DNA of 64,000 nt. Source: an uncultured bacterium (lineage in GTDB: Bacteria > Bacillota > Clostridia > Oscillospirales > CAG-272). Shown here piece after piece: positions 1-64,000 of this stretch. The DNA is taken from positions 1 to 64,000 of the forward strand of contig CAMEJM010000003.1 in assembly GCA_945920215.1 (NCBI GenBank). Direction: 5' to 3'. Every line of letters starts with the position of its first letter. Positions within the stretch are counted from its first letter, which is position 1. The position numbers and the translations under genes were made by a program. The notes beneath the pieces are model-generated. The model searched no databases. It had not been told where the DNA came from and saw only the letters and a list, made by a program, of their open reading frames with translations.

Positions 1-1
1 G

Positions 2-1081
2 GACCCCATGTCCCGCGCCGCCGTCGAAACTTTCGCCACGACCGGCATCATCACCGTCATGGGCGAGGTCACGACCGAAGCGTATGTGGATATCCCCGAG
101 GTGGTGAGACGGACGGTGGAGGAAATCGGGTATGACCGCGCCAAATACGGCTTTGACTGCCATACCTGCGCTGTGATGACCTCCATCCACGAGCAGTCCC
201 CCGATATCGCCATGGGGGTCGACCGCTGTGCCGAGGCGAAAGAGGGCACGCTCGGAGACGACCTCGATACCGGCGCGGGCGACCAGGGCATGATGTTCGG
301 TTACGCGTGCGATGAAACGCCGGAGCTGATGCCCCTGCCCATCTCGCTTGCCCATAAACTTGCAAAGCGCCTGACCGAGGTGCGAAAGAACGGGACCCTT
401 TCCTATCTTCGCCCGGACGGAAAAACGCAGGTAACGGTGGAATATGAGGACGATAAGCCCGTGCGCGTGGATACCGTTGTTATCTCCTCGCAGCATTGCG
501 ACAGCGTGGAAACCGAGACCATTCGCCGCGACATCATCCGCGAGGTCATAAATCCGGTGATTCCCGCGGGAATGCTGGACGAAAACACCAAGATATTCGT
601 CAATCCCACCGGGCGCTTTGTCATCGGCGGTCCCGCGGGCGATACAGGACTGACCGGCAGAAAAATAATCGTGGACACCTACGGCGGTTACGCCCGCCAC
701 GGCGGCGGCGCTTTCTCCGGGAAAGACCCGACCAAAGTGGACAGGAGCGCCGCCTATGCCGCCCGTTATGTGGCAAAGAACATTGTGCGTGCGGGACTGG
801 CGAAGCGCTGCGAAATTCAGATTGCCTACGCCATCGGCGTGGCAAAGCCCGTTTCGGTTATGGCGGACACCTTCGGTACCGGCGTTGTTTCGGATGAGAA
901 ACTGTCGGAAGCGGTCATGAAGCTGTTCGACCTGCGCCCGGCGGCAATTATCCGCCGCTTTGACCTGCGCCGCCCCATTTACTGCGACTTTGCGGCATAC
1001 GGCCATATGGGGAGAGAGGACCTGAGGGCGCCGTGGGAAGAGACGGATATGACGGACGCTTTGCGGGCGGCTGTGCTGTAA
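2..1081 (+). CDS. metK: S-adenosylmethionine synthetase, 5' end truncated by the window edge
   Basis: Frame is open from base 2 (..[15 protein letters not shown]..); motifs [28 protein letters not shown] and [19 protein letters not shown] are MetK hallmarks. Confidence 0.97.
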
Positions 1082-1090
1082 AAACAAAAT

Positions 1091-1126
1091 GCGGAAAGCG
1101 GACGCACGCAAACGCGCCCGCTTTCC
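1091..1126. terminator. Intrinsic terminator-like hairpin after metK
   Basis: 10-bp stem CGGAAAGCGG...CCGCTTTCCG starting a few bases after the metK stop. Confidence 0.55.
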
Positions 1127-1208
1127 GTTGTATCAAAGGCAACGCCGTGATATGCGCACGGCGCCGGGAATACAGAGAAAGCGAAAGAGAACGGAAAGGA
1201 GGATTGCC

Positions 1209-3440
1209 GTGGAGGAGCAGCAGGACAAGTTCGGTATGGGGCGCGCCCCGGATGCCATTGGCGTGGTGGAAGAGGTTGTGTTCCACAATCCGTCAAACGA
1301 CTATACGGTGTTGGAGCTGATTGACAGCCGTACTAACGAACTGGTGACAGCCGTCGGCATGATTCCGTATGCCGCGGAGGGAGAAACCCTTCTTCTGTGG
1401 GGAGACTGGGCAAACCACCCCGATTACGGGAAGCAACTCTGCGTGACGGTCTATGATAAGCAGTTGCCGACAAACACCTCGGATATTCTGCGGTATCTGT
1501 CCTCCAAAACCATTCGCGGGGTGGGACCCTCCACCGCTCTCAAAATGGTCAACCGCTTCGGTGCCGAGACCTTTGACGTCATAGAGAAGCATCCCGAATG
1601 GTTGGCGGATATTCCTGGCATTACCCGTAAAAAGGCGGCAGAGATCAACGCCGCATTCCGTCAGCAGGCGGAGCTGCGCTCCCTGATGACCCTCTGCGGT
1701 GGGAAGATCGGCGTTGCGGCGGTCAACCGTATCTTTCGGATGTGGGGGAACAGTGCCACCGGGTTCTTGAAGCGCGACCCCTATCGCCTTTGCCGTGACG
1801 TCGGCGGAATCAGCTTTGAGAAGGCGGACGAGATTGCCGAGATGCTCGGCGTGGGACGGGAAGCGGATGTCCGCGTCCGCGCGGGAATCGACTACGTGCT
1901 TTCCTATAACGCTTCCGTGAACGGTCACAGTTGCTTGCCGCGGGAAAAACTGCTTGCCGCCGCGGCGCAAACGCTGTCGCTGGATGAGGAGTCGGTGGAG
2001 GCGGCGCTGGAAGAGGAAGTGCGGCAGGGAAACGCCGCCAGCCATCGGATAGCAGACCGCGAAATGATTTTTTCCCGCACCTGCGAGGAGGCGGAGCAGA
2101 CTGTCGCCGATCGTCTTTCGGAAATTTCGCGCGGCGCGGTTACATTTGCTCATACCGATTTGGTGCGTCTGATTGATCGTATGGAAACCGAGTGGGGGAT
2201 TCAGTATGCCGCCATGCAACGGCAGGCGATCGGAGAGGCGCTCTCCTCCGGGGTCATGATTATCACGGGCGGTCCCGGGACAGGGAAAACCACCATTATC
2301 CGCGCCTTGCTCCGCATATTTGATATTCTCGGTTTCAAAACCGCCCTTGCCGCCCCGACCGGGCGCGCCGCAAAGCGTATGTCGGAGGCGACGGTACACG
2401 AGGCGAAAACCGTACACCGGATGCTGGAAATGGAGCGCACGGCGGAGGACGTGCCGCGCTTCCGCCGCGACTCGGAAAACCCGCTTGACGAAATGGCGGT
2501 GATCGTGGACGAGGCCTCCATGATCGATCTGCCGCTGATGGCTTCTCTTGTACGCGCCATGCGGCGCGGAAGCCGCCTGATTTTAGTGGGGGACGCCGAT
2601 CAATTGCCGTCGGTCGGATGCGGAAATGTTCTGTCGGATCTGATTGCCTCCGGGGCATTCCCGACCGTGCGCCTGACCGAGATTTTCCGGCAGGCGGAAG
2701 AGAGCCTGATTGTCACCAACGCACACCGTATCAATGAGGGGCAGATGCCCCTGCTTGACGTCAAAGACGCGGATTTTTTCTTTCTTTCTCGCCCGCAGGA
2801 GGAGAGCATTGTCCCCACCGTTGTCTCTTTGATTTCACAGCGCCTTCCGAAAGCCTACGGCGCGGATATCCGCGCGCGTATACAGGTCATCTCCCCCACC
2901 CGCCGCGGGCGTGCGGGGACGGAGCAGCTCAATCTGGCTCTGCAAGCTGCCCTCAATCCCCCCGAAAAAGGAAAACGGGAGGTGAAAGCGCACGGTGTTG
3001 TCTTCCGCACGGGCGATCGCGTCATGCAGATACGGAATCACTATGACCTGGAGTGGAAAAAAGGAGATTTTGAGGGCATGGGCGTGTTCAACGGCGATAT
3101 GGGCGAAATTGTGAAAATCGATCCGGAGGAGGAAACGCTGTCTGTATCCTTTGACGAGCGGATCGTCAAATACGAGTTTTCCATGTTGGACGAGCTGGAG
3201 CTTGCATATGCCGTCACCGTCCATAAGAGCCAAGGGAGCGAGTATCCCGTGGTGATCATGCCGCTTGCCTCCGCACCCCCGATGCTTCAGACAAGGAACC
3301 TGCTCTATACCGCTTTGACCCGCGCGCGGGAGAAAGTCATTCTGGTAGGCAGACGGGAAATTGTCTCTCAAATGGTAGAAAACGACCGCCAGGTATTGCG
3401 CTATACCGGCTTGCAGCAGCGCCTTGAGGGCGCACGGTAA
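1209..3440 (+). CDS. recD2: RecD-like ATP-dependent helicase (RecD2 family)
   Basis: Walker A GGPGTGKTT, GDADQLPSVG, C-terminal VTVHKSQGSEYP. GTG at 1209 preceded by AAAGGAGG; the track start at 1089 is probably too far upstream. Confidence 0.93.
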   Translation: MEEQQDKFGMGRAPDAIGVVEEVVFHNPSNDYTVLELIDSRTNELVTAVGMIPYAAEGETLLLWGDWANHPDYGKQLCVTVYDKQLPTNTSDILRYLSSKTIRGVGPSTALKMVNRFGAETFDVIEKHPEWLADIPGITRKKAAEINAAFRQQAELRSLMTLCGGKIGVAAVNRIFRMWGNSATGFLKRDPYRLCRDVGGISFEKADEIAEMLGVGREADVRVRAGIDYVLSYNASVNGHSCLPREKLLAAAAQTLSLDEESVEAALEEEVRQGNAASHRIADREMIFSRTCEEAEQTVADRLSEISRGAVTFAHTDLVRLIDRMETEWGIQYAAMQRQAIGEALSSGVMIITGGPGTGKTTIIRALLRIFDILGFKTALAAPTGRAAKRMSEATVHEAKTVHRMLEMERTAEDVPRFRRDSENPLDEMAVIVDEASMIDLPLMASLVRAMRRGSRLILVGDADQLPSVGCGNVLSDLIASGAFPTVRLTEIFRQAEESLIVTNAHRINEGQMPLLDVKDADFFFLSRPQEESIVPTVVSLISQRLPKAYGADIRARIQVISPTRRGRAGTEQLNLALQAALNPPEKGKREVKAHGVVFRTGDRVMQIRNHYDLEWKKGDFEGMGVFNGDMGEIVKIDPEEETLSVSFDERIVKYEFSMLDELELAYAVTVHKSQGSEYPVVIMPLASAPPMLQTRNLLYTALTRAREKVILVGRREIVSQMVENDRQVLRYTGLQQRLEGAR

Positions 3441-3575
3441 AATCCGGCGCGGTCTCACTTTGCGGCACGCCCTGCGATCAGATTTTCGCATTTTTGGTCT
3501 TTTCTGCGGGCTTTCGGGCGGCGAAAGAGAGAATGCGCAGGAAAAACATGGCGGAATATGTTTGAATAACGGGTC

Positions 3576-3604
3576 TTGCATTTGCTGCGTACTTGATATA
3601 TAAT
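3576..3604 (+). promoter_or_regulatory. Sigma-A-type promoter for the MreB-like gene
   Basis: TTGCAT - 17 bp - TATAAT, 32 bp before the ATG. Confidence 0.65.
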
Positions 3605-3635
3605 AGCAATAACTTATTTCAGAAAGGATACGTTC

Positions 3636-4676
3636 ATGCACAGTCAGCTGGGACTTGACATCGGCGGCGCGAACCTGTTGGCGTCTGCCGTCGGTCATGG
3701 AATCGTGTTGCGCGACCCCTCTGTGATTGCTCAGGACCGCGGAAGCGGCAGAGTGATTGCGGTCGGCGCGGCAGCGGAACAAAAACTGAATGTACCTGAC
3801 CCGCAGATTGTGTTCAACCGTCCGTTCGGTGGGGGCTTGACTGCGGCGCCGGAGGTCACGGCGGCGGTGCTTTCCTCCTGTATCCTTTCGGCAGGCGGGG
3901 AACAGGGCAAGACAGATGTGCTTCTCTCAGTCCCCTGCGATATGACCGACACGCAGGAGGAGTTGCTTGCAAGCATTGCCAAACAGGCGGGCGCGCGCTC
4001 CTGCCACCTCGTCTACGCGCCTCTTGCCGCCATGGCGGGGACCTTTCTCAATATGCCGCGCGGCTGCCTTGTCGTGGATATCGGCGCCACAGCCACCCAT
4101 GTGATGCTGGTCTGCCGCGGGCGTATCTATTATATGAAGACCATTCCCACGGGGGGACAAACCTTTGACCGCGCGATTGCGGATTATTTTCAGCGCCGCC
4201 GCAAGGTGCGCATTACCTTGCGTACCGCGGAGACGGTCAAAACCACCATCGGCACCGTTTGGGCGGGCGCCGGCAACGGCGCAATGGATATTCCCGCAAA
4301 GGACGCGGGGAATAGACCCGTCACGGTTCACGTGACCTCCTCCGAGCTGTACGACGCATTGGAGGAACCGATCGGCGCCATTCTGGAAGCGGTCTGGATT
4401 GCGGTTTCCAAAATCCCGTCCGAGTATGTGAAGTCTGTGTTTGACCTCGGGATTCAGCTTTGCGGCGGCGGCGCCAAGCTGGAGGGGCTTGACAAGATGA
4501 TAGGCGGCGTCACAGGCGTTGCCGCGCACCGGGTGGATGACCCCATCGGATGTACCGCGCTCGGGCTTGCCGAAATGCTGGAGCAGCTTCCGCGCGACAT
4601 TCCCCCTGCGTTCCGCAATATTTCCGAGATTTACATGAAGCACGTCTATTCCGGTAAAAGAGGAGACAATGTATGA
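3636..4676 (+). CDS. MreB-like actin-family protein (divergent)
   Basis: LGLDIGGANLLASAVGHGIVLRDPSVIA N-terminus, VVDIGATATHVMLV phosphate loop, LCGGGAKLEGLDKMI. Confidence 0.8.
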   Translation: MHSQLGLDIGGANLLASAVGHGIVLRDPSVIAQDRGSGRVIAVGAAAEQKLNVPDPQIVFNRPFGGGLTAAPEVTAAVLSSCILSAGGEQGKTDVLLSVPCDMTDTQEELLASIAKQAGARSCHLVYAPLAAMAGTFLNMPRGCLVVDIGATATHVMLVCRGRIYYMKTIPTGGQTFDRAIADYFQRRRKVRITLRTAETVKTTIGTVWAGAGNGAMDIPAKDAGNRPVTVHVTSSELYDALEEPIGAILEAVWIAVSKIPSEYVKSVFDLGIQLCGGGAKLEGLDKMIGGVTGVAAHRVDDPIGCTALGLAEMLEQLPRDIPPAFRNISEIYMKHVYSGKRGDNV

Positions 4677-4798
4677 GCAACACACAAAAACCCAAGAGAG
4701 ATAAACGTATGTTCGCCTATCGGCTGGTCGCTTTGATTCTTGCCGGTCTGATGATAGGCGGCGCGGTGTTCTCGCTGGTCTATTATCTGTCATTCTGA
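4673..4798 (+). CDS. 41-aa single-pass membrane miniprotein (not in supplied ORF track)
   Basis: MSNTQKPKRDKRMFAYRLVALILAGLMIGGAVFSLVYYLSF; ATGA overlap with the MreB-like stop, basic N-terminus plus one hydrophobic helix. Confidence 0.7.
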   Translation: MSNTQKPKRDKRMFAYRLVALILAGLMIGGAVFSLVYYLSF

Positions 4799-4866
4799 AA
4801 TGATTGCAATGGGGTGCCTGATTTTTAGGCGCCTCTCTGTGTTTAGGCATTTTTGTGGGTAAATAT

Positions 4867-4890
4867 AAAAGCGGCAGAAGCCGCTTTTTT
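4867..4890. terminator. Bidirectional terminator between miniprotein gene and ruvB
   Basis: AAAAGCGG-CAGAAG-CCGCTTTTTT hairpin. Confidence 0.8.
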
Positions 4891-4902
4891 ATTTCGGAAA
4901 TA

Positions 4903-5961
4903 TCAAAGTGTTTTTTTGTCGTCAAAGAATGACGGCTGCGCCGCGGTAGGAGAATAGGGGAGCCCAAGATGGTCGTATGCCAGCTTGGTGACGCAACGCC
5001 CGCGCGGGGTGCGGGACAGAAAGCCGATCTGCAACAGATATGGCTCGTACACGTCCTCAATGGTCACGGCTTCCTCCCCTGTTGTCGCAGCCAGGGTTTC
5101 CAGCCCGACGGGGCCGCCGCCGTAATACTGAATGATGGCGGTCAGCATTCTGCGGTCGGTGGCGTCCAAGCCCAGCTTGTCGATGTCGAGCATATCCAGC
5201 GCCATGCGTGCGATGTCGGCGGTGATCACGCCGTCTCCCTTGACAAGCGCGAAGTCGCGGATGCGCTTGAGCAGGCGGTTGGCAATACGCGGAGTGCCGC
5301 GGGAGCGGGTGGCGATCTCGTAGGTGCCCTCCTCTGTGATTTCAATGTCCAGCAGCTTTGCGGAGCGCCGCACAATGGCGCCGAGCTCCTCCGGCTTGTA
5401 TATCTCAAGCTTCAGAAGTACGCCGAAGCGGTCGCGGAGCGGCGTGGTCATTTGCCCGGCGCGGGTGGTTGCCCCGATCAGCGTGAAGTGCGGCAGAGGC
5501 AGGCGGATGCTGCGGGCGCTCGGACCCTTGCCGATAATGATGTCGAGCGAGTAGTCCTCCATCGCGGGGTAGAGGATTTCTTCAATCTGGCGGGAAAGAC
5601 GGTGTATCTCGTCGATGAACAGCACCTCCCCCTCGGAGAGGTTGGTCAGAATCGCCGCGAGGTCCCCCTGCTTTTCGATGGCGGGACCCGAAGTCACACG
5701 GATGTTGACCCCCATTTCGTTGGCAATGACGTTAGCCAGCGTGGTCTTGCCGAGACCGGGAGGACCGTAGAGTAGCACATGGTCGAGGGCGCTCTGCCTG
5801 CGCTTTGCGGATTCAATATAGATTTTCAGGTTTTCCTTTGCCTTGTCCTGCCCGATATATTCGTCAAGGTTCTGCGGGCGCAGGCTGACCTCGGCGGTAT
5901 CCTCGTTCGGGGTATATTCGCCGGACATGATCCGGTCTTCAAAATCGAATTCTGTCTCCAT
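4903..5961 (-). CDS. ruvB: Holliday junction branch migration helicase RuvB
   Basis: [52 protein letters not shown]. Confidence 0.98.
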
Positions 5962-5970
5962 GACGTCCCC

Positions 5971-6585
5971 TTACAGAAATTTTTTGAGCGCCTGCGCGAT
6001 AATGTCGTTGACGCTGAGTTTTTCGTGGTCGATTCCGCGGAGGGCGTTCAGCGCGGTGGAGCGGTCATAGCCGAGGGCGATCAGCGCCTCCACGGCATCT
6101 CCCAGTTTTCCGCTTACGGCGGAGGGGGCGGGCGCGGCCGCGTCTGCGGCGCCGGCGGTTGCGGTGCCGTTCATGATGTCGTTCGCCACTTTGTCCTTGA
6201 GTTCGAGTACGATGCGCGCCGCCGTCTTGGCGCCGACGTTCGGGGCTTTTGCAAGCGCGCGGGTGTCTTCGGTGCAGACAGCCAAACGGAAGCGGTCGGG
6301 GGTCAGGATGGAGAGGATAGACATTGCCGCTTTGGGACCCACGCCGGAAACCCCGGTCAGGAGCCTGAATGCTTCCAGCTCCTCGCCGCTGATAAAGCCG
6401 AACAGCTCCACGCCGTCCTCCCGCACCTGTAGGTGGGTCATCAGCTTGGTCTGCGCCCCCATTCTTTTGGAGAGCGCCTCCGAGGTATTGGTGCTGACAG
6501 TCAGGCGGTAGCCCACCCCGCCGCAGTCAAGGACGGCGGTGGTCTGGTCGCGGTATACAAGCGTGCCGTTCAGGTAGTAAAACAT
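5971..6585 (-). CDS. ruvA: Holliday junction branch migration protein RuvA
   Basis: MFYYLNGTLVYRDQTTAVLDCGGVGYRL, LLTGVSGVGPKAAMSILS; start trimmed to the MFYYLNG Met. Confidence 0.96.
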   Translation of the reverse strand: MFYYLNGTLVYRDQTTAVLDCGGVGYRLTVSTNTSEALSKRMGAQTKLMTHLQVREDGVELFGFISGEELEAFRLLTGVSGVGPKAAMSILSILTPDRFRLAVCTEDTRALAKAPNVGAKTAARIVLELKDKVANDIMNGTATAGAADAAAPAPSAVSGKLGDAVEALIALGYDRSTALNALRGIDHEKLSVNDIIAQALKKFL

Positions 6586-6740
6586 AGACTTCTCCTTGCG
6601 GCTTACAGCCGCTGTTTCTTCCATAAAAGTATAGCATACTCCCCGCCAAATGTAAAGACGGAAATACGCCGCCTGTCGGGCGTGTTTGCCGCCGCGCTTC
6701 CGGCGGTGATATTGATTTTGCGCTGAAAAAAGTGAAAAAA

Positions 6741-6769
6741 TTGACTTTACGATAAATAAATGCTATACT
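6741..6769 (+). promoter_or_regulatory. Promoter for ruvC
   Basis: TTGACT - 17 bp - TATACT. Confidence 0.65.
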
Positions 6770-6804
6770 ACTATGAATGAGTATTCGGCAAAGTGAGGAC
6801 GAAC

Positions 6805-7302
6805 ATGATTATTCTCGGGATTGACCCCGGGTACGCCATTGTCGGCTGGGGGGTCGTGGAGGTAAAGAACGGGCGCTTCCGCCCGATTGCCTGCGGCGAT
6901 ATCCGTACGCCCGCGCACACCGAGGTTTCGGGGCGGCTCCAGACCATTTACGAGGAGCTTTCACGGATCATCGAAAAGTATCACCCCGAGGAGATGGCGG
7001 TGGAGGAGCTGTTTTTCAACACCAATATCACGACGGGAATCAAGGTGGCGGAAGCGCGCGGCGTGATTCTGCTCTGCGCCCGACAGTACGGCGTCAAGGT
7101 TGCCGAATATACGCCGTTACAGGTCAAACAGGCGGTCGTGGGGTACGGTCTGGCGGAAAAGAAACAGGTCATCGCCATGGTCACCTCCATTTTACACTTA
7201 AAGGAAGCGCCCAAGCCTGACGACACGGCAGACGCGCTTGCCATCGCCCTCTGTCACGGGCAGAGCCGTGGCTCCGGGCTTGCGGATTTTTACAATCACT
7301 GA
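6805..7302 (+). CDS. ruvC: Crossover junction endodeoxyribonuclease RuvC
   Basis: MIILGIDPGYAIVGWGVVE, MAVEELFFNTNITTGIKVAEARGV, KPDDTADALAIALCH. Confidence 0.97.
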   Translation: MIILGIDPGYAIVGWGVVEVKNGRFRPIACGDIRTPAHTEVSGRLQTIYEELSRIIEKYHPEEMAVEELFFNTNITTGIKVAEARGVILLCARQYGVKVAEYTPLQVKQAVVGYGLAEKKQVIAMVTSILHLKEAPKPDDTADALAIALCHGQSRGSGLADFYNH

Positions 7303-7315
7303 AAAGGACAGGCAT

Positions 7316-8188
7316 ATGTGGATTTGCGACGCGTGGAAAGACTATGAATTGATAGACGCCTCCTGCGGGGAGAAGCTGGAGAGGTGGGGGAGTTTTACCC
7401 TGATTCGTCCCGACCCCCAGGTCATCTGGCATACCGAGCGGAAAGACCCGCTGTGGCAGGCGGCGGACGCTTCCTACCGCCGTTCCCATTCGGGCGGCGG
7501 CGCGTGGAGTGAAAACCGATTGCCGGAGAAGTGGACGGTCGGCTACCGCGACCTGCGCTTCTGCGTCCGCCCCATGGGCTTCAAGCATACAGGGCTGTTT
7601 CCGGAGCAGGGCGTGAACTGGGATTGGTTTTCGGCTCTGATCCGCGGCGCGGGCAGACCTATTAAGGTACTGAACCTCTTCGCCTATACCGGCGGCGCCA
7701 CTATCGCGGCGGCAAAAGCGGGCGCCTCCGTGTGCCATGTGGACGCGGCGAAAGGCATGGTGGCGGCGGCAAAGGAAAACGCCGTCCTCTCCGGGCTTGC
7801 AGACGCGCCCATCCGCTATATTGTGGACGATTGCCGCAAGTTCGTGGAGCGCGAGATACGCCGCGGCAACCGTTATGACGGGATCATCATGGACCCTCCG
7901 TCCTACGGGCGCGGCCCCACGGGCGAGGTCTGGAAGATAGAAGAAAACATTGACGATCTGGTGAAGCTGGTGGACGGCGTATTCAGCGAGAAGCCTCTGT
8001 TTTTCCTGCTCAACTCCTATACCACCGGGCTCAGCGCCTCCGCAATGAAGTATATTACCTCCGTGCGCATTGCCGCCCACCGCGGCGGAACGACCGTGGC
8101 GGACGAAATCGGACTCCCGGTGACCGACAGCGGGCTTGTCCTTCCTTGCGGCTCCAGCGTGCGGCATACCTTTGAGGAGCAAATATGA
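7316..8188 (+). CDS. Class I SAM-dependent rRNA methyltransferase (RlmI/RlmK-like)
   Basis: KVLNLFAYTGGATIAAAKAGASVCHVDAAKGMV and IIMDPPSYGRGPTGEVWK motifs. Confidence 0.85.
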   Translation: MWICDAWKDYELIDASCGEKLERWGSFTLIRPDPQVIWHTERKDPLWQAADASYRRSHSGGGAWSENRLPEKWTVGYRDLRFCVRPMGFKHTGLFPEQGVNWDWFSALIRGAGRPIKVLNLFAYTGGATIAAAKAGASVCHVDAAKGMVAAAKENAVLSGLADAPIRYIVDDCRKFVEREIRRGNRYDGIIMDPPSYGRGPTGEVWKIEENIDDLVKLVDGVFSEKPLFFLLNSYTTGLSASAMKYITSVRIAAHRGGTTVADEIGLPVTDSGLVLPCGSSVRHTFEEQI

Positions 8189-9057
8189 AAGAACTGATCA
8201 GATGTGAACACCTCTCGTTCTCCTATGAGGGAGAGGGGAGCAACGTCATTCCCGCGCTGCGCGACGTCAGCCTGTCGGTAGGGGCGGGCGAGTATGTGGC
8301 GGTGCTGGGGCATAACGGCTCCGGCAAGTCCACTTTGGCAAAGCTGCTCAACCTGATTCTGACCCCGAAATCCGGCAAAATTGTGATTGGCGGCAGGGAA
8401 GTGACCACACCGGATTTCACAGAGGACGATCTCTTTGACATTCGCCGCAAGGTGGGGATGGTATTTCAGAATCCGGACAATCAGATGGTTGCCACCATTG
8501 TGGAGGAGGATGTGGCGTTCGGCCCCGAAAATCTCGGCTTGCCGCGCGAGGAGCTGCGCCGCCGTGTTGACGACGCGCTGGAAACGGTGGGCATGACCGC
8601 GTATGCGCAGCACTCCACCCATAAGCTCTCCGGCGGGCAGAAGCAGCGCGTTGCGATCGCGGGAATCATCGCCATGATGCCGGAATGTATTATTTTCGAT
8701 GAATCCACCGCCATGCTGGACCCGATGGGCAGACATGAGGTCATGGATACCATCGAGCACCTGAACCGCGACCGCGGAATCACCATTCTGCATATCACCC
8801 ACTACATGGACGAAGCGGCGCGCGCCGACCGCGTGGTGGTCATGAACGACGGAAGTATCGCCATGGACGGTACGCCGCGCGAGGTTTTTTCACAGGTGGA
8901 GCGGATGCGCGCGCTGGGGCTTGAAGTGCCGCAGGCAACCGAACTGTTATACCGGCTCCGCCGCGAAGGCTACGACCTGCCCGCCGACTGCCTGACCGCG
9001 GAGGAATGCGCGGCGGCGCTCAAAGAATTGTTTTCTTCCCGGAATATCGCTGAATAA
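8185..9057 (+). CDS. ecfA1: Energy-coupling factor transporter ATPase EcfA1
   Basis: Walker A GHNGSGKST, signature LSGGQKQRVAIAG, order A1-A2-T. Confidence 0.92.
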   Translation: MKELIRCEHLSFSYEGEGSNVIPALRDVSLSVGAGEYVAVLGHNGSGKSTLAKLLNLILTPKSGKIVIGGREVTTPDFTEDDLFDIRRKVGMVFQNPDNQMVATIVEEDVAFGPENLGLPREELRRRVDDALETVGMTAYAQHSTHKLSGGQKQRVAIAGIIAMMPECIIFDESTAMLDPMGRHEVMDTIEHLNRDRGITILHITHYMDEAARADRVVVMNDGSIAMDGTPREVFSQVERMRALGLEVPQATELLYRLRREGYDLPADCLTAEECAAALKELFSSRNIAE

Positions 9058-9065
9058 GGATTGAA

Positions 9066-9929
9066 ATGGATATACTGACACTGAATCATGTTTCCTATAC
9101 CTATGGCAGAGGCACCCCGTTCTGCGTGGACGCCCTGCGCGACGTCAGTGTGGGATTCGAGAAAGGAAAAATCACAGGTCTGATAGGGCATACGGGCAGC
9201 GGGAAATCCACGCTGGTTCAGATGCTCAACGGTCTGTTGAAGCCGGACGAGGGGCAGGTCCTGCTCGACGGCGCGGATATATGGGAGAAGCCGAAGGAGA
9301 TCCGTTCGGTGCGCTTCCGGGTGGGGCTTGTGATGCAGTACCCGGAGTATCAGCTCTTTGACGAGACGGTACGCGCGGACATCGGTTTTGCCCTGCGGAA
9401 TATGGGAACGCCAAAGGAAGAGATTGACGAACGGGTGCGCGAGGTTGCCGGCTTTGTGGGAATCGGGGAGGACCTGCTCAACAAATCTCCCTTTGACCTT
9501 TCCGGCGGACAGAAGCGCCGTGTGGCAATCGCCGGAGTGCTCGCCATGCAGCCCGAGGTGCTGGTACTGGACGAACCTGCCGCCGGGCTTGATCCCCGCG
9601 GGCGCCGTGAGATCCTCGGCGGCTTGTGTAAATACAGAGAGAAAAATCACGCCAGTATTATTTTGGTTTCCCACAGCATGGAGGATATGGCTGCCTATTG
9701 CGACAATGTTGTCGTCATGCGGGGCGCGGAGTTGTTTGCACAGGGAACCACCGTGGAGGTCTTTGCCCGTGCGGAGGAACTTCAGAAGGTCGGACTTGAC
9801 ACGCCTCAGATTTCCCATGTCGCCGCCAAGTTGCGGGAGGCGGGAATTCCCCTGGAGGGCGAGCTGTACACCGTGGACGGTGTGGCAGAGGCAGTGCTGA
9901 AACTGCTGAGAGGGGAGGGAAAAGCATGA
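9066..9929 (+). CDS. ecfA2: Energy-coupling factor transporter ATPase EcfA2
   Basis: GHTGSGKST, MQYPEYQLFDETV, LSGGQKRRVAIAG. Confidence 0.93.
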   Translation: MDILTLNHVSYTYGRGTPFCVDALRDVSVGFEKGKITGLIGHTGSGKSTLVQMLNGLLKPDEGQVLLDGADIWEKPKEIRSVRFRVGLVMQYPEYQLFDETVRADIGFALRNMGTPKEEIDERVREVAGFVGIGEDLLNKSPFDLSGGQKRRVAIAGVLAMQPEVLVLDEPAAGLDPRGRREILGGLCKYREKNHASIILVSHSMEDMAAYCDNVVVMRGAELFAQGTTVEVFARAEELQKVGLDTPQISHVAAKLREAGIPLEGELYTVDGVAEAVLKLLRGEGKA

Positions 9930-10765
9930 TTTCCGACATCACTCTCGGGCAGTTTTTTCCCGGCAAATCCCTTTTGCACCGCATGGATCCGCGCGTCAAG
10001 GTTCTGCTCGCCATCGCGTTTATCGTGGCGATTTTTCTGTGCAAATATGTATTGACGTACGCGCTGATTCTGCTGTTCACCCTCTTTCTGATTGCCGTGA
10101 GCGGCATTCCGTTTTCCACAATTCTGAAGAGCCTGAAGCCGATTCTGTTCATTCTGGTGATTACCACCGTGATCAACCTGCTGTTCACGGGCGGCGAGGG
10201 CGAACCCCTCTTTTCGTGGTGGAAAATCAGAATTTACGAGGTAAGTCTGTGGCGCGCCGGTTTCATGGCGCTGCGCGTGGTTCTTCTGGTCATCGCGGCA
10301 AGTCTGTTCCTCACCTATACCACCTCTCCCATCGCGCTGACGGACGCCATCGAGTCGCTGCTCAAGCCGCTCTCTTATCTGAAAGTGCCGGTGCATGAGT
10401 TTGCCATGATGATGACCATCGCCCTGCGCTTCATTCCGATACTGATTGAGGAAACCGAAAAAATCATGAACGCGCAGAAATCCCGCGGCGCCGATCTTTC
10501 CTCCGGAGGGCTGATCCGCCGCGTGCGCGCACTGATTCCCATTATCGTCCCGCTTTTCATCTCGGCTTTTCAGCGTGCCTTTGATTTGGCGACAGCCATG
10601 GAATGCCGCTGCTATCGCGGCGGGAACGGAAGAACAAAGCTCCGCTGCTATAAAATCCATTTTATCGATGTTTTCATGCTGCTTCTGTTCAGCGTGCTGA
10701 TCGCCGCCATTTGCCTCGGCAACCGTTATCTGCCGGGGATTGTCGGCTGGGGGTATTCGCTGTGA
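9926..10765 (+). CDS. ecfT: Energy-coupling factor transporter transmembrane protein EcfT
   Basis: LGQFFPGKSLLHRMDPRVKVLL N-terminus; AQKSRGADLSSGG and AMECRCYRGG coupling motifs. Confidence 0.93.
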   Translation: MISDITLGQFFPGKSLLHRMDPRVKVLLAIAFIVAIFLCKYVLTYALILLFTLFLIAVSGIPFSTILKSLKPILFILVITTVINLLFTGGEGEPLFSWWKIRIYEVSLWRAGFMALRVVLLVIAASLFLTYTTSPIALTDAIESLLKPLSYLKVPVHEFAMMMTIALRFIPILIEETEKIMNAQKSRGADLSSGGLIRRVRALIPIIVPLFISAFQRAFDLATAMECRCYRGGNGRTKLRCYKIHFIDVFMLLLFSVLIAAICLGNRYLPGIVGWGYSL

Positions 10766-11514
10766 AATACCTGATGAAGCTTCGTTATGTCGGCACGGAT
10801 TTCTGTGGCTCTCAGATTCAACCGAACGTCCGCACCGTACAAGGGGTTCTCAACCAAGCGTTTACGGCGGTTTTCGGCACTGTGTGCCGGGTGACCTCCT
10901 GTTCCCGCACGGACAGCGGCGTGCACGCCAACGCCGCCACCCTGACCGTGGAGCTGCCGGACGGTTCTGTCCCGATTCCCGCCGAGAAGCTGCCGCTGGC
11001 AGTCTCGCCCCATCTCCCGCCGGACGTCATGGTCTTTGACGCCTGCCTGCGGGACGACACATTCCATGTCCGACATGACGTGGTGGGGAAAGAATATGTG
11101 TATCTGATTCATAACGCCTGCCTGCGGGACCCTTTTATGCGTGATCGCGCTTGGTTTTATCCGCGCCGGATCGACGACGCGGGTCTTGCCGCCATGCGGG
11201 CGGCGGCTGCGCACTTGGTCGGCAAGCATGATTTTGCCGCTTTTATGGCGCAGGGCTCTCCTGTCGCCACTACGGAACGCACCGTGCGGTATCTCCGTGT
11301 GGAGCGTGCGGGAGACTTGCTGCGCTTCTCGGCTTGCGCGGATGGCTTTTTGTATAACATGGTGCGGATCATTGTCGGTACGCTGACAGAGGTTGCCGCC
11401 GGAAGAATCGCTCCCGACGAAATTCCGGGGATTCTTGCCTCCCGTGACCGTGCCCGCGCGGGTATGACGGCACCGCCGGAGGGGCTGTATCTCAACGCTG
11501 TTTTTTACGAATAA
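10762..11514 (+). CDS. truA: tRNA pseudouridine(38-40) synthase TruA
   Basis: YVGTDFCGSQIQPNVRTVQGVLN, SRTDSGVHA, FLYNMVRIIVGTL; GTG start at 10762. Confidence 0.95.
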   Translation: MKYLMKLRYVGTDFCGSQIQPNVRTVQGVLNQAFTAVFGTVCRVTSCSRTDSGVHANAATLTVELPDGSVPIPAEKLPLAVSPHLPPDVMVFDACLRDDTFHVRHDVVGKEYVYLIHNACLRDPFMRDRAWFYPRRIDDAGLAAMRAAAAHLVGKHDFAAFMAQGSPVATTERTVRYLRVERAGDLLRFSACADGFLYNMVRIIVGTLTEVAAGRIAPDEIPGILASRDRARAGMTAPPEGLYLNAVFYE

Positions 11515-11609
11515 ATTTTGCAATCATGTCAGGAATTGCATTTGCTTTTTCGACATGAGAGTATGCTGCTTCGTTCATACTAACGTCAGTATGCAACGGA
11601 GGCAAACGG

Positions 11610-11656
11610 GAACTGTTGCATGTCCATATGCGATGCGGGCGGCGACAGTTCTTTTT
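11610..11656 (+). terminator. Terminator-like hairpin in the truA-PBP intergenic leader
   Basis: GAACTGT...ACAGTTC followed by TTTTT. Confidence 0.5.
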
Positions 11657-14022
11657 ATATAATTATGAAAGCAAAAGAGAAACGCAAGGGCAAAACAGCG
11701 GGGCGCGCGGGGAAAATCATGCAGCGTACTCTGACGGTGCTTGCCTGCCTCCTGCTCGCCCTGCTGCTCGCGGGTACGGGTGCCGTGGCTTGGACGGCGG
11801 CGCATCTGGACGACGAGGCGGACATGGAGGTCATGGAGGCCATGCGCGGCTCCCGCACCAGCCGCCTGTACGCGCCGGACGGTAAAGTTCCGCGCGCGTC
11901 ATTGACGCTCGACAATTACCGCCCCGTGGAAACCGATATTCTTTTCGGAGACGAGAATATGGTCTGGGCGCAGAGTGAGGAATTGCCCGATACCCTGAAG
12001 CACGCTTTTATCGCCATTGAAGATCAGCGCTTTTACAGCCACCGCGGCGTGGATTGGCGCAGGACAGGCCTTGCGGCGCTCAATTATGTGTTTCATTTCC
12101 GCGATACCTTCGGCGGCTCCACCATCACGCAGCAACTCATCAAAAACGTACATGGGGAAAAGGACGTTTCCGCGACGCGCAAATTGAAAGAGATCATTCG
12201 TGCGGGACGCCTCGAAAAGGAATACAGCAAGGATGAGATTCTGACGTATTACCTGAATATCGTCCCTTTGGGGCATCGGTGCGTGGGCGTGAAATCCGCG
12301 GCACGGTATTATTTCGGAAAAGCGCTGTCTGAACTGACAGACGAGGAATGCGCCGCACTGGCAGCCATCACCAACGCGCCCGCGCGGTATGAACCCGTCG
12401 GACATATGCGGGAAAATGACAGCCGGCGGGCACTGGTGCTGCGCGCCATGTATGAAAACGGATATCTGACGTCCGCCGCATATGAGTGTGCCGCCGCGAC
12501 ACCGCTGACTCTGAACGTCACCGACCCGGTCTATACCCGCGCGGGGCATAACTGGTATACGGAAACCGTGATAGAGGACGTCATTCGCGACCTTTCCGCA
12601 CAAATGGGAATCTCCGAGGCGGCGGCTTCCGCCATGCTGTACCGCGGCGGTTTGGAAATCTACACCCTGATGGACCCCGACATTCAGAAAGTGCTGGACG
12701 AATACTTTTCCGACCTGTCTCATTTCCCGGAATACGACGGAAAGCAAATCAACGGCGGCATGATTGTGTCGGACCCCGCCACGGGAGATTTGCTCGGCAT
12801 CGCGGGCGGCGTCGGCGAAAAGGAGGGAGCGCGACTTTTTAACCGTGCCACCGGCGGGTACTATCCGCCCGGTTCCTCCCTCAAACCGCTCGCCCTGTAC
12901 GGACCCGCCATTGAGAAGAATCTCATCACCTACGCAACGGTGTTTGACGATGTTCCGTCAGAGACCGAGAAAGGGCTGTGGCCGCACAACAGCCCGAACG
13001 TATATGCCGGATATATGCCGGTACACGAGGCGTTGGCGCGTTCCAAAAACACGGTTGCCGTGAAACTGTTGAACCTGTTGGGCAAGGAGAGCGTATACAG
13101 GCATCTGGAGGACAATCTTCATTTCTCCGGCATGGTGAACGGCGCGAGGGGAGAGCTGTCCGACAAGGCGGCGGCGCCGTTGGCGCTGGGGCAACTCTCC
13201 CACGGCGTGACGATGCGGGAAATGAACGCGGCGTTCGGCAGTTTTGCAAACGGCGGCAGATATGAAAAGCCTCGCACCTATCTGGCTGTCTATGACGCCA
13301 AAGGAGAACTTTTGCTTCGGAACGAACGCGCCGAAAACCGCGTCTGGAGCGAGCAAACCGCATATATTATGACCAAAATGATGTCGGAGGTGGTGGATTG
13401 GGGCACCGCACACCGCCTGACGATCAAAGAAACCGTGGATACCGCCGGAAAAACCGGTACCTCCGGCGGAGATAAAGACAAATGGTTTGTCGGTTATACG
13501 CCGTATTATGTCGCGTCGTTCCGCTGCGGAATCGACGACGGCACGGCGTTGCCGGCGGGGACCGTCGCCCACCTGACGGTGTGGGACGAGGTGATGAAAG
13601 CGGTACACAGAGTGAAACTTGCTCCGGGAGAGGACGTGCGGGGCTTTGAAATGCCGGAGGGAATTGTGACGGCGGAATATTGCCGCGACAGCGGCATGGT
13701 GCCAACCGAGGCTTGCAGAAAAGAATTGCGGGGAAGCCGCACGGAAATCGGTATTTTCAAGGCAGGGACCGTTCCTTACGAGACTTGCAACCGCCATGTG
13801 GAGGGACATTTTGACCTTTGTGCGGAGGAATACGGCAGAGGTACGGGTGACCCTATGACAGCGGTGCCGTTTTACGTCCTTTCCGTCCCTGATCGCAGGG
13901 TTCCGGGAGGGGTATATCCGACTGACGGGGAATACACCCTTGAGCATCTGATGCAAAGCCACGCCGATGAGGGGGCGGAGGAAGAAGACCGCACGGAGAA
14001 TCCGGCTGCGCCATCGGAGTAA
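11620..14022 (+). CDS. Class A penicillin-binding protein (transglycosylase/transpeptidase)
   Basis: AFIAIEDQRFYSHRGVDWRRTGLAALNY, GGSTITQQLIKN, YPPGSSLKPLALYGPAIE, KTGTSGGDKDKWFVGYTP. True start could be 11620, 11665 or 11719. Confidence 0.92.
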   Translation: MSICDAGGDSSFYIIMKAKEKRKGKTAGRAGKIMQRTLTVLACLLLALLLAGTGAVAWTAAHLDDEADMEVMEAMRGSRTSRLYAPDGKVPRASLTLDNYRPVETDILFGDENMVWAQSEELPDTLKHAFIAIEDQRFYSHRGVDWRRTGLAALNYVFHFRDTFGGSTITQQLIKNVHGEKDVSATRKLKEIIRAGRLEKEYSKDEILTYYLNIVPLGHRCVGVKSAARYYFGKALSELTDEECAALAAITNAPARYEPVGHMRENDSRRALVLRAMYENGYLTSAAYECAAATPLTLNVTDPVYTRAGHNWYTETVIEDVIRDLSAQMGISEAAASAMLYRGGLEIYTLMDPDIQKVLDEYFSDLSHFPEYDGKQINGGMIVSDPATGDLLGIAGGVGEKEGARLFNRATGGYYPPGSSLKPLALYGPAIEKNLITYATVFDDVPSETEKGLWPHNSPNVYAGYMPVHEALARSKNTVAVKLLNLLGKESVYRHLEDNLHFSGMVNGARGELSDKAAAPLALGQLSHGVTMREMNAAFGSFANGGRYEKPRTYLAVYDAKGELLLRNERAENRVWSEQTAYIMTKMMSEVVDWGTAHRLTIKETVDTAGKTGTSGGDKDKWFVGYTPYYVASFRCGIDDGTALPAGTVAHLTVWDEVMKAVHRVKLAPGEDVRGFEMPEGIVTAEYCRDSGMVPTEACRKELRGSRTEIGIFKAGTVPYETCNRHVEGHFDLCAEEYGRGTGDPMTAVPFYVLSVPDRRVPGGVYPTDGEYTLEHLMQSHADEGAEEEDRTENPAAPSE

Positions 14023-14118
14023 TGGAAGCCGAAAACAGAAGAAAATCATTTGTCTTTTGTTCTGAACGCTCGAATTTTTACGGCAATGTGAAATAATTAT
14101 GAATTCCCGCGAATTGTA

Positions 14119-14162
14119 TTGACAGTATCTGTTGACCCGTATATAATTAGCATACTAACTAA
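14119..14162 (+). promoter_or_regulatory. MarR-operon promoter with overlapping dyad
   Basis: TTGACA - 17 bp - TATAAT (14119-14147), then TTAG-CATA-CTAA immediately downstream of the -10. Confidence 0.7.
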
Positions 14163-14174
14163 TTGGAGGCTGAT

Positions 14175-14627
14175 ATGGAAGCGACAGATACGCAGCAGGT
14201 TATTGACTGCATGATCCGCACCGATCGCCGTCACCGCGCTCTGTGCGACCGCGAGACGGCAGTCATCGGCTTGCACCGAAGCCAGGGAAGAATGCTCGGT
14301 TATTTGTTCCGCCGCGGCGGTGCCGCATCGCAGAAAGAGATAGCGGAAGAGATGAATATTACTCCCGCGGTGGTGACGGTTTCGCTTAAAAAACTCGTAC
14401 AGGACGGGTATGCGGAACGCACGCCCGCCAAGGACGACAAACGCTCTTTCAGGGTTACGCTGACGGAGAAGGGCGAGCGCGTCATTATGCAGGCACACGC
14501 GATTTTACAGCGCATCGATACCCGTATGCTTCGCGGGTTTTCACAGGCAGAACTGGCGACTCTCACGGATTTTTATCGCCGTATGCTTGACAACATGGAT
14601 CAGCCGGAGGAGGGGGAGAGGATATGA
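14175..14627 (+). CDS. MarR family transcriptional regulator
   Basis: Winged-helix pattern GRMLGYLFRRGGAASQKEIAEEMNITPAVVTVSLKKLVQDGYAERTPAKDDKRSFRVTLTEKG. Confidence 0.93.
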   Translation: MEATDTQQVIDCMIRTDRRHRALCDRETAVIGLHRSQGRMLGYLFRRGGAASQKEIAEEMNITPAVVTVSLKKLVQDGYAERTPAKDDKRSFRVTLTEKGERVIMQAHAILQRIDTRMLRGFSQAELATLTDFYRRMLDNMDQPEEGERI

Positions 14628-16375
14628 TGCGCTGGACAAAATATATTAAGCCGTATCTTCCTTATTTCATACTCGGTCCGATCTGTATGATCGTCGAGGT
14701 GATAGGCGAAGTTGTGATGCCGAAATTGCTTTCCGTAGTGATCAATCGGGGAAACGAGGGAACCATTACGGTGGGAATCAGCGTCGGAATCATGGTTGCC
14801 ATGATAGGCATTGCCGTTCTGATGATGGCGGGCGGCGTCGGAGGCGCTTATTTCGGCGCCAAGGCGTCGGTAAATTTTGCGACCGATCTGCGTGCCGACG
14901 CCTATGCCGCGGTACAGCGGTATTCCTTTGCCAATATCGACAGGTTTTCCACAGGCTCCTTGGTGACCCGTCTGACAAACGACGTGACGCAGGTGCAGAA
15001 TTTTGTCAATATGCTGTTGCGTATGGCATTGCGCGCGCCGGGAATGCTGATTGCCGCTTTGATTATGGCAATTATGATCAAGCCGCCGCTTGCCGTTGTG
15101 TTCGCCGTGACGGTGCCGCTGATGCTGATTGCCATTTTGGGGATCATTCTCATCGGTTTTCCACGCTTTAACCGTCTGCAAGGCAAGATTGACCGTCTCA
15201 ACTCAACGGTGCAGGAGAACATCACCAACGTGCGCGTGGTCAAATCGTTTGTGCGGCAGGATCATGAGATCAAGAAATTCCGCAAGTCCAATGCAGATCT
15301 GAAAGAAGCCGGCGTTTCCGCCATGAAAGTGGTTATCTTTATGGAGCCGGTGATGACCGCGTTTATGTATGCTACGGTCATTGCGGTGATTTGGTTCGGC
15401 GGGAAATTCGTGCTGACCGGCGGGATGCAGATAGGAGATCTGACCGCGTTCATTACATATGTCAATCAGATATTGATGTCGCTGATGATGGTGACCATGC
15501 TGCTCATGACTTCTTCCCGGGCGCTTGCGTCCACACGCCGCATTCGTGCGGTGATTGAAGAAAAGCCGGAAATTGACGATGCGGGGGCGGATCCCACCCA
15601 GAAAGTCAGCAAGGGAGACGTTGAGTTCCGCAACGTATCGTTCCGGTATTACAAAGACAGCGAGGAGCAGGTACTCAACCATATCAATCTGCACATTCCC
15701 GCCCGTTCCACCGTCGGGATCATCGGTTCCACTGGGTGCGGAAAAAGCACGCTGATTTCACTGATTACACGCCTGTATGACCCGGACGAAGGTGAGGTGC
15801 TGGTGGACGGAAAGAACGTGAAGGAATACTCTCTGACAAATCTGCGCGACGGGATTGGGGTTGTGCTGCAAAAGAATACCCTGTTCACGGGGACTATTGC
15901 GGAGAATCTGCGTTGGGGGAATGAAAACGCCACCGACGAAGAACTGCGGCAGGCGGCGGAATGGGCGCAGGCGGATAAATTCGTTTCGTCTTTCCCCCTC
16001 GGGTACGATACCCCCATTGAACAGGGCGGCAACAATGTCTCCGGTGGGCAAAAGCAGCGATTGTGCCTTGCCCGCGCGATGCTGCGCCATCCCAAGGTGC
16101 TGATACTGGACGATTCCACATCTGCGGTCGATACCGCTACAGAGCGGCAGATACGCCGTGCGCTGACTGAAGAGCTACCCGATACCACAAAAGTGATCAT
16201 TGCACAGCGAATCAATTCCGTGATGGAGGCGGACTGCATTGTCGTAATGAACGAAGGGAAGATCACAGGCATAGGTACGCACAGGGAGCTGCTCGAAAGC
16301 TGTGAGGAATACCGGGAAATCTATGATTCTCAAATGAGCGGAGAGGAGGTGCAGGGCAATGGCGCGGAGTCTTGA
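14624..16375 (+). CDS. ABC exporter, fused TMD-NBD (half 1)
   Basis: GSTGCGKSTLISLITRLYDPDEGEV, NVSGGQKQRLCLARAMLRHPKVLILDDSTSAVD. Confidence 0.95.
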   Translation: MMRWTKYIKPYLPYFILGPICMIVEVIGEVVMPKLLSVVINRGNEGTITVGISVGIMVAMIGIAVLMMAGGVGGAYFGAKASVNFATDLRADAYAAVQRYSFANIDRFSTGSLVTRLTNDVTQVQNFVNMLLRMALRAPGMLIAALIMAIMIKPPLAVVFAVTVPLMLIAILGIILIGFPRFNRLQGKIDRLNSTVQENITNVRVVKSFVRQDHEIKKFRKSNADLKEAGVSAMKVVIFMEPVMTAFMYATVIAVIWFGGKFVLTGGMQIGDLTAFITYVNQILMSLMMVTMLLMTSSRALASTRRIRAVIEEKPEIDDAGADPTQKVSKGDVEFRNVSFRYYKDSEEQVLNHINLHIPARSTVGIIGSTGCGKSTLISLITRLYDPDEGEVLVDGKNVKEYSLTNLRDGIGVVLQKNTLFTGTIAENLRWGNENATDEELRQAAEWAQADKFVSSFPLGYDTPIEQGGNNVSGGQKQRLCLARAMLRHPKVLILDDSTSAVDTATERQIRRALTEELPDTTKVIIAQRINSVMEADCIVVMNEGKITGIGTHRELLESCEEYREIYDSQMSGEEVQGNGAES

Positions 16376-18332
16376 AGAACTGCAAGCAAACTATCAAGGT
16401 ACCTCTCAACACCCGCAAAAGAAGGGTATGAGAATGGGAAGACCCGGTCCCGGCGGACCCGGCGGTCCGGGTGGCGCTGCCATGGGAGGGGGCAAGCCGA
16501 AAAACAAACGGGCGATTATCCGCCGTTTGCTCTCCTATCTCGGGGCATATAAATTCCGGCTGCTGTTGGTGCTGTTTTGTATGCTTCTTTCCACTTGCGC
16601 GTCTTTGGTTGCTTCCTATATGCTGGCACCCATTATCGACCGCCTGATTTTGGAAATCAATCCGAACGCAGCCATTGAGATGAGCGCGGCGGAACAGATA
16701 GCGGACAGAGTCATCGGGCGCTTTACGGAGCCGGTCAGCCGCTTCATGCACAGCGCTGTGCTGACCTATATTCTGACGGCGGTCATCATTCTCGCGGCGG
16801 TATATCTGATAGGAATCATATCCACTTATGTGCAGGGCAGATTGATGCTCTCCGTTTCTCAGGGGACAACGCAACGTATCCGCAACGAGCTGTTTGATAA
16901 GATGCAGAGCCTGCCGCTGAAATACTTTGACGGTCATCCGACAGGGGAAGTCATGTCGCGCTTTACCAACGACATTGACAACATCGACACGATGCTGTCC
17001 AACTCCCTGACCACGCTGTTTTCAGGGGCTGTCACGTTGGTCGGCACGTTTGTTTTCATGCTGACCACCAACTGGATTCTGACGCTTGTCACAATTGCTT
17101 TCATTCCCGTATTCTTGCGGGGCGGAGCCATCATCGGGAAACTGAGCTCCAAGCATTACGGCGCACAGCAGGCAGCGCTCGGCGCACTGAACGGCTATGT
17201 GGAAGAAAGCGTGACGGGCGCCAAGGTTGTGAAAGTATTCCACCACGAGGACGAGTGCAACGCCGAGTTCGGACTGCTCAATGACGATATGAGAGAAAAG
17301 AACTTCAAGGCGCAATTCTGGGGCGGCGTGATGGGGCCTATTATGGGGAACACGTCTCAGATTTCCTATGCCGTCACCGTCGGCGTCGGTGGGGTGCTGA
17401 TGTGCACCGCGGGATTGACCCCCGGCGCGCTGACCGTCTTTGCCAACTATTCCAAGCAATTTTCGCGCCCCATCAGTACGATCTCCATGCAGATGTCCAC
17501 CATATTTGCCGCTCTTGCCGGAGCGGAAAGGGTCTTTGCGGTCATGGATGAGGTGCCCGAGGAACCGGATCGCCCCGAGGCACTGCCTGTGGGAGAAATC
17601 AGCGGGGACGTCCGCTTCGATCATGTTACATTCGGCTATGTACCGGGCAAAACGGTACTGGACGACCTGAGTCTCTATGCAAAACCCGGACAGAAAATTG
17701 CCTTTGTCGGCTCAACCGGGGCAGGGAAAACCACAATCACCAATCTGCTCAACCGCTTCTATGATATTGAGTCCGGCACCATTACCATTGACGGGGTCGA
17801 TATCCGCGATTACAAGCGCGACGACCTGCGGCGCAGCGTTGCCATGGTCTTGCAGGATACCCATCTGTTTACCGGCACCGTCATGGAGAATATCCGTTAC
17901 GGCAGACTGGACGCAACAGACGAAGAGGTCATTGCCGCGGCTAAGGTCGCTTCTGCCCATTCGATGATCATGCGCCTCTCCGACGGGTATCAAACGGTAT
18001 TGGAACGGGACGGCTCCAACCTTTCGCAGGGGCAGCGCCAGCTGCTCAATATTGCGCGCGCCGCCCTCTCCCGTGCGCCGATATTGGTACTTGACGAGGC
18101 GACAAGCTCGGTGGATACGCGCACCGAAAGGCATATCGAACACGGCATGGATCGCCTGATGAAATCCCGCACCACATTCGTGATTGCGCACCGTCTTTCC
18201 ACCGTACGGAACGCCAATGCCATCATGGTTCTTGAGGCAGGGAAGATTATCGAGCGCGGCACGCATGAACAGTTGCTTGCTCTCCATGGGCGTTACTATG
18301 AGTTGTATATGGGGATACGTGAATTGGCATAA
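16359..18332 (+). CDS. ABC exporter, fused TMD-NBD (half 2), Gly/Pro-rich N-terminal extension
   Basis: GSTGAGKTTITNLLNRFYD, LSQGQRQLLNIARAALSRAPILVLDEATSSVDTRTE; N-terminal GRPGPGGPGGPGGAAMGGG; overlaps previous gene by 17 bp. Confidence 0.95.
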   Translation: MARSLEELQANYQGTSQHPQKKGMRMGRPGPGGPGGPGGAAMGGGKPKNKRAIIRRLLSYLGAYKFRLLLVLFCMLLSTCASLVASYMLAPIIDRLILEINPNAAIEMSAAEQIADRVIGRFTEPVSRFMHSAVLTYILTAVIILAAVYLIGIISTYVQGRLMLSVSQGTTQRIRNELFDKMQSLPLKYFDGHPTGEVMSRFTNDIDNIDTMLSNSLTTLFSGAVTLVGTFVFMLTTNWILTLVTIAFIPVFLRGGAIIGKLSSKHYGAQQAALGALNGYVEESVTGAKVVKVFHHEDECNAEFGLLNDDMREKNFKAQFWGGVMGPIMGNTSQISYAVTVGVGGVLMCTAGLTPGALTVFANYSKQFSRPISTISMQMSTIFAALAGAERVFAVMDEVPEEPDRPEALPVGEISGDVRFDHVTFGYVPGKTVLDDLSLYAKPGQKIAFVGSTGAGKTTITNLLNRFYDIESGTITIDGVDIRDYKRDDLRRSVAMVLQDTHLFTGTVMENIRYGRLDATDEEVIAAAKVASAHSMIMRLSDGYQTVLERDGSNLSQGQRQLLNIARAALSRAPILVLDEATSSVDTRTERHIEHGMDRLMKSRTTFVIAHRLSTVRNANAIMVLEAGKIIERGTHEQLLALHGRYYELYMGIRELA

Positions 18333-18346
18333 CCCCTCAGAAGTGC

Positions 18347-18372
18347 AGAAGCGGAGCCATGGCTCCGCTTCT
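18347..18372. terminator. 26-nt perfect palindrome after the exporter genes, likely terminator
   Basis: AGAAGCGGAGCCATGGCTCCGCTTCT. Confidence 0.6.
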
Positions 18373-18471
18373 TTGCGCCTTTGATAGTAGAAACCGAAAA
18401 CATAAGAAAAAGAACGGCGCCCGCATGGGTGTTCCCGTTAGGGAAATTCCAAAAGAATAAGAAAAATAAAG

Positions 18472-18512
18472 AAAAGCTCACGATACCTTGCATTGAAAGA
18501 AAGTGAGCTTTT
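18472..18512. terminator. Bidirectional terminator-like hairpin
   Basis: AAAAGCTCAC...GTGAGCTTTT, 10-bp stem. Confidence 0.55.
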
Positions 18513-18519
18513 TGAGTTA

Positions 18520-18735
18520 TAGGATATTGTTTGCGCTGCAAACAGTGATATTTTTGTCTTTCAGACAAAAGTGATATTTCGGCTTTCAGCCGAAGCGATA
18601 TTATATTTGCCTTAACTTTCCCGATAGGGAAAACATCACTTTGCTTTTAGCAAAATATCGCGCCGAAGGCATATCGCTTGCCGCAAGGCAAATATAGTTG
18701 TGGCGTAGCGATAGGGATTTATCGCTACGCCACTT
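18520..18735. repeat. Modular array of about eight short hairpins separated by GATATT/ATATC linkers
   Basis: GTTTGCgctGCAAAC; TTTTGTCtttcaGACAAAA; TTCGGCTttcAGCCGAA; TTTCCCgataGGGAAA; TTTGCTtttAGCAAA; GCCgaaGGC; TTGCCgcaaGGCAA; GTGGCGTAGCGATA...TATCGCTACGCCAC. Linkers AGTGATATT on the left, ATATCGCT-like on the right. Confidence 0.75.
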
Positions 18736-18769
18736 ATGGGGTGCCGTTCTTGTCGCTTTTGATAAGAAA

Positions 18770-20860
18770 TCAGTCGATGGAACCTGCGATATAGGGTGCC
18801 ATTTCTTCTCTTTCCTTTGCGCGTTCTTCAGCTTCGCGCTTAGCTTCTTCAGCGCGTTCTGCGCGTTCAGCCGCGCGTGCCGCTTCTTCTTCTGCACGCT
18901 TCTGTGCTTCGAGAATGGCGCGGATGGAAAGGGCAAGCTGGCGCTTCTCGGTGTTGATTTCGGTGATCTGCACCTGTACCTCCTGACCGACGGAAAGCAC
19001 GGTCTCGGGCTTGTCAACACGTTCGAGAGAAATGCGGGAATTGTGAATCAGACCGTCCACATCCTCTGCCACTTCCGCAAAAGCGCCGAAAGGAACAATG
19101 GATACGATCTTTGCGGTCACAATATCGCCGACGTTGTGTTCAGCCGCGTACTTTGCGAATGCGTCCATGTCGGGGGTCTTGTAGCCGAGCGAGATGCGGT
19201 GGTTCTCAGGGTCGATTTCCTTGATGTAAACCTCGACTTCCTGACCGACGGAGACAACCTGCGCCGGGTTCTTGATGTTCTTCCAAGACAGCTCCGACTT
19301 GTGAATCATCCCGTCCACACCGCCAAGGTCCACAAAAGCGCCGTAGGAGGTGAGGTTCTTGATTTTGGTCTTGAATTTCTGACCGACTTCAAGATGGCTG
19401 AAAGCCTCGAGACGTGCTGCGTCACGCGCTTCACGAGCGGCGCGGCGCTCTGCATACTGATAGGACTTGATGGAAGCGACGGTGCGCTTCTTTGCTTCGT
19501 CCACTTCGATGATCTTGACTTTCTGGGTGGTGCCGACCAGTGCGGAGAGGTCGCCGTCCTTCGCCACACCGCTCTGCGATGCGGGAACGAACACGCGGTA
19601 ACCCTCGATGTCCATGGTCAGACCGCCTTTGACAACTGCGGTCACCTTTCCTTCTTTGATGGGGTCCTCGGCAACGTCAGCAACAAACTTGAACCAGCCG
19701 GCGTCCTTATCGACACGCAGCTTGTCCAGCTGAACCTCGCCTTCCTTGTCGTCCACGCGGACGACGAATGCCTTGATTTCATCCCCGACTTTATACATTT
19801 CGGAAATCTTCGCATTGGGGTCGGCAGTCAGCTTATCGGCTTCAATCACGCCGGTCTGCTTTGTACCGAGGTCGAGATAAACACATTTATCTGTAACAGC
19901 CTGTACGGTGCCGACAACAATGTCTCCTGTATGTATAGTTTTGAGGGATTCGTCAAGCAGGGATGCATAATCTTCCATGCTCATTGTTTGGTATACCTCC
20001 GTAATAATGCCGTCAGGCGTGGAAGCGCCCGCGGTAATTGAAATCCGCCCCCCGATAGGTTTATCCCCAAGATCCCGCACCGATTCGATCCATCGTGTGT
20101 CTTTGCACCGCTCCGCGCACACTTCATACAGTTTCCGCGTGTTGGAGGAGTCAAAACCGCCGATGACAATCATGCAGTCTGAGTTTTCCGCGAGGGTAAT
20201 CGCCTCATGCTGGCGAGTTTCGGTAACATTACATATTGTATCAAAAAAAATCGCGTTTGTATAGAGGTTTTTGAGATATTTTTGAGTTTTTTTCCACTCT
20301 GAGACGCTGTGAGTGGTCTGCGCGGCGACAATCAGGCGCTTTTGGTCGTCCTCATGCTCTTTGAGATACTTCAGAACCGACTCTGCGTCCGAAAAAACGG
20401 CTTTTTCACCTTTTGCGTAGCTCAGGGTACCGATGGCTTCCGCGTGCGTTTCGCTGCCGAGCAGAATGAAACGGGTATGCTCCGCGTCTGTCTGCTCCGC
20501 CGCAATGGCGTGGATGCGTTTCACAAACGGGCAGGTCATGTCCGTGACATGAAAGTGGGGGTGCTTTTTTTCAAGAGTCTGCAGAACCGCTTCGTCCTCG
20601 CGGGGGATACCGTGGGCGCGGATTACCAGTACCGTGTTTCCGCACTTGTCGCTTGCCGCCGCGATTTTCGGCGCTTCTTCTATGCCGATGGCACGGATAC
20701 CGGCTTGCGCCAGCTCCTCCACATACAGACGGTTGTGAATCAGGGTGCCGAGCGTGTAGATGTGTTTGACGGATTGGTCACGGCGCAATTTTTCAATTTC
20801 GTCGGTGGCGCGCTTGACGCCGAAACAGAAGCCTGCGGTTGCGGCAAGAGTGACGCTCAT
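18770..20860 (-). CDS. ispH: IspH (HMB-PP reductase) fused to tandem S1 RNA-binding domains
   Basis: N-terminus LAATAGFCFGVKRATDEIEKL..LGTLIHN..VIRAHGIPR..DMTCPFVKRIH (IspH); C-terminus with S1 repeats (GDIVVGTVQAVTDKCVYLDLG..., LEVGQKFKTKIKNLTSYGAFVDLGGVDGMIHKSELSW...). Confidence 0.93.
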   Translation of the reverse strand: MSVTLAATAGFCFGVKRATDEIEKLRRDQSVKHIYTLGTLIHNRLYVEELAQAGIRAIGIEEAPKIAAASDKCGNTVLVIRAHGIPREDEAVLQTLEKKHPHFHVTDMTCPFVKRIHAIAAEQTDAEHTRFILLGSETHAEAIGTLSYAKGEKAVFSDAESVLKYLKEHEDDQKRLIVAAQTTHSVSEWKKTQKYLKNLYTNAIFFDTICNVTETRQHEAITLAENSDCMIVIGGFDSSNTRKLYEVCAERCKDTRWIESVRDLGDKPIGGRISITAGASTPDGIITEVYQTMSMEDYASLLDESLKTIHTGDIVVGTVQAVTDKCVYLDLGTKQTGVIEADKLTADPNAKISEMYKVGDEIKAFVVRVDDKEGEVQLDKLRVDKDAGWFKFVADVAEDPIKEGKVTAVVKGGLTMDIEGYRVFVPASQSGVAKDGDLSALVGTTQKVKIIEVDEAKKRTVASIKSYQYAERRAAREARDAARLEAFSHLEVGQKFKTKIKNLTSYGAFVDLGGVDGMIHKSELSWKNIKNPAQVVSVGQEVEVYIKEIDPENHRISLGYKTPDMDAFAKYAAEHNVGDIVTAKIVSIVPFGAFAEVAEDVDGLIHNSRISLERVDKPETVLSVGQEVQVQITEINTEKRQLALSIRAILEAQKRAEEEAARAAERAERAEEAKREAEERAKEREEMAPYIAGSID

Positions 20861-21537
20861 GCGTTGTTCACCTCCGGCGTGATTTGCGCCGGTGCGCTAA
20901 GACGGGGAGGTATGTATCCGCCCAGCAGGCAGGTATTTGAGAAAAAGATGTTCGCTGCGCGCTCGTATCCCTCCCGTCCGCTCTCACAGCCGCAGATGTC
21001 CGCGTAGGAAATCGGCGCGCCGATGATGACGTCGACGCGGCGGAACAGGCAATAGCGCTGTTTCTTCATTTTCAGGCATACGGGCAGAACCGGCGCGCCG
21101 CTGCGGTACGCCATCATGCCGATTCCGTATTTGATGGGAGTTTGGGCGGGGTTTTTTCCCTTAAAGCGGTGTCCCTGCGGGAAGATCGCCACCATATCGC
21201 CGTCCTGTGCGAGAGAAACTGCCTTTTTAATGGCGCCGACGTCGGCGGAATCCCGCGTCACGCTGACCGCGCCCATCGCGCGGGCGAACGGCGCCAGCAG
21301 CGGAACATGAAATAATTCTTCCTTGGCGAGAAAATGTAATTGCCGCGGGAAAGCGGCGGCAAGCACCAGCGCGTCCGGGTATCCCGTGTGATTGGCGCAG
21401 ACAATGCACCCGCCCGCGGGAATGTTTTCAAGACCGGTCACATGGACGCGGAAAAAGAACCGGATGATTTTTGCCCCCCAAGAGCGCAGGCGCATATAGG
21501 AGGACCTCTTCTGCTTCTTTTTGTCCTTTTTACTCAT
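20857..21537 (-). CDS. plsC: 1-acyl-sn-glycerol-3-phosphate acyltransferase
   Basis: IVCANHTGYPDALVLAAAFPRQLHFLAKEELF (HX4D-like: NHTGYPD), IFPQGHRFKGK; start at MSKKDKKKQKR. Confidence 0.88.
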   Translation of the reverse strand: MSKKDKKKQKRSSYMRLRSWGAKIIRFFFRVHVTGLENIPAGGCIVCANHTGYPDALVLAAAFPRQLHFLAKEELFHVPLLAPFARAMGAVSVTRDSADVGAIKKAVSLAQDGDMVAIFPQGHRFKGKNPAQTPIKYGIGMMAYRSGAPVLPVCLKMKKQRYCLFRRVDVIIGAPISYADICGCESGREGYERAANIFFSNTCLLGGYIPPRLSAPAQITPEVNNA

Positions 21538-22207
21538 TGCGATCCCCCAGTTTCCGGCGGATAATTTCCAAAACTGCCGCAACGCTTTGGTCGGGCGTAT
21601 ACCCGGTGTTGTCGAGCAGAACGGCGTCCTCTGCGGGGCGCAGGGGCGCCACCGAGCGGGTGGAGTCGTTATGGTCGCGGGTTTTGATGTCCGACAGTAC
21701 CTGCTCGTAATCGACTTTTTCACCCCGTGCAATCAGTTCGTCATAGCGGCGCTTCGCGCGATTTTCCGCCGATGCGGTGAGGAAGATCTTTACCTCCGCG
21801 TCGGGAAAGATCACGGTGCCGATGTCACGTCCGTCCATAACGATCGACTGCGTTTTGGCAATATCGCGCTGGGCGTCCAGAAGAAAGGCGCGAACGGCAG
21901 GGTGCGCGGAAACGAGGGAGGCGTACATGGAGATTTCCTGTGTGCGGATGCTGTCAGAGACGTTCTGTCCGTTGAGATACAGATTCTGTACGCCGTTTTC
22001 ATAGGCAAGACGGATTTTGATGTCGGGCAGCAGATCCTCCACCGCGGCGGCGTCCTTCGGATTAACGCCCCGCTGCTTGACGTACAACCCCACCGTGCGA
22101 TACAGCGCGCCGGTGTCTACATAGGTAATTCCGAGCTTTTCGGCAACGGCTTTTGCTACCGTACTTTTTCCTGCCCCGCCGGGGCCGTCAATCGCGATTT
22201 TATACAT
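21530..22207 (-). CDS. cmk: Cytidylate kinase
   Basis: YKIAIDGPGGAGKSTVAKAVAEKLGITYVDTGALYRTVGL, MDGRDIGTVIFPDAEVKIFLTASAENRAKRRY. Confidence 0.97.
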   Translation of the reverse strand: MYKIAIDGPGGAGKSTVAKAVAEKLGITYVDTGALYRTVGLYVKQRGVNPKDAAAVEDLLPDIKIRLAYENGVQNLYLNGQNVSDSIRTQEISMYASLVSAHPAVRAFLLDAQRDIAKTQSIVMDGRDIGTVIFPDAEVKIFLTASAENRAKRRYDELIARGEKVDYEQVLSDIKTRDHNDSTRSVAPLRPAEDAVLLDNTGYTPDQSVAAVLEIIRRKLGDRNE

Positions 22208-22228
22208 ATTTGCTCCTTACGGTATCGA

Positions 22229-23470
22229 TCAGTCTGACGCGGCGTTGCGCGCCGCAAGATAGGCGGTTGAAAAGGCAATTTGAAGATTGTAGCCGCCCGT
22301 GTAGGCGTCCAAATCCAGTATTTCGCCCGCGAAATAGAGGTTGGCGACTTTGCGGCTCATCATCGTGGAGGGGGAGACTTCACGTACGTCGACGCCCCCC
22401 GCCGTCACGACGGCTTCTTTCAGGGGGCGAAAACCGCTCAGCGGAACGGAAAAGCATTTGAGAGTTCGGAGAATCCGCCTGCGTTCTTCACGGGTAATAT
22501 CATGCACTTTTTTGTGCGGATCTATTCCGGCACGGTCGGAAAAGGGAAGAATCATCTTCTGGGGAAGCAGCGCCGCCAGTTCATTGGCAAAATCCTTGTT
22601 GGCGTTTTTGGAAAAGTCGGAAAGCAGACGCGCGTCCAGCGCGTGCTCGTTAAGGGCGGGCTTCAGGTCTATTTCCGCACTGACATGGGAAAAATCCAAG
22701 CCGCGCAGGTGCGCGGATGCGGAGAGAATCACAGGACCGCTCACCCCGAAATGGGTAAAGAGCATCTCGCCGAAATCCTCATAGACCTTTTTTCCGCCGG
22801 CGCGTATCGTCAACGCAATATTTTTTAAGGACAATCCCTGCATTTGGGAACAGACAGGGTCGGGAGAGGTCATCGGCACAAGCGAGGGGGAAAGAGGAGT
22901 GACCGTATGCCCGACCGCACGTGCAAGCGCGTAGCCGGACCCGTCGGAGCCGGTCAGGGGATAAGAGGCGCCGCCGGTTGCCAGTACCACACTGTCAAAG
23001 AAATCATCGCGCGCCGCGGTGCGCACCCCTGTAACTCTGCCGTTTTCCGTGAGGATTTCCGTGACGTTTTCATAGACGAACGTCGCGTCCTTTGCCGCGG
23101 CTTTCAAAGCGCGGAGAATGTCTGCGGAACGGTCGCTGACCGGGAACACGCGTCTGCCGCGCTCGGTCTTGAGCGGCACGCCTTGTCTCTCAAAAAAAGA
23201 GACGGTATCTGCCGGGGAAAACGCGTTGATGGCGGAATACAGAAAGCGTGGGTTGGAGATGACGTTGGAAAGAAATTCCTCGGGGGTGCAGTTGTTGGTC
23301 ACATTACAGCGCCCCTTACCGGTGATCAGAAGTTTGGTGCCGACGCGCGGCATATGCTCGAATACGGTGACGGAGGCGCCGAGCGGAAGTGCCGTCGCCG
23401 CGGCAAACAATCCTGCGGCGCCGCCGCCGACGATCGCGATACGGCGCGCGTCAGCGTTTAGTGTAGACAT
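22229..23470 (-). CDS. NAD(P)/FAD-dependent oxidoreductase (HI0933/YhiN family)
   Basis: RIAIVGGGAAGLFAAATA, TGKGRCNVTNNC, VLATGGASYPLTGSDGSGYALARAVGH, TAGGVDVREVSPSTMMSR. Confidence 0.92.
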   Translation of the reverse strand: MSTLNADARRIAIVGGGAAGLFAAATALPLGASVTVFEHMPRVGTKLLITGKGRCNVTNNCTPEEFLSNVISNPRFLYSAINAFSPADTVSFFERQGVPLKTERGRRVFPVSDRSADILRALKAAAKDATFVYENVTEILTENGRVTGVRTAARDDFFDSVVLATGGASYPLTGSDGSGYALARAVGHTVTPLSPSLVPMTSPDPVCSQMQGLSLKNIALTIRAGGKKVYEDFGEMLFTHFGVSGPVILSASAHLRGLDFSHVSAEIDLKPALNEHALDARLLSDFSKNANKDFANELAALLPQKMILPFSDRAGIDPHKKVHDITREERRRILRTLKCFSVPLSGFRPLKEAVVTAGGVDVREVSPSTMMSRKVANLYFAGEILDLDAYTGGYNLQIAFSTAYLAARNAASD

Positions 23471-24308
23471 CGTATTCGTCCCAGATGCGTTCGAGCCGGT
23501 CAAGCCGCGCGCGCACCTCGTCAGGCTTTTTGCTTGCGACAGCCGCGATCAGGGCATTGATGACGGCGAGCGGCGCAATCAAGGAATCAACAAAGGAAAC
23601 CATGTCACTCTGCGCCGCGAGTAGGCAATCCGCCCCCTCCGCGATAGGTGAGAGTTGGCTGTCTGTCAGGGCAATGACGGCGGCGCCGTTTGCTTTTGCG
23701 TATTTCACCGCGCGCCGGACGCGGGAGGAGTAGCGGGGGAAGCTGATGGCAATCATCACGTCATCCTTGCCGATGTCAAGGATCTGCTCGAACATCTCGC
23801 CCGCGCCGGTCAGCTGTACCAGGTGCACGTTGGAGCAGATCATGGTCAGGTTGATATGCAGAAAGGAAGCAAGAGCGGAGGAGGAACCCACGCCCATGAT
23901 ATAAATATTCTTAGCGTGCGTAATGGCGTCAACCGCCGCTTCAAATGCGGTGCGGTCGAGGGTTTCCATCGTGTATTTGATTTTTTCGATTTCGCCGTTC
24001 ATCACTTTGGAGAACAGATCCCCACCGCCGATGCGGGCACTGGTCACTTCAATTCTCTGATTGGGCGTCAGCTTGGCACGAACCATTTCCTGCACAGCGT
24101 GCTGAAATTCGGGGTATCCCTCAAAGCCCAACTCGTTTGCAAAGCGCACAACGGTGGATTCGGAAACGCCCACCGTCTGACCGAGCTTGGCGGCAGTCAT
24201 GTAGGCGGTTTTGTCGTAGTCGCGGAGAATGGCGTCCGCGATACGGCGCTGTCCCTTGGAAAATGAGGGCATATTCTCCCGGATGAGTTCTGAAATATCG
24301 GTTTTCAT
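23451..24308 (-). CDS. MurR/RpiR family transcriptional regulator (HTH + SIS)
   Basis: QRRIADAILRDYDKTAYMTAAKLGQTVGVSESTVVRFANELGFEGYPEFQ; SIS domain IYIMGVGSSSALASFLHINLTMI. Confidence 0.93.
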   Translation of the reverse strand: MKTDISELIRENMPSFSKGQRRIADAILRDYDKTAYMTAAKLGQTVGVSESTVVRFANELGFEGYPEFQHAVQEMVRAKLTPNQRIEVTSARIGGGDLFSKVMNGEIEKIKYTMETLDRTAFEAAVDAITHAKNIYIMGVGSSSALASFLHINLTMICSNVHLVQLTGAGEMFEQILDIGKDDVMIAISFPRYSSRVRRAVKYAKANGAAVIALTDSQLSPIAEGADCLLAAQSDMVSFVDSLIAPLAVINALIAAVASKKPDEVRARLDRLERIWDEYDVYTKR

Positions 24309-24359
24309 AGTAGCCTCGTTCGTATTTGAGTCATCGTTAATTGTAGAGAAAGAACAGGG

Positions 24360-25817
24360 TCAGGCAAACTTGGCAAGCCCGCCTTCCATGCGGCGCATGG
24401 TTTCTTCCCGTCCGATGACAGCCATGATCTCCGTGGCGCCGCCGGGGGTAACGGTCATGCCGGAGAGGGCAATGCGCGCGCACCACAGGAGGGCGCCGGA
24501 CTTCACGCCGAGTTCCTCCGCTTTGGCTGAGAAAAGCGCAAAGAGGGCGTCGCTTGTCCATTCCGTCGCGCCCAAGAGAATGTCGTAGGCGCTTTGGAGC
24601 AGAGGCAGGGCGTTCTCGGCGGTGACTTTGTTCTTCTTGTTGAGGAACAGCTCCGTTCCGTATTCGCAAGGCTCGATAAAACACGCGATCTTGTCGTTGA
24701 TTTCGCTGAGTTTGGCAAGTCTGCCGTGCAGAAGAGACAGCATCAGAGTCCGGTCAATGTTCGCCGGCAAGTCGGTGCGGAGGAACGGCTTCACGCGCTC
24801 CGTAAAGTCCTCAAAAGACAGGCGGCGGATATACTCGCCGTTGAACCACAGCATTTTGTCAAAGTCGAAAACAGCGGGAGATTTATTGACCCCTTCAATG
24901 GAGAATGCGGCTTTCAGCTCGTCCAGTGTGAAAAACTCCTGCTCCGCAAGTTCCTTTTTGGGGTTCCAGCCCAACAGGGCGATATAGTTGATGATTGCCT
25001 CGGGCAGGTAACCGTCTTTGACCAGATCCTGAAAACTGACGGCGCCGTGGCGCTTGGAAAGTTTGGAAACCGTTCCGTCCGGATTCTTGCCCATCAGGAG
25101 CGGCAGGTGTACATAAGTCGGGCGCTCCCAACCGAGAGCGTCGTAGAGCAGTGCGTACTTGGGGGTGGAGGTAATATATTCGCTGCCGCGCACCACGTGG
25201 GTTACGCCCATCAGATGGTCGTCAATCACATGCGCGAAATTGTAGGTGGGGTATCCGTCCGCTTTCATCAGGATCTGATCCTGAAGTTCCTTACATTCGC
25301 AGCTGATTTCACCGAACACCGCGTCGTGATAGGTGACGGTGCCCTCTGTCGGCATCTTCTGACGAATCACGTAAGGAATGCCTGCGGCAAGGTTGCGGGC
25401 AACCTCTTCGGCGGGAAGATTGCGGCAATGGCGGTCATAGCCGCCGTTCGCCTCTTCCTCATGGAGCTGTTCAAGGCGTTCCTTAGAGCAGAAGCAATAG
25501 TAAGCGTGTCCGCTCTTCACCAACTGTTCAGCATACTTGGGGTAAATGTCTTTGCGCTCACTCTGAATGTAAGGACCGTGTTCACCGCCGACGCCGGGTC
25601 CCTCGTCGTATGACAATCCGGTCATTTCAAGGGTGGAAAGGATGACGTCTGTGGCGCCCTCTACAAGCCGCTCTCTGTCCGTGTCCTCAATGCGGAGGAT
25701 AAACTTGCCGCCTGCGTGCTTGGCAGTCAGATAAGAATAAAGCGCGGTGCGTAGATTCCCGATGTGCATATAACCGGTGGGGCTGGGTGCAAAACGGGTG
25801 ACAACTGTTTGATTCAT
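24360..25817 (-). CDS. gltX: Glutamyl-tRNA synthetase
   Basis: VVTRFAPSPTGYMHIGNLRTALYSYL, GKFILRIEDTDRER, KLSKRHGAVSFQDL. Confidence 0.97.
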   Translation of the reverse strand: MNQTVVTRFAPSPTGYMHIGNLRTALYSYLTAKHAGGKFILRIEDTDRERLVEGATDVILSTLEMTGLSYDEGPGVGGEHGPYIQSERKDIYPKYAEQLVKSGHAYYCFCSKERLEQLHEEEANGGYDRHCRNLPAEEVARNLAAGIPYVIRQKMPTEGTVTYHDAVFGEISCECKELQDQILMKADGYPTYNFAHVIDDHLMGVTHVVRGSEYITSTPKYALLYDALGWERPTYVHLPLLMGKNPDGTVSKLSKRHGAVSFQDLVKDGYLPEAIINYIALLGWNPKKELAEQEFFTLDELKAAFSIEGVNKSPAVFDFDKMLWFNGEYIRRLSFEDFTERVKPFLRTDLPANIDRTLMLSLLHGRLAKLSEINDKIACFIEPCEYGTELFLNKKNKVTAENALPLLQSAYDILLGATEWTSDALFALFSAKAEELGVKSGALLWCARIALSGMTVTPGGATEIMAVIGREETMRRMEGGLAKFA

Positions 25818-25913
25818 ATTGAAAACCTCATTGGAAACGCGCATACGCGTAAATTTATAACAGTCCTATTTTAGCATACTACTCTCCGTCCGTCAATCGT
25901 TTTCGCAAAATGT

Positions 25914-25942
25914 TTGACACGCACCGCGGGCGGCGGTATAAT
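25914..25942 (+). promoter_or_regulatory. Consensus sigma-A promoter for the histidine kinase gene
   Basis: TTGACA - 17 bp - TATAAT; this places the transcription start downstream of the ORF-track start at 25914. Confidence 0.8.
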
Positions 25943-25973
25943 AGAGCCACCAAGAGGCAAGGAGAGACAGAAC

Positions 25974-27476
25974 GTGTACAAAAGCGTATTTACGAAATAT
26001 ATGGTGGCGTTTGCCGTGATTATATTTATCAGCTTTTTTCTGCTTGCGTTCATTATCAGTTCCATTATCAACAAGTACGCAACGAATACGGTGAAAGACG
26101 AAGTCAGCAATACTGCCGAGGTGGCGGTAAACGTACTGGAATACAACTATAAGCACAGTGGCAGAGACAAGACGTTTGAAGAATATCTCGGATATTATCA
26201 GGACGCTGTGCAGAATCTGCTTTCCGGCGTTGGAAAACGGTCGAACGAACGCCTGCTTCTGATTTCGGATATGGAGGGGAAGATACTTTTCGGCATGAAT
26301 GCCGAGGGGGAGATTTTGCTCGGTGTGGATAAGGATGGGAAACTGATCGGCAATTCCTATGATCCGCTTCCGATACCGGCGCAGGTAATGCAGGAGCTGT
26401 CGGAAAACGGCAGATACGAGTCGGAAGACAATATGCTGGGGTACTTCGTCAATCGCTTTATCGTCTGCGCCATCGCGGTGCACGACTCTGACGGCGAGGG
26501 GATCGGCGCCGTCTTTTCCTGCTCCTCCTCCGCCGGTGAGGACGCGCTGATACGCACCATGAACCGCACGGTGATTATGGTCAGCCTTTGGGTCATGCTG
26601 GCGGCAATGATAGCCGTTTACTTCATCAGCGACCGTATTACAAGCCCGTTGCGCTCCATGACAAATGTAGCAAAGGATTTTGCACACGGTAAAATGGACA
26701 GCCGCGTAAACGTGAACGGCAAGGATGAGATAGCCGAGCTTGGTACGGCGTTCAACAATATGGCGGAGTCCCTCCAGGAGAATGAAAAAATGCGCAACGC
26801 ATTTCTTGCCAATGTCTCCCATGACCTGCGCACCCCCATGACGACGATCGCCGGCTTTGTCGACGGCATGATCAGCGGCGCTATCCCGCAGGACAAGCAG
26901 CCTGAATACCTTGAGATTGTATCCTCCGAGGTGCACAGGCTTTCCCGCCTTGTCAGCCAGATCCTTGACGTGTCGCGCCTGGAATCGGGAGAACGCAAGT
27001 TTACGTTTGTGCGTTTTGACATCTGCGAAATGGCTCGCCTGATTTTGATTTCCTTTGAGCAGAAGATTGAAGAGAAGAAGCTGGAAGTGGTGTTTGAATG
27101 CGACCGTGATTCCATGTACGCCAACGGCGACAGCGACGCCATTCATCAAGTACTGTATAATCTCTGCGACAACGCCATTAAATTCTCGCGGGAAAGTGGG
27201 CTCCTGCGCCTGAACATCGCCGTCAAGGCGCCTGGAAAAATCCAAGTGACCGTTTATAATGAAGGTCAGGGAATTCCCGCGGAGGATTTGCCGTATGTCT
27301 TTGAACGCTTCTATAAGAGCGATAAGAGCCGCGGACTGGATAAGACAGGCGTCGGACTCGGGCTTTATATTGTGAAAACCATTCTGGAAGCGCAACATCA
27401 GAGCATTGAGGTGGAAAGCGTGCAAAACCAGTACTGCGAATTTCGTTTCACGCTGAAAGAGGATAAAAGCGAGTGA
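25974..27476 (+). CDS. HAMP-domain sensor histidine kinase
   Basis: FLANVSHDLRTPMTTIAGFVDGM H-box, N-box NLCDNAIKFS, G-box DKTGVGLGLYIVKTILEAQ; GTG start at 25974 after AAGGAGAG. Confidence 0.94.
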   Translation: MYKSVFTKYMVAFAVIIFISFFLLAFIISSIINKYATNTVKDEVSNTAEVAVNVLEYNYKHSGRDKTFEEYLGYYQDAVQNLLSGVGKRSNERLLLISDMEGKILFGMNAEGEILLGVDKDGKLIGNSYDPLPIPAQVMQELSENGRYESEDNMLGYFVNRFIVCAIAVHDSDGEGIGAVFSCSSSAGEDALIRTMNRTVIMVSLWVMLAAMIAVYFISDRITSPLRSMTNVAKDFAHGKMDSRVNVNGKDEIAELGTAFNNMAESLQENEKMRNAFLANVSHDLRTPMTTIAGFVDGMISGAIPQDKQPEYLEIVSSEVHRLSRLVSQILDVSRLESGERKFTFVRFDICEMARLILISFEQKIEEKKLEVVFECDRDSMYANGDSDAIHQVLYNLCDNAIKFSRESGLLRLNIAVKAPGKIQVTVYNEGQGIPAEDLPYVFERFYKSDKSRGLDKTGVGLGLYIVKTILEAQHQSIEVESVQNQYCEFRFTLKEDKSE

Positions 27477-27545
27477 GAGGGAACGCGCGCCGGTTTGCGC
27501 GGCTTTCAATGACAGTATTACGTTTCAAGCAAAACTTATTTAACG

Positions 27546-27578
27546 AAAAAAGAGCCGTTTCGCGGCTCTTTTTTCATG
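27546..27578. terminator. Bidirectional terminator between convergent HK and ABC genes
   Basis: GAAAAAAGAGCCG-TTTCG-CGGCTCTTTTTTC. Confidence 0.85.
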
Positions 27579-27604
27579 CTGATTGTGCAGTTGCAGATGA
27601 GAAA

Positions 27605-28189
27605 TCAAAGTGGAATCAATACGGAGCCGTTGCGGGCAGGGTCGTCCGCCTCATGGCTGACCCCGATGACCAAACGCTTCTCGGATTCCCGTATGATGAC
27701 GGCGGAGAGAATGTCCCGGTTCTGCTTGTCAAGCTCCTTGAACGGTTCGTCCAGCAACAGAACGTCGGCAGGGTAAAAAACAGCGCGCGCAATCGCCGTT
27801 CTCTGCTGCATACCGCCGGAGAGTGCCTGCGGGCGTTTCGATAAGTCTTCCTCGGTAAAGTTCATCGAGAGAAGCAATTCTGCGGCTGCCTCTTTGACAG
27901 CCGCACGGTCGCAACCGCGCTTTTCGTTGACGATGGCAACATTTTCAAGCGCTGTGAGATTACCGAACAGGCGCTTGTCCTGAAATAGAAGGGAGCAGGA
28001 AGCATTGCCGGTTACGGAGCCGGTAAAGTCCCGATCCAGCCCTGCGATGATTCGTAAGAGAGTGGTTTTTCCGCGTCCGCTGTCTCCTGTCAGATAATAC
28101 AGACCGCGGTCCGGGAATGAGTAGGAGAAATCGCTGAGGACGCATTGCTCCCCAAAATATTTTGTTACATTGTGAATCTCAAGCGACAT
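27605..28189 (-). CDS. ABC transporter ATP-binding protein (nitrate/sulfonate/taurine-type)
   Basis: LTGDSGRGKTTLLRIIAGLDRDFTGSV, LSGGMQQRTAIARAVFYPADVLLLDEPF. Confidence 0.9.
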   Translation of the reverse strand: MSLEIHNVTKYFGEQCVLSDFSYSFPDRGLYYLTGDSGRGKTTLLRIIAGLDRDFTGSVTGNASCSLLFQDKRLFGNLTALENVAIVNEKRGCDRAAVKEAAAELLLSMNFTEEDLSKRPQALSGGMQQRTAIARAVFYPADVLLLDEPFKELDKQNRDILSAVIIRESEKRLVIGVSHEADDPARNGSVLIPL

Positions 28190-28949
28190 TTCCGCTCTCC
28201 TTTCTAAGTTTCAGAAGCAGACGGAAGAGGTACTCGAACAGCAAACTGATGAAAATCACGGTAAGGGTCCATGCAAAGAGAAGCGTGGAATCGACGTTCC
28301 ATGATTTTGCGTCCCAGATGGCATAGCCGATGGAGTCCTTTGTTTTGACGATAATCTCCGCCGCGATACCTGCTTTCCACGCCAAGCCGATGCAGTTGAC
28401 CAGAGCGGCGGTAGCATGCGGGAGAAGGGCGGGAAGATAGCAGGTGCGTACCCGCTGGAAAAATGTCAGGCGATACAGATATGCAGCTTCCAGCAGGGCG
28501 CCGTCGGTGGATTTGAGTCCGGTCAGAGTCCCTGTCATCATGACCGGCGCAACCATGAGCGCCGCAATGAAAACCGGGAGTTGTGCGGAGCCGATGAAAA
28601 CCCACGCCAGAATGATAAAGCAGGCGACAGGGGTGGCGCGGATGACGGAAAACAGGGGAGAGAGCAGGGTGCGCACGGTATCGGATGCAGCGGAGAGGAT
28701 CCCTGCGAGGAAGCCGACGATCAGACCGGCTGCGGCACCGAGAGAGATTCGCAGCACGGAAAGACCGACGGATTTCCAAAAAACAGCCGTGCCGAGCAGT
28801 TGCCCCAACGCTTTCAAGACCGGGAGAGGCTTCGGCAGAATCAGCGGAATGTCAAAGGCGGCTGCGGCGATGTGCCAAAGAAGAAAGAGAATGAGCGCGC
28901 CTGCCGTCAACAGAAGCGGTTTGCGAAACCGATAAAAAAGGGTTTTCAT
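28179..28949 (-). CDS. ABC transporter permease (SsuC/TauC-like)
   Basis: EAA-loop-like AAYLYRLTFFQRVRTCYLPALLPHATAALVNCIGLAWKAGIAAEII; overlaps the ATPase gene. Confidence 0.9.
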   Translation of the reverse strand: MKTLFYRFRKPLLLTAGALILFLLWHIAAAAFDIPLILPKPLPVLKALGQLLGTAVFWKSVGLSVLRISLGAAAGLIVGFLAGILSAASDTVRTLLSPLFSVIRATPVACFIILAWVFIGSAQLPVFIAALMVAPVMMTGTLTGLKSTDGALLEAAYLYRLTFFQRVRTCYLPALLPHATAALVNCIGLAWKAGIAAEIIVKTKDSIGYAIWDAKSWNVDSTLLFAWTLTVIFISLLFEYLFRLLLKLRKESGNVA

Positions 28950-28957
28950 TATAAGAA

Positions 28958-29983
28958 TTAATTTGCGTTTTGTGCGGCTGCGTAGAGATTACCGGCAACG
29001 GTTACCTTCGGCTCCGGAAGAACGGCAATTGTTACAATTCCTTGGGCTATGACATTGGGCAGAGTATCGAGGTTGTATTCCATGCTGATTTCGGCTTCCA
29101 CCCCCGCTCTCTCTAAGATATACTGGAGTACCAGTTTGGGAGCCTGTTCGGGCACATAGATGGTTTTTCCGGCAAGATCGGAAAGAGAAGAAACGGAGGT
29201 GCCGTTTGTGCAGACATACAGCACGCCGAGGGTATTGATAGCCAGCATTTGTACGCCTTGATTTGACTGCGTGTAAACATTAGGCGCGGCATTGGTGGGG
29301 AGGGCGGCTATATCCACGTCCCCCTTGACAATGGCGGGTATGATAGTCGTAGGACCGTCATATTGGGTAAAGGTGTACTTGCTGTCTGCGTCGGAAATCA
29401 TTTTAGCCATGCCGATACCGGTTGTGCCGGAAAAGTATCCGACGCGAATCTGATTTTCAGCGCTTGCAAGAGATTTATCGCCGGTGTTGGCATAATAAAA
29501 AGCATCGTCGGGAGAATTAAGGGACAGAGCGTTATAAAATCCCTGTGCGGCTGCTTTCATAGCAGCGCCGTCCATGTAGGCAATGTTGGAGCGCGGGATT
29601 GCCTGCTTTGCCACATTTACGTTCGGGAGAATTCCGGCATTGACAACCATTTGAGCGGCTGTATTGATATTCTCCTCATTTTTAATGAAGTCAATAGAAT
29701 TTTTATAATCGGAAAGGAAACTTGCCAATTCGTTTGTATGGCTTTCGGCAAATTTCTTATTGACAATCAAGCACCCCTGTACAAGCTCTGTGTCGCTGAC
29801 CTTATCCCATTCTTTTGTCAGGTCAAGGGCTACCGTATAGCCGGAGGACGTGGGGGAGTTGCTGTTTTCGTCGTTCCCGCCGGCACTGTCCTCATCGTTC
29901 GGAGTTGTAGAATTTGCGCAGGAAATAAGGGAAATACAGAGAAAAAGAATCAGTGTAAATGCGAGTAAAATGCGTTTTTTCAT
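28958..29983 (-). CDS. ABC transporter substrate-binding lipoprotein with domain halves in permuted order
   Basis: Lipobox LISC; residues 48-166 match the usual C-terminal half (YTVALDLTKEWDKVSDTELVQG...PDDAFYYAN), residues 177-341 the usual N-terminal half (NQIRVGYFSGTTGIGMAK...VLPEPKVTVAGNLYAAAQ). Confidence 0.9.
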   Translation of the reverse strand: MKKRILLAFTLILFLCISLISCANSTTPNDEDSAGGNDENSNSPTSSGYTVALDLTKEWDKVSDTELVQGCLIVNKKFAESHTNELASFLSDYKNSIDFIKNEENINTAAQMVVNAGILPNVNVAKQAIPRSNIAYMDGAAMKAAAQGFYNALSLNSPDDAFYYANTGDKSLASAENQIRVGYFSGTTGIGMAKMISDADSKYTFTQYDGPTTIIPAIVKGDVDIAALPTNAAPNVYTQSNQGVQMLAINTLGVLYVCTNGTSVSSLSDLAGKTIYVPEQAPKLVLQYILERAGVEAEISMEYNLDTLPNVIAQGIVTIAVLPEPKVTVAGNLYAAAQNAN

Positions 29984-30654
29984 GATTTGTTTGCCAACCT
30001 TTCAAGTTCATTTTGATTACAAATAATGATGTTTCCCCCGTCCATTGAAATGATTCCGCGGGCAGCAAGACTTTGCAGCTGGCGGTAGAGTGAAGCCCTG
30101 CCGATGTCGAGGGAGGAAGCAACTTTGCTCATGTTCGCTCCGCTATGTAAAGTTTCCTTTCCGAAATAGTCTAAAATGAATTTAGAAACTTTACTTTCCG
30201 TGTTTCTGCCGGTCAGAGTATCCAGCTTCTCGTTCAGAAATCGAATCCTGTTGCTAAGAAACCGAATATGGGAAATGGCGGCGGAGGGATATTTCTCAAA
30301 CAGAGTGCACAGCGCGTCTTCGCTGATCGCAGCGGCAATACATTGACCTTTTGCTATGACGGTGGTAGGGAAGCGTTCACAGCTTCCGAACATGGACGCA
30401 GCGCCGAAACAGTCTCCCTCGGAAAGAGAATTGAGCAAAATATGCTTGTCCTCACACATTCGCCACACTTCCGCTTTCCCGGATAAGATGCATAGAAGCG
30501 TCGGAGAAAAATTCTCGCCGGATAATATGGTTTCGTTCGCTTTGAATTCACCGATAGAGACGGTCAGCTCTTCTATCGCTGCTTTCCGTTGCTGATTGTC
30601 GAGAGATTCAAAGAGATAACATTCTGACAGAACTGACAGATATTTTTCTTTCAT
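29980..30654 (-). CDS. Crp/Fnr family transcriptional regulator
   Basis: Cyclic-nucleotide-binding-like fold GEFKANETILSGENFSPTLLCILSGKAEVWR..., C-terminal HTH MSKVASSLDIGRASLYRQLQSLAARGIISMDGG; ATGA overlap with the SBP gene. Confidence 0.92.
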   Translation of the reverse strand: MKEKYLSVLSECYLFESLDNQQRKAAIEELTVSIGEFKANETILSGENFSPTLLCILSGKAEVWRMCEDKHILLNSLSEGDCFGAASMFGSCERFPTTVIAKGQCIAAAISEDALCTLFEKYPSAAISHIRFLSNRIRFLNEKLDTLTGRNTESKVSKFILDYFGKETLHSGANMSKVASSLDIGRASLYRQLQSLAARGIISMDGGNIIICNQNELERLANKS

Positions 30655-30670
30655 TTTGTTCTCCGAATAT

Positions 30671-30714
30671 GTCTCATATGAGACAATTTTATACTTAAAA
30701 GGAGAAAATGTCAA
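30671..30714 (-). promoter_or_regulatory. Promoter plus palindromic operator of the Crp/Fnr-SBP-ABC operon
   Basis: On minus strand: TTGACA (30709-30714), 17 bp, TAAAAT (30686-30691), then perfect palindrome GTCTCATATGAGAC (30671-30684). Confidence 0.75.
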
Positions 30715-30917
30715 GGCGTTTCTTGGAGAAAATGCCATATATATCAAGCAGCGGTTTGTGAAAATGCACGAAATTTTATCTCAAATTTAAAATTTGGCGA
30801 TAGCGTTTGCTTTTTATTCTTTTGTATGTTATAATAATTATACTTTCCGCGGAAAACATATGAATCCGCGTTAATTGATAGATGAAAGACGGCACATAAC
30901 GTGCTTGAGATAGATAA

Positions 30918-31766
30918 ATGTTTTTGAATATTTTGGCGCAACTTCCGCCGCTTTTGGCGCGGACGTTTGTTTCGTCGTTTTTTTCCGCCTTTTCAGAGCG
31001 AATTGCCTCTGTAAACTGGTTTGAAGTCGCCTTGATCGTTTTGATCGGAGCAGCGATTTCCACCGTCTTTTTCCTCCAACGCAGCTTTACGTACCGCTGC
31101 CTTGCCCTGAACACCTGTATTTGCGCCGCCATGCTTGTCGTGTCGGTGATATTTCAGATTCGTTTTTTGATGTACTTTTCACTTGCCGTTCTGCTGTTAT
31201 TTGTGATTCTGTATCAGCAGGAACTGCGTGAACTGGTACTGAAAATCAGCGGAGCACGTGCTTTTTCCGCCAAACGTGCAGGCGCAACGCTGGATATGCA
31301 GCGCGAAGCAATTGACGCGGTTTGCCAAGCCGCGGTTGAGATGTCCCGCAACAAAACCGGCGCCTTGATTGTCATGGAACGGCACATTAAGCTTGACGAT
31401 GTGGCGCGCTCCGGGATTGAGGTGGACGCAAAGACAAGCCCGTATTTGCTCCGTAACGTTTTTTTCGACAAAGCACCTCTTCATGATGGTGCTGTCATTA
31501 TACGCAACTGCCGTATCTGGTCCGCCGGATGTATTCTTCCCCTGACCTCCCGCACGGACGTCGATCCTGATCTTGGGACCCGTCACCGTGCCGCCATCGG
31601 GCTCAGTGAGATTTGCGACGCCGTCGTTGTGGTTGTTTCCGAAGAGACCGGCACGATTTCTGTGGCATACCAGTCGGTTCTCACAAGAGATTATACATTC
31701 CGCACGTTGCACACCACACTCACCAAAAACCTCTTGCATGAGGATGAAGAAACGACAGAGGACTGA
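30918..31766 (+). CDS. cdaA: Diadenylate cyclase CdaA (membrane DAC)
   Basis: Three N-terminal TM segments; FFDKAPLHDGAVIIRN (DGA motif) and GTRHRAAIGLSE (RHR motif). Confidence 0.96.
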   Translation: MFLNILAQLPPLLARTFVSSFFSAFSERIASVNWFEVALIVLIGAAISTVFFLQRSFTYRCLALNTCICAAMLVVSVIFQIRFLMYFSLAVLLLFVILYQQELRELVLKISGARAFSAKRAGATLDMQREAIDAVCQAAVEMSRNKTGALIVMERHIKLDDVARSGIEVDAKTSPYLLRNVFFDKAPLHDGAVIIRNCRIWSAGCILPLTSRTDVDPDLGTRHRAAIGLSEICDAVVVVVSEETGTISVAYQSVLTRDYTFRTLHTTLTKNLLHEDEETTED

Positions 31767-33394
31767 TGGCAGATTTGTTACAACATACGCTTGTAGTGAG
31801 CGGCATACGCCTTCCCCTCGATGCTATCGAGGGGGATGTGTATTTTAAGGCGAAAAAAGAATTGAAGCGCTTGGGACTTGCGTCCGAGAACGCACAATAC
31901 CGTATTTGGCGCCGTTCGGTGGACGCTCGGAAAAAGGACGATATCCGGCTTGTTTGGTCGGTCGCCGTGACCTGCCCCATAAGTGACGCGGTGCGGGAGC
32001 GGATTGAGGCGGGCGCCATCCCCGGCGTTTCCCTTTTGAAAGAAGAGCCGATTCCGGAGCCTTCCGGCACACAGCCCCTCCCGCACCCGCCGGTGGTAGT
32101 CGGCTCCGGCCCCGCTGGCTTGTTCTGCGCACTGCTGCTTGCCCGCAACGGGTATCGCCCCACTCTTTTGGAGCGCGGGGGAAATGTGCAGGAGCGCAAA
32201 GCGGCGATTGCCGCCTTTTCCGCAAGCAGGGTTCTGGATACGGAAACCAACGTACAGTTTGGCTGCGGCGGGGCAGGGACTTTCTCGGACGGAAAGCTTG
32301 TCACCCGTGTCAATGACCCGCTGACCGCTTTTGTGATGGACACTTTTGTGCATTTCGGCGCTCCGGAGGATATCCGCATCAATGCAAAGCCGCATATCGG
32401 CACGGATATTCTCTGTCACGTGACGGAGCGCATGATTGACGAGATAGAAAAACTGGGCGGAAAGGTACTATTCCATACCCGCCTTGACGGAATGACAGCA
32501 CACGGCGGAAATATAACGGCGGCTGTTACTAACCGCGGAGAAATACCGGCGGGCGCATTGGTGCTTGCAGTCGGTCACAGTGCGCGCGATACCTACTCCA
32601 TGCTGATGGAGCGAGGCTGCGCTATGGAGGCAAAGCCCTTTTCGGTCGGCGTGCGGGTAGAGCATCTGCAATCCGATATAGACGCGGCGCTGTACGGCAG
32701 GTTTGCGGGTCATCCGGCGCTCGGTCACGCGGAATACCATCTTTCCCATAATACTCATGAACGGGGTGTGTACTCATTTTGTATGTGCCCCGGCGGTTAT
32801 GTGATGGCGGCGAGCAGCGAGGAGGGCGGCGTGGTGGTAAACGGTATGTCGCGCCGCGCGCGCGACGGTGCAAACGCCAACAGCGCCATTGCCGTTTCTG
32901 TATTTCCGAGCGATTTCGGGGGGACACCCCGCGGGGCGTTGGCGCTGCAAAGGCAAATCGAGCACGCGGCGTTCCTTGCGGGAGGAGCGGATTATTCCGT
33001 GCCGCTGACCACCATGGGAGACTTTCTCGGCGATACCTCCGTGCGCCGCATCGGACGGGTACAGCCCACCTATATGGACGGCGCCGCATATCGCTTTGCC
33101 ACCCCCGGGGACTATTTGCCCTCTTTTGCTACCGACGCTTTGCGCGGGGCGATGAGAGCGTTTGAAAGGAATATCCGCGGCTTTACGGCGCCTGACACGC
33201 TGCTGAGTGGGGCGGAGACCCGTACTTCGGCGCCTTTGCGGATTCTCCGCGTGCCTGAAACGCGTACCGCCGTGGGGTATGACAATTTTTACCCTGCGGG
33301 GGAGGGCGCCGGATATGCCGGCGGAATCACAAGCGCGGCGCTGGACGGTTTGCGTACCGCCATGGCGATCATGAGCCGTTACCGCGCTCTCTGA
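31766..33394 (+). CDS. FAD-dependent dehydrogenase (COG2509-like)
   Basis: PVVVGSGPAGLFCALLLARNGYRPTLLERGGNVQERK; NVQFGCGGAGTFSDGKLVTR. Confidence 0.9.
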   Translation: MADLLQHTLVVSGIRLPLDAIEGDVYFKAKKELKRLGLASENAQYRIWRRSVDARKKDDIRLVWSVAVTCPISDAVRERIEAGAIPGVSLLKEEPIPEPSGTQPLPHPPVVVGSGPAGLFCALLLARNGYRPTLLERGGNVQERKAAIAAFSASRVLDTETNVQFGCGGAGTFSDGKLVTRVNDPLTAFVMDTFVHFGAPEDIRINAKPHIGTDILCHVTERMIDEIEKLGGKVLFHTRLDGMTAHGGNITAAVTNRGEIPAGALVLAVGHSARDTYSMLMERGCAMEAKPFSVGVRVEHLQSDIDAALYGRFAGHPALGHAEYHLSHNTHERGVYSFCMCPGGYVMAASSEEGGVVVNGMSRRARDGANANSAIAVSVFPSDFGGTPRGALALQRQIEHAAFLAGGADYSVPLTTMGDFLGDTSVRRIGRVQPTYMDGAAYRFATPGDYLPSFATDALRGAMRAFERNIRGFTAPDTLLSGAETRTSAPLRILRVPETRTAVGYDNFYPAGEGAGYAGGITSAALDGLRTAMAIMSRYRAL

Positions 33395-33444
33395 TAGATC
33401 GTTAATTCGTGGCTTTTCCCGCAGCGCCGTGGGCGCGCGGTATA

Positions 33445-33462
33445 AAAAGCCATTCGGCTTTT
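33445..33462. terminator. Terminator-like hairpin before recJ
   Basis: AAAAGCC-ATTC-GGCTTTT. Confidence 0.5.
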
Positions 33463-33557
33463 CGCTCCGTTTGGGCGGAGGGGTGCCTGTACCGGACGGG
33501 CTTTGATAGGATTATAATAAAGGGCGGTTGCAACAGTGACCGCGACAGGAAACAGAT

Positions 33558-35741
33558 ATGCAGAAGATATTTGCCAAGGGGAAGGAGAAAACATGGTTCA
33601 TCCGTGCCGAGCAGACTCCTGTCCCGCAGGCGGAGATTGCAAGAATATCCAACAGTCTTGAACGCTCTCCGATCGTTGCGGAGCTGCTTTGGCTTCGCGG
33701 GTATCATGATACAGAGGAAGCCGCAGACTTTCTCTCCATGCGTACCGAGTTGATGTACGACCCTCGCGGATTGCGGGATATAGACCGCGCTTCCGCCCGG
33801 ATTCGCGCGGCAATTGAACAGCATGAAAAAATTGTGATTTACGGCGACTATGACGTAGACGGCGTGACCGCCGTCTGTACCCTGTACCTGTACCTGCGGG
33901 ACAAGGGAGCCGACGTTGCCTACTATATCCCGAACCGAACAAGCGAGGGCTATGGCGTATCGGTGCAGGCGGTCGACAAGCTCATTGAAGCGGGGGCGCG
34001 GTTGATCATCACGGTCGATACCGGTATTACGGCGAGCGAGGAAGTCGCGTATGCCAAAGAGCGCGGGGTGGATTTCGTGATTACGGATCACCATGAGTGC
34101 AGGGCGGAGTTGCCCGGCGCAGTTGCGGTGATTAATCCGCATCGTCCCGACGACGAATACCCGTTCAAGGAACTTGCCGGAGTGGGCGTGGTATTCAAGC
34201 TTCTGTGCGTGCTTGAGCATGACCTGTCCGGCGACAGCATGATGGAAAGCGTGCGGCGCATTTGCTATGCGTATGCCGACTTGGTGGCAATCGGTACGGT
34301 TGCCGACGTCATGCCGATGAGAAGCGAGAATAAGATCATCGTCAAGCTCGGCTTGCCTTTAATTGAAAATACTGCCCGCCCCGGACTGCGCGCATTGCTC
34401 GACGCGGTGAACGCGCCCGCCGACGATCGCCAGAGGGCGCGGAAGAAAACCAAGCTCACGTCGGGTTTTATCGGCTATGTCCTCGCGCCGCGTATCAACG
34501 CGGCAGGGCGTATCCGTTCCGCTTCCATCGCGGTTGAGCTTTTTCTGTCGGATGACCCTGCGCGCGCGGCGGAACTGGCACAAGAACTTTGCGTTGCGAA
34601 CAAAGAGCGGCAGGCGGAAGAAAACACCATCATGCAGGAGGCTTACGCCAAGATTGAAGCCGAGCATGATTTTGAGAATGATCCGGTCATTATTCTGGAT
34701 TCCGATCACTGGCATCACGGCGTGATCGGGATTGTGTCCTCCCGCATAACGGAACACTACGGTTTGCCCTCCATTCTGATCTCCTTTGAAGGAGCGGAGG
34801 ATCACGGAGGGGAAGATATCGGCAAAGGCTCCGGTAGGAGTATCAAGGGCATGAATTTAGTCGATGCGCTTGTCCATTCCTCTGAGCATCTTGTGAAGTT
34901 CGGCGGGCATGAACTGGCGGCGGGGCTGAGCGTTACGCGCTCCGAATTGCCTGCTTTCCGCGAGGCAATCAACCGTTACGCCAGAGAAGTGCTGACCGAA
35001 GAAGCGTTGACCCCCACGCTGGACGCCGACATGGAACTGGCGCCGGAGGATATCACCATGGATCTCGCGGAAGAACTGACGCTGCTGGAGCCGTACGGCG
35101 CAGGCAACCCCATGCCTGTATTTGTTCTTCGCGATATGGAACTGGCGGAATGTACGCCCATCAGCGGCGGAAAGCATACAAGGCTTTTGGTTACGCGCGG
35201 GGGAAAGAGCCTGCAAGCCATGTTCTTTTCCTGCCCCTCCTCCGAGTTGGATTTGTTTGTGGGGGATACGGTGGATTTGGTATTTACCGTTGACATCAAT
35301 GAGTATAACGGCAGACGCAGCGTGCAACTGATCGGACGAGACGTTCGCCTGTCACAGAACGAGAATGACAGGATGCGTTTCGAAAAGCAACGCTTCGAAC
35401 GCATTTGGAGCGGGGAGAGTTTTACGGAGGCGGATCTGCTGCCTACCCGAGACGATTTTGCCGCCGTATATACCTTGGTGCGGCGCAGCGTGCGGTGCGG
35501 TATTGACGAGATGAGCCACCGCGCTTTGCTGACCAAGCTACATACCTCCGTTCCCGCCTTGAAAGTGGGGTATGTCAAACTCAAGTTCATTATCCGGGTT
35601 CTGCAAGAGCTGAATCTGCTCGGCATCGAGGAGGTCAGCGACGAGTTCTATCACTTCCGTTTGAATTATGCGGACCGGAAAACCGATTTGGACAAATCAA
35701 ATCTGCTTCGCCGACTGCGCACGCAGTACCGACAGGCATGA
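33558..35741 (+). CDS. recJ: Single-stranded-DNA-specific exonuclease RecJ
   Basis: IVIYGDYDVDGVTAVCTLYLYL, VITDHHECRAELPGAVAVINPHRPDDEYPFKELAGVGVVFKL, FGGHELAAGLSV. Confidence 0.96.
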   Translation: MQKIFAKGKEKTWFIRAEQTPVPQAEIARISNSLERSPIVAELLWLRGYHDTEEAADFLSMRTELMYDPRGLRDIDRASARIRAAIEQHEKIVIYGDYDVDGVTAVCTLYLYLRDKGADVAYYIPNRTSEGYGVSVQAVDKLIEAGARLIITVDTGITASEEVAYAKERGVDFVITDHHECRAELPGAVAVINPHRPDDEYPFKELAGVGVVFKLLCVLEHDLSGDSMMESVRRICYAYADLVAIGTVADVMPMRSENKIIVKLGLPLIENTARPGLRALLDAVNAPADDRQRARKKTKLTSGFIGYVLAPRINAAGRIRSASIAVELFLSDDPARAAELAQELCVANKERQAEENTIMQEAYAKIEAEHDFENDPVIILDSDHWHHGVIGIVSSRITEHYGLPSILISFEGAEDHGGEDIGKGSGRSIKGMNLVDALVHSSEHLVKFGGHELAAGLSVTRSELPAFREAINRYAREVLTEEALTPTLDADMELAPEDITMDLAEELTLLEPYGAGNPMPVFVLRDMELAECTPISGGKHTRLLVTRGGKSLQAMFFSCPSSELDLFVGDTVDLVFTVDINEYNGRRSVQLIGRDVRLSQNENDRMRFEKQRFERIWSGESFTEADLLPTRDDFAAVYTLVRRSVRCGIDEMSHRALLTKLHTSVPALKVGYVKLKFIIRVLQELNLLGIEEVSDEFYHFRLNYADRKTDLDKSNLLRRLRTQYRQA

Positions 35742-35753
35742 CAGGTATGAATA

Positions 35754-37979
35754 ATGGATGACGGATTCAAAACACTGATAGCCGAAATTGAACAAACCGG
35801 CAAAAAATACGATATTGAAAAAATCAAAAATGCGTATGAATACGCCGCAAAAATGCACGAGGGGCAGTATCGCCTGAGCGGGGAACCGTATATCACGCAC
35901 CCCGTGGCGGTAGCGCAGATCGTGCTTGGGTTGGAACTGGACACCGACTCCATCTGCGCGGCGTTGCTTCACGATACGGTCGAGGATTGTTCCGATAAAA
36001 CCAATCTTGAGACCATTCGCTCGCTGTTCGGTGAGGAAGTGATGCAGCTGGTGGACGGTCTGACGAAAATCAAGCAATTGCAGGTGCGGGATAAGGAAGA
36101 AGCGCATATAGAGAATATCCGCAAAATGCTTCTTGCCATGAACCGCGATATCCGCGTGATTTTCATCAAGCTCTGTGACCGTCTGCACAATATGCGCACG
36201 CTGTCCGCAAAAGCGGAGGAAAGACGTCGTGATATCGCGCTGGAGACCATGCACATCTACGCGCCGCTTGCGCACCGTCTCGGTATGCAGCGGATCAAGC
36301 ATGAACTCGAAAACCTCAGCCTCAAATACCTTGACCCAATCGGGTACAATGAGGTCGTCGAGAAGATCAAACAGAAATACGGGCAGAGCGCAGGCTTGAT
36401 TGAAAACGCACGGAAAATCATTCAGGAACGCCTGGATGAAGCGCATATCCCCTGCACCATTGAATCCCGTACCAAATCGGTGTACAGCTTGTACCGCAAG
36501 ATGTACAACCTGCATAAGAATTTCGATGAGATATACGATTTCTATGCACTGCGGGTCATTGTGGAAACGGAATTGGAGTGCTATACGGTTCTCGGCATTA
36601 TTCACGAGGCGTTCAATTCAATTCCGGGCAGATTCAAGGATTATATATCCACTCCGAAGCCCAACCTTTACCGCTCGCTTCACACCACGGTCATCGGGCA
36701 CGACGGAATTCCCTTTGAGGTGCAAATCCGCACCTATGAAATGCATGAGGTGGCGGAGTACGGTATCGCGGCGCACTGGAAATACAAGAGCGGCGAACGC
36801 TCGAAAGAAAACATTGACGAGAAACTGCGCTGGATTGCTTCACTTCTTGAGGCAAACGACAACACAAGGGACCCGGATGAGTTCATGCGGTCTTTCAAAA
36901 CCGATATTTTCCACGATGAGACCTTTGTGTTTACGCCGAAAGGCGACGTGATTTCACTTCCGCTCGGCGCTACGGTCATCGACTTCGCCTATGCCATACA
37001 CAGCGCCGTGGGCAACAAGATGATTGGCGCGAAGGTCAACGGTATGATTGTGCCGATTGACCGTGTTCCGCAGAACGGCGATATTGTGGAGATTCTTACT
37101 TCATCGGCTTCCAAGGGACCCAGCCGCGACTGGCTGAATATCGTCAAGACGGGAGAGGCGCGCAATAAAATCCGCGCGTGGTTCAAAAAAGAAAAGCGGG
37201 AAGAGAACATCGAGGTCGGTATTTCCGAACTCGATAAGGAACTCAAACGCATCGGACGCCCGTATAACGACAAGCAGCGGGACGAGGTGGCGATGGCGGT
37301 CGGTCGTGCCGTCGGGATTAACGGCGGGGCAGATGATTTTTACAGCACCATCGGCTTCGGCGGACTGACGGTTTCCCGTCTGACAAAGCGTATCCACGAG
37401 GAATTTGACCGCGTTTGTCCGCCGCCCGCGGTTCCCGAAGAGGCGCCGAAGCCCATCGAGGATACGTTGGCGCAAAATAAGAAAGACTTGCACCGCGTTA
37501 AGCGCGGCAGCGGGATCGTGGTGGACGGCGAGCAGGGCTGCGAGGTCAAATTTGCGAAATGCTGCAATCCTTTGCCGGGAGATAAGGTCATCGGATTTAT
37601 CACGAAAGGCTTCGGCATTTCCATTCATAAGCAGGGATGCCCGAATGTCACTGCCGGTATGCGGGACGAAAACAACCGCGACCGTTGGGTCGAAGCCCAT
37701 TGGGAGGGCGGAAACAACGACGCAGGGAAAGACCTGTACGAGGCGATTCTCTGTATTCGCGCGCTCGATCGTATCGGCGCCTTGGCGGAGATCACCGCTG
37801 CGCTTGCAGATATGAAAGTGCCGATTCTCAATGTTGCCATCAAACAAAATGCGGGGAATGGGACCTCCATGATCAATCTGACGGTCGCAAGCAAGAATGT
37901 CAGCCATGTGGAAACCATTATTTCCCGCCTGCGCACGCTCAGTGCGGTGGAAAGCGTCTACCGTGGAAGCAACGGGTGA
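35754..37979 (+). CDS. relA: Bifunctional (p)ppGpp synthetase/hydrolase
   Basis: HD region ALLHDTVEDC, synthetase DFYALRVIVETELECYTVLGIIHEAFNSIPGRFKDYISTPKPNLYRSLHTTVIG, TGS FTPKGDVISLPLGATVIDFAYAIHSAVG, ACT. Confidence 0.97.
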   Translation: MDDGFKTLIAEIEQTGKKYDIEKIKNAYEYAAKMHEGQYRLSGEPYITHPVAVAQIVLGLELDTDSICAALLHDTVEDCSDKTNLETIRSLFGEEVMQLVDGLTKIKQLQVRDKEEAHIENIRKMLLAMNRDIRVIFIKLCDRLHNMRTLSAKAEERRRDIALETMHIYAPLAHRLGMQRIKHELENLSLKYLDPIGYNEVVEKIKQKYGQSAGLIENARKIIQERLDEAHIPCTIESRTKSVYSLYRKMYNLHKNFDEIYDFYALRVIVETELECYTVLGIIHEAFNSIPGRFKDYISTPKPNLYRSLHTTVIGHDGIPFEVQIRTYEMHEVAEYGIAAHWKYKSGERSKENIDEKLRWIASLLEANDNTRDPDEFMRSFKTDIFHDETFVFTPKGDVISLPLGATVIDFAYAIHSAVGNKMIGAKVNGMIVPIDRVPQNGDIVEILTSSASKGPSRDWLNIVKTGEARNKIRAWFKKEKREENIEVGISELDKELKRIGRPYNDKQRDEVAMAVGRAVGINGGADDFYSTIGFGGLTVSRLTKRIHEEFDRVCPPPAVPEEAPKPIEDTLAQNKKDLHRVKRGSGIVVDGEQGCEVKFAKCCNPLPGDKVIGFITKGFGISIHKQGCPNVTAGMRDENNRDRWVEAHWEGGNNDAGKDLYEAILCIRALDRIGALAEITAALADMKVPILNVAIKQNAGNGTSMINLTVASKNVSHVETIISRLRTLSAVESVYRGSNG

Positions 37980-37985
37980 CGGCAG

Positions 37986-38450
37986 ATGAAAGCAGTATTA
38001 CAGAGAGTTAAAAACGCCTCTGTCACAGCCGATGGAGCCCCTGCAGGCAAGTGCGGGGCGGGACTTCTGATTCTTCTCGGCGTCACGCGGGGAGATGCCG
38101 AGGAGGATGCGCTTGCCATGGCTGAAAAAATTGCAAAGATGCGCATTTTTTCGGACGAAAACGGGAAAATGAATCTTTCATGCGCCGATATAGGCGGAGA
38201 GGCTTTGGTCGTTTCCAATTTTACCCTGAACGCGAATTATGCCAAGGGGAATCGCCCCGATTATTTTGCGGGGGCGGTGCCGGATGAAGCGAACCGCCTG
38301 TATGAGTATTTTATCAAGCTGCTGCGCGAACGCATCTCTCATGTTGAAAGCGGTGTGTTCGGGGCGGATATGCAGATAGCGTGCGTGTGCGACGGACCGG
38401 TGACGATTTGTATGGACAGCGCTGTTCTCACGAAAGGGAAGCAAACATGA
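37986..38450 (+). CDS. dtd: D-aminoacyl-tRNA deacylase
   Basis: MKAVLQRVKNASVTADG, LVVSNFTLNANYAKGNRPDYFAGA, ESGVFGADMQIACVCDGPVTICMDS. Confidence 0.96.
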   Translation: MKAVLQRVKNASVTADGAPAGKCGAGLLILLGVTRGDAEEDALAMAEKIAKMRIFSDENGKMNLSCADIGGEALVVSNFTLNANYAKGNRPDYFAGAVPDEANRLYEYFIKLLRERISHVESGVFGADMQIACVCDGPVTICMDSAVLTKGKQT

Positions 38451-39976
38451 TTCTACGTATCAACGGGGATATTAATCCGTACTATGTACAAACTCTGTGC
38501 ATGGTATTTTTTCCGGGCGCAAAATTCGGGACGACCGATGTCACGCCCCAGACACCGCGCGTTACGGTGAATCTTCGCCGCTATAAGAGCGGCAGCGTAA
38601 AAGCGACGGTGGAAATCAAGGCGTTCGGCAAGGTGAGCCGCGCCGAGGAAACGGTGGAACCGTCACAGGATATCCTGAACAGCAGAATTGCAAAAATTGC
38701 GGTCGGGCGCGCGATGTTTGCCGCCGGGAAAGAACTGTTCGGGCATATCCCGCCGTGGGGAATTCTGACCGGGGTCAGACCTGCGAAGGTGGCGACGGAG
38801 CTGATTGAAAAAGGAAACGGGATCATCCGTTCCAAGCGGATTCTGCGGGACGAGTATTTTCTGAACCCGCAGAAAGCCGCGCTTGCCGTTTCGGTCGCCA
38901 ATACGGAAATGGCGCTCACCAAGAAGTTACCGGATAACCTTTGCAGTATCTACATTTCCATCCCGTTCTGTCCGAGTCGTTGCGCATACTGCTCTTTTGT
39001 GTCATATACCTCCGCAAAGCTGCTATCCCTTATCGACGAGTATCTTCTGAAGTTGTATGTCGACTTGGAAAACATGGTAGGAATTATCCGGGAGTTGGGG
39101 CTCAGAATCGCCACCGTCTATATCGGAGGCGGCACGCCGACGGTTCTATCTGCTTCCCAGCTCGATACGCTTCTCGGAAAAATCGGAGAGTTGGTTGACG
39201 TCTCCGATCTGATGGAGTATACATTGGAGAGCGGCAGACCGGATACCATCACGGCGGAGAAATTGGCTGTGGCGAAAGCGCACGGCGTCACCCGCATCAG
39301 CGTTAATCCGCAGACACTCTCGGATGCGGTGCTTGAGCGGATCGGGCGCAAGCATACCGTGGCGGATTTTTACCGCGCCTATGAGATCGCACGCGCATCC
39401 GGGATTCCTCATATCAACGTCGATGTGATAGCCGGCTTGCCGGGAGATGATTTCGGGGAATTTTCTCATACGATTGACGGCATTATCGCGCTCAATCCGG
39501 ACAATATTACGGTGCATACCTTCTGCGTGAAAAAGTCGGCGGATATGCTGCGTGAAAACAGCAACATTTATTCCTTGACCGGCGGAGACGTGGGAAAGTG
39601 CGTTTCTTACTCGCAGCTCAAGGCGAAATTCGCGGGTTACAGACCCTATTACCTCTACCGTCAGAAGAATACGGTCGGCAATCTTGAAAACGTCGGGTAC
39701 GCCAAAGAGGGCGCCGAGGGAATGTATAATATATTTATGATGGAAGAATTGCACAGCATTTTCTCGGTGGGCGCCGGTGCGGTGACAAAACTTGTTTCCA
39801 AACGGCAGCCGGGCGACGGCGGACGGCTCATCTCGCGCATTTTTACGCCGAAGTACCCCTATGAGTATTTACGGGACGCAGACGTGCTGCGCGAGGGCGA
39901 CCCGGCGACAGGGAAGCAGTCCATACGGGATAAAATCATGCAGTTCTATCGGGAAAACCATCTTCTGAATCAATAA
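38447..39976 (+). CDS. hemZ: HemZ-like radical SAM coproporphyrinogen dehydrogenase
   Basis: YISIPFCPSRCAYCSFVSY, TVYIGGGTPTVLSASQLDTLL; ATGA overlap with dtd. Confidence 0.92.
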   Translation: MILRINGDINPYYVQTLCMVFFPGAKFGTTDVTPQTPRVTVNLRRYKSGSVKATVEIKAFGKVSRAEETVEPSQDILNSRIAKIAVGRAMFAAGKELFGHIPPWGILTGVRPAKVATELIEKGNGIIRSKRILRDEYFLNPQKAALAVSVANTEMALTKKLPDNLCSIYISIPFCPSRCAYCSFVSYTSAKLLSLIDEYLLKLYVDLENMVGIIRELGLRIATVYIGGGTPTVLSASQLDTLLGKIGELVDVSDLMEYTLESGRPDTITAEKLAVAKAHGVTRISVNPQTLSDAVLERIGRKHTVADFYRAYEIARASGIPHINVDVIAGLPGDDFGEFSHTIDGIIALNPDNITVHTFCVKKSADMLRENSNIYSLTGGDVGKCVSYSQLKAKFAGYRPYYLYRQKNTVGNLENVGYAKEGAEGMYNIFMMEELHSIFSVGAGAVTKLVSKRQPGDGGRLISRIFTPKYPYEYLRDADVLREGDPATGKQSIRDKIMQFYRENHLLNQ

Positions 39977-40010
39977 GTTTGTTTTTTGTACAGAAAATCC
40001 GCATTGCAGG

Positions 40011-40069
40011 CTCACTTATATGAACAGCGCTTTTTGCATATACTTGTTCGTATCAGTGAGTCTTTTTTT
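40011..40069 (+). terminator. Strong intrinsic terminator directly upstream of the spoVB Shine-Dalgarno
   Basis: CTCACT-t-ATATGAAC / GTTCGTAT-c-AGTGAG (14 bp with one G-U pair, plus one mismatch), then TCTTTTTTT. Confidence 0.85.
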
Positions 40070-40081
40070 GCGGAGGTGGCT

Positions 40082-41686
40082 GTGAAAGAACGTGCAATCA
40101 GGCGCAACAGCGTGGCAGGCGGTGTGGCGGTACTGACGCTGGCAAGCGTTTTGGTAAAACTGACCGGGCTGCTGTATAAGATCCCGCTGACTTATGTTCT
40201 CGGGGACGAGGGTATGGGGTATTTCAACGCCGCCTATACAATATACGCGTGGTTGTATATGCTGTCTACGGCAGGGTTACCGATAGCGGTTTCCATTATG
40301 GTGAGCGAGGCGCGCGCAAAGGGGCACCGCGAAGTGGTGAAACGGGTGTTGCGCGTCACTTCCGTCTCCCTGATTTTGATCGGAAGCGTCACAACGGCTT
40401 TTATGGTGATCTTTGCGCGGCAAATCGCGGCTTTGCTCGGCACTGCCGACGCTTATTACACAATGTTCGCGATTGCCCCTACGCTGTTTTTTATTTGCTT
40501 GACATCTCTGTTCCGCGGGATTTTTCAAGGATATCAGAACATGGTGCCGACGGCGGTTTCTCAGCTGATTGAGGCGGTCGGAAAGGTGGCAGTCGGAATG
40601 GGGCTTGCCGCTTTAGCTGTACAGAGGGGGAAAAGCCTGCCCGTTGTTTCCGCGTACGCTGTGATCGGGGTCAGCGCGGGTACGCTGCTCGGTACCCTGT
40701 ATCTTTCCGTGCGGTATCTGATAGCGAAACTGCGCGGAGAACTTGTCATAGAGGAAAAAACAGAGGCGGCGGTATCGACCGCGGGGATCGGGCGCCGTCT
40801 TCTGACCATTGCATTGCCTGTTACCGTAAGCGCTTCCGTCATGAGTCTGACAGGGCTGATTGACCTCGGAATGATTATCCGCAGACTTGTTTCCATCGGA
40901 TATACGCAGGCGGAGGCAACCGCGCTTTACGGGAACTATACGACCCTTGTGGTTCCGATGTTCAATCTGCCGTCCGTGCTGGTAGCGCCTGTGGCTTCCG
41001 GCATTATTCCGGCTCTTTCCGCCGCATTTTCATGCGGAGACCGCGAGGGCTGCCGCCACATTATGGACGGTGCGTTCAGAATGTGCGCCATCATCGCAGT
41101 GCCCGCAGCGATGGGGCTTGCTATGTTTGCGCGTCCGATCCTGGCGCTCCTGTATCCCGCAGCAAGCGTTGAAACGGCATATCAGTTGCTGGCAATCATA
41201 TCGCCCGCCGTATATTTTGTTTGTATTCTGACAGTATCCAACGCCGTCCTCCAGTCTTTCGGCAGGGCCAAAACGCCGATGATCACCATGTTGATCGGAG
41301 GCATTATCAAAGTCATTGCGGGATATGTTTTGCTGGGTAGGGAAGAGATCGGGATTCTCGGTTCGCCTATCGGAACCGTGTTGTGCTACGGGGTGGCGCT
41401 GTTGCTCAATCTGATTGTGATTGCGAGCCGAATCGAGTATATTCCGTCCGTCACATCGCTTGTCTGGCGCCCTCTTGCCTCCGCTGTTTGCAGTATCGGT
41501 CCTGCGGCGTTGTTGTACTATCGTTTCTTACAGGCGCACAGCGCGCGCACCGGCACGCTTGTGTGTATGATCATGGCTATGGCGCTGTATTTGATTTTTT
41601 CGCTTCTGACCGGTTCAGTCAAGCAAGAGGATGTCGGGAAAATTCTGGGTAGAAAGGGCGCTCCATCGAGGGAAAGCGGCGTATGA
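40082..41686 (+). CDS. spoVB: Polysaccharide/lipid flippase of the SpoVB/YabM family (MATE/MOP)
   Basis: RNSVAGGVAVLTLASVLVKLTGLLYKIPLTYVLGDEGMGYFNAAYTIYAWLYMLSTAGLPIAVSIMVSEA; GTG start after GGAGGTGG. Confidence 0.92.
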   Translation: MKERAIRRNSVAGGVAVLTLASVLVKLTGLLYKIPLTYVLGDEGMGYFNAAYTIYAWLYMLSTAGLPIAVSIMVSEARAKGHREVVKRVLRVTSVSLILIGSVTTAFMVIFARQIAALLGTADAYYTMFAIAPTLFFICLTSLFRGIFQGYQNMVPTAVSQLIEAVGKVAVGMGLAALAVQRGKSLPVVSAYAVIGVSAGTLLGTLYLSVRYLIAKLRGELVIEEKTEAAVSTAGIGRRLLTIALPVTVSASVMSLTGLIDLGMIIRRLVSIGYTQAEATALYGNYTTLVVPMFNLPSVLVAPVASGIIPALSAAFSCGDREGCRHIMDGAFRMCAIIAVPAAMGLAMFARPILALLYPAASVETAYQLLAIISPAVYFVCILTVSNAVLQSFGRAKTPMITMLIGGIIKVIAGYVLLGREEIGILGSPIGTVLCYGVALLLNLIVIASRIEYIPSVTSLVWRPLASAVCSIGPAALLYYRFLQAHSARTGTLVCMIMAMALYLIFSLLTGSVKQEDVGKILGRKGAPSRESGV

Positions 41687-41835
41687 AAAATACGCAGCAG
41701 TAAAATAGAACGATTCCGCGATTTTGAAATTCCTTTGTATTTCTGAAAATGTGCCTTGAAAATACAGCATTATTTACAAATCATGAACCTTTCAATTGCC
41801 GTTTTTTAACGAAGATTGACCTGAAATTGCAAAAA

Positions 41836-41874
41836 CACTTGCATATCCGCAACGGAAATGTTATACTGCAAGTG
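41836..41874 (+). promoter_or_regulatory. hup promoter bracketed by an 8-bp inverted repeat
   Basis: TTGCAT - 17 bp - TATACT (41839-41867) inside CACTTGCA...TGCAAGTG. Confidence 0.7.
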
Positions 41875-41910
41875 GATTAAACCAAAACATTAAGAAAGGT
41901 TGAAAAAATT

Positions 41911-42186
41911 ATGAACAAAACTCAATTGATTCAGGTCGTTGCTGAAAAGACCGAGCTTACCAGAAAGGAAGCAGAGGCAGCCGTCAATGCAACCTTTGAG
42001 GCAATTGTCGAAGCAATGAAGGCTGGCGACAAGGTTCAGCTCGTCGGCTTCGGCGCATTCGGCGTGAAGGATGTTGCAGCTAAAGAATACGTCAACCGTT
42101 TCGGCGAAGGTCAGAAGGTTCAGAAGCCCGCTTGCAAGAAGCCCACTTTCGTTGCCGGCAAGGGTCTGAAAGACGCCCTCAACTGA
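41911..42186 (+). CDS. hup: HU family DNA-binding protein
   Basis: MNKTQLIQVVAEKTELTRKEAEAAVNATFEAI...GDKVQLVGFGAFGVKD. Confidence 0.97.
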   Translation: MNKTQLIQVVAEKTELTRKEAEAAVNATFEAIVEAMKAGDKVQLVGFGAFGVKDVAAKEYVNRFGEGQKVQKPACKKPTFVAGKGLKDALN

Positions 42187-42195
42187 GAATGACTT

Positions 42196-42438
42196 ATGCG
42201 TCTCGATAAGTATTTGAAGGTTTCGCGCATCATCAAACGGCGTACCGTTGCCAACGATGCGTGCGACGCTTCCCATGTGACCGTCAACGGCAAGGGCGCT
42301 AAGGCGTCCTACGATGTCAAAATCGGCGACGTCATTGAAGTCAGTTTTGGGCAGCGTACACTTCGCGTCAAGGTGACGGACATTAAAGATACGACGAAAA
42401 AGGCGGAATCCTCCGATATGTACGAGGTGCTCCCTTAA
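42196..42438 (+). CDS. rqcP: S4-domain RNA-binding protein (RqcP/YabO-like)
   Basis: MRLDKYLKVSRIIKRRTVANDACDASHVTVNGKGAKASYDVKIGDVIEV. Confidence 0.92.
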   Translation: MRLDKYLKVSRIIKRRTVANDACDASHVTVNGKGAKASYDVKIGDVIEVSFGQRTLRVKVTDIKDTTKKAESSDMYEVLP

Positions 42439-42449
42439 GTCATACCCAT

Positions 42450-42494
42450 AAAAGCTTCCGCATAGATTGAAGTACAGTCTGTGCGGAGGTTTTT
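42450..42494 (+). terminator. Intrinsic terminator containing the yabP Shine-Dalgarno in its 3' arm
   Basis: AAAAGCTTCCGCA-t-AGATTG/AAGTA/CAGTCT-g-TGCGGAGGTTTTT. Confidence 0.8.
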
Positions 42495-42497
42495 ATT

Positions 42498-42773
42498 ATG
42501 CCAGAAGAACAATATGCCGCGGGGCACCACGCGCTCAGCATGAACGATTGTAAACGCCTGACCCTGTCCGGCGTCCAAGAAGTGCAGAGTTTTGATGAAA
42601 TGACCGTTGTGCTTCTCACTTGCTGTGGGCTGTTGACTGTTGAGGGAGACGGGTTGCACGTCTCTCGCCTTGATCTCGACAGGGGAGAGTGCGATGTCGA
42701 CGGTCAGATCAGCGGCTTTTTCTATTCAAAAATGAAGGATAAAAGCGGCGGCTTTTTCAGACGGGGAAAATAA
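42498..42773 (+). CDS. yabP: Sporulation protein YabP
   Basis: HHALSMNDCKRLTLSGVQEVQSFDEMTVVLLTCCGLLTVEGDGLHVSRLDLDRGECDVDGQI; conserved order rqcP-yabP-yabQ. Confidence 0.93.
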   Translation: MPEEQYAAGHHALSMNDCKRLTLSGVQEVQSFDEMTVVLLTCCGLLTVEGDGLHVSRLDLDRGECDVDGQISGFFYSKMKDKSGGFFRRGK

Positions 42774-43337
42774 ATGAATATTGATATGGGGTCGCTTGCC
42801 CTCGGAATGCTTTCCGCGGTATTCTTCGGCGCGCTGATGTGGGTGCTGTCTGCAGTTCTCGTGTTCTTATCCATGCTCTTTTTCGGGATAAGCAGACGAG
42901 CGGACGCGAGACGCGAGAAAGTCAGACATGAGGTCTTTCTTTGCCTTTTTGCCGTATTTGCCACGCTGGCCGCAGTGGTATTCCTGTATGCGGTAAACCG
43001 CGGCGTTTATCGCTGGTTTTTGTTTTTGGGAATGCTCGGCGGTTTTATTGCCTGCCGGCATACGCTTGGCGGCACCGCGCGCGGATTCGGGGAAAAAACG
43101 GCGGAGGGAGTACGGCATGCCATCAAATGCGGGGTGTATTGGATGACGTTTCCGCTTCGCGTTTTTGTACGTGCTTTTTATCGGATATTTGCACGGATTT
43201 ATCGCAAAATCTACTTGCGGGCGCACGATATGTATGATAAAATAAATATAAAGAATTATAACAGAAAGATGAGAGAGCACATTGGTCGCAGCGCAGGACG
43301 TGAGCTGGACGCATTGTGCCGCTCGCAGAATCTATGA
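42774..43337 (+). CDS. yabQ: Spore cortex protein YabQ-like membrane protein
   Basis: Hydrophobic N-terminus, position directly after yabP, GVYWMTFPLRVFVRAFYRIF tail typical of YabQ. Confidence 0.8.
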   Translation: MNIDMGSLALGMLSAVFFGALMWVLSAVLVFLSMLFFGISRRADARREKVRHEVFLCLFAVFATLAAVVFLYAVNRGVYRWFLFLGMLGGFIACRHTLGGTARGFGEKTAEGVRHAIKCGVYWMTFPLRVFVRAFYRIFARIYRKIYLRAHDMYDKINIKNYNRKMREHIGRSAGRELDALCRSQNL

Positions 43338-44188
43338 AAGAAATACGTGTCATTCCGGCATCTGACGTAACGGAAGCAGTCTGCAAGCTCTTTTTGGAGG
43401 CTAACTCCACACTCTCTCCTGATATGGAGGTATGCGTGCGACAGGCGCCCGCAAAGGAACAGGACCCTCTTGCAAGAAGCGTCCTTTGCCGCCTTGCGGA
43501 TAATCTGGACGCGGCGCGCGAGCTCGATCTGCCGATTTGCCAGGATACCGGTATGGCGGTCGTATTCGCAGATGTGGGAGAACAGGTCCATATCGACGGC
43601 GCCACCTTGCAGGAAGCCGTGGATGCCGGTGTGGCGCGCGCATATCGCGACGGCGCGCTTCGTTGCTCTATCGTGACGGATCCCCTTTTTGACCGTGTCA
43701 ACACAACGGATAATACCCCTGCCGTGTTGCACATCCGTACCGTTCCTGGAGACCGCCTGACATTGACTGCGGCGCCGAAAGGCTTCGGAAGCGAAAATAT
43801 GAGCGCCGCCCGTATGTTTACTCCCGCTGCAACCGCTTCTGATATCGCCGATTTCGTCGTTGAAGCGGTGAGGCGTGCCGGCTCCAATCCTTGTCCTCCG
43901 ATTACGGTCGGCGTGGGAATCGGCTCGGATTTTGAGGGGGTAGCGTGCCTTTCAAAAAGAGCGTTGCTTGTTCCGGTGGGGATCCGTCATGCGGACGAGC
44001 GCTATGCGGAGTTGGAGCGGACGATTCTTGCGCGCGTCAACGATCTCGGCATCGGGCCTCAGGGCTTTGGAGGCAATACCACAGCTTTTGAAGTCCATAT
44101 TCTGACAGCGCCGACCCACATCGCGGGGCTGCCATGCGCAGTCAATATCAACTGCCATGTGAACCGTCATGCCGTTTTAACGCTATGA
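43334..44188 (+). CDS. Fumarate hydratase, alpha subunit (class I, two-subunit type)
   Basis: LPICQDTGMAVVFADVGEQVHI, FTPAATASDIADFVVEAVRRAGSNPCPPITVGVGIGSDFEGVACLSKRALL; ATGA overlap with yabQ. Confidence 0.92.
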   Translation: MKEIRVIPASDVTEAVCKLFLEANSTLSPDMEVCVRQAPAKEQDPLARSVLCRLADNLDAARELDLPICQDTGMAVVFADVGEQVHIDGATLQEAVDAGVARAYRDGALRCSIVTDPLFDRVNTTDNTPAVLHIRTVPGDRLTLTAAPKGFGSENMSAARMFTPAATASDIADFVVEAVRRAGSNPCPPITVGVGIGSDFEGVACLSKRALLVPVGIRHADERYAELERTILARVNDLGIGPQGFGGNTTAFEVHILTAPTHIAGLPCAVNINCHVNRHAVLTL

Positions 44189-44189
44189 G

Positions 44190-44215
44190 AGCAGGCAAAA
44201 TTTGTTTTGCCTGCT
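44190..44215 (+). terminator. Terminator after the fumarase alpha gene
   Basis: AGCAGGCAAAA-TTTG-TTTTGCCTGCT then AAATTTTT. Confidence 0.75.
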
Positions 44216-44229
44216 AAATTTTTGTGCAT

Positions 44230-44313
44230 TTGGAACAATTTTGATTTCATGTTATAATATAAATTAGAGAAATTGCGAAAATCATTGACTTATAGAACGT
44301 TGTTTGATACAAT
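44230..44313 (+). promoter_or_regulatory. Tandem candidate promoters for the glycogen operon
   Basis: P1 TTGGAA-17-TATAAT (44230-44258); P2 TTGACT-17-TACAAT (44285-44313). Confidence 0.65.
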
Positions 44314-44402
44314 AAAACTATAAATATAATTATAAATAATAGTCATAATCGCGCAAATGCGCGCATATGATGATTTAGTGACTATTTTTTGGGGAGGACA
44401 GG

Positions 44403-46433
44403 ATGGTGCAGCAGACCACCGAACTTGCAGAATACCTGTTTCATCAAGGGACAAACTATTACGCTTACCGTTTCTTGGGGTGCCACGAAAGCAGACATCG
44501 CACAGGAACATACACCTATACTTTCCGAGTATGGGCGCCGAACGCCATCTCTGTGTATGTGGTCGGTGATTTCTGCGACTGGAACGAAGGAATCCCAATG
44601 CGGAAATCCCATGATGCAAGCGTGTGGGAACTTGTTTACGATTCGGATTGCTCCTTGGAAGGAAAACTCTATAAGTACCGTGTTTGCTCCAAAGCAGGGG
44701 TGCATCTGAAAGGCGACCCGTATGCGTTTTACTCCCGCGGCGGCGCGGACGGCGCTACCGTCATATGTCATGCGTCGCAGTTCACATGGGACGACGCGCG
44801 TTGGTTTGACCATCGCCGCAACACGATATGTGCCCGACAGGGGTCATATCTTGCCACTCCCTTGAATATCTATGAAATACATCTCGGTTCCTTTATGAAG
44901 CATGAGGACGGCTCCTATCTGACTTACCGCGAATCGGCGGACAAACTGGCGCCGTATCTCAAAACCATGGGATATACTCATGTGGAACTGATGCCCATCA
45001 CAGAATACCCCTTTGACCGTTCGTGGGGGTATCAGGTATGCGGCTTTTTCGCCTCTACTTCGCGGTACGGCTCGCCGGACGACCTCCGTTATTTTGTCAA
45101 TAAGCTGCATAGCGTCGGCATCGGAGTATTGCTCGACTGGGTACCCGCGCATTTCCCGAAAGATGGATGGGGATTGTACGAATTTGACGGCAGTCCGCTG
45201 TATGAGTATCAGGGAAAGGACAGGCAGGAATCTCCTTCGTGGGGGACGCGCTTCTTTGACGTCGGGCGCCCTGAGGTGCAGTCTTTCCTGATTTCCAGCG
45301 CTATGTATTGGCTGGAGGAATTCCACATTGACGGGCTGCGCGTGGACGCCGTTTCTTCCATGCTGTACCTCGACTATGACCGCAAGCCCGGCGAATGGTT
45401 CCCGAATATGTACGGGGACAACAAGAATCTGGAGTCCATTGCTTTCTTCCGTAAATTAAATTCCTATATTTTCGGCAAACACCCTGACGTGCTGATGATT
45501 GCGGAGGAATCAACGGCGTTCCCCAGGATCACTCACCCGACAAGCGAGGGAGGACTCGGCTTCAACCTGAAGTGGAACATGGGTTGGGCAAATGACTTTT
45601 TCGATTATCTGTCTATGAACCCTGTTTTCCGCAAGTATCATCATCATGCGCTGAACTTCCCGATTATGTATGCTTATAATGAGAACTATATTCTTCCTGT
45701 TTCTCATGATGAGGTTGTATACGGGAAGAAATCGCTGATTGACAAGCCGTTCGGCACTTATGAGGAAAAATTCCGTCAATACAGAACTGCCGTCATGTTG
45801 CAGGCGACATACCCCGGTAAAAAAATGACCTTTATGGGGACGGAATTCGGCCAGTTTGCGGAGTGGGATTTTGCCAAAGGGCTGGAATGGTTCATGCTCG
45901 ACTATCCCGCACATCGGGAGCTGCGGGAATATGTGGCTGCACTCAACCGCTTCTATCTTGAAAACCCGGCTCTTTGGGAGCAGGATTTCCGTCCGGAGGG
46001 CTTCAGTTGGATCTATGCGGATGATGCAGATCGGAACATGATTGCGTATCAGCGCCACGCGCTCGACGGATCCTCTCTGACGGTGATACTGTCTTTCAGC
46101 GGCAGCGATACCACTGTGCGCATGCCCGCGCGTGAGGGCGAAGTATATGACGTGGTGTTTTCCACAGAGGGTAACGGCGAGCCCACCGCGCCGTTCAAAC
46201 CCGTGCGCCGCGTTTATGAGGTGACTGTGATGCCGGAGGTCAAAAAAGAGGCAGAACCGGTTGCACAGGTTAAGAAGGGCAGGAAGAAAAAAACCGCCGG
46301 GAAAGCAGTGCCGGAAGTGCCGGTACCGCGGGTCGAACAGCGGGAAGAGTGGTATTTTGACCTACCGCTGCCCTATATGTCGGGAATGATTCTTCGCGCG
46401 CGCCGCGAAGAGAACAATACGATTCAACTTTGA
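44403..46433 (+). CDS. glgB: 1,4-alpha-glucan branching enzyme
   Basis: [78 protein letters not shown]. Confidence 0.97.
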
Positions 46434-46444
46434 GGAGGTCCATT

Positions 46445-47587
46445 ATGTATTGTAAGAAAGAATGCATTGCAATGCTACTCGCCGGCGGTCAGGGAAGCCG
46501 TCTGTACGAGTTGACCCAGCAAACAGCGAAACCCGCTGTGACCTTCGGGGGAAAGTATAAAATCATCGATTTCCCGCTCTCAAACTGTATCAATTCCGGA
46601 ATCGATACGGTGGGGGTCCTGACGCAGTATCAGCCGCTTGCCCTGAACGAGTACGTCGGCAACGGCGCCCCGTGGGATTTGGACCGTTCGCGCGGAGGCT
46701 TGACGGTATTGCCGCCGTATATGGGAAGCCGCCGTTCCGACTGGTACAAAGGCACCGCAAACGCCATATACCAGAATATCAATTTCATCAAGCAGTATTC
46801 TCCCGATTATGTTCTGATTCTTTCGGGAGACCATATCTATCGCATGGATTACTCTTTGATGCTTAAGCAGCACAAGGAAACCGGCGCCGCCTGCACCATT
46901 GCAACCATTTCCGTGCCGATGGAGGAAGCGAGCCGTTTCGGGATCTGCAACACCAATCCGGACGGCAGCATTTATGAGTTTGAGGAAAAACCAAAGGTGC
47001 CGAAAAACAATCAGGCATCTATGGGAATTTACATTTTTTCCGCCGATGTTCTGATTAAATATCTTGAAATCGATGAGGCGGACGAGAAGTCTCAGAACGA
47101 CTTCGGTAAAAATATCATTCCCAATCTGCTTGCCAACGGGGAAAAGGTGTATGCATATCGGTTCAACGACTACTGGAAGGATGTCGGAACCATTACGTCC
47201 CTGTGGGAAGCCAATATGGATCTGCTCGGCGAAAAAGCGACCATCAACCTTTCCCAACGATCTTTCCGAATTTTGTCCCGCAATGTGGCGCGCGCGCCGC
47301 AGCATATCGGTGCCAACGCGAGAATTTCCAATTCTCTGATATCCGAAGGCTGTGAGATCAACGGCGTGGTTATCAATTCGGTATTGTCGGGAGGCGTTAT
47401 TGTCGAGGAGGGCGCAGTGGTGCGCAACTCCGTCATTATGGAGGACGTACATATCTGCAAAGGCGCAAGCGTCGACTATGCAATCATAGACAGCGACAGC
47501 GTGATATGCGAGGGCGCCAAAATCGGGCGTGAAGACGCAGGTAAGAATGACATCAAGGTCATTGCAAAGGGAAGCGAGGTAAAGTGA
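46445..47587 (+). CDS. glgC: Glucose-1-phosphate adenylyltransferase
   Basis: [47 protein letters not shown]. Confidence 0.97.
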
Positions 47588-47588
47588 T

Positions 47589-48719
47589 ATGAGTAACGCA
47601 GCAGGCATCATTTTTTCCAATCTGAACGATAATACGCTTTCCCGTCTGACGACGGATCGTACCGTTGCGGCGATTCCGTTCGGTTGCAGATACCGTTTGG
47701 TAGACTTTGCGTTGTCCAACATGGTCAACGCGGGAATTACAGCGATTTCCATCATTGCCAACTACAATTTCCGCTCGCTTTCCGAGCATATCGGTTCCGG
47801 TAAAGACTGGGATCTGGCGCGGCGTGAGGGTGGTATTCAATTTATTTCTCCGTATCAGACCGCGCGCACGCCCAACGCTGCGATGTATTCTCATCATCTG
47901 GAAGCGCTGAAAAGTATGCAGGAGTTCATTCGGGAAATCAAGGAAGAAACCGTTGTCATGAGTGACACGGACAATCTTTGCAATATTGACCTTGCTCATG
48001 TCATTGAGGTGCATAAGGAAAGAAACGCGGATCTGACCGTTGTCACCACCAAATGCCCTGCGGATTTTACCTCTAAGACCTCGGTGATGCTGGTGGATGC
48101 AGACAAGAAGGGCAAAATCAAACGTATCACGAAAGCAAATAAGCACATTGCCGGTTTTGACCGTTTTATCAATATCTATGTGGTGCGTACCGCGTATCTG
48201 CTCACGCTCCTGGACGAAGCTCTTGCAAACAACTATAAGAGTATGTCCGAGGATATGCTGATGAACCACCCGGAGCAGCATAATTACTATGCTTACCTCT
48301 ACGACGGTTTTGTCGCGCCCGTGTCTTCTTTTCAGGATTATTATCGCCACAGCATCGCTCTTGCAACAGATGAAAAGCTGCGGGCAGAGCTCTTCGGGGA
48401 AAGAGAAAGACCTATCTATACCAACGTACACAATTCGCCTCCCGTCATGTATGCGGACGGCTCGACCGTGAAGAATTCCATGATAGCGGACGGCTGTACA
48501 ATTGAAGGCACGGTGGAAAATTCCGTTCTCTTCCGCGGTGTAAAGGTAGGGCGCGGCGCGGTCGTGAAAAATTCCGTGCTGTTCGCCGGCACGGTGATCG
48601 GAGACGGCTCAATGATCGACTGCGTTGTGACAGACAAGAATGTCATCGTATCTCCGCGCAGTACGTTGTCCGGTGCCCCGACGCTGCCTTTCTATATTTC
48701 AAAGGGACGTAACGTCTGA
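47589..48719 (+). CDS. glgD: Glucose-1-phosphate adenylyltransferase regulatory-type subunit GlgD
   Basis: AAGIIFSNLNDNTLSRLTTDRTVAAIPFGCRYRLVDFALSNMVNAGI; lacks the GlgC GGQGSRL loop. Confidence 0.95.
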   Translation: MSNAAGIIFSNLNDNTLSRLTTDRTVAAIPFGCRYRLVDFALSNMVNAGITAISIIANYNFRSLSEHIGSGKDWDLARREGGIQFISPYQTARTPNAAMYSHHLEALKSMQEFIREIKEETVVMSDTDNLCNIDLAHVIEVHKERNADLTVVTTKCPADFTSKTSVMLVDADKKGKIKRITKANKHIAGFDRFINIYVVRTAYLLTLLDEALANNYKSMSEDMLMNHPEQHNYYAYLYDGFVAPVSSFQDYYRHSIALATDEKLRAELFGERERPIYTNVHNSPPVMYADGSTVKNSMIADGCTIEGTVENSVLFRGVKVGRGAVVKNSVLFAGTVIGDGSMIDCVVTDKNVIVSPRSTLSGAPTLPFYISKGRNV

Positions 48720-48738
48720 AGAAAAAGGATAAACGGAT

Positions 48739-50172
48739 ATGAAGATTTTATATGTGACAAGCGAAGCAGCGCCGTTTGCCGCGTCCGGCGGTCTCGGGGA
48801 TGTGATGGGTGCGCTCCCGAAAACTGTGAAAGCGCAGGTAGGCAAAGGAGACGAGGTAGGCGTCATTATGCCGCTTTACAGTCAGATTTCGCCGAAAATG
48901 CGCGAACAAATGAAATACGTGACTTCGTATCAGATCGATTATTCGTGGCGCCGTGAATACTGCGGTATTTTTGAGGCGACAGTGGAAGGAGTCAAGTATT
49001 ATTTCATTGACAATGAGCAGTACTTCAAGCGCGGAGGAGGACTGTACGGTCAGTTTGACGACGGGGAACGCTTTGCGTATTTCTGCATTGCGGTCATGGA
49101 GTTTATGCTCCGTACCAATCACATTCCGGATATTCTGCACGCCAACGACTGGCAGACAGCCATGACGGTGGTATATCTGCGTACGAAGTACGCCTCCTGC
49201 GGGGCTCTCAGAAACGTCAAAGCGGTGTATACCATACACAATATTGAATACCAGGGGAAATTTGACCCCTATATTTTGGGAAATGTATTTGCCCTTGACG
49301 AGCGTTATAAGTCTATTCTCGAGTTCGACGGCTGTCTGAATCTGATGAAAGGGGCGATTGTCTGCGCCGACCGCGTCACCACTGTCAGCCCGAATTATGC
49401 AAATGAATTGCGCCATGCGTTCTTTGCCTGCGGGTTGCAGAATATCATCAATATGTACGCATACAAGATTTCCGGCGTTATTAACGGGATTGACACGGTA
49501 TACTTCTCTCCCGACAAAGGCGGAGATATCTGCTACCCGTACACAGACAAGACGGTGAAAGAAGGAAAGGCAAAGAATAAGCTTGCCCTTCAAGCAGAAC
49601 TCGGTCTGCCGCAGAATGCCGAAACACCCCTGATCATCATGATCACCCGTCTGACTCATGCCAAAGGGATTGATTTGGTGCTGCGTATTTTCGAGGAACT
49701 CATGCACGAGGATGTGCAGTTCGTTCTGTTGGGGACAGGCGACGAGGGATATGAACGTATCTTTTCCAACCTCAGTGCCCGGAATCAGAATAAGAGCCGC
49801 GCGCTTATCAAGTTTGACCGTGTGCTTTCCAAGAAGATGTATGCGTCAGCCGACCTGTTTCTGATGCCCTCTAAGAGCGAGCCGTGCGGGCTTTCGCAGA
49901 TGATTGCCTGCTCTTACGGGACGATTCCTGTAGTGCGTGCGGTGGGCGGTCTGTATGATTCCATCATGCCTTACGGCGCTCCCGGCTCCAACGGCTTCCA
50001 GTTCAACAATTTCAACGCGCACGAAATGCTGTTCAAGATCAAAGACGCGCTGAATGTCTATCGCTTTGCAAAAGGTGAATGGAATGCTTTGGTGCAGCGC
50101 GCGATGCATACAGATTTTACTTGGAAAAATTCCGCAGAAAAGTATTTACAGATTTATAGAAATTTAGTATAA
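48739..50172 (+). CDS. glgA: Glycogen synthase (ADP-glucose)
   Basis: MKILYVTSEAAPFAASGGLGDVMGALPKTV, HANDWQTAMTVVYL, PSKSEPCGLSQMIACSYGTIPVVRAVGGLYD. Confidence 0.97.
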   Translation: MKILYVTSEAAPFAASGGLGDVMGALPKTVKAQVGKGDEVGVIMPLYSQISPKMREQMKYVTSYQIDYSWRREYCGIFEATVEGVKYYFIDNEQYFKRGGGLYGQFDDGERFAYFCIAVMEFMLRTNHIPDILHANDWQTAMTVVYLRTKYASCGALRNVKAVYTIHNIEYQGKFDPYILGNVFALDERYKSILEFDGCLNLMKGAIVCADRVTTVSPNYANELRHAFFACGLQNIINMYAYKISGVINGIDTVYFSPDKGGDICYPYTDKTVKEGKAKNKLALQAELGLPQNAETPLIIMITRLTHAKGIDLVLRIFEELMHEDVQFVLLGTGDEGYERIFSNLSARNQNKSRALIKFDRVLSKKMYASADLFLMPSKSEPCGLSQMIACSYGTIPVVRAVGGLYDSIMPYGAPGSNGFQFNNFNAHEMLFKIKDALNVYRFAKGEWNALVQRAMHTDFTWKNSAEKYLQIYRNLV

Positions 50173-50229
50173 TAAACTATGATTCTATATTACGCACAAT
50201 ATTCTATGAGAGCAGGAATTACGAATTAA

Positions 50230-52704
50230 ATGAATAACGCAAACAAAAAAGCGACAAAGAATGCGGAAAGAGAGAACCTGACAGAGGCGCAGCTTCGTGA
50301 TAAAATCGAAGCAAAACTTCTGACACGTGGTATCTCCAACCCCGCTGCTGCAAGCTCCGAGCAGCTTTATCAGGCAACCGTTGCCGTCATGAAAGACATC
50401 ATGACCAAGAATCGCACCGCTTTCAAAAAGCGTATCAAAGCGCAGGAGAGCAAAAAGGTATGTTACCTCTGCATGGAATTTCTGCTGGGTCGTTCTTTGC
50501 TCAACAATGCAAAGAATCTCGGTATTTACGACAATCTTTGCAAGGTGCTGAACTCTTTCGGGTCGTCCTTTGACAACATTTTTGCGTGCGAAATCGACCC
50601 CGGTTTGGGCAATGGCGGTCTTGGCAGACTAGCCGCTTGTTTTATGGACTCCCTGAGCAACCTCAATTATGCCGCCAACGGTTACTCGCTCTGCTATGAG
50701 AACGGTTTGTTCAAACAGAAGCTCATTGACGGCGAACAGGTTGAGTTGCCGGACGAGTGGATGGAGAAAGGCGGCGCATGGCTATTCCCGCGTCCCGAAA
50801 AGAGCGTATCCGTTCGCTTCGGCGGTCAGGTCTCCGAGACTTGGGAAAACGGGGGGCTCAAAATTCAGCATACCGAGTATGATGAAGTGCGCGCTGTCCC
50901 GTATGACGTCATGATTCCCGGCGCCGATAGCGATGCTACTAACACCATCCGTCTTTGGAGAGCAAGAGAAAATCGGAGTACGCCGATCGGCTGCGCATCG
51001 CAAGGGACTTATCTGAAAGCGATGGAGGAGAAAGGAAACGCAGAGGAAATCACGCGGCAGTTGTATCCGCCGGATCATCACGATTCCGGGAAGCTTCTGC
51101 GCCTGACGCAGCAGTATTTCCTTGTTTCCGCTTCCTTGCAGTCCATTATCCGCGACTATTTTGCGGAAAACGGATCTCTTGAAAACTTTGAAAACCGTGT
51201 AGCCATTCATATCAATGATACCCATCCGGCTCTCGCAATTCCCGAATTGATGAGAATCCTCATGGATGTGTATTCCTACAACTGGGATCAGGCTTGGAGC
51301 GTCATTACCAAGTGTATCACTTATACCAACCATACGGTGATGCCAGAAGCGCTTGAATGCTGGAGAATCGATCTGTTCAAGATGAAGCTTCCGCGCCTGT
51401 TCTCCATCGTCACGGAAATCAACCGCCGCTTCTGCGCAGACTTGTGGAACCTCTATCCCGGCGATTGGGACAGAATTTCCCGCATGGCTGTCGTAGGGTA
51501 CGGACAGGTACGCATGGCAAATATGTGCGTGGTGGCTTCACACACCGTAAACGGCGTGTCTGCCTTGCACTCCGAAATTCTGAAGAACACCATCTTCCAC
51601 GACTATTACAAGATGACCCCGTGGAAGTTTACCAATGTTACAAACGGTGTGGTACACCGCCGCTGGCTCAGTTATGCAAATCCGGGGCTGGATAAACTTC
51701 TGACCGACTGTATCGGTAAGGAATTCCGTCAGTCGCCGTCTTTGCTCGCCAACTTCGAGGGGTACGCTTCCGATGAAGAAGTCCTTACCCGTTTGGCAAA
51801 GGTCAAGCAGGAGAATAAGGAACGGTTTGCAAAGTGGGCTCACGAGAAATCCGGCGTTGTTATCGACCCGACCTCTTTCTTCGACGTACAGATCAAGCGC
51901 CTGCATGAGTATAAGCGCCAGCTTCTGAACGTGCTGAAGATTATGTGCATCTATAACGAGATGGTTTCCAACCCCAACGCAGAATTCCCGCCGCAGACCT
52001 TTATATTCGGTGCAAAAGCGGCGCCCGGTTATGTGATGGCAAAGAAGATCATTCGTTTGATTTGCTTCCTTGCCAAGGAACTTGAGCAGAATCCCCGTAC
52101 CAGAGACACCATCAAGATTGTCTTTATGGAGGATTATAACGTCTCCATGGCAGAGGTTCTGATTCCGGCAGCCGATTTGTCAGAGCAGATTTCGCTCGCA
52201 GGAAAAGAAGCTTCCGGCACCAGCAACATGAAACTGATGATGAACGGCGCGATTACGATCGGCACGATGGACGGTGCAAATGTTGAGATTTGCAACTCCG
52301 TAGGGGACGACAACTGCTATATTTTCGGTCTCAACAGCTGGGAAGTGGAGGAACTCTGGCGCCAGGGTTATGAGGCAAGAGAGTACTATCACAATTCCGA
52401 GAGGATTCGCTCCGTCATTGACCGTTTCAGCCATCCCATTGGCGGGGAAGACTTCTCCGCTATTGCGGATTATTTGGTCAACGGCGGTTACAGCGTTGCC
52501 GACCCGTATATGTGTCTGGCGGACTTCGACTCTTATTACAATGAGTATCAGAGAGCCATCACGGACTATACGACCAACCCGATGGAGTGGTCCAGAAAAG
52601 CATTGGTCAATATCGCTTCTTCCGGCCGATTCTCCTCGGATATCAGCATTCATAACTACGCCAATAACATTTGGCGTATTTCCCCCGTCAGACGAGGTAA
52701 CTGA
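50230..52704 (+). CDS. glgP: Glycogen/starch/alpha-glucan phosphorylase
   Basis: LGNGGLGRLAACFMDSLSNLNYAANGYSLCYENGLFKQK, PLP-site EASGTSNMKLMMNGAITIGTMDGANVEI. Confidence 0.97.
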   Translation: MNNANKKATKNAERENLTEAQLRDKIEAKLLTRGISNPAAASSEQLYQATVAVMKDIMTKNRTAFKKRIKAQESKKVCYLCMEFLLGRSLLNNAKNLGIYDNLCKVLNSFGSSFDNIFACEIDPGLGNGGLGRLAACFMDSLSNLNYAANGYSLCYENGLFKQKLIDGEQVELPDEWMEKGGAWLFPRPEKSVSVRFGGQVSETWENGGLKIQHTEYDEVRAVPYDVMIPGADSDATNTIRLWRARENRSTPIGCASQGTYLKAMEEKGNAEEITRQLYPPDHHDSGKLLRLTQQYFLVSASLQSIIRDYFAENGSLENFENRVAIHINDTHPALAIPELMRILMDVYSYNWDQAWSVITKCITYTNHTVMPEALECWRIDLFKMKLPRLFSIVTEINRRFCADLWNLYPGDWDRISRMAVVGYGQVRMANMCVVASHTVNGVSALHSEILKNTIFHDYYKMTPWKFTNVTNGVVHRRWLSYANPGLDKLLTDCIGKEFRQSPSLLANFEGYASDEEVLTRLAKVKQENKERFAKWAHEKSGVVIDPTSFFDVQIKRLHEYKRQLLNVLKIMCIYNEMVSNPNAEFPPQTFIFGAKAAPGYVMAKKIIRLICFLAKELEQNPRTRDTIKIVFMEDYNVSMAEVLIPAADLSEQISLAGKEASGTSNMKLMMNGAITIGTMDGANVEICNSVGDDNCYIFGLNSWEVEELWRQGYEAREYYHNSERIRSVIDRFSHPIGGEDFSAIADYLVNGGYSVADPYMCLADFDSYYNEYQRAITDYTTNPMEWSRKALVNIASSGRFSSDISIHNYANNIWRISPVRRGN

Positions 52705-54653
52705 TGAAAGAGCTTCGTCTTGACGCACACCATGTGCTGTGCTGTACCGGCAGCGTCCGATATGGCAACGGAACGGAGAATTCAGATAGTCGCCGCGCAT
52801 TCGTGCGCGGCGATCTGTTGTACTTTGCTGTGCGTGTTCCGCGGCAGATCGGTGCCGTATGTGCATCGGTGCGCATTCGTTCAGACTCCACAAAAAGTAT
52901 CAAGGAGGTGCCGTTGAAATGGCTCCGCCTTGACGATAAATGTGAGATTTGGCAAGGAGAGCTCCCTCCGAACAGCCTCGACAGCGGCTTGTATTTCCTG
53001 CGCGCCGAAATGGATACTGCCGTTGGAACGGCAATGACCGTTCGCACGCAAGGAGAAGAATGCACGTTCCGTTTTGCCGATGAGGAGATATGGTCTTATC
53101 AACTCACTGTCTGTGATTTCTCATATCCCGCACCTGAGTGGATTTTCGGAGGGACGGTGTATCAGGTCTTTGTGGACCGTTTCCGCCGCGGTGCCGATAC
53201 GCCCGTAAAAAAGGACGCCATATGGAACGCGGATTGGGAGAACGGTATGCCGCAGTATCCTGCCTATCCCGGCGCGCCGCTTGCCAACAATATGTTCTTC
53301 GGCGGCAATCTGAACGGTGTGACCGAAAAACTTGATTACATTGCCTCGCTCGGTGTGAACTGTATCTATTTGAGTCCGGTTTTTGAGGCATACTCCAATC
53401 ACAAGTATGACACCGGCGATTATTTCAAGATTGACGAGATGTTCGGCGGAGAGGAAGCCTTTGACGAACTGATTGCAGAGGCGGAGAAACGCAATATCCG
53501 GATCGTATTGGACGGCGTGTTCAATCATACAGGCGATGACAGCGTTTATTTCAACCGTTACGGTCATTACCCGAGCCTCGGCGCCTATCAGTCCAAGGAT
53601 TCCCCTTATTATCCCTGGTACTCCTTTCAGAAATATCCGGATGAATATACTTGCTGGTGGAATATCAAAATTCTGCCGCGCATTCATACCGAAGTACCCG
53701 CGTGCCGTGAATTCTTTCTTGGAGAAAGCGGCGTGATCGCTCACTACGCCAAGCGGGGCATCGGCGGTTTCCGTTTGGATGTGGCAGATGAGTTGCCGGA
53801 CGTGTTCTTGGATGGCGTCAAAGCCCGCCTTGCCGAAGCGGACCCGGAAAACATTCTGTGGGGCGAGGTTTGGGAGGATGCGTCAAACAAGGTCGCTTAC
53901 GGGAAACGCCGCAGATATTTTCAGGGCAAACAGTTGGACGGCGTGATGAACTATGAGCTGCGTACCGGGTTGATACGGTATCTGCGCTTAGGGGATGTTT
54001 CGGCTTTGCGATATGCCATTTGCGAAGTGATGCCGAATGCGCCGAAACGTGTGCAGGACGCGCAGATGAATTTGTTCGGTACGCATGATACGGTGCGGAT
54101 TCTGACAGCTCTTGCAGGGAAAGATGCGGAGGGGCGCACAAACGATGAACTTGCGGTTGCGCGTATGACCGCTGAGGAACGGGAGCTTGGGTTAAAGCGC
54201 TTGAGAATCGCTTATCTGATTTTGGCGACTCTTCCGGGCGTGCCGCTTATCTATTACGGCGATGAGGTGGGAATGGAAGGGTATGCCGATCCCTTTAACC
54301 GTATGCCTTTCCCATGGCAACGCATGGATGAGGATCTGCTCGGCTTCTACCGCGCGGTCGGTCGGGTGCGCACCTCTCATGAAGTTTATCGTGAGGGAGT
54401 GTTCAAACTGTTGCGTCTCGATCAGAGTTTCTTTATCTTCGAGCGTGTTTCGGGAAAAGAAATCTGCATGACGGCAGTGAACGTAGGCACCGAAACGTAT
54501 GCGCTCTCCTTCCCGGCAACGCCGGAAGCAACAGCGCTTTTGGGAGAGACGTGTGAGGACGGCAGCGTTCTGCTACCTGCGCTCAGCGGCGCGATCATAT
54601 CCTTGCCGGCTAATGCGGCGGGCAGCCTTGCGCACCTGAAAGCTGTACAGTAA
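52704..54653 (+). CDS. GH13 alpha-glucosidase (neopullulanase/cyclomaltodextrinase-like)
   Basis: GTVYQVFVDRFRRG, GVNCIYLSPVFEAYSNHKYDTGDYFKIDEMFGG, VLDGVFNHTGDDS, GGFRLDVADELPD, ILWGEVWEDA, NLFGTHDTVRI. Confidence 0.94.
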   Translation: MKELRLDAHHVLCCTGSVRYGNGTENSDSRRAFVRGDLLYFAVRVPRQIGAVCASVRIRSDSTKSIKEVPLKWLRLDDKCEIWQGELPPNSLDSGLYFLRAEMDTAVGTAMTVRTQGEECTFRFADEEIWSYQLTVCDFSYPAPEWIFGGTVYQVFVDRFRRGADTPVKKDAIWNADWENGMPQYPAYPGAPLANNMFFGGNLNGVTEKLDYIASLGVNCIYLSPVFEAYSNHKYDTGDYFKIDEMFGGEEAFDELIAEAEKRNIRIVLDGVFNHTGDDSVYFNRYGHYPSLGAYQSKDSPYYPWYSFQKYPDEYTCWWNIKILPRIHTEVPACREFFLGESGVIAHYAKRGIGGFRLDVADELPDVFLDGVKARLAEADPENILWGEVWEDASNKVAYGKRRRYFQGKQLDGVMNYELRTGLIRYLRLGDVSALRYAICEVMPNAPKRVQDAQMNLFGTHDTVRILTALAGKDAEGRTNDELAVARMTAEERELGLKRLRIAYLILATLPGVPLIYYGDEVGMEGYADPFNRMPFPWQRMDEDLLGFYRAVGRVRTSHEVYREGVFKLLRLDQSFFIFERVSGKEICMTAVNVGTETYALSFPATPEATALLGETCEDGSVLLPALSGAIISLPANAAGSLAHLKAVQ

Positions 54654-54661
54654 AAATTAAA

Positions 54662-54686
54662 AAGAGGCAATCGTGCGTTGCCTCTT
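54662..54686. terminator. Bidirectional terminator between convergent GH13 and csd genes
   Basis: AAGAGGCAA-TCGTGCG-TTGCCTCTT. Confidence 0.75.
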
Positions 54687-55830
54687 ATTTCTTTTTGTAG
54701 CCCTGTGCCGCATATTCTTTCGATAGTGATAAAAGCCGGTAGAGCGTCACTTCCGCTTCCCCCATGGTATTAAAAGCACCGGCAGAAATCCGGACAAGCC
54801 CGCCCTCGGGCGTGCCCAAAGACCGATGAGCCAGCGGGGAACAGTGATAGCCGCCACGCACGCAGATGCCGAAGCCGTCAAGCCTCTCCGCAACTTCGTC
54901 GGCGGGAACTCCCGCGATATTGAATGCGACAATGCCGCTTTCGGGTTTGGAATATAGAATGACATTGGGCAAATCGGATAGATATTCATGCAGACGGCGG
55001 CTGAAGCTTCGCTCTCTGTTTTCGATATTTTCAACACCTTGTGCTTCCACCCAAGCGATTCCCGCACCGAGGGAAGCAATTGCAGGGGTAGACAAGGTGC
55101 CCGCCTCAAATCTGTCCGGCAGATAGTCAGGCATTTCCGGCGACAGCGAATGGGCTCCGCTTCCGCCCTGGAATACGTCTTTCAGCCCCTGCGCTTCCCG
55201 CACATAGAAAAATCCCGATCCCTGAATCCCGTATAGCCCCTTATGTCCGGGCGCGCAAAGAGCGTCGCAGTCAATTTTGTCGACCGTGACAGCGCGATGA
55301 CCGATACTCTGTGAGGCATCGACGATCATATAGATACCGCGTGCTCGGCAAAAGAAAGCGATTTCTTCAAGCGGAAAGACAAATCCGTTGACATTGGAAA
55401 TGTGCGTGCAGATGAGTATATCTGTTTTTCGGGTCAACTTTTCTTGAATGTTTTTGCGGATATCCCCCTCGTGCGAAAAGAGAGAGTAGGTAATCAGTCC
55501 GTCCTGTGCAAGCCGCCATATGGGACGCCAGACGGAGTTGTGTTCCATATCGCTCAGCAGGACATGAGAACCGGCTTTGACTTTTGCACGGAGAATGGTA
55601 TTGATTGCATAGGTTGCATTCTGTGTGAAAATAATGTTTTCTTCGCTCTTTGCACCAATGTGCTTCGCAACTGCCGACCGGGTGCGAAAGACAATTTCAG
55701 AGGCGGCGAGAGACAGGCGATGTCCGCTTCTTCCGGGGTTACCACCGCACTCCGTGATGACGCGCACGACCTGCTCTGTGACGCATTCCGGCTTCGGGTA
55801 GGATGTTGCCGCATTGTCAAGATAAATCAT
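54685..55830 (-). CDS. Aminotransferase class V (cysteine desulfurase/selenocysteine lyase family)
   Basis: MIYLDNAATSYPKPECVTEQV, VDASQSIGHRAVTVDKIDCDALCAPGHKGLYGIQGSGFFYV, CVRGGYHCSPLAHRSLG. Confidence 0.93.
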   Translation of the reverse strand: MIYLDNAATSYPKPECVTEQVVRVITECGGNPGRSGHRLSLAASEIVFRTRSAVAKHIGAKSEENIIFTQNATYAINTILRAKVKAGSHVLLSDMEHNSVWRPIWRLAQDGLITYSLFSHEGDIRKNIQEKLTRKTDILICTHISNVNGFVFPLEEIAFFCRARGIYMIVDASQSIGHRAVTVDKIDCDALCAPGHKGLYGIQGSGFFYVREAQGLKDVFQGGSGAHSLSPEMPDYLPDRFEAGTLSTPAIASLGAGIAWVEAQGVENIENRERSFSRRLHEYLSDLPNVILYSKPESGIVAFNIAGVPADEVAERLDGFGICVRGGYHCSPLAHRSLGTPEGGLVRISAGAFNTMGEAEVTLYRLLSLSKEYAAQGYKKK

Positions 55831-56042
55831 TCGTTATACATCTCATAGCCGATGTTTAACGGGCGGAGAATGGCAGCCACAGTCAACAACTGCCCGGCAG
55901 GTAACTCAAGGCCATAAGAACAGCCACGGCGGTTGCTTCCGTCCAACTTGCGCACCCGCGCCCGGATTCCAGCCTCTCGCAGCGCATTCTTTGCTTTGAG
56001 CGCATAGGTGATGGAGCCGATGACAATAATGTCGGTAAGCAT
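55827..56042 (-). CDS. DUF3343-type small protein (putative Se/S carrier-like)
   Basis: MLTDIIVIGSITYALKAKNALREAGIRARVRKLDGSNRRGCSYGLELPAGQ; overlaps the class V aminotransferase start. Confidence 0.8.
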   Translation of the reverse strand: MLTDIIVIGSITYALKAKNALREAGIRARVRKLDGSNRRGCSYGLELPAGQLLTVAAILRPLNIGYEMYNE

Positions 56043-56132
56043 ATGCGCCCCCCTTTCTGTATGACATCTACAATAGTAGTTTATGCGCGTCGGAGCAGTG
56101 GGTGAAAAGCGGAAGAAAACTTCAATGGGGCA

Positions 56133-56353
56133 TGGACAAATGGAGAATCGTATGTTATAATACACGCAGTACGTCTTGCAAAGCAAGCCGAGGGCGCTTG
56201 CGCGCCAGAACACATACGTGTTCCTGCGTTCCTTGAAGCACTGCGCAAAAATGTCCGTGCAAGCACACATTTTTGCTGGTGTTATAATTACCCGCAGTAC
56301 GTCTTGCAAAGCAAGCCGAGGGCGCTTGCGCGCCCGAACTCTTGAGTGTTCCT
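56133..56353 (+). repeat. Tandem direct repeat (period about 127 bp) of extended -10 box plus three-hairpin cassette
   Basis: GTTATAAT..CGCAGTACGTCTTGCAAAGCAAGCCGAGGGCGCTTGCGCGCC..GAAC....GTGTTCCTG at 56154-56226 and 56281-56353. Confidence 0.85.
56245..56276 (+). terminator. Hairpin closing the first repeat cassette
   Basis: GCAAAAATGT-CC-GTGC-AA-GCAC-ACATTTTTGC, 10-bp outer stem. Confidence 0.55.
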
Positions 56354-56393
56354 GTGCTATTAAGCACATATTCTGCCTGAAAAAGGACGCTGT

Positions 56394-57011
56394 ATGAAAG
56401 TAACCAATCTTTGCCGCGGCGGCTGGGGCTCCGCGTGTTATTATGTGACGGATGACGCGGAAGAACACGCTGTGCTGATTGATCCGAGCGCGCCGCCTGC
56501 GGCGTTACCGCATTTGACGGGGCGGAATGCGCCGCAGCCGGAAGCACTTCTTTTAACCCACGCGCATTATGATCACATGATTGCGCTTGACGCGTGGCGT
56601 GAGCAGGGAATCCCGTTGTTTATAACGGCGGCGGACGCACCCGGTCTTGCGGACGCGAGCCTGAATGTGTCCGAAATGATTGTGGGGCGTGCTATTACGT
56701 TCGCCCCCGCTGACAGGCTGCTTTACGAAGGCGATGTTATTTCGCTGGGTAATGAGAGTTTGACAGTGATTCTGACGCCGGGACACACGAGTGGAAGCTG
56801 CTGCTATTTCGGTGACGGCATACTGTTTTCGGGAGACACTGTCTTTTCAGACGGCAGTTTCGGCAGGTGCGATCTGCCGGGAGGTTCATTTACCGCAATC
56901 GGGGAATCGCTGAAACGGATTCTGGCACTGCCGCCCGAGACGCGGATCTTTCCGGGGCACGGCGCCCCTACTACCGTCGGGACAGAGCGGTATTATCACG
57001 GTATTGTTTAA
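56394..57011 (+). CDS. MBL-fold metallohydrolase (glyoxalase II-like)
   Basis: LLLTHAHYDHMIALDAW, VILTPGHTSGSCCYFGDGILFSGDTVFSDGSFGRCDLPGG, IFPGHGAPT. Confidence 0.94.
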   Translation: MKVTNLCRGGWGSACYYVTDDAEEHAVLIDPSAPPAALPHLTGRNAPQPEALLLTHAHYDHMIALDAWREQGIPLFITAADAPGLADASLNVSEMIVGRAITFAPADRLLYEGDVISLGNESLTVILTPGHTSGSCCYFGDGILFSGDTVFSDGSFGRCDLPGGSFTAIGESLKRILALPPETRIFPGHGAPTTVGTERYYHGIV

Positions 57012-57046
57012 GGCTATTGAGGAGGGCGGCATAGCCGCGTAATTTC

Positions 57047-58717
57047 ATGGAAACCGAAATCAAAGGCAACTTTATACATGACATCATTGACGAGGATTTA
57101 TCTGTTAATCCGTCGCTGAAGGTCCATACACGTTTCCCGCCGGAGCCGAACGGGTATCTGCACATCGGCAGTGCCAAGGCCATCTGGATCAACTATATGA
57201 CCGCTAAAAAGTACGGAGGACTTTTCAATCTCCGTTATGACGACACCAATCCTTCCAAAGAGGATAACGAATATGTGGAGTCGATCTATGAGGACCTGAA
57301 ATGGCTGGGCTGTGAGCCGACCGGGGGTATTTTCTATGGGTCCGATTACTTTGACAAGTGTTATGAGTTTGCCGTTCAGCTGATTCGGCAGGGCGACGCC
57401 TATGTGTGCGACCTTTCGCAGGACGAAATGCGCGAATACCGTGGGACTCTGACAGAACCCGGGAAAAACAGTCCGTACCGCGACAGAAGCGTGGAGGAAA
57501 ACCTGGAGCTTTTTGAGCGCATGAAGAACGGGGAATTCCCGAACGGGGCAAAAACGTTGCGCGCAAAGATTGACATGGCGTCCCCTAACCTCAATATGCG
57601 TGATCCTGCGATTTACCGTATTGTTCATACGCCGCACCACAGACAGGGAAACAAGTGGTGCATTTACCCGCTCTATGACTATGCGCACCCGATTCAGGAC
57701 GCGCTGGAAGGTATTACGCACTCCCTCTGCTCCATTGAATTTGAGAACCACCGTCCGCTGTATGAATGGGTGGTAGACCACATCAATCTCGGCGGGGAGG
57801 TCAAGCATCGGGAATTCCCCAAGCAGCGTGAGTTCGCCCGCCTGAACGTCACTCATACGGTGATGAGCAAGCGCTATCTTCGTCAGCTTGTGGAAGAACG
57901 TCTGGTAGACGGTTGGGACGACCCCAGAATGCCTACCCTGTGCGCACTCCGCCGCCGCGGTTACACGCCCCACGCCATTTTTGATTTTGTGGAGCGCGCA
58001 GGGGTCAGCAAGGCGCTGAGCGTGGTGGATATCGAACTGTTGGAGCATTGTATCCGCGAGGAATTGAATGAGAGTGCGCCGCGCCGTATCGCCGTGCTGC
58101 ATCCGGTCAAGGTGGTGATTACCAACTATCCTGAGGATAAGACCGAATATTTCACATTGCCCAATCACCCTCAGCACCCCGAAATGGGAACGCGTGAGCT
58201 GCCCTTTACCCGCGAACTGTATATTGACGCCGACGATTTTGCCGAGGTACCGCCGCCTAAGTTCTTCCGTCTGAAACCCGATGGAGAAGTCCGTTTGATG
58301 GGCGCGTATATCATCCGCCTGAATGAGATCGTCAAGAACGAGGACGGAACCGTCAGGGAATTGCGTTGCACTGCCGATTTGGAAAGCGGGAACGGCAATC
58401 CTGTGGACGGGCGGAAAATCAAAGGAACCATCCATTGGCTTTCAGCCGCGTATGCGCACGATACCAACGTCATGCTGTACGACCATCTGTTTACGCTTGA
58501 GAATGTGGCGGATATTCCGGAGGGCAAGGGATTTGACGACTATCTCAACCTGAATTCCGTTGTCAGACTGGAGCATGTCAAAGCAGAACCCTCTTTGGCA
58601 GGGATTCAACCGGGAGAGCGCTTCCAGTTCGTGCGTACAGGTTATTTTATCTCCGACAGCAAGTATGAAAACACTTTCAACTGCATTGTCGGTCTCAAAG
58701 ACAGTTATAAAGCATAA
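57047..58717 (+). CDS. glnS: Glutaminyl-tRNA synthetase
   Basis: VHTRFPPEPNGYLHIGSAKAIWINYMTAKKYGGLFNLRYDDTNPSKED, VMSKRYLRQLVEE, GWDDPRMPTLCALRRRGYTP. Confidence 0.97.
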   Translation: METEIKGNFIHDIIDEDLSVNPSLKVHTRFPPEPNGYLHIGSAKAIWINYMTAKKYGGLFNLRYDDTNPSKEDNEYVESIYEDLKWLGCEPTGGIFYGSDYFDKCYEFAVQLIRQGDAYVCDLSQDEMREYRGTLTEPGKNSPYRDRSVEENLELFERMKNGEFPNGAKTLRAKIDMASPNLNMRDPAIYRIVHTPHHRQGNKWCIYPLYDYAHPIQDALEGITHSLCSIEFENHRPLYEWVVDHINLGGEVKHREFPKQREFARLNVTHTVMSKRYLRQLVEERLVDGWDDPRMPTLCALRRRGYTPHAIFDFVERAGVSKALSVVDIELLEHCIREELNESAPRRIAVLHPVKVVITNYPEDKTEYFTLPNHPQHPEMGTRELPFTRELYIDADDFAEVPPPKFFRLKPDGEVRLMGAYIIRLNEIVKNEDGTVRELRCTADLESGNGNPVDGRKIKGTIHWLSAAYAHDTNVMLYDHLFTLENVADIPEGKGFDDYLNLNSVVRLEHVKAEPSLAGIQPGERFQFVRTGYFISDSKYENTFNCIVGLKDSYKA

Positions 58718-58723
58718 CAGCAC

Positions 58724-58748
58724 AAAAACCCGACTCAGTCGGGTTTTT
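58724..58748 (+). terminator. Terminator after glnS
   Basis: AAAAACCCGACT-C-AGTCGGGTTTTT. Confidence 0.9.
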
Positions 58749-58763
58749 GCATAGGAGGAAAAC

Positions 58764-59720
58764 TTGGAATCGGTCTGTTCTTTTGAATGCGCCTCTCATT
58801 CTGTCATGAATATCTGGGAGCGCGGGATTGCCCTTTTTGAGGCGATTCACCCTTCCGATATGCTACGATTGGGCAAAGACCCCGCCGGCTTCTGCGTATA
58901 TCTGCAAACCTATCTGCTTCTGACTGCGGACGTCATCGGAGCCGGAGAGTTGATGATACAAATGAGAGAGCATCTGAGAGCCTCCATGAAGGCTCCGACC
59001 GCGCAGACGGCGATGTCCTGCTGCCTGTATGCTTCGGCGCTGTTAGGGTATCTGACCTATCGGGGAGAAGACACAGAGGCAGAATGCTTTGTTGCGGGTG
59101 CGGAAGAGTTGCTGAGTCTTGCCGAGAAGTTTGAAAAGGAATCAGACAGACAGAACGTGGTGCTTACCGCTCACCGATTGGGCGCGCGCTTGGTGATGCA
59201 GCGAATTTACGCCGCCTGCGCCTTGCCGTTTGAGCGCGCAGCCTTAGGAAAGGAAATTGGGGATTTTCATCGCGCGTATTATCGGAGGAATAGTCGGTTA
59301 TACATGGTAAACGGGCAACCGTCCGTTTCCCTCAATGCTTTACCGCCCTATTATGGTTTTGAGAGCGATGACGGTCAGGAAGCGGTGCGGGAGTATCTTG
59401 TGACGCATTCGTTTGAAATGCCCCGTGCAGAGCGTGGTTTCCTTTACGGCGCGCTCTATCATCTGGAAGCATATGATTCTCTTTTGCCGATCGTTCTGGA
59501 AGCGGGGCTACCGGAGCAGGACGCTTCTCCCGCGGCTTTATCGGGTTTGCTGGCACTTTTGACCATGCTGTGTGGGGTGGACGTTGCCATGCTCGGCAAA
59601 GGGATTCACTGTGCGCAGCCGCGGCTGCCGGAGTATATCGGTTACCGTCTGACCCTGCCGTCTGTCGGCGGTATGATTCTCTTCGATGAGGGAGAGCTGT
59701 CAGATGACTTCATGGTGTGA
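58764..59720 (+). CDS. Hypothetical protein, helical, unknown family
   Basis: TTG start preceded by AGGAGG; 318-aa open frame overlapping comF by 17 bp. No family recognised. Confidence 0.75.
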   Translation: MESVCSFECASHSVMNIWERGIALFEAIHPSDMLRLGKDPAGFCVYLQTYLLLTADVIGAGELMIQMREHLRASMKAPTAQTAMSCCLYASALLGYLTYRGEDTEAECFVAGAEELLSLAEKFEKESDRQNVVLTAHRLGARLVMQRIYAACALPFERAALGKEIGDFHRAYYRRNSRLYMVNGQPSVSLNALPPYYGFESDDGQEAVREYLVTHSFEMPRAERGFLYGALYHLEAYDSLLPIVLEAGLPEQDASPAALSGLLALLTMLCGVDVAMLGKGIHCAQPRLPEYIGYRLTLPSVGGMILFDEGELSDDFMV

Positions 59721-60498
59721 AAATCTGCTGCGCTTTTTGTTTCCGCCGCGCTGTGCGGCGTGCAGAACACTGCTCTCGCGTGACGAAAAGTATCTCTGCC
59801 GTTTATGCGCCGCGTCCTATGCGGACGCCAAAGAGCGCAATTGCCCGCGTTGCTTACAGCCGATGCACCTTTGCGACTGTCCGAGCCGGTTTATGGAGCA
59901 TAAAAGCCTGCATGTGCTGATAAAACTGTATCGGTATCGTCCGCAGATGAGAGAATTACCGGAGAACAAACTGATATATCGCCTGAAACGCGCCAATTCC
60001 GCCGCTGTCACGGATTTCCTGGCGGAAGAACTTGCACCGGGTATTCGCCGTCATATGAAACAGGGGCATGAGTACGTAATCGTCGGTGCGCCGCGCTCCA
60101 AATCCGCAATACGCAAATACGGGTTTGACCACGTTGAACAGTTGGGGAAAAGCCTTTCCCGTTTATTGAAAATATCGTATGTTCCCGCCGTCAGAAGAAT
60201 AGGGAACACCGGGCAGCAGAAAAAGAAAAACCGCAAGGAGAGGTTGGAAGCGGCGGCGGTATCCTATTGTGCGCGTGAGGATGTTTCGTTGAAAGGAAAA
60301 GTAGTAATTCTTCTGGATGATGTTGCCACAACCGGCGCGACTCTGACTGCATGCGCCAAGGAGATCAGGGCCATCGGCGCGCGGACCGTGATTTGCGCGG
60401 TCATCGGCAGCAGTTTTCATTACTCGGAAATTGAGGAACGGAAGATTTACGAAACTGCAAGGAAAAGACTCATGTTCCCCTATCAATTCAAACGGTAG
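59704..60498 (+). CDS. comFC: ComF family (ComFC) phosphoribosyltransferase-like protein
   Basis: Zn-finger CAACRTLLSRDEKYLCRLC...CPRCLQPMHLCDC; PRTase VVILLDDVATTGATLTACAKEI. Confidence 0.93.
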   Translation: MTSWCENLLRFLFPPRCAACRTLLSRDEKYLCRLCAASYADAKERNCPRCLQPMHLCDCPSRFMEHKSLHVLIKLYRYRPQMRELPENKLIYRLKRANSAAVTDFLAEELAPGIRRHMKQGHEYVIVGAPRSKSAIRKYGFDHVEQLGKSLSRLLKISYVPAVRRIGNTGQQKKKNRKERLEAAAVSYCAREDVSLKGKVVILLDDVATTGATLTACAKEIRAIGARTVICAVIGSSFHYSEIEERKIYETARKRLMFPYQFKR

Positions 60499-60554
60499 CC
60501 GTTTGTATGTGACATCCCGATAAGCATTCAGAGCGAGCTTGTCAATGAAATGGA

Positions 60555-60581
60555 AAAGCCCCGGCAATGCGCCGGGGCTTT
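60555..60581. terminator. Bidirectional terminator between comF and mscS
   Basis: AAAGCCCCGGC-AATGC-GCCGGGGCTTT. Confidence 0.85.
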
Positions 60582-60595
60582 CGCGGTATGATACG

Positions 60596-61435
60596 TTATT
60601 GAATGGTCGGTTCGTCCTGCTTGATGTGGACGTCCATCTGCGGATAGGGAATATCGATGTGGTTGCTGTCAAGTGCGGCTTTGACTTGTTCCGTCAGTTC
60701 GTAATATACGGTCCAGTAATCGGAATTGTTGCACCAGACACGCAGGAAAAAGTCAAGCGATGAGTCGTTACACTTATCAAGTTTCGCCGCAGGAGCGGGA
60801 TCTTTCAGAACAAGCGGATGTGCTTCCGCCACTTCTGTCAGGACGCGTTTCACAAGGTCTGTATCCGTGCCGTATGCACAAGAAGCGGGGATATCCAGAC
60901 GGCGTGTTTCCTTTTCCGAGAAATTGATTACTTCCGTGTTGGAGAGAGCGCCGTTCGGACAGTGAATCACCTTATTATCGGGGGTAGTCAGAACTGTGTA
61001 AAATACAGTGATATCGGCTACGGTACCTTTTACATCTCCCGATTCAATGTAGTCTCCTGTGCGGAACGGTTTGAAGAGCAGTATCATGATGCCGCCCGCA
61101 AAATTTGACAGGGAGCCTTGTAGCGCGAGACCGATGGCAACGCCGGCAGAGGTCAGGATCGCGACAAAGGAAGTTGCGGGAACGCCCAGTATCAGAGCGG
61201 CGGATACAAAAATAAGGACCCGCAGCGTTACATTGATCATGTTGATAAGAAAATGAGATACGGAGGTCTCCATTTTTGAAAACAGTTTTGCCTTGCGCAG
61301 TCTCTTGACGAGAATACTGACGAGCTTGGAGCCGACAATAATCAGCAACACGGCATAGAGGAGACGAAGACCGACGGTGGTAGCTAATTGCCATAAGAAG
61401 TTCAAAATGTTTGTTTTGATTGTTTCCCAATTCAT
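60596..61435 (-). CDS. mscS: Small-conductance mechanosensitive channel MscS family
   Basis: FVAILTSAGVAIGLALQGSLSNFAGGIMILLFKPFRTGDYIESGDVKGTVADITVFYTVLTTPDNKVIHCPNGAL. Confidence 0.95.
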   Translation of the reverse strand: MNWETIKTNILNFLWQLATTVGLRLLYAVLLIIVGSKLVSILVKRLRKAKLFSKMETSVSHFLINMINVTLRVLIFVSAALILGVPATSFVAILTSAGVAIGLALQGSLSNFAGGIMILLFKPFRTGDYIESGDVKGTVADITVFYTVLTTPDNKVIHCPNGALSNTEVINFSEKETRRLDIPASCAYGTDTDLVKRVLTEVAEAHPLVLKDPAPAAKLDKCNDSSLDFFLRVWCNNSDYWTVYYELTEQVKAALDSNHIDIPYPQMDVHIKQDEPTIQ

Positions 61436-61458
61436 ATGATTTCTCCTAAAAATAATAA

Positions 61459-61492
61459 AAAGCGAAACCCAACGAAGTCGAGTCTCGCTTTC
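61459..61492 (-). terminator. Terminator-like hairpin downstream of rplA
   Basis: AAAGCGA...TCGCTTT inverted repeat (imperfect) between rplA and mscS. Confidence 0.5.
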
Positions 61493-61504
61493 TCAGATTG
61501 AAAA

Positions 61505-62188
61505 TCAGCCGAGCTTTGCGTAGTTGACCTTTACGCCGGGGCCCATGGTAGAAGCAACGACGCAGCTCTTGATATACTGACCTTTTGCCGCAGCAGGCTT
61601 TGCTTTGATAACAGCAGTCATCAGAGCGTTGAAGTTCTCTGCGAGCTTTTCAGCTCCGAAAGAAGCCTTGCCGATCGGGCAGTGAATGATGTTGGTCTTG
61701 TCCAGACGATATTCAATCTTACCTGCCTTAGCTTCTTTAACAGCCTTTGCGGGGTCGGGAGTAACGGTACCTGCCTTCGGGTTAGGCATCAAGCCCTTAG
61801 GACCGAGGACCTTACCGAGACGACCGATCACACCCATCATGTCAGGGGTTGCGATGACAACGTCGAAATCAAACCAACCGCCCTGAATCTGTGCGACAAA
61901 TTCTTCTGCGCCGACATAATCGGCACCTGCGGCCTTTGCAGCCTCTGCCTTATCGCCACGTGCGAACACGAGGGTGCGGACAGTCTTACCGGTACCGTTA
62001 GGGAGAACGATAGCGCCGCGCACCTGCTGGTCAGCGTGACGGGAGTCAACGCCGAGGCGGACGTGAATTTCAATGGTTTCATCAAATTTTGCTTTAGCGG
62101 TTTCGCAAACGAGAGCCATTGCTTCGTCGGAGTCGTAAAGCTTGGATTTGTCAATCAGCTTTGCGCTGTCGATATACTTTTTGCTCAT
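61505..62188 (-). CDS. rplA: 50S ribosomal protein L1
   Basis: [53 protein letters not shown]. Confidence 0.98.
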
Positions 62189-62202
62189 CTTCTTTTCCTC
62201 CC

Positions 62203-62628
62203 TTATTCCTCAACCGTGATACCCATGCTGCGTGCGGTACCCTTGATCATGCTGATAGCACTCTCGACGGAGGACGCGTTCAGGTCGGGCAACTTGGTCT
62301 CTGCGATCTTGCGTACCTGCTCCATGGTCAGGGATGCAACCTTGGCCTTGTTCGGGGTAGCCGATGCGGTTTCGATGCCGGCTGCTTTCTTAATCAGAAC
62401 TGCAGCGGGAGGAGTTTTGGTGATAAAGGTGAAAGAACGGTCTGCGTAAACTGTGATGACAACGGGGATAATCAGACCGATGTCATTTTTGGTTCTTTCG
62501 TTGAACTCTTTTGTAAAGTTAGGAATGGATACGCCGTACTGACCCAGTGCAGGACCGATAGGCGGCTGGGGAGTTGCCTTTCCGGCAGGGATCTGAAGTT
62601 TGATATAACCCGTGATTTTCTTTGCCAT
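62203..62628 (-). CDS. rplK: 50S ribosomal protein L11
   Basis: [43 protein letters not shown]. Confidence 0.98.
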
Positions 62629-62647
62629 AATGAATACACCTCCATAT

Positions 62648-62688
62648 GTGGTTCATTGCGGGAGACCTGAAAATTATCTCCCTCCCAC
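62648..62688 (-). promoter_or_regulatory. Ribosomal protein L1-binding leader of the rplK-rplA operon
   Basis: Minus strand GTGGGAGGGAGATAATTTTCAGGTCTCCCGCAATGAACCAC: paired GTGG..CCAC and GGGAGA..TCTCCC separated by the GCAATGAA bulge, as in L1-regulated leaders. Confidence 0.75.
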
Positions 62689-62740
62689 GAATTCTCCGCG
62701 CAGGGCGGAGTGCGGCAAACGCCGGTAAAAAGGGTTGTTT

Positions 62741-63283
62741 TTACTCGGCGGCTTTGATGTCTGCGGCTTCCACGAAAACGGGAATGTCGCGCGTTCCGGT
62801 CGAGACAAGCAAAGTGATGTCTTTCTTGTCTTCGCTGATATCCGTAATGGTACCTTTGTAACCTTCAAACATACCGGAAATAACGGATACTTTGTCACCA
62901 ACCTTGAAAGTGAAGTTCTCATTGCGGACTTCCACATTAAAGGATTCCACTTCTTCTTCGGTCAGCGGCACCGGCTTGGAGCCGGGACCCACAAAGCCGG
63001 TCACGCCGGTAATGTTTCTTACCGCATGCCAGGATTCGTCGGTCATGGTCATTTTGACGAGAACATAGGAGGGGAAGAGCTTTTCCTCCACTTCTTTCTT
63101 TTCCCCCTTGTCATTGACGACGGTTTCGATAACGGTCGGAACCTTGACGTCATAAATCAAGTGAGACAGATTTCTGTTCTCGACGATTTTTTCGAGATTG
63201 GTTTTTACCTTGTTTTCGTAGCCTGAGTAGGTATGAATCACGTACCATCTGGGACCCTGGTTCAGTTCATTGAAATCACTCAT
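62741..63283 (-). CDS. nusG: Transcription termination/antitermination factor NusG
   Basis: RWYVIHTYSGYENKVKTNLEKIVENR, GFVGPGSKPVPLTEEEV, GDKVSVISGMFEGYKGTITDI. Confidence 0.97.
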   Translation of the reverse strand: MSDFNELNQGPRWYVIHTYSGYENKVKTNLEKIVENRNLSHLIYDVKVPTVIETVVNDKGEKKEVEEKLFPSYVLVKMTMTDESWHAVRNITGVTGFVGPGSKPVPLTEEEVESFNVEVRNENFTFKVGDKVSVISGMFEGYKGTITDISEDKKDITLLVSTGTRDIPVFVEAADIKAAE

Positions 63284-63286
63284 GGA

Positions 63287-63601
63287 TTAACCTACCATTC
63301 CAGCAAGGCCCTTGATGATTTCGCCGAAAGCGGTATCTACAATGCCAATGGCAATGCTGAAAACGATGACGGCGCAAACAACAAGCAGCGTATGCTTTTT
63401 AACGTCTTTCCAGGGCATCCAGACAACCTTTTTCAGTTCGCTGGTATATTCCTTCCAGAACTTTTTCAATCTGCGACCGATGCGGACGAAAATGTTAGCC
63501 TTTGCTTTTTTAGGCTTAGACTCTTTTACTTTGGGCGACTTTACGGATGTAGCCTCCGCAGCCGGTTGGGTTGCTTCGGTATCCTTTTCGATATCTGCCA
63601 T
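63287..63601 (-). CDS. secE: Preprotein translocase subunit SecE
   Basis: FVRIGRRLKKFWKEYTSELKKVVWMPWKDVKKHTLLVVCAVIVFSIAIGIVDTAF; position next to nusG. Confidence 0.95.
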   Translation of the reverse strand: MADIEKDTEATQPAAEATSVKSPKVKESKPKKAKANIFVRIGRRLKKFWKEYTSELKKVVWMPWKDVKKHTLLVVCAVIVFSIAIGIVDTAFGEIIKGLAGMVG

Positions 63602-63621
63602 TTCAAATCATCCTCTCTCGA

Positions 63622-63771
63622 TTACTTTGTCTCTTTGTGCAAAGTGTGTTTCTTGCAGAAGCGGCAGAACTTATTCATTTCAAGTCTGTCCGGGTCGTTT
63701 TTCTTGTTTTTGGTTGTGTCATAATTTCTTGCCTTGCATTCGGAGCAGGCGAGTGTAATTTTGACTCTCAT
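63622..63771 (-). CDS. rpmG: 50S ribosomal protein L33 (not in supplied ORF track)
   Basis: [49 protein letters not shown], 49 aa, preceded by AGGAGGT. Confidence 0.96.
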
Positions 63772-63878
63772 ATCGGCACCTCCTGATAGATTCGGGTAAA
63801 ACCCGTGAATACCTCCCTCATGACCGGGGATTCATGCGTCCCAAATACATGAAAAAAACCTCCGGCAGAGGTAATGAC

Positions 63879-63907
63879 ATTCTAACACATATGGGATTGC
63901 TTGTCAA
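63879..63907 (-). promoter_or_regulatory. Promoter for rpmG-secE-nusG-rplK-rplA
   Basis: Minus strand TTGACA - 17 bp - TAGAAT. Confidence 0.7.
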
Positions 63908-64000
63908 GAGAAATCTAAATATTAATATAAATATTTTATTTCGCTTCAATTTATGTCTTTCACGGTAAAGGGAAGCGGGTAAAATGCCCGCAAAGACAGG

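Follow-up and report, generated by a model that had tools for sequence, protein, structure and literature searches.

The window (the whole 64,000-nucleotide stretch of DNA analysed here) encodes a substrate-binding protein (SBP) that very probably is a working ABC-importer component of the type II NMT1/SsuA kind, with a chain circularly permuted in place within its operon. That the protein is a natural circular permutant is supported by its homologues, by profile coordinates, by its predicted structure, and by a conserved operon context. The permutation has recurred about ten or 11 times, at the same operon position and at two cut sites, within one bacterial family; this recurrence was missed by the first-pass annotation of the locus. 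Most natural circular permutations are one-off, ancient events that are recognised by comparing distant homologues. Repeated permutation of one gene is rarely seen, and it allows tests of what causes circular permutation and what follows from it. Several of the permuted SBPs have canonical sisters that are 60-72% identical, with the operon context fixed. About ten independent events among close orthologues amount to a natural experiment run in replicate, from which one can learn how permutation comes about, which cut sites are tolerated by a two-lobed fold, what linker it requires, and whether a shift of the anchor point affects transport.

Order of the two halves in the window protein

The first-pass annotation described a complete lipoprotein ORF with a signal peptide and a LISC lipobox, in which the family segments are swapped. 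The ORF is as described, and the segment coordinates given for it (residues 48-166 at nt 29486-29842, and residues 177-341 at nt 28961-29455) are correct to within 1-2 residues (Table 1). Cys22 is the lipidation site.

Table 1. Features of the permuted SBP locus in the window, and loci of the site-B permutants
Feature	Residues	Position	Strand	Basis
Permuted SBP ORF, NMT1/SsuA-like lipoprotein, ATG to TAA	341 aa + stop	28958..29983	(-)	
Signal peptide and lipobox LISC	1-22	29918..29983	(-)	Sequence; predicted helix 3-17
Gly/Asn/Ser/Asp linker from Cys22 to domain, disordered	23-48	29840..29917	(-)	pLDDT < 50 for residues 21-46
Family C-terminal half, placed first (YTVALD...DAFYY), begins at cut site A	49-164	29492..29839	(-)	C-half HMM 2e-48; profile coordinates
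Inner linker, old C-terminus to old N-terminus, ANTGDKSLASAEN (13 aa)	165-177	29453..29491	(-)	
Family N-terminal half, placed last (QIRVGYFSGTTG...LPEPKVTVAGNLYAAAQNAN), stops at cut site A	178-341	28961..29452	(-)	N-half HMM 4e-62; TIGR01728 31-164
Cognate ABC permease (BPD_transp_1), not rearranged		28179..28949	(-)	
Cognate ABC ATPase (ABC_tran)		27605..28189	(-)	
Crp/Fnr-type regulator upstream, cNMP-binding domain and HTH, start codon uncertain		29980..30747	(-)	
Site-B permutant of G069, behind signal peptide, same operon		L037:1273-2277		
Site-B permutant of G778, behind signal peptide, same operon		L109		

The swap itself was confirmed by homologue matches and by the positions of public profiles, and it goes beyond chance. 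When the window protein was compared with 59 relatives, nearly every homologue was matched in two pieces whose genomic order is reversed. For instance, the match to residues 178-330 in G003 is located upstream of the match to residues 51-166; the match in G030 is collinear over residues 48-337. Similarly, positions 31-164 of TIGR01728 match residues 202-330, positions 179-235/262 of NF040727 match residues 53-110, and positions 151-212/252 of PF02621 match residues 46-112, such that the protein matches profile ends in its first part and profile starts in its second. HMMs of the two halves are found in the order C-N in the window and N-C in nearly all relatives, and the window protein covers positions 2-163/169 of the N-half HMM and 2-126/126 of the C-half HMM, with nothing else lost. 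Additionally, residues that are invariant in canonical proteins (G52, T54, P95, N97, W221, G232, and others) are retained in the permuted ones at a constant offset, and sister loci of the two kinds are collinear in their DNA apart from the two exchanged halves.

The match to PF09084 (4e-6, 27.3 bits, cutoff 20.5) places the protein in the NMT1/SsuA-like family. Its match to TIGR01728 (6.5e-7) lies under the curated cutoff of that model, and the SsuA subfamily name was therefore not given. Because the halves do not stand in the canonical N-to-C order, the protein was filed as a permuted variant of these SBPs. With canonical NMT1/SsuA-like SBPs (PF09084, TIGR01728; 3hn0, 2x26 SsuA, 6ssy TauA) it shares homologous halves, the invariant residues, and the same permease/ATPase operon; it differs from them in its swapped halves, its new termini, and the 13-aa linker that bridges the old termini.

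The AlphaFold model of the window protein, which is a confident one (pLDDT 86.6, pTM 0.80, from a 13-sequence alignment), and that of a canonical congener, G083 (pLDDT 88.6), point to the same arrangement: the predicted order of strands and helices in the former is an exact rotation of that in the latter, and the modelled chain has the bilobed type II fold. Cut site A, at which the new termini open, is the loop between the helix following the LPEP strand and the VALDLT strand. Foldseek respects chain order. The best PDB match of the permuted and canonical models alike was 3hn0, to which the permuted model aligned over 178 columns (TMq 0.35, about half its length) and the canonical model over 301-304 columns (TMq 0.66-0.69, full length); against 3hn0, SsuA, and TauA, the canonical model aligned over about 300 columns (TMq 0.59-0.69). 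As a warning, annotation and structure searches that depend on chain order, such as profile HMMs and Foldseek, detect just half of such permuted proteins.

The native tail had been thought to be shortened by the fusion of the old termini. This reading did not hold: the same short tail occurs in the unpermuted proteins of G026, G024, and G032, and G030, G383, G550, and other permuted members retain the SIGG tail. The two patterns among relatives together rule out the short tail, which lacks the SIGG segment, as a fusion scar. As a separate observation, QGC occupies residues 69-71 of the window protein, and the Gly-Cys of this LVQGC stretch is invariant in the permuted set and mostly kept in canonical proteins. 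The stretch falls where the SaoB (seleno)protein model NF040727 matches the window protein.

Operon context

The signal peptide, the lipobox cysteine, and the adjoining permease and ATPase genes are those of an ABC importer binding lipoprotein, and the operon context shows the protein to be an ABC importer component. The SBP start codon overlaps the stop codon of the regulator by 4 nt (ATGA, 29980-29983). With permease starts picked by script, a 4-nt stop/start overlap between the SBP and permease genes is the commonest junction in canonical relatives and is kept by several permuted genes. The genes are thus tightly coupled, and therefore the permutations took place inside a coupled operon and left both junctions undisturbed. 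The permuted relatives have a collinear operon around the SBP (Crp/Fnr-like regulator, SBP, permease, ATPase), the Crp/Fnr-type regulator being present at other permuted loci as well.

Upstream of the operon, at window positions 30918-31766, lies a gene that by eye resembles diadenylate cyclase (CdaA-like). A CdaA-like gene again occurs near the permuted SBP in G033, G030, and G069, and the neighbourhood is therefore conserved. No riboswitch or other Rfam element was found near the locus.

Permuted relatives

A permuted SBP is carried by 18 genomes of one bacterial family, scattered among canonical sisters. The first-pass annotation had suggested a search for homologues with the same order, and these were found: the site-A order of the window recurs in 14 other MAGs (G030, G383, G663, G696, G724, G802, G709, G813, G820, G815, G550, G662, G631, and G722), of which G030 has the same order and the same operon as the window. 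A partial copy in G033 also fits. There, two contigs break off within the SBP gene; the signal peptide is followed directly by the C half, and the permease comes after the end of the N half. In G069 and G778, which belong to two different genera, the cut lies one helix-strand unit earlier than site A (site B). The inner linker is 9-13 aa long in all complete site-A members.

The swapped order is not the norm of the family, a possibility that had been raised as a refutation. Among 80 named GTDB loci, 72 are canonical and eight are permuted, and every sampled locus outside one clade is canonical. The permuted named loci come from roe deer, goat, sheep, and yak gut Clostridia and from SIG679; the canonical ones include the cultured Clostridium carboxidivorans, C. 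drakei, and C. homopropionicum.

Every permuted member is a MAG, and short contigs are common; on that ground an assembly mis-join or a decaying rearranged gene copy could be suspected. The chance of this is negligible. The same cut is present in G033, G030, and thirteen other permuted MAGs, which excludes a local assembly error in practice, and the MAGs stem from at least two sequencing projects (the RGIG series, and SIG679 with its NODE contigs). Additionally, the reading frames are full, with lipobox and stop, the operon junctions are conserved, and each genome has only one SBP copy (the window genome, of 1.59 Mb in 33 contigs, is 98% complete). For permuted sister pairs, dN/dS was taken only where dS was estimable, and was 0.07 for G709/G813, 0.08 for G663/G696, 0.10 for G820/G815, and 0.17 for G724/G802, with dS near saturation for G663/G696 and G820/G815. 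The permuted genes are under purifying selection.

Independent origins

Trees were built from the halves concatenated in canonical order, and thus from un-permuted sequences; the changes of order on them count events rather than directions, and in some cases it is uncertain how many events there were and which way they went. The genus tree has three changes, and one clade for the window, G033, and G030 was rejected (p-AU 7e-4), as was one for all four permuted rows (2e-4). The family tree of 99 rows has nine changes, all within one 54-row clade (100/95), and a dense tree of 94 rows has 11, with 11 independent canonical/permuted pairs on starred (well-supported) branches. Well-supported clades that mix both orders include G550/G516, G820/G810, and G815/G770+G812, together with G778 in g37 and G069 in g1; G662 groups with four canonical g183 congeners that are about 71% identical over the N half. 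In genus g42, one to three events are indicated, a single clade having a p-AU of 0.17 in one test and 0.033 in another.

One ancient permuted gene or paralogue, spread by horizontal transfer or sorted by differential loss, would account for the one cut site and the near-equal linker length that are common to all site-A genomes. It is, however, a highly improbable source of the pattern. The permuted genes cluster with canonical congeners and not together, such that a single clade for all site-A members was rejected (lnL 755 lower, p-AU 4e-6); a single clade for the two site-B rows was likewise rejected (p-AU 1e-4). The tree of the permease, a gene that is not rearranged, also has 11 changes, with permuted operons again scattered beside canonical congeners. 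Furthermore, permuted genomes have a single SBP copy, and there are two cut sites rather than one.

A single early permutation in the ancestor of the clade, with many later reversions, would agree with the confinement of all permuted genes to one 54-row clade (100/95), and parsimony counts do not fix the direction of change. Even so, this history is very unlikely. It needs about 11 changes against nine (hand count, 99-row tree), the exact original termini would have to be restored, and it still implies about ten permutation events. In addition, the five permuted g44 members are nested inside canonical g44 (100/98, 100/97), as are G069 and G000/G033 among canonical members. This nesting favours repeated gain from the canonical order.

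Relation to known permuted proteins

A permuted SBP is already known: TpMglB-2 (Tp0684) of Treponema pallidum is a naturally circularly permuted ABC-importer binding lipoprotein, termed 'Type Ic / Cluster Bc', with homologues in Gram-positive gut bacteria, and its authors raised tethering as a possible reason for the permutation (PMC4990184). The window protein resembles it in being a permuted ABC-importer lipoprotein with a bilobed fold retained, here by prediction. Its profile and structure matches are to type II NMT1/SsuA/TauA proteins and not to Type Ic. TpMglB-2 is a sugar-binding protein of type I (cluster B), presented as one family, with a permuted part that is poorly conserved in sequence (PMC4990184), whereas the type II NMT1/SsuA-like SBPs described here are permuted in about ten recurrences at two cut sites, and both of their halves are alignable to canonical sisters at 40-72% identity. 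Neither a type II permuted SBP nor such recurrence among orthologues was found in the open-access literature searched, the coverage of which was incomplete; what is new here is the type II kind and the recurrence.

DNA methyltransferases and saposin/swaposin are the textbook natural circular permutations, arising by duplication and partial loss; duplication intermediates are documented for the methyltransferases, and the usual model invokes new start and stop codons (PMC3320104). In contrast, the gene in the window keeps both original ORF ends, no intermediate was seen, and events of its type lie among close orthologues within one operon slot.

Proposed mechanism and function

Each event probably began when part of the ORF was duplicated in tandem and in frame, after which the first N half and the last C half were lost, again in frame. 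Such a route would leave both ends of the gene unmoved, with the signal peptide at one and the stop/permease junction at the other; in the window protein, the old termini are joined by the 13-residue linker and the new termini open at site A. The collinear sister loci, the retained ORF ends, the inner linker, and the new C-termini are better explained by duplication with loss of the outer halves than by gene fission and fusion or by the gain of new start and stop codons.

About 1,059 genome scans, run at various thresholds, turned up no duplicated intermediate, and no duplicated or half-truncated form was found among loci scanned with the N- and C-half HMMs or as longer collinear matches. G009 and G086, suspected from long matches to be partial duplications, both proved canonical. 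A comparison of the DNA of the inner linker with that of the 5' linker, of which it might be a relic, gave no consistent signal, G696 and G802 being weakly above shuffles. With neither an intermediate nor a clear relic in the linkers, we only infer the duplication step.

The ligand would still be bound between the two lobes and delivered to the same permease, and the lipid anchor would join the fold in a different place. From what is known of type II folds, we take the tether to enter now near the hinge, where lobe 2 ends, and canonically at the first strand. Tentatively, the operon slot could be a permutation hotspot, in which either frequent tandem duplication within the gene, as a property of the locus, or selection on the position of the lipid anchor drives repeated and convergent permutation, with only two cut sites allowed and a near-fixed linker of 9-13 aa.

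The inner linker often keeps a few of the residues that precede the first strand of canonical mature proteins (e.g., PDTSLE). The new C-termini are Ala-rich, at 36% Ala compared with 21% in the canonical loop (over rows that are not independent). Independently permuted site-A proteins end in Ala/Asn/Gln-rich stretches, such as AAAQNAN, AAAAATTK, AAQAQK, and AQANAPQK, and these tails look convergent, or like relics of old C-terminal xAK/xAQ codons.
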